NCBI GenBank assembly: GCA_021769545.1
Contig: JAETSS010000006.1
Span: 1 to 14,781 of the forward strand
DNA length: 14,781 nt
Reading direction: 5' to 3'
Origin: Eubacterium sp.
GTDB taxonomy: Bacteria; Bacillota_A; Clostridia; Peptostreptococcales; Anaerovoracaceae
Each line of letters begins with the position of its first letter. Position 1 is the stretch's first letter. The position numbers and the translations under genes are program-made. Positions 1 to 14,781 of this stretch are shown one piece after another. Below the pieces are notes generated by a model. That model ran no database searches, was not told the DNA's origin, and saw only the letters and a list, made by a program, of their open reading frames with translations.

Positions 1-177
1 CCGGAAGCAGGCAGGAGGATAATCAGGATGAGATTCTGGGGAGACTACAAACACGAAGAGATCGCCCGGATACTGAACATCAACCTGAACACGGAAAAAA
101 GCATATACAGGCGAAGTCTGGCGAAGATGGAGAAGAACTACTACAAGATCTTCGGGGAAGATAGTATATCGCCATAG
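1..177 (+). CDS. RNA polymerase sigma-70 family factor, C-terminal region 4 (5' end outside window)
   Basis: The reading frame is open from base 1 and stops with TAG at 175-177, giving the last 58 residues of a protein. The segment EEIARILNINLNTEKSIYRR followed by a lysine-rich helix reads as a sigma region 4 helix-turn-helix, the part that contacts the -35 promoter element; a basic stretch ending RRIIRMRFW precedes it, where region 4 normally begins. The family match is by motif only. Whether this is an ECF-type or another sigma factor cannot be told without the N-terminus. An internal ATG at 28 has GGAGG upstream (14-18), so a short separate protein starting there is possible, but the frame is open through the window edge and the helix-turn-helix would lack its first helix. 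Confidence 0.65.
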   Translation, partial: PEAGRRIIRMRFWGDYKHEEIARILNINLNTEKSIYRRSLAKMEKNYYKIFGEDSISP

Positions 178-212
178 TTTCCGGAGAAAATGCCCCAAAT
201 AATGTGCCTATA

Positions 213-246
213 CGCCGGGAGCGCTGGAATCCGAAAGCCACCGGCG
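213..246. other. GC-rich inverted repeat after the sigma-like gene
   Basis: CGCCGG at 213-218 and CCGGCG at 241-246 form a 6-bp stem with a 22-nt loop. No T-run follows on the plus strand, so it is not a convincing intrinsic terminator. It lies between the sigma-like gene and the helicase promoter. Confidence 0.3.
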
Positions 247-266
247 GCATCATTTATAGATACGAT

Positions 267-295
267 TTGCACAAGCCGTTGCGATCTAGTATACT
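267..295 (+). promoter_or_regulatory. Candidate sigma-A promoter for the helicase gene
   Basis: A good -10 hexamer TATACT lies at 290-295 and a weak -35 TTGCAC at 267-272 with a 17-bp spacer. Transcription would start near 302, giving a leader of about 67 nt. The -35 matches the consensus at only three positions, so the call rests on the -10, the spacing and the position. Confidence 0.4.
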
Positions 296-312
296 GATAT
301 GGTAACTATTGC

Positions 313-333
313 ATCAGTCGATCATCAGTCGAT
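313..333. repeat. Short direct repeat in the helicase leader
   Basis: ATCAGTCGAT occurs at 313-322 and again at 324-333, separated by one base. It sits between the candidate promoter and the ribosome binding site of the helicase gene. It could be an operator or chance; nothing else is visible here. Confidence 0.5.
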
Positions 334-368
334 AGCATGCAGCATCAAAACCCCGGAGAAACATACGA

Positions 369-3300
369 ATGAACAGCATTTACATAGACATCTTCAAAGC
401 CATCCACGAAGGAAAATGGCTAAAAATAGAATACAGGAACAGAGACGATCAGGTGACGAAATACTGGATAGGGATCCGTGACCTCGACCCGGTAAAGCGC
501 ACACTGGCAGTGGACGGGCTTCACCTGAGCAAATACACGACGGATTCCTACGACTATATATACATAGACTCCATCATAAGCTCGCAGATAGTGGAGGGGT
601 CGTATTATCCCGTAAACGAAGCGCTGACAGGCGACATAGACATGAACCCTCACAGATATAAAAAGCTGTTTGACAATACTGCCAATCTCAAGATATTGAA
701 CTATCTGGAAATGTGCAATAAGCTGGACTGCGTGCCGTACTATTCCAATTTCGAGCTGGTGCGGTATCTGGACGGTGAAAGCTTTGCAGGCGGCATATGC
801 AGTCTGGATGACGAGCAGTTCGCAACCATCGTGAAGCACTTTCAATACAAAATGTCCGAGAAGCCGTCGGCAGGAGGCAGGATCACCATCAAGCAGCTTG
901 CCATGAACGTATTGAGCATATACACCGAAAAAGGTCTGTACGTGCTGGCATACAGAAAGCTGCAGTTCGATGTAAAAAGCAGGGCGCTGCGTCCCGAGCC
1001 GCAGATCACCATATGCACCGAGTTCATGACGGGCGGGGCCAGGGAAAGCATAAGAAAGTATCTTGATGCAGATGAATATGAGCTGCTGGAGGATTTCGAA
1101 GCCAACCGTGAGACCATCGAAGACTGCATCATGAAAAATCTCGGGCGCAGGATGGAGCTGGATGACAGACCATATGTGATCGGTCTCGGCATGGATGTGG
1201 CTGTGGATCTGCACGGGGAATATCAGGCGATAATGGACATGTATCACGAGGACAGAGTCACCGTACCCATCAAGGCGTTTTTCGGCGATCTACTCAGCAG
1301 ACCGAGAAGGCGTAAATCCTATCCGATAATGCTGAAGGACAACAAGATCAACCTGGATCAGCTTCTTGCCATCAACAACGCCATGAAATATCCGGCGGCA
1401 TATGTACAAGGCCCTCCGGGCACCGGCAAGACCAATACGATAATAAATACCATCATAACAGCCTTTTTCAACGAGAAAACGGTGCTTTTCACATCCTACA
1501 ACAATTATCCAATCGACGGCGTGTTCAAAAAACTCATCACGATGAAATACAAGGAAAAGGACATTCCGTTCCCGGTGCTGAGGCTGGGCAACAGCGAAAA
1601 GCTCAGGGAAGCCATCGAATATATAAACGATATATACGACAGGGTCAAGGATATACCTATATACAGCGCTACCCTTGGCAGGAAAAAGGACGGCCGTATA
1701 GAACAGGCGAAAAAGCTGTCGGAGCTGCTGAAAAGCTATGAGGAGATCCTCGATCTTCGAGAGCGCCGGGAGACGCTGGCAAAGATGCTGGAGCATCAGG
1801 GCACAGATACGGAAAGCATGAGAACGGTGCTGTTCAGAAGCAGCCTGCAGAGTCAGCTTAAGAGTGTGGAAAGCAGGATAGAAGGGGCAGGCGAAATAAC
1901 GGACCGCGAGGCACTGGAACTGCTGGATCCGGATTTCGAACAGCTGATGCAGTATTTGTATTTCACATCGGCGGGATATATCAAAAAGCTGGGAAGCAGC
2001 AGATATGAAGACCTGCGGCAGATACTGAGCATGGAGGACGAAGAAAAGCAGCTGGCTGAGTTTTCCAAATACCTTAAGGACGAGGAAAATATCAGGAAGC
2101 TGTCAAAGGTCTTCCCTATCATGATCACCACCTGTATATCGGCCCATAAGCTGGGAGAGCCGACGCCTAAATTCGACATGGTCATAATGGATGAAGCCAG
2201 CCAGTGCAATACGGCGGTGGCGCTGGTGCCTGTCATAAGGGGAGACAGCCTGATGCTGGTGGGCGATCCGCAGCAGCTTAATCCGGTGATAATGCTGGAC
2301 GAAGCGGTAAACCGCAAACTGAGAAAGGATTACGACATAGCGGATGAATACGATTACAGGATGAATTCCGTCTATAAGACGTTCCTCGCCTGCGACGCCG
2401 TCAGCGACGAGGTGCTGCTGCGAAACCATTACAGATGCCATGAGAAAATAATAGGATTCAACAACAGGAAATATTACAATTCGAAGCTCAACATCTGCTC
2501 CGAAAGCCGGGAGCAGCAGCCACTTGTATATATAGATGTGCGCAATGAGCTGGCAGGAGTTAAGAAAAACACGGCTCCGGAAGAGGTGGACGCCATCATC
2601 CGGTATGCCGACCGCAACAGGGACAAGCAGATCGGAGTCATTACGCCATTCGTCAATCAGAAGCAGCTGATCGAAGAAGAGCTTAACGCTGCAAAGCTGG
2701 ACAATGTCGCCTGCGGGACGGTGCATGCTTTCCAGGGAGATGAAAAGGACGTGATACTGTTCTCCACGACTCTTACGGACAAAACCTACGCAGGTACCTA
2801 CAACTGGCTCAAAAACAACAAGGAGCTGATAAACGTCGCCACGTCCCGCGCCAGAGACAAGCTCATCGTCCTTGCCGACAGCAAAAACCTGAGCCGGCTC
2901 CACGATGATGAAGAGGACGATCTCTTCGAGCTGGTGGAGTATGTAAAGGAAAACGGCAATACCCAAGTGACGCGCAAAGAGGTGAATTCCAGGGCATTGG
3001 GAGTGAAGCCCTTCAGCACGAAGACCGAGGACACTTTCCTTAACACGCTGAATCACGCGCTGGAAAATATCTGGCAGTCGGGCAACCGATACAAGATAAG
3101 ACGCGAAGTGGCCATCGCCCACGTATTCGGCAAGGATGAAGCCGATAACGATCTGTTTTATTCCGGCAGGTTCGATTTCGTCGTATACGAAAGGCGAGGC
3201 GGCGCCGAGTACGCAGTTTTAGCCATAGAGCTGGACGGCAAGGAGCACTTCACCGACGAAGCCGTAAAGCGCCGCGACAGGAAAAAGGCAGAGATCTGCC

Positions 3301-3407
3301 GGGCGCACCAGATGGAGCTCATAAGAGTAGAGAACTCCTACGCCCGACGATACAATCATATCAAGGAAATATTGACGGATTACTTTTCCGTCAGGAAAAG
3401 GCAGTAA
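369..3407 (+). CDS. WYL-like / SF1 (Upf1-type) helicase / PD-(D/E)XK (DUF2726-like) nuclease fusion, 1012 aa
   Basis: Three modules are visible. Residues 1-85 resemble a WYL-type beta-barrel (KWLKIEYRNRDDQ, a DLDP turn, a long YIYIDSI strand), a fold that often senses ligands or nucleic acid. Residues about 335-850 are a superfamily 1 helicase: Walker A GPPGTGKT at 348-355, Walker B DEAS at 608-611, GDPQQ at 632-636, YRCH at 688-691, TVHAFQGDE at 784-792, and the arginine-finger motif ATSRARD at 824-830. The set is complete, so ATPase activity is expected; the order and the VHAFQGDE form fit the Upf1-like group. Residues about 885-1012 look like a PD-(D/E)XK fold: D936, then IELDGK with E954, D956 and K958, then a basic helix and LIRVE, as in DUF2726. 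The start has GGAGAA 8 nt upstream. The gene stands alone with its own terminator. The biological role is unknown; anti-phage defence or damaged nucleic acid processing is inference. Confidence 0.85.
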   Translation: MNSIYIDIFKAIHEGKWLKIEYRNRDDQVTKYWIGIRDLDPVKRTLAVDGLHLSKYTTDSYDYIYIDSIISSQIVEGSYYPVNEALTGDIDMNPHRYKKLFDNTANLKILNYLEMCNKLDCVPYYSNFELVRYLDGESFAGGICSLDDEQFATIVKHFQYKMSEKPSAGGRITIKQLAMNVLSIYTEKGLYVLAYRKLQFDVKSRALRPEPQITICTEFMTGGARESIRKYLDADEYELLEDFEANRETIEDCIMKNLGRRMELDDRPYVIGLGMDVAVDLHGEYQAIMDMYHEDRVTVPIKAFFGDLLSRPRRRKSYPIMLKDNKINLDQLLAINNAMKYPAAYVQGPPGTGKTNTIINTIITAFFNEKTVLFTSYNNYPIDGVFKKLITMKYKEKDIPFPVLRLGNSEKLREAIEYINDIYDRVKDIPIYSATLGRKKDGRIEQAKKLSELLKSYEEILDLRERRETLAKMLEHQGTDTESMRTVLFRSSLQSQLKSVESRIEGAGEITDREALELLDPDFEQLMQYLYFTSAGYIKKLGSSRYEDLRQILSMEDEEKQLAEFSKYLKDEENIRKLSKVFPIMITTCISAHKLGEPTPKFDMVIMDEASQCNTAVALVPVIRGDSLMLVGDPQQLNPVIMLDEAVNRKLRKDYDIADEYDYRMNSVYKTFLACDAVSDEVLLRNHYRCHEKIIGFNNRKYYNSKLNICSESREQQPLVYIDVRNELAGVKKNTAPEEVDAIIRYADRNRDKQIGVITPFVNQKQLIEEELNAAKLDNVACGTVHAFQGDEKDVILFSTTLTDKTYAGTYNWLKNNKELINVATSRARDKLIVLADSKNLSRLHDDEEDDLFELVEYVKENGNTQVTRKEVNSRALGVKPFSTKTEDTFLNTLNHALENIWQSGNRYKIRREVAIAHVFGKDEADNDLFYSGRFDFVVYERRGGAEYAVLAIELDGKEHFTDEAVKRRDRKKAEICRAHQMELIRVENSYARRYNHIKEILTDYFSVRKRQ

Positions 3408-3446
3408 AACTATTGGCGAAGAGCCATCCCAAAAGAAATCAAATTC

Positions 3447-3476
3447 AAAAGACACGACAGTCAGCCGTGTCTTTTT
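3447..3476. terminator. Bidirectional intrinsic terminator between helicase and MATE genes
   Basis: AAAAGACACG at 3447-3456 pairs perfectly with CGTGTCTTTT at 3466-3475 around a 9-nt loop. A T-run follows on the plus strand and the A-rich arm gives a T-run on the minus strand. It lies 39 nt after the helicase stop and about 50 nt past the stop of the convergent MATE gene, so it can end both transcripts. Confidence 0.85.
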
Positions 3477-3527
3477 CATAAGTTCATAGATTCTGCCGTA
3501 CTTAACAAAAGCTCTTTATCCAGTAGT

Positions 3528-4904
3528 TTATATCATCCCCTGCCTTTTCCAGCTCCTGAATTCCGTCAGCGCCAGCGTAAGGGCGATGATGAAGGAGCAG
3601 ACATCGGCAACAGGCGCAGCCAGCAGCGCTCCGTCAAGACCGAAGAAATACGCCAGTATTATGGAAAGGGGAATAAGGATGATGGCCTGTCTCGAAAGCG
3701 GTATCAGCAGCGAACGGGTGGATTTTCCGATCCCCTGGAAAAACGCCGAGGTGCTCATATGCAGACCGTAAACGAAAAACGCCAGCATATAATATCGGAA
3801 AAAGTGCTGCACGCAGTCGAGATACAGCTCATCACCTGTAACGAACAGCATTCCTATCTGACGCGGGAATATCTGATAGATAAGGAACCAGAAAACAGAT
3901 ATGGCGATAGCGATGGTGGCCGCCATCTTGTAGGTCTGCTTTACCCTGTCGTACTGTTTTGCCCCGAAGTTATAGCCGTGGATAGGCTGGGTAGCCGACG
4001 ACACTCCCACGAACATTGAGTGAGCGATCTGATATATCTTCATGATCATGCCGTACACGGAAAGCGCCATATCGCTGCCATATACAGTATGCGCGCCGTA
4101 TATCTGCATCAGATTGTTGGTGATGATCTGCACGGCTGCGGTAAGAAGCTGGGTTATGAGACTCGGGATTCCCAGAGCAAGTATCTGCCTGCTGCGGGCC
4201 CACGTCGGCCTGAGTGCGCTTTTTACGATATGGAAATTCTGCAGGTGTCTCATGTAACGCAGGCAGAGAAAGCCTCCTACCGCCTGACCGATGATGGTGG
4301 CGATCCCGGCGCCCACGACTCCCATTTTCAGCAGGAAAATAAACACCGGATCCAGCACCAGATTGATGACAGCACCCGCTATCATGCATTTCATTGTGTA
4401 TTGAGGATTTCCGTCGGCACGGATCAACGCATTGAGTGATGAACTGAACATCAGGAAAGGCAATCCCCAAATGATTATACGAGTATATGCGAGAGCATCA
4501 TCAAAGGACGTCTTCGTAGCCCCTAGCAGCTTCACCAGCTGAGGTGCAAAGACGGTACAGAGAACTGCCAGCAGAAGCGCGCTTCCGATGAGCAGTGTCA
4601 GTGCGTGGCTCGCGATCTTGTCAGCCTCCTCCGGCTGCTTCCTGCCAAGAAAAAGGCTTATGTTTGCCGCAGATCCGTCTCCTATCATAAGGGCAATGGC
4701 AATGGCGACGATGGTCAGCGGGAATGCTATGTTTGTGGCAGCCATTCCGGTGACGCCCACCCCCTGCCCGACGAAGATCTGGTCGGCGATATTATAAAGG
4801 TAGTTTACCATCAATGTGAGCGCCGTCGGTACGGAATATTTCAGTATCAGCTTTCCTATAGGCGCCGTTTCCAGCATATTAGTAGTTGATGTTTCCTGTT
4901 TCAT
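3528..4904 (-). CDS. MATE-family transporter under FMN riboswitch control, 458 aa
   Basis: The protein is a polytopic membrane carrier of usual MATE length with about twelve hydrophobic segments. The first carries VNYLYNIADQIFVGQGVG, the typical N-terminal MATE signature, and the last includes GLDGALLAAPVADVCSF. MATE proteins exchange cations for drugs or metabolites across the cytoplasmic membrane. I chose the start MKQETSTTN because AAGGAG (plus 4913-4918) sits 8 nt before it. A longer frame reaching 5012 would start inside the riboswitch terminator hairpin and has no ribosome binding site. The leader contains an FMN aptamer, so the substrate is probably a flavin, a flavin precursor or a flavin analogue. 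E. coli YeeO, another MATE protein, is reported to export flavins. The direction of transport here cannot be read from sequence. Confidence 0.9.
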   Translation of the reverse strand: MKQETSTTNMLETAPIGKLILKYSVPTALTLMVNYLYNIADQIFVGQGVGVTGMAATNIAFPLTIVAIAIALMIGDGSAANISLFLGRKQPEEADKIASHALTLLIGSALLLAVLCTVFAPQLVKLLGATKTSFDDALAYTRIIIWGLPFLMFSSSLNALIRADGNPQYTMKCMIAGAVINLVLDPVFIFLLKMGVVGAGIATIIGQAVGGFLCLRYMRHLQNFHIVKSALRPTWARSRQILALGIPSLITQLLTAAVQIITNNLMQIYGAHTVYGSDMALSVYGMIMKIYQIAHSMFVGVSSATQPIHGYNFGAKQYDRVKQTYKMAATIAIAISVFWFLIYQIFPRQIGMLFVTGDELYLDCVQHFFRYYMLAFFVYGLHMSTSAFFQGIGKSTRSLLIPLSRQAIILIPLSIILAYFFGLDGALLAAPVADVCSFIIALTLALTEFRSWKRQGMI

Positions 4905-4959
4905 AGTAAGTACTCCTTGTCGTTTCGGAAAGGGCAGTGCGCGGGTCCTTTGAGGCATT

Positions 4960-4997
4960 AAAAAACATCCGCCAAGCTTTCTCCCAGCTTTCGGATG
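4960..4997 (-). terminator. Expression-platform terminator of the FMN riboswitch
   Basis: Read on the minus strand, CATCCG pairs with CGGATG (outer arms at plus 4992-4997 and 4966-4971), with an inner AAGCT/AGCTT stem, and six T follow (plus 4960-4965). The 3' inner arm GAAAGCTT is exactly complementary to AAGCTTTC just after the P1 helix of the aptamer. An antiterminator can therefore form when P1 is not stabilised. This predicts an OFF switch: FMN bound, transcription ends. Confidence 0.8.
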
Positions 4998-5055
4998 CAG
5001 TTGAAATTTCACGGAAACAAAGATAGCAAAAACATCCTATCACAATGAAAGAAAG

Positions 5056-5162
5056 CTTTCTTCTCCCGTCCAGACTGTCTGTTGGCCCCGGAATTTCACC
5101 GAGTTGGCTTTTGGCTCGCGGGCTGTCACCGCCAGTAGAGATTATCCCATTTCCGAAGAAAA
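5056..5162 (-). promoter_or_regulatory. FMN riboswitch aptamer (RFN element)
   Basis: On the minus strand the conserved blocks occur in the expected order: CTTCGG, TACTGGCGGTGA, AGCCCGCGAGCC, CGGTGAAATTCCGG, GCCAACAG, AGTCTGGACGGGAGAAG. P1 is formed by TTTTCTTC (plus 5155-5162) and GAAGAAAG (plus 5056-5063), eight pairs with one G-U. The first hairpin has a GGGATAATCTC core instead of the usual GGGTGAAATTCCC, a mild departure. It lies about 150 nt upstream of the MATE start and is followed by a terminator. Confidence 0.93.
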
Positions 5163-5175
5163 TATATTTTTCTTT

Positions 5176-5204
5176 ATGGTAACACGGGAAATTGCCATAG
5201 TCAA
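5176..5204 (-). promoter_or_regulatory. Sigma-A-like promoter for the riboswitch-MATE transcript
   Basis: On the minus strand a -35 TTGACT (plus 5199-5204) and a -10 TACCAT (plus 5176-5181) are separated by exactly 17 bp. Transcription would start near 5169, a few bases before the P1 helix of the aptamer, which is where a riboswitch leader should begin. Confidence 0.65.
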
Positions 5205-5254
5205 CGGTAATCGGGAAAAGGGAAATTTTACAGGCGAAGCCTTTTCTAAAGCTG

Positions 5255-5280
5255 CCGATATTGAAAGCGCAGGATATCGG
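5255..5280. other. Inverted repeat beside the 73-bp array
   Basis: CCGATAT at 5255-5261 and ATATCGG at 5274-5280 are perfect complements around 12 nt. There is no T-run. The element lies between the MATE promoter and the first unit of the repeat array and may be an operator or a chance hairpin. Confidence 0.4.
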
Positions 5281-5297
5281 AAGGTGTGGACGGGCGC

Positions 5298-5558
5298 ATT
5301 CCAAAGAAATCGACTCTCAAGCCGTTCATTTTTGGAATTTTACCCCCTAACATGCCGGTTTCGCAGGGGAATTCCAAAGATATCGGGTGCAGACGCTGTG
5401 ATCTTTGGAAAAAACGAGGTGAAATCACGTTGACCGGTGACTTATTCCAAAGAACAATGTCTTATGAGCTGATATTTTTGGAATCGACAGCCCCAGACTA
5501 GTCCATAAGCGCTTAAATTCCAATAATCGTGCGCCTTTACATAAAAAATTTTGGAATT
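5298..5558. repeat. Four-unit, 73-bp-period array of paired inverted arms
   Basis: ATTCCAAAGA starts at 5298, 5371 and 5444, and the variant ATTCCAATAA at 5517: three intervals of exactly 73 bp. The opposite arm ATTTTTGGAA starts at 5328, 5401 (ATCTTTGGAA), 5474 and 5547 (AATTTTGGAA), always 30 bp after the first arm and again at 73-bp intervals. The bases between arms (20 nt) and between units (33 nt) show no clear similarity. Each arm pair can fold into a hairpin of 8-10 bp, with a G-U pair in units 1 and 3 if read as plus-strand RNA. 73 bp is close to seven helical turns, so all units would face the same side of the DNA. No fifth unit is recognisable at 5225 or 5590. The array lies between the divergent MATE and hsp20 promoters. 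Function unknown; phased protein-binding sites are my preferred reading. One further TTTTGGAAT lies at 6272-6280 before the J-protein gene. Confidence 0.9.
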
Positions 5559-5592
5559 ACCCGTAAACAATCCGAAAAAAATTTTAAAATTG

Positions 5593-5619
5593 TTAGCACT
5601 CACTATTGACGAGTGCTAA
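5593..5619 (+). promoter_or_regulatory. CIRCE operator (HrcA binding site)
   Basis: TTAGCACTC (5593-5601), nine bases, GAGTGCTAA (5611-5619): a perfect match to the CIRCE consensus bound by the heat-shock repressor HrcA. It overlaps the -35 element and spacer of the hsp20 promoter, so bound HrcA should block RNA polymerase. hrcA itself is not in this window. Confidence 0.97.
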
Positions 5620-5634
5620 CAATCGTGATATTAT
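5606..5634 (+). promoter_or_regulatory. Sigma-A promoter of hsp20
   Basis: -35 TTGACG (5606-5611), 17-bp spacer, -10 TATTAT (5629-5634). Both hexamers match the consensus at five of six positions. Transcription would start near 5641, leaving a leader of about 93 nt. The 3' half of CIRCE lies in the spacer. Confidence 0.85.
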
Positions 5635-5687
5635 ATAACCATCAAAGGGAAAAGGACTAAGAGATGTAAGGGAAACATAAAGATATC

Positions 5688-5706
5688 CCGGACATCAGGG
5701 GTCCGG
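5688..5706 (+). other. GC-rich hairpin in the hsp20 mRNA leader
   Basis: CCGGAC (5688-5693) and GTCCGG (5701-5706) form a 6-bp stem with a 7-nt loop, 11 nt before the ribosome binding site AAAGGAGG (5718-5725). The hairpin does not cover the ribosome binding site, so it is not an obvious RNA thermometer; it may stabilise the mRNA. Confidence 0.5.
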
Positions 5707-5733
5707 AAAGAGATTTTAAAGGAGGAATGACAC

Positions 5734-6156
5734 ATGTTGATGCCAAGCTTATTTACAAAAGATTTATTTGATGACTTTTTCGATCCACACTTTTACGGAC
5801 ACGACCGCAATCAGGATCTGATGAAGACGGATGTTAAGGAGACCGAGAAAAACTATGAGCTGATGATGGATATCCCGGGGGTGAAAAAGGATGATCTGAC
5901 TGCAGAGCTCAAGGACGGATATCTGACAGTGAGCGCATCTACAAGTCACGACAATGACGAGAAGGATGCGGACGGCAGATATATCAGAAGAGAGCGTTTC
6001 AGAGGAAACTTCAGCCGCAGCTTCTATGTAGGGGAGCAGCTCACCGAGGAAGAGATCAAAGCGAAGTTCGAGGACGGAGTTCTGAAACTGACCATCCCTA
6101 AGCAGACCGAAAAACCGGCTGTCGAGGAAAAGAAATACATTGCAATCGAGGGTTAG
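5734..6156 (+). CDS. hsp20: Small heat-shock protein, Hsp20/alpha-crystallin family, 140 aa
   Basis: An ATP-independent holdase that binds unfolding proteins as an oligomer in the cytoplasm. Residues about 31-123 form the alpha-crystallin domain: TDVKETEKNYELMMDIPGV at the start, a variable acidic loop (DNDEKDADG, 73-81), RRERFRGNFSRSFYV, and the signature GVLKLTIPK at 115-123. The C-terminus carries an I-A-I (136-138) motif that would dock into a neighbouring subunit. The start has a full AAAGGAGG 8 nt upstream. It is transcribed from a CIRCE-controlled promoter and followed by a strong terminator, then by a J-protein gene that could pass held substrates to DnaK. No missing residues or unusual features in the protein. 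Confidence 0.96.
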   Translation: MLMPSLFTKDLFDDFFDPHFYGHDRNQDLMKTDVKETEKNYELMMDIPGVKKDDLTAELKDGYLTVSASTSHDNDEKDADGRYIRRERFRGNFSRSFYVGEQLTEEEIKAKFEDGVLKLTIPKQTEKPAVEEKKYIAIEG

Positions 6157-6179
6157 AGGCCCCTTTAGCATATAGAGCG

Positions 6180-6216
6180 AAGCCAGCTGACAGACGGAAA
6201 TGCCAGCTGGCTTTTT
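6180..6216 (+). terminator. Intrinsic terminator after hsp20
   Basis: AAGCCAGCTG (6180-6189) pairs with CAGCTGGCTT (6204-6213) around a 14-nt loop, and the T-run continues to 6216. It separates hsp20 from the J-protein gene, so co-expression would need read-through or a second promoter. Confidence 0.9.
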
Positions 6217-6309
6217 CATGGCAGACGAAAAGCATCGGTGGGGTCCTCGTGAGGGGACGTATATACCGTAGTTTTGGAATCGGCTTAACTTTGCAGGGGA
6301 GGTGTTAGT

Positions 6310-7332
6310 ATGGCTGACAGAGATTATTACAAGGTATTAGGGGTAGAAAGATCGGCGGGTGCGGATGCCATCAAGAAGGCGTACCGCAAGCTGGCGAAGA
6401 AATACCATCCCGATGCCAACTCCGGCGATCCGTCGGCGGAGAATATTTTTAAGGAGATAAATGAAGCATACGAGATATTGGGTGATGAGGAAAAGCGCAG
6501 GCTTTATGACAGATATGGGGCGATAGCTTTCGAGCCGGGATTTTCAGAGGATGCTGCCGAGGCGGCGGAAAGGCAGTACCGCAGCGGGGGCAGAGGATTT
6601 TACGGCAGAGGGTCTTCGGGCGGCCGATATTCCGATGGGAGTTATGAATTCCATTTTGACGGAAAAAACGGAGCGGAGTTTTTCGGCGATATTTTCAGCG
6701 ATCTATTCGGAGGCGGCATGGGCGCTGCGGGGTCTTCATGGGCCCGGGGCTCCGGTGACAGCAGCGCGTATGGCCGATATTCCTATGGCGACATGCCTGT
6801 CAGGGGAAACGACGTTGAAGCGGATATCACCGTAGGCTTCGATGAAGCGGCGCTGGGCGGCGAGCGGGTATTCAGGTTCAGAAATGAGCAGAGCGGTACT
6901 TTGGAAAACATAAAGCTGCACATACCGGCAGGCGCCGACACGGGCACACGCATCCGGGTAAAAGGCAAGGGCGGCCCGGGAATAAACGGCGGGGCCGACG
7001 GGGACCTGTATTTGAAGGTCAATGTGGAGAAAAAGCCGGGCTATGAACGAAAGGGCCAGGACATCTATTCCACGATAGATATCCCCTATACCACGGCAGT
7101 CCTGGGCGGCAAAGCGCGGGTGCATACTTTGCATGGCGATGTGATCTGCAAGATAAAGGAAGGGACTCAGTCGGGAACCAGGATCAGACTTAAGAACAAA
7201 GGCGTGGTTTCCATGAAGGACAGCTCGAGATTCGGCGACCAGTACGTTACCGTGCAGATAAAGGTCCCAAGGAAGCTTACGCCCGAGGCGAAGCGCAAGC
7301 TGGTGGAATTTCAGAAGGCGGCGGGCTGTTAG
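6310..7332 (+). CDS. Class B (CbpA-type) DnaJ co-chaperone, 340 aa, no zinc finger
   Basis: The J-domain occupies residues 5-70 with the invariant HPD at 33-35, needed to stimulate DnaK ATPase. A glycine-, serine- and aromatic-rich linker follows (about 92-163, with many Gly-Arg and Gly-Ser-Ser patches). Residues 165-320 are the two C-terminal substrate-binding barrels ([54 protein letters not shown]). The four CxxCxGxG repeats of true DnaJ are absent, so this is a CbpA-like class B protein rather than the DnaJ of the dnaK operon. AGGGGAGG (6295-6302) lies 7 nt before the ATG. A hairpin and one TTTTGGAAT copy precede the gene; I see no strong promoter in 6217-6309. Work with the adjacent Hsp20 in disaggregation or refolding is inferred from proximity. 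Confidence 0.93.
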
Positions 7333-7392
7333 ATGCGGCGTTGGATACAGATTCAAGATAAAGAATACAAGACAAAGAGACGGATATAAGGC

Positions 7393-7438
7393 AAGAGCCG
7401 AAGCGATGATATACGGATCATGCTCGGCTCTTTGTTTT
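7393..7438 (+). terminator. Intrinsic terminator after the J-protein gene
   Basis: AAGAGCCGA (7393-7401) pairs with TCGGCTCTT (7424-7432), with an inner ATGAT/ATCAT stem (7406-7410, 7417-7421) and the T-rich tail TTTGTTTT to 7438. It ends just before the stop of the convergent amidohydrolase gene; its minus-strand tail is only weakly T-rich. Confidence 0.85.
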
Positions 7439-7442
7439 GTAT

Positions 7443-9359
7443 TTATTCTGCCTTATATACCAGCTTTCCTCCGAAGTAGGTCCTTTCAGGTGCAAAGTTC
7501 TGAAGATCTTCGACACCTGCGTCTCTAATATTCATATTCATGAGAAGCACATCTGCATATTTTCCGACTTCGAGAGTTCCGATCTCATCGTCCATGTTGA
7601 TGGTCTTTGCTCCATTGATGGTGGATGCATTGAGAGTCGTGTCGATGTCCAGCGCTTCCTTCCAGTCCTTGAGAGGTCCTATCAGCTTCACGTTTTCATT
7701 ATCGGCAGGATCCTGAGATATCGACTGGTCGGTAGTCCTCTTGTAATCCTTGGTGTCCTCTCCGTACCACAGATCGAATATCTTCTGAGGCAGGGTACGA
7801 GTCAGTGCGCTGTAGTAGAGCCATCCCATATCAGGCTTCGTTACCACATAGTCCGAATGGAACGCCACGTTTATGCCTTTGTCCTTGAGGCTCGTCATCG
7901 GATACTGGGTATCCAGCTTTTCCTGACTTGCCATCAGCGGCAGATATACATCCCAGTAATAATCGTCCATTACTGCCCAGTACGGTGCAACGATGGCTGC
8001 AACGCCCATTTCCTTCATGCGGTTCTGATCCTCTTCGTTGATGAACTGGCAGTGAGCGAAGCATACTCTGTTTTCCTTCATCTCAGGGTGCTCTGCTACT
8101 ACAGGTTCCAGTTCGTCAAGTGCAAAGGTTGCAGCTGCGTCTCCGATCTGGTGTATATGCAGGTTGAGGTCGTTTTCCGCAGCGTAGTTGAATACGTTGC
8201 GCATCATGTCGCCTTTGCCTGCCCAGATGTTGTTGCTTTCGATATCGCCGTCCTTGAGAACGCCGTCTGCATACATACCTTCACTCATGTAGGCGGTACC
8301 TTCTTCAAGCACCTGGTCGGACATGATCTTGATTGTAGTGATCTTGTAGTTGTCATTGCCGCTTAAGGATTCTGCCTTTTCGATCCATTCGTCCATGTAG
8401 GCCTTGCATTCATCCCAGGTATCGAAGTCGTAAGGCTGTACCCAGAAGGAGCCTCTTACGCGGAATTCCAGGCTTCCGTCTGCTGCCATTTCGGACATGG
8501 CGGTCCAGTAGTTTTCGGAAGTTTCCTCGCCCATTGTCAGGATGCCTGCGTCAAATGCAGATGTAAAGCCCAGGCTCGACAGCCATTCCTGTTGATCCTT
8601 TATGGCTTCCTTGCACTGATCGACGGTGTATACGGGCTTCAGGTCGGAAACGAGATTTCCCGCTGCTTCCTTAAGGTGTCCCGTCGGCTCTCCGTTCTTG
8701 TCTACTACGATACGGCCGCCGTTTGCCTGATAGTTGGCGTTGTATTCAGCGGCGAAGGCCTTGTCTATGCCGCATTCTTCAAGAGCTTTGGAATTAGCCC
8801 AGTATGCGTGGCCGTCTACCTCCTGCAGAACTACAGGCTTGTCATCGCATACTTCGTCGATGATATCCTTGGTAGGGCTTCCGTTTTCAAAAGCGGAGAC
8901 CATCCAGCCTGCTCCTGCATAAACGTCAAGGTCAGGATTTTCCTCGATAAAGTCACTGATGATATCCTGCATATCCTTGATTTCAAGGACGTCGGCAAGG
9001 TCTATCTCGTACTTTGCCTGCAGTGCCGTGGAAAAATGCATGTGGGCTTCCGTCATGGCAGGCATTACGGTTTTGCCTTCGGCATCGATGACCTCCGTGT
9101 CATCTCCGTCGAATTCCATTGCGCCTTTATCATCTCCCACATAGGCTATCTTGCCGTCCTGCAGCACTACTGCAGTAGCGTCGCCATTGTCGCCTGCAAC
9201 CTCAAGGTCTGCATTGGTGATGATGGTCGTCGAGGCTGTTTTTTCTTCTCCGCTTTCTTCGTTTGAACAGCCTGACATGGTAAATACTGTGACAAGCATA
9301 ACGATCATAAGGGGAACGAGTACCCTGATCATTTTCCTGTCTGTCATAAGTCGTTTCAT
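7443..9359 (-). CDS. Lipoprotein amidohydrolase, YtcJ-like (amidohydrolase family 3), 638 aa
   Basis: Residues 1-31 are a lipoprotein signal: basic start, hydrophobic core RVLVPLMIVMLVTVF, lipobox M-S-G-C with the lipidated cysteine at 31. The enzyme should therefore sit on the outer face of the membrane. The rest is a metal-dependent TIM-barrel hydrolase of the YtcJ group: H106-M-H108 metal site, VDGHAYWANS, IKIMSDQVLEEGTAY, H403-Q-I-G-D, FAHCQF with H436, FHSD with D503, and the closing LEVGKYADVLLM barrel strand. All expected metal ligands appear present. Family members hydrolyse C-N bonds in amides, cyclic amides or imines; the substrate here is unknown. GGAGGT (plus 9369-9374) supports the first ATG. 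It is the last of three minus-strand genes and has its own extended -10 promoter. YtcJ relatives are often cytoplasmic, so the lipid anchor is notable. Confidence 0.9.
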   Translation of the reverse strand: MKRLMTDRKMIRVLVPLMIVMLVTVFTMSGCSNEESGEEKTASTTIITNADLEVAGDNGDATAVVLQDGKIAYVGDDKGAMEFDGDDTEVIDAEGKTVMPAMTEAHMHFSTALQAKYEIDLADVLEIKDMQDIISDFIEENPDLDVYAGAGWMVSAFENGSPTKDIIDEVCDDKPVVLQEVDGHAYWANSKALEECGIDKAFAAEYNANYQANGGRIVVDKNGEPTGHLKEAAGNLVSDLKPVYTVDQCKEAIKDQQEWLSSLGFTSAFDAGILTMGEETSENYWTAMSEMAADGSLEFRVRGSFWVQPYDFDTWDECKAYMDEWIEKAESLSGNDNYKITTIKIMSDQVLEEGTAYMSEGMYADGVLKDGDIESNNIWAGKGDMMRNVFNYAAENDLNLHIHQIGDAAATFALDELEPVVAEHPEMKENRVCFAHCQFINEEDQNRMKEMGVAAIVAPYWAVMDDYYWDVYLPLMASQEKLDTQYPMTSLKDKGINVAFHSDYVVTKPDMGWLYYSALTRTLPQKIFDLWYGEDTKDYKRTTDQSISQDPADNENVKLIGPLKDWKEALDIDTTLNASTINGAKTINMDDEIGTLEVGKYADVLLMNMNIRDAGVEDLQNFAPERTYFGGKLVYKAE

Positions 9360-9417
9360 ATAAAATCCACCTCCAAAATGAATCCAATGAAAAATAACGA
9401 TGAATTGAAAAAAATAA

Positions 9418-9442
9418 CAACGAGTCGTTCTTCAACTCATTG
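9418..9442 (-). other. Inverted repeat at the transcription start of the amidohydrolase gene
   Basis: On the minus strand CAATGAGTTG and CGACTCGTTG form a 10-bp stem (two G-U pairs) around AAGAA, starting a few bases after the -10 element. T-rich sequence follows. It could be an operator, a 5' stabilising hairpin or an early attenuator. Confidence 0.5.
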
Positions 9443-9444
9443 CT

Positions 9445-9453
9445 ATTATATCA
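9445..9453 (-). promoter_or_regulatory. Extended -10 promoter of the amidohydrolase gene
   Basis: On the minus strand TGATATAAT is a perfect extended -10 (TGnTATAAT). No convincing -35 lies upstream, which is usual for this promoter type. Transcription would start near 9438, about 80 nt before the ATG. Confidence 0.65.
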
Positions 9454-9587
9454 ATGCAAAAGACAGATATGCTATTGGACCATGGGACTGTTTTTGGAAA
9501 CAAATATGCGGTTTGGCGTTATTTAGTTGTTTATGTGGTGGGTAAGGTGGTGGCTTCGTTGGTGGGACCGGGTGGTGTCGGTACTGA

Positions 9588-9610
9588 TGTCGGGCCCTCC
9601 GCTGCCGACA
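9588..9610. other. Inverted repeat downstream of the LuxR-type gene, in a G/T-rich spacer
   Basis: TGTCGG (9588-9593) and CCGACA (9605-9610) are complementary; another TGTCGG lies at 9576-9581. No T-run follows on either strand, so this is at best a weak terminator. The rest of the spacer 9454-9620 is strongly G/T-rich on the plus strand and holds no credible gene. Confidence 0.35.
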
Positions 9611-9620
9611 GTGACGCTGC

Positions 9621-10667
9621 TCATCCTCGCATATCCGTCCAGCTGTTGACCATATGTATCAGCTCGACTCTCGATTTTACATCCGTCTTTTCGAAAATGT
9701 TATGCATATGACGTTTTACCGTGCTCTGTGAAATGCTCAGCCGGTCGGCTATCTGAGGGTTCGTCATGCCGTAGTAGGCGCAGCCCATGACCTCGCGTTC
9801 ACGCTCGGTAAGCATATGCTCAACTGCGATGATATTGAGTTTGGTCTCGATATCGTTTTTATCATTGATGTCATCTTTGACTGCCGGTATATCGTGGCTG
9901 CTATAGGTGCTGCGGCCGGTCAGACTATGACTATTCGAGCCTTGAAGGGATCTCGCAAACAGCGACGAAAAATCCTCGCATGTGAGCAGGATAAGTACGA
10001 GTACGGATGTTATCAGGATCATCACGGGTGTCAGATCGGCGTTGGGATTGTCCACGATGAGATCCACGCCCTTCATCAGAGCAACGGAAAGTATCATGTT
10101 CCACAGCTGGTTGACGATGGTAAGGGCTGCAATGGCTATTATCAGATACCTGATCTTTTTCAGAAGGATACGCTGCAGCGCTTTGAATGTGTATACCGTT
10201 ATTATCAGGATGAATGCGATGAGAAGGACAGTCTCCACCAGTGCCGCCGGGATAAAGTGATTTCCGGCGTAGTAGTACCCGTCCATCATGAATCCGTATA
10301 CGACGAATGCCACGGACAGCATAGCCATGACCACGGACCTTTGCAGCCCGCGGCTTTTCATGACGACGATATTACTTTTTTCCTGAACGTATACAGCCCA
10401 TGACACCGTTTGCCCGATGTACATCCACATATCTATGACCCTCAGAACGGGGCTCGAATAATAGGGCATCAGGGATATTGCCATGAAATAGTAGACCAGG
10501 TACATGGCGGATATCACCACGGTGCATATCTCGAAGCTCAACAGTGCGCCCAGCATTTTTCTGTTGCCCCTGCGCCAGTAACGGATCAGCAGTATGGCAA
10601 ATATAGCCGACAGCAGCCCGGCGAATATGGCGAGTATGTATACAAAGAAAAAGATGTTATCGAACAT
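9621..10667 (-). CDS. Membrane-anchored LuxR-type transcription regulator, 348 aa
   Basis: The N-terminal two thirds hold about seven hydrophobic segments (roughly residues 5-28, 40-62, 76-95, 109-128, 138-161, 174-196, 211-230). The C-terminus, residues 285-340, is a LuxR/FixJ helix-turn-helix: LTEREREVM, then NPQIADRLSISQSTVKRHM as the recognition helix region. No receiver or PAS domain is present, so the membrane part is the likely sensor and the DNA-binding domain stays tethered through a polar linker (about 235-283). AGGAGG ends 5 nt before the ATG. It lies between cdaR and the amidohydrolase gene on the same strand. Control of the downstream lipoprotein enzyme is a reasonable guess from position. 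Ligand unknown; I do not recognise the membrane domain. Confidence 0.85.
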   Translation of the reverse strand: MFDNIFFFVYILAIFAGLLSAIFAILLIRYWRRGNRKMLGALLSFEICTVVISAMYLVYYFMAISLMPYYSSPVLRVIDMWMYIGQTVSWAVYVQEKSNIVVMKSRGLQRSVVMAMLSVAFVVYGFMMDGYYYAGNHFIPAALVETVLLIAFILIITVYTFKALQRILLKKIRYLIIAIAALTIVNQLWNMILSVALMKGVDLIVDNPNADLTPVMILITSVLVLILLTCEDFSSLFARSLQGSNSHSLTGRSTYSSHDIPAVKDDINDKNDIETKLNIIAVEHMLTEREREVMGCAYYGMTNPQIADRLSISQSTVKRHMHNIFEKTDVKSRVELIHMVNSWTDMRG

Positions 10668-10715
10668 AAAGTCCTCCTGTATGTGCGCCTGCGTATGCAG
10701 AGTTTTTCAGATCAG

Positions 10716-10769
10716 TGCCGGATGAAACACCGTATAAAACGTAGCATAAAACACAGCAGGCATCCGGCA
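10716..10769 (-). other. 9-bp inverted repeat in the leader of the LuxR-type gene
   Basis: TGCCGGATG (10716-10724) and CATCCGGCA (10761-10769) are perfect complements, 36 nt apart. No T-run follows on the minus strand. It could fold in the mRNA leader or serve as an operator for a dimeric regulator. Confidence 0.55.
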
Positions 10770-10777
10770 GCTATGAC

Positions 10778-10783
10778 ATTATA
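10778..10783 (-). promoter_or_regulatory. -10 element candidate for the LuxR-type gene
   Basis: A perfect TATAAT on the minus strand, just after the cdaR stop codon. No clear -35 is seen at 16-18 bp. It would give a leader of about 100 nt that contains the 10716-10769 inverted repeat. Confidence 0.4.
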
Positions 10784-10799
10784 ATATCACATATCCCCA

Positions 10800-11945
10800 T
10801 CATATTTCACTTTTTTTGGTTATGTAATAGATGGCCGCGATATACAGTATGAACATGTCGCGGTAATTCCGTATATCGAGAGACGTCTTCTTTTTCAGCT
10901 TGATGATCTTGTACTGCACGGTGTTTTTGTGCTGATAATTGTAGTCGGCGATCTTTACCAGCGAACCGTTGAACTCAAAATAGCAGACGATGAAATCGCA
11001 GAAATCATCTATCTCGCTTTCTGGGCAGCCTTTGAACACGCTGCTCCAGATGAGCTCCTTGGTGGCGGTCGGTATCTGGTCGATGGCGATGTCCAGATTC
11101 GCCATGTCGAAAAGGTATATGCCGGGTATGTCGGACGGCGTGTAGCTGCTGAGGATAAGGGCTTCGTTGTATGATCTGTTGATCTCCCTGTAGTCGTTCC
11201 TTTCGTTGCCTATGAAGCAGATGACGGAAAGGTCGAAGGTCTTTTCCATATTGCTTTTCAGGTCCGATATCACTCTGGAAAATCTGCTGCAGGTCATGTT
11301 GGAAACGGCGATGTAGGAATCATTGATCTCCGCGCACAGGATGTGATGCAAAGCCAGCTGCTTTGTCAGGGCTTCCTTTATGGTGTTTATGAAAATGATG
11401 TCGCTGTCGCCTGGGATCCCGGAGTTCATATTTCCGGTCAGCCTGAAAATGGCCACCGAAAAAGGCCCTTCAAGTTTCAGTCCGCTTTGAGTGATACGCG
11501 CTTCGATGTCATCCATATACGTATTGAAATTACCGTGTATTAAATCGTTTATCAGAAGAAGGTCTGATCTGTTTTTGGTATTTGTCTGGATATGCTCGAT
11601 GTCGTACTGTATGAGCATTTCGGTCATTTTCCTGACGATATTGCCGTATTTGATGGCGTCCTGGGGATCGCCTGTTATGCCGACGATGGCTACCCGACGG
11701 CTGTCGATGGTGATGGGAAGGTTGATGCCCTTTTTACAGCCCTGATATTCGTCATCGTTATAGATTATCAGCTGATCGAGATCGTCCTTTACCAGCTTCA
11801 CCGCGCCTGAATGCAGCGTCCCCTCTCTGTCGCCGTCCGTGCTTGCGATTATTATCCCGTCGTTTCCGATGAGATTTATATCGAAGTTGATTATGGGTTC
11901 AAGCTCTTTGATGATGTTTACCGCCATTTTTCTGTCGAATAACAT
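10800..11945 (-). CDS. cdaR: CdaR/PucR-type sugar-diacid responsive regulator, 381 aa
   Basis: Residues about 1-130 match the putative sugar-diacid recognition domain (NIIKELEPIINFDINLI, GIIIASTDGDREGTLHSGA, VAIVGITGDPQDAIKYGNIV). A GGDEF-like middle region follows, and residues about 325-381 are the PucR-type C-terminal helix-turn-helix (YQHKNTVQYKIIKLKKKTSL). In E. coli CdaR activates glucarate, galactarate and glycerate genes. Here the divergent operon ends in a glycerate kinase, which agrees with that role. The true start is MLFDRK: AGGAGG (plus 11951-11956) lies 5 nt before it, and the longer frame begins with a TTG upstream of that site. It is probably autoregulated through the 138-bp divergent spacer. 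The exact effector is not known. Confidence 0.88.
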   Translation of the reverse strand: MLFDRKMAVNIIKELEPIINFDINLIGNDGIIIASTDGDREGTLHSGAVKLVKDDLDQLIIYNDDEYQGCKKGINLPITIDSRRVAIVGITGDPQDAIKYGNIVRKMTEMLIQYDIEHIQTNTKNRSDLLLINDLIHGNFNTYMDDIEARITQSGLKLEGPFSVAIFRLTGNMNSGIPGDSDIIFINTIKEALTKQLALHHILCAEINDSYIAVSNMTCSRFSRVISDLKSNMEKTFDLSVICFIGNERNDYREINRSYNEALILSSYTPSDIPGIYLFDMANLDIAIDQIPTATKELIWSSVFKGCPESEIDDFCDFIVCYFEFNGSLVKIADYNYQHKNTVQYKIIKLKKKTSLDIRNYRDMFILYIAAIYYITKKSEI

Positions 11946-11979
11946 GGAGACCTCCTGAATCAATTATTCTATATAACAT

Positions 11980-12007
11980 ATTATACAGCATTTTATTGTC
12001 ATGAAAA
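11980..12007 (-). promoter_or_regulatory. Candidate cdaR promoter in the divergent spacer
   Basis: On the minus strand TATAAT (plus 11980-11985) and TTTTCA (plus 12002-12007) lie 16 bp apart. The plus-strand operon promoter is less clear; TATATT/TATTAT near 12034-12043, inside the palindrome ATATTATTAATAT (12035-12047), is a possible -10. TGAAAAA occurs at 12002 and 12019 and could be regulator half-sites. Confidence 0.45.
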
Positions 12008-12083
12008 ACATATACTTCTGAAAAATACAGGGCTATATTATTAATATGGAAAGAATACTTTTTTGTTGAGAAAGGAGCAGATT

Positions 12084-13478
12084 ATGTCGGCAAGATCATG
12101 TTCGTCTTTTGTCGTTATGGGCTCGGAGACGAAGACAGGCGATATCATTTATGCAAAGAACAGTGACAGACCTTTTAACGAGGCGCAGCCGCTGATATAT
12201 TACCCGGCTCAGGACCACCCTGAGAACTCTTTCACGGAATGTTCGTTTATAAAGATCCCTCAGGTAAAGCATACATATGCGTGTATAGGCTCGAAACCGC
12301 ATTTCTTCTGGGGCTTTGAGCACGGAATAAACGAGCATGGTCTTATGATAGGAAATGAGCAGGTGTCAGGCAGAGAGATCCCGGAAAGACGCTGGGGCCT
12401 TATAGGAATGGATATCCTGAGGCTGACTCTTGAAAGGGCACGCAGCGCTCGCGAGGCGATAGAGGTCATCGACGATCTGCTGACGACTGTCGGTACCGGA
12501 GGCGCTCCGGGCCACAGGATAGCTCCCTTCAACAGCAATTTCATCATATCCGACCCAAATGAATCGTACATGTTCGAATCGCACCAGCGAAAATGGGTGG
12601 CTAAGAAGGTCGACAGATACGGATATCTTGCCAACTGCTATTCGATACAGGAGGACTATGACCTGATCGCTGACGGGACCATAGAAGAGGCCTGCGAAAA
12701 GGGCTGGTGGCATCCCGACGTGACTTTCAATCCTGCGAAGGCATGGACGGTAGACGAGCTGATGTATGATGAATCGGAAGGCTTCGTAAGGTATTCGAGA
12801 CTCGGCTATCTGCTTTCCGACAAGGTAAATTCCAACGAAAAGATAGATGTGAAATATGCCATGAGGGTCCTGCGCGACCATTACGAAGACGTTCCAGAGC
12901 TGAATTCCATCTACAGCAGGGCGGCCAACAAGATCTGCGCTATCTGTAGTCATCCGGGCGGAGTCGGATACGGCTGTGCGTCGGCAGCCAGCACGGTAAC
13001 GGTCATCAGAAAGGATGTGCCGAGAGAGCTGCGCTTTACATACTGGGGAAGTATGGCGCCTCCTTGCTGTTCGATTTTCAGACCGTATTACAATATAGAT
13101 TTTATTCCTGACGATCTGCAGCATGCAGCATCGCTTTACAGGCCTGAGGACCAGTGGTGGCAGTTCATAGAGCTGGAAAGATATATATCGCTGAATTATG
13201 AAAAATTCGCTCCTAAGGTAAAGGAAGAATTTGCAAAGATGGAGGATGAGTTCATCCAACAGGCAGAGTACGTTGAAGGCTCCTATGACGGAGACATCAG
13301 CAGGCTGAGAGATTTTTCGGCGGAAGCGTCAAGAAGGAGCTCGGAAAAGGCCATCGAGCTGACCCGCGATATAAAGTCGAAGCTGGTGACAAAGGATATC
13401 GACAGGATGCTTCTGAGGTATTTCATGGAGTCATCTCAGGAGTGCGGCATGGAATACGACGAAAGCATCATAAAATAA
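12084..13478 (+). CDS. Secernin-like C69-family peptidase/amidase (Ntn hydrolase), 464 aa
   Basis: The start is MSARSC: AAAGGAG (12071-12077) precedes this ATG at 6 nt; the longer frame uses a TTG with no such site. Cys6 is the expected N-terminal nucleophile, exposed after removal of five residues, followed by the family strand SSFVVMG and the motif AKNSDRP (24-30). WGFEHGINEHGLMIGNEQV is the next conserved block and resembles secernins more than dipeptidase PepD. There is no signal peptide, so the enzyme is cytoplasmic. C69 enzymes cut dipeptides or other amides. It lies 22 nt before the glycerate kinase gene in one operon and divergent from cdaR, which suggests it may release an organic acid from an amide conjugate, but the substrate is not known. 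Confidence 0.88.
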   Translation: MSARSCSSFVVMGSETKTGDIIYAKNSDRPFNEAQPLIYYPAQDHPENSFTECSFIKIPQVKHTYACIGSKPHFFWGFEHGINEHGLMIGNEQVSGREIPERRWGLIGMDILRLTLERARSAREAIEVIDDLLTTVGTGGAPGHRIAPFNSNFIISDPNESYMFESHQRKWVAKKVDRYGYLANCYSIQEDYDLIADGTIEEACEKGWWHPDVTFNPAKAWTVDELMYDESEGFVRYSRLGYLLSDKVNSNEKIDVKYAMRVLRDHYEDVPELNSIYSRAANKICAICSHPGGVGYGCASAASTVTVIRKDVPRELRFTYWGSMAPPCCSIFRPYYNIDFIPDDLQHAASLYRPEDQWWQFIELERYISLNYEKFAPKVKEEFAKMEDEFIQQAEYVEGSYDGDISRLRDFSAEASRRSSEKAIELTRDIKSKLVTKDIDRMLLRYFMESSQECGMEYDESIIK

Positions 13479-13503
13479 AACGGCGGTTATAAGAGGATTT
13501 ATG

Positions 13504-14652
13504 ATGAAAATGAAAGTAGTATTGGCACCGGATTCATTCAAAGGAAGCCTGTCTGCCCTTGAGGTGGCGGAGGCTATGAAGGAAGGTATATTGAATGTGG
13601 ACCGGAATGTGGAGATAGAAACGGCTCCCATGGCAGACGGTGGCGAAGGGACGACCGACAACGTGATACAGGCCTTTGGCGGCAGCGAAGAATACGTGGA
13701 GGTATCAGGCCCTGTCGGAAGACCCGTCACGGCAAAGTACGGTATATTCAAAGAGAACAAATGCGTGATAGAGGTGGCTGAATCCTCGGGACTGACATTG
13801 CTTGCCCCCGAAGAGCGCGCCCCTCTCATGACTACTACCTTTGGCCTGGGACAGCTGATAAAGGATGCGCTGGATAAGGGCTGTCGGACTTTCGTTATAG
13901 GTTTGGGCGGAAGCGCCACCAATGACGGCGGAGCCGGAATGGCGGCAGCGCTGGGATACGGACTGCTGGATGAAGACGGCAATGGTATACCGTGCTGCGG
14001 AGGGGCCCTTGACAGGCTGGCGCGTATCACGACTGAAGATGTCGATGAAAGGATATTCGCATCGGATTTTCTCATTGCATGCGATGTCAAAAATCCGTTG
14101 TGCGGAGAAAACGGAGCGAGCCGCATCTTCGGACCTCAGAAGGGAGCCGATGATGAAGCGGTGAAGGTGCTGGATAAAAACCTCAGGCACTTTGCGGATA
14201 TCATATACAGAGATCTCGGAAAATCCATAGCGGACATACCGGGAGCGGGCGCAGCCGGAGGTCTGGGAGCAGGCGCCGTGGCATTTTTGAATGGAAAGCT
14301 GGCCGAAGGCGTTACCATAATTGCGGAACTTTCGGAACTGGACAGAAAGATACGCGGAGCAGATCTGGTGTTTACCGGAGAAGGCAAATGCGACAGCCAG
14401 ACCCTCAACGGGAAAACTCCTTTCGGCGTCGCTGCGGTAGCCGGGAGAAATCACGTGCCCGTGTATATAATCGCAGGAACGGTGGGCTCCGGTGTCGAGC
14501 CGCTTTATGATAACGGAGTCCATAAGATATATGGGATCAAAACAGCGGAAATGACCATGGAGTATTCACAGGCCAATGCCGGGAGGCTGATAACGGAAGC
14601 TGCGGCACGCGCTTATGAGGAATTTCTACGTGAAAAAAACATAAAGGGCTGA
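13504..14652 (+). CDS. glxK: Glycerate 2-kinase (GarK/GlxK family), 382 aa
   Basis: Phosphorylates D-glycerate with ATP to 2-phosphoglycerate, feeding glucarate, galactarate or glyoxylate breakdown into glycolysis. The family signatures are clear: VVLAPDSFKGSLSALE at the start, APMADGGEG (about 41-49), FVIGLGGSATNDGGAGMAAA (about 131-149), a DVKNPLCG block, GAAGGLGAGAVAFL and FTGEGKCDSQT near the C-terminus. Length is normal for the family. Three ATGs lie close together (13501, 13504, 13510); the AGAGGA at 13492-13497 fits 13504 best, but 13501 cannot be excluded. It is the second gene of the operon with the C69 peptidase and is divergent from cdaR, the expected regulator. Two hairpins follow. 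Confidence 0.95.
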   Translation: MKMKVVLAPDSFKGSLSALEVAEAMKEGILNVDRNVEIETAPMADGGEGTTDNVIQAFGGSEEYVEVSGPVGRPVTAKYGIFKENKCVIEVAESSGLTLLAPEERAPLMTTTFGLGQLIKDALDKGCRTFVIGLGGSATNDGGAGMAAALGYGLLDEDGNGIPCCGGALDRLARITTEDVDERIFASDFLIACDVKNPLCGENGASRIFGPQKGADDEAVKVLDKNLRHFADIIYRDLGKSIADIPGAGAAGGLGAGAVAFLNGKLAEGVTIIAELSELDRKIRGADLVFTGEGKCDSQTLNGKTPFGVAAVAGRNHVPVYIIAGTVGSGVEPLYDNGVHKIYGIKTAEMTMEYSQANAGRLITEAAARAYEEFLREKNIKG

Positions 14653-14667
14653 TATAGAAAAACAGTT

Positions 14668-14706
14668 GCTCCGGATGTAATCTCCCCTCATTTTTTGGAC
14701 CGGAGC
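14668..14706 (+). other. Hairpin after the glycerate kinase gene
   Basis: GCTCCGG (14668-14674) pairs with CCGGAGC (14700-14706) around a 25-nt loop that itself ends in a T-run (14691-14696). No T-run follows the stem. The loop block CCCCTCATTTTTTGGA (14684-14699) recurs as CCCCTGATTTTTTAGA at 14744-14759, with 14 of 16 bases identical. Confidence 0.5.
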
Positions 14707-14717
14707 GAAAATTTAAA

Positions 14718-14756
14718 GGGACCTGAACTTGTGAAGCTCAGGTCCCCTGATTTTTT
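14718..14756 (+). terminator. Intrinsic terminator of the C69-glycerate kinase operon
   Basis: GGGACCTGA (14718-14726) pairs with TCAGGTCCC (14738-14746); CTT/AAG continues the stem to a 3-nt loop with one mismatch. Six T (14751-14756) follow after four bases. It is about 65 nt past the stop codon. Confidence 0.85.
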
Positions 14757-14781
14757 AGAAAACTTATCGCTTGTTGCTCCT

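Follow-up and report, generated by a model that had tools for sequence, protein, structure and literature searches.

A 260-bp array of eight putative half-sites, arranged with exact spacing, occupies the intergenic region between a MATE-family transporter gene and hsp20 at 5298-5557 of the window, by which we mean the whole stretch of 14,781 nucleotides that was analyzed. With a probability of roughly 0.58, we take these half-sites to be recognized by one dimeric or bridging DNA-binding protein and the array to belong to a dispersed, BIME-like class that is architectural or element-borne. Arrays of the same architecture, built from other words, recur in relatives, where they are dispersed and differ by whole units. 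According to the model that we propose, a single sequence-specific dimeric or bridging protein would occupy all eight half-sites, and the period of about seven helical turns would place same-sense half-sites on the same side of the helix, such that several dimers could line up along, wrap or loop ~260 bp of DNA. We infer the binding, as well as the identity and function of the protein, from the pattern. The class itself would be intergenic and confined to some Clostridia, with a common geometry, a lineage-private arm word and units that are gained or lost whole. Since the arrays of relatives are scattered among unrelated genes, the likeliest role would be architectural, in the nucleoid or in supercoil domains, or else element-borne, rather than the control of hsp20. 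In titles and abstracts, taken from best-ranked matches that include few subscription journals, we found no description of such arrays in Clostridia. If the reading is true, helix-phased arrays with swapped words, independent of BIME/REP, would show that geometry itself is selected, and the array could serve as bait for its putative DNA-binding protein.

Geometry and setting of the array

Read directly from the sequence, the eight half-sites share the consensus ATTCCAAARAW and form four inverted pairs. The A arm starts at 5298, 5371 and 5444 as ATTCCAAAGA and at 5517 as ATTCCAATAA; the B arm starts at 5328 and 5474 as ATTTTTGGAA, at 5401 as ATCTTTGGAA and at 5547 as AATTTTGGAA. In each series, the three successive steps all measure exactly 73 bp. 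Taken as strandless units of two inverted half-sites around 20 bp, the array consists of ATTCCAAAGA and ATTTTTGGAAT at 5298-5338 (unit 1), ATTCCAAAGA and ATCTTTGGAAA at 5371-5411 (unit 2), ATTCCAAAGA and ATTTTTGGAAT at 5444-5484 (unit 3), and ATTCCAATAA and AATTTTGGAAT at 5517-5557 (unit 4), and the gaps between inverted arms measure 20 and 32 bp. The array statistic, which counts the occurrences of a 6-mer, in either orientation, that are in phase at one period, was computed over the 721-bp MATE-hsp20 interval and compared with 2,000 dinucleotide-preserving shuffles. Four copies of TTCCAA and four of TTGGAA fall on a common period of 73 bp, an observed value of 8 versus a shuffle maximum of 5. 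The bare copy number of one 6-mer is ordinary (221 of the shuffles had at least eight), and it is thus the common period that exceeds chance. When the units are aligned in register, the arms are identical at 17-22 of 23 positions, versus 10-16 of 50 for the filler; filler identity is at the random level, and the filler retains its length throughout the four units. Tandem Repeats Finder did not report the array, and a matrix derived from the eight half-sites recovered no fifth unit, its next-best match in the window lying inside a coding gene at 8783.

It is evident that much of the original prediction was accurate. The arm positions and triple 73-bp steps that it gave are those read here, and the conserved arms and spacing around diverged filler that it described are reflected in the identities above. 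It also correctly set the array apart from CRISPR, which has near-identical direct repeats of ~24-40 bp separated by unique spacers, whereas the conserved parts here are only 10-11 bp and alternate in orientation. The divergent stress and flavin promoters that it placed around the array are likewise present, as promoter-like sites on both sides and an FMN riboswitch on the minus strand.

To the left of the array, a promoter-like site recognized by consensus match only (5176-5204, minus strand) precedes an FMN riboswitch (5054-5164, minus strand; Rfam match to RF00050), which forms the leader of the MATE gene (3528-4904, minus strand; the frame is open from 5012 and the likely ATG at 4904 is an inferred start). 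The pairing of riboswitch and transporter suggests a flavin-related substrate. Further left, an SF1 helicase gene with a C-terminal DUF2726 domain (369-3407, plus strand) resembles the PADLOC models MkoA and PDC-S37. To the right, on the plus strand, a sigma-70-type promoter-like site (TTGACG-17-TATTAT, 5606-5634, consensus match only) lies 5' of hsp20, the gene for a small heat-shock protein (5734-6156), which is followed by dnaJ (6310-7332); 48 bp separate the end of the array from the -35-like hexamer. By sequence match, the hsp20 promoter-like site is overlapped by a perfect plus-strand CIRCE operator, TTAGCACTC-N9-GAGTGCTAA, at 5593-5619. This HrcA operator shares the intergenic region with the array, yet it is a separate element with unrelated words and is probably independent of it. 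The window DnaJ has one 97% relative, which is taken to come from a metagenome assembly, and then relatives at 73-78%; among 61 genomes searched, its best match reached 64%.

Recurrence of the architecture with other words

The window's own word is scarce elsewhere. Its three-arm pattern matched once among 297 genomes (G053), its pair pattern was found in 6 of 145 genomes, with adjacent pairs only in G343 (72 bp apart), and the strict pair ATTCCAAARA...TTTTTGGAAT occurred in 1 of 391 genomes (G548), as a solitary copy. No longer array of this word was present in any of these three sets of 297, 145 and 391 genomes. Dispersal of the exact word within the window's own genome would nevertheless be expected under our reading. 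An origin from a phage or plasmid was considered and rejected, as 5270-5600 had no blastn match in either collection searched. No viral contig encoding the window DnaJ was found, and 18 viral-contig matches to the three-arm pattern were taken as chance, a stricter pattern having given none. Four of these 18 viral contigs (L087, L089, L100 and L101), which are apparently one sequence, carry at the loosest 6-mer test a two-unit TTTGGA/TCCAAA arrangement with a period of 79.

A word-independent detector, which accepts any arm word and requires exact 6- or 7-mers (and hence misses decayed arrays), was applied to the 80 hsp20 loci kept for comparison, 73 of which have at least 450 bp upstream. Arrays were detected at two of the 80 loci, versus none in 800 shuffled loci (ten dinucleotide shuffles of each). 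The shuffles are the valid control; reversed sequences are unsuitable for this purpose, as inverted pairs survive reversal, and the two matches obtained on reversed sequences were the same two loci. The first, L027 of an Acetatifactor sp. MAG (genome G366), has five TACTGTA/TACAGTA units with a period of 73/74 bp downstream of hsp20, and the second, L048 of a Lachnospiraceae MAG (genome G514), has three TGCTAC/GTAGCA units stepping 63/73 bp, also downstream of hsp20. Two MAG lineages of the Lachnospiraceae thus carry this architecture, built from other words. A two-unit array at a third hsp20 locus, L026, was found by pattern and missed by the detector. Two further detector matches, L073 (78 bp, GC-rich) and L007, were dropped as repeats of another look.

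Genome-wide, these arrays form dispersed families. G366 contains 45 exact TACTGTAA/TTACAGTA pairs, versus 0 for a reversed-pattern control, with 113 half-sites at no more than one mismatch and 11 dispersed TACTGTAA arrays of period 72-75. G514 contains 15 TGCTACR pairs (the control gave 2 at the wide gap and none at the narrow one) and five dispersed arrays, each of which steps 73 and then 62 bp, with half-site intervals of 31, 42, 31, 31 and 31-32 bp in all five. The neighbors are unrelated genes in both genomes, and the arrays lie, for example, between tandem (L126), convergent (L127) or divergent (L133) genes in G366 and between convergent (L162) or divergent (L168) genes in G514. Reading frames that overlap G366 arrays reach 166 codons in one case (L135) and no more than 96 in the rest. 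The arm words appear to be private to their lineages in the genomes compared. Among 145 genomes around G366, TACTGTAA pairs occur in three, namely G366, G367 and G365, the last with a solitary pair. TGCTAC pairs occur in 26 of 145 genomes around G514; outside G514 there are 1-3 per genome, which is the control level, and none are adjacent among the matches listed. The detector found no arrays in samples totaling 1.2 Mb from three genomes and ~0.5 Mb from six more, which indicates that the class is not general. In viral contigs, we found no TACTGTAA arrays; with a looser TGCTAC pattern, at least five contigs among the viral matches listed have two- or three-copy chains at 54-68 bp.

Several comparisons bear upon how these arrays change. 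The orthologous site that lies 3' of hsp20 comprises five units in G366 and two in G367, and the units within several G366 arrays resemble one another. In G366, the array at L128 4824-5158 matches that of L130 at 90%, and the match stops 3 bp outside the first arm and 1 bp outside the last. In two other duplicated pairs the similarity extends into the flanks (L128 and L129 over 501 bp, and both L134 arrays over 434 bp), and consequently exact arm-to-arm copying is demonstrated in a single pair. Two related G366 arrays adjoin a perfect 26-bp palindrome, ACGACCCTCCAAATTTGGAGGGTCGT (L128 4787-4822 and L129 4766-4801). In G514, filler identity was 46-55 of 131 in six of ten comparisons and 73, 78, 87 and 117 in the others. 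In most G514 elements the similarity continues beyond the outer arms, into a left flank resembling GGTTCAAATGCCTAAA and a right flank resembling TTTTCGTCATTT, which gives a repeat of ~205 bp and implies a common origin; the elements compared are those of L156, L159, L162, L165 and L168, with the flanks around 1409-1427 and 1600-1612.

The spacings are a further shared feature. The 73-bp period of the window array is close to seven helical turns. A second G367 array (L395 363-715) has an ACTGTAA word; most of its half-site intervals are 21, 31-32 or 41 bp, close to 2, 3 and 4 turns, and its same-sense spacings are 53, 73, 52 and 72 bp on one strand and 53, 72, 52 and 73 bp on the other. These spacings leave out the leading half-sites 363, 395 and 416 and the far half-site 895; the omitted half-sites contribute extra same-sense steps of 53, 11 and 64 bp. 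Collectively, the spacing classes of 52-53, 62 and 72-74 bp are near 5, 6 and 7 turns at 10.5 bp per turn, and a fit to this helical repeat as good as that of 52.5/62/73 is reached by only 0.39% of random triples, in a post hoc test that covers three spacing classes and leaves out a G343 period of 86. The latter belongs to a two-unit array and corresponds to no whole number of turns. In G366, half-sites 29-31 and 43-44 bp apart are not exactly 3 and 4 turns, though the period fits seven. Judged post hoc, same-sense spacings are mostly near 5, 6 or 7 helical turns. The original prediction's period of about seven turns is echoed by relatives that have other arm words and periods of 72-75 bp, and its proposal of a selected geometry gains from the other spacings of relatives (52-53 and 62 bp), which differ by about whole turns. 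Its suggestion of a dimeric or architectural protein is likewise supported, insofar as constrained arms and spacing point to putative DNA-level sites.

Comparison with known array classes

Among the bacterial interspersed mosaic elements (BIMEs), which are clusters of REPs, BIME-2 bind DNA gyrase. BIME/REP arrays in general are described, as far as one account extends, as regularly spaced alternating sites that are intergenic and dispersed, with some unrelated inter-site segments and variable unit number (PMC2817692). The arrays here are likewise regularly spaced, alternating and intergenic. However, their conserved words are 7-11 bp, compared with imperfect hairpin-forming palindromes of 20-40 bp; ATTCCAAARAW and TGCTACR are not palindromic, and the G366 word TTACWGTAA is palindromic over only 9 bp. 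They also differ in having no GTAG/CGTC-tagged palindrome. These tags are absent from ATTCCAAARAW and TTACWGTAA, and although GTAG is contained in CGTAGCA of G514, no palindrome adjoins it. A spacing close to whole turns of the helix also sets the arrays apart from BIME/REP. REP copy number usually exceeds 100 per genome, and G366 has the 113 half-sites mentioned above versus 30 half-sites in exact pairs in G514. REPINs are portrayed in another source as dispersed inverted pairs at a constant distance, 71 bp in one class, that also cluster in tandem (PMC3116915). All of these traits are found here as well, but in REPINs, which are tied to RAYT transposases, each REP end is a conserved 16-mer that could fold into a hairpin. 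In these two accounts, palindromes are essential to BIME/REP arrays, which are also associated with RAYTs (PMC2817692, PMC3116915). A Y1-transposase match occurs once in G366, beside a TnpB-like frame recognized by eye and with no arrays flanking it, and none occurs in the 1.8 Mb assembly of G367. Identity as RAYT-driven REP was rejected on palindrome and tag. The array thus works like a BIME, yet is not REP/BIME by either feature.

TIGR arrays, the repeats of TIGR-Tas, consist of short alternating repeats and variable spacers according to what their description covers (PMC12045711). Their units of ~36 nt contain repeats of 8-12 nt and spacers of 9-12 nt, in contrast to the gaps of 20 and 32 bp here, and they adjoin a tas gene. 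Nine window proteins and ten proteins adjacent to G366 arrays had no Pfam match to the Nop family, for which Tas may be too divergent. A TIGR identity was rejected on spacer length.

Alternative readings and a candidate partner

A broader possibility, which we regard as tentative and rather doubtful, is that these dispersed intergenic arrays constitute a new class of bacterial chromosomal element in which only short, lineage-private words recognized by a protein and 5/6/7-turn spacing are selected while the filler varies freely, with COG1373 ATPases as candidate partners. Turnover of words between lineages would then be expected of a fast-diversifying DNA-binding protein. The partner is suggested by the AAA_14-DUF4143 ATPases, which we take to be COG1373; they would be a lead from the sequences of relatives rather than a result about the window. 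In G343, two ATTCCAAA units 72 bp apart start ~40 bp upstream of an AAA_14-DUF4143 gene, and two further genes of this type have their own inverted pairs (73 and 86 bp). At least three copies of a 9-mer occur within 350 bp upstream of 14 of 30 such genes (3/13 and 11/17 by sequence group), versus 13 of 155 other genes, a set that includes G366 array loci; controls without these loci give 7/92 (Fisher p 7e-6). A smaller version of the control set, with 137 genes, leaves out frames open at the end. Moreover, one G366 AAA_14-DUF4143 gene sits between two TACTGTAA arrays.

The stronger proposal, in which the window array itself is bound by a COG1373-type ATPase and has become separated from the gene for it, is nonetheless unlikely. 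None of the nine window proteins scanned is an AAA_14-DUF4143 protein, and neither the other three G366 genes nor the single G514 gene is close to an array of the dispersed word; the dispersed arrays, which adjoin one of four such genes in G366 and not the G514 gene, were accordingly rejected as operators of these genes. A two-unit upstream detector scored 2/12 and 0/17 in the two groups versus 6/966 controls, a set that also includes the G366 array loci, and five of the six control matches are G366 arrays. In G343 controls alone, at least three copies were found upstream in 4 of 23. Private upstream repeats often accompany AAA_14-DUF4143 genes, as among those of L446, L447, L450, L451 and L452 (G343) and L420, L434 and L441 (G366). 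Such repeats are direct or inverted, and their words differ from gene to gene. PADLOC labels three of the proteins PDC-S01, presumably a candidate defense label, and a sequence search with one of the proteins yielded no solved structural relative. The arrays would offer a test of the function of these ATPases.

It is also improbable that the array is a dedicated operator, through which a transcription factor controls hsp20, the FMN-MATE transcript or both. The position of the array in the gap between two divergent promoter-like sites, both consensus matches, is what one would expect of an operator. However, at the detector sensitivity used, none of the 73 hsp20 upstream regions contains an array, whereas CIRCE (at most three mismatches) is present in 65 of them, which indicates that conserved control of hsp20 does not include the array. 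At 6269-6282, a few tens of bases 5' of the dnaJ start, there is a lone half-site, TTTTGGAATCG, though it is outscored by the coding-gene match at 8783. Arrays are also found beside hsp20 in L026, L027 and L048, but all three lie downstream of the gene, and their proximity was not counted as evidence because the loci had been chosen for holding hsp20. The remaining G366 and G514 arrays adjoin unrelated genes. The original prediction had tied a regulatory role to the hsp20 and MATE promoters and had proposed comparing orthologous hsp20 upstream regions; there, no array was detected in any of the 73 and CIRCE was kept in 65. It had also held that a dispersed family with no positional preference would make such a role unlikely, and a family of this kind is what relatives contain. 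The role is consequently not supported.

An old, decayed tandem duplication, with arms that survive by chance or through recent conversion, seems more improbable still. Whole-unit differences at the orthologous G366/G367 site and the likeness of units within several G366 arrays would be natural outcomes of duplication. Against this, the window array combines random filler of a constant length in four units with arms agreeing at 17-22 of 23 positions, a combination that points to selection, and the five G514 copies keep their 73/62 steps though the filler has diverged in most comparisons.

Finally, the window array is very unlikely to be transcribed as four RNA hairpins within a structured sRNA or leader, an alternative raised in the original prediction and now disfavored: all four pairs can form stems and the plus-strand fold surpasses 200 of 200 shuffles (z -3.2; minus strand, 193 of 200), but with the arms fixed, 38 of 150 filler shuffles (plus) and 88 of 150 (minus) fold as well, such that the filler adds nothing to RNA folding. 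Furthermore, no compensatory change was seen in the arms, the arrays have no Rfam match, and whole-turn spacing has no obvious meaning for an RNA. The MFE fold also hinted that unit 2 sits within a large hidden palindrome, a reading that was rejected, since filler complementarity was approximately at chance (lowest p 0.051 in nine comparisons). The G514 arrays, counted with near copies C17 and C54 included, also argue for DNA-level sites over hairpins. At the base after TGCTAC, the strand listed first has A.C in 5, G.U in 4 and Watson-Crick pairs in 6 of 15 units; A.C and G.U swap on the opposite strand, which leaves A.C in 4 of 15 units there, and neither strand pairs throughout. Across the G514 pairs, the inner six bases of the arms are invariant, a feature that is neutral between DNA and RNA.
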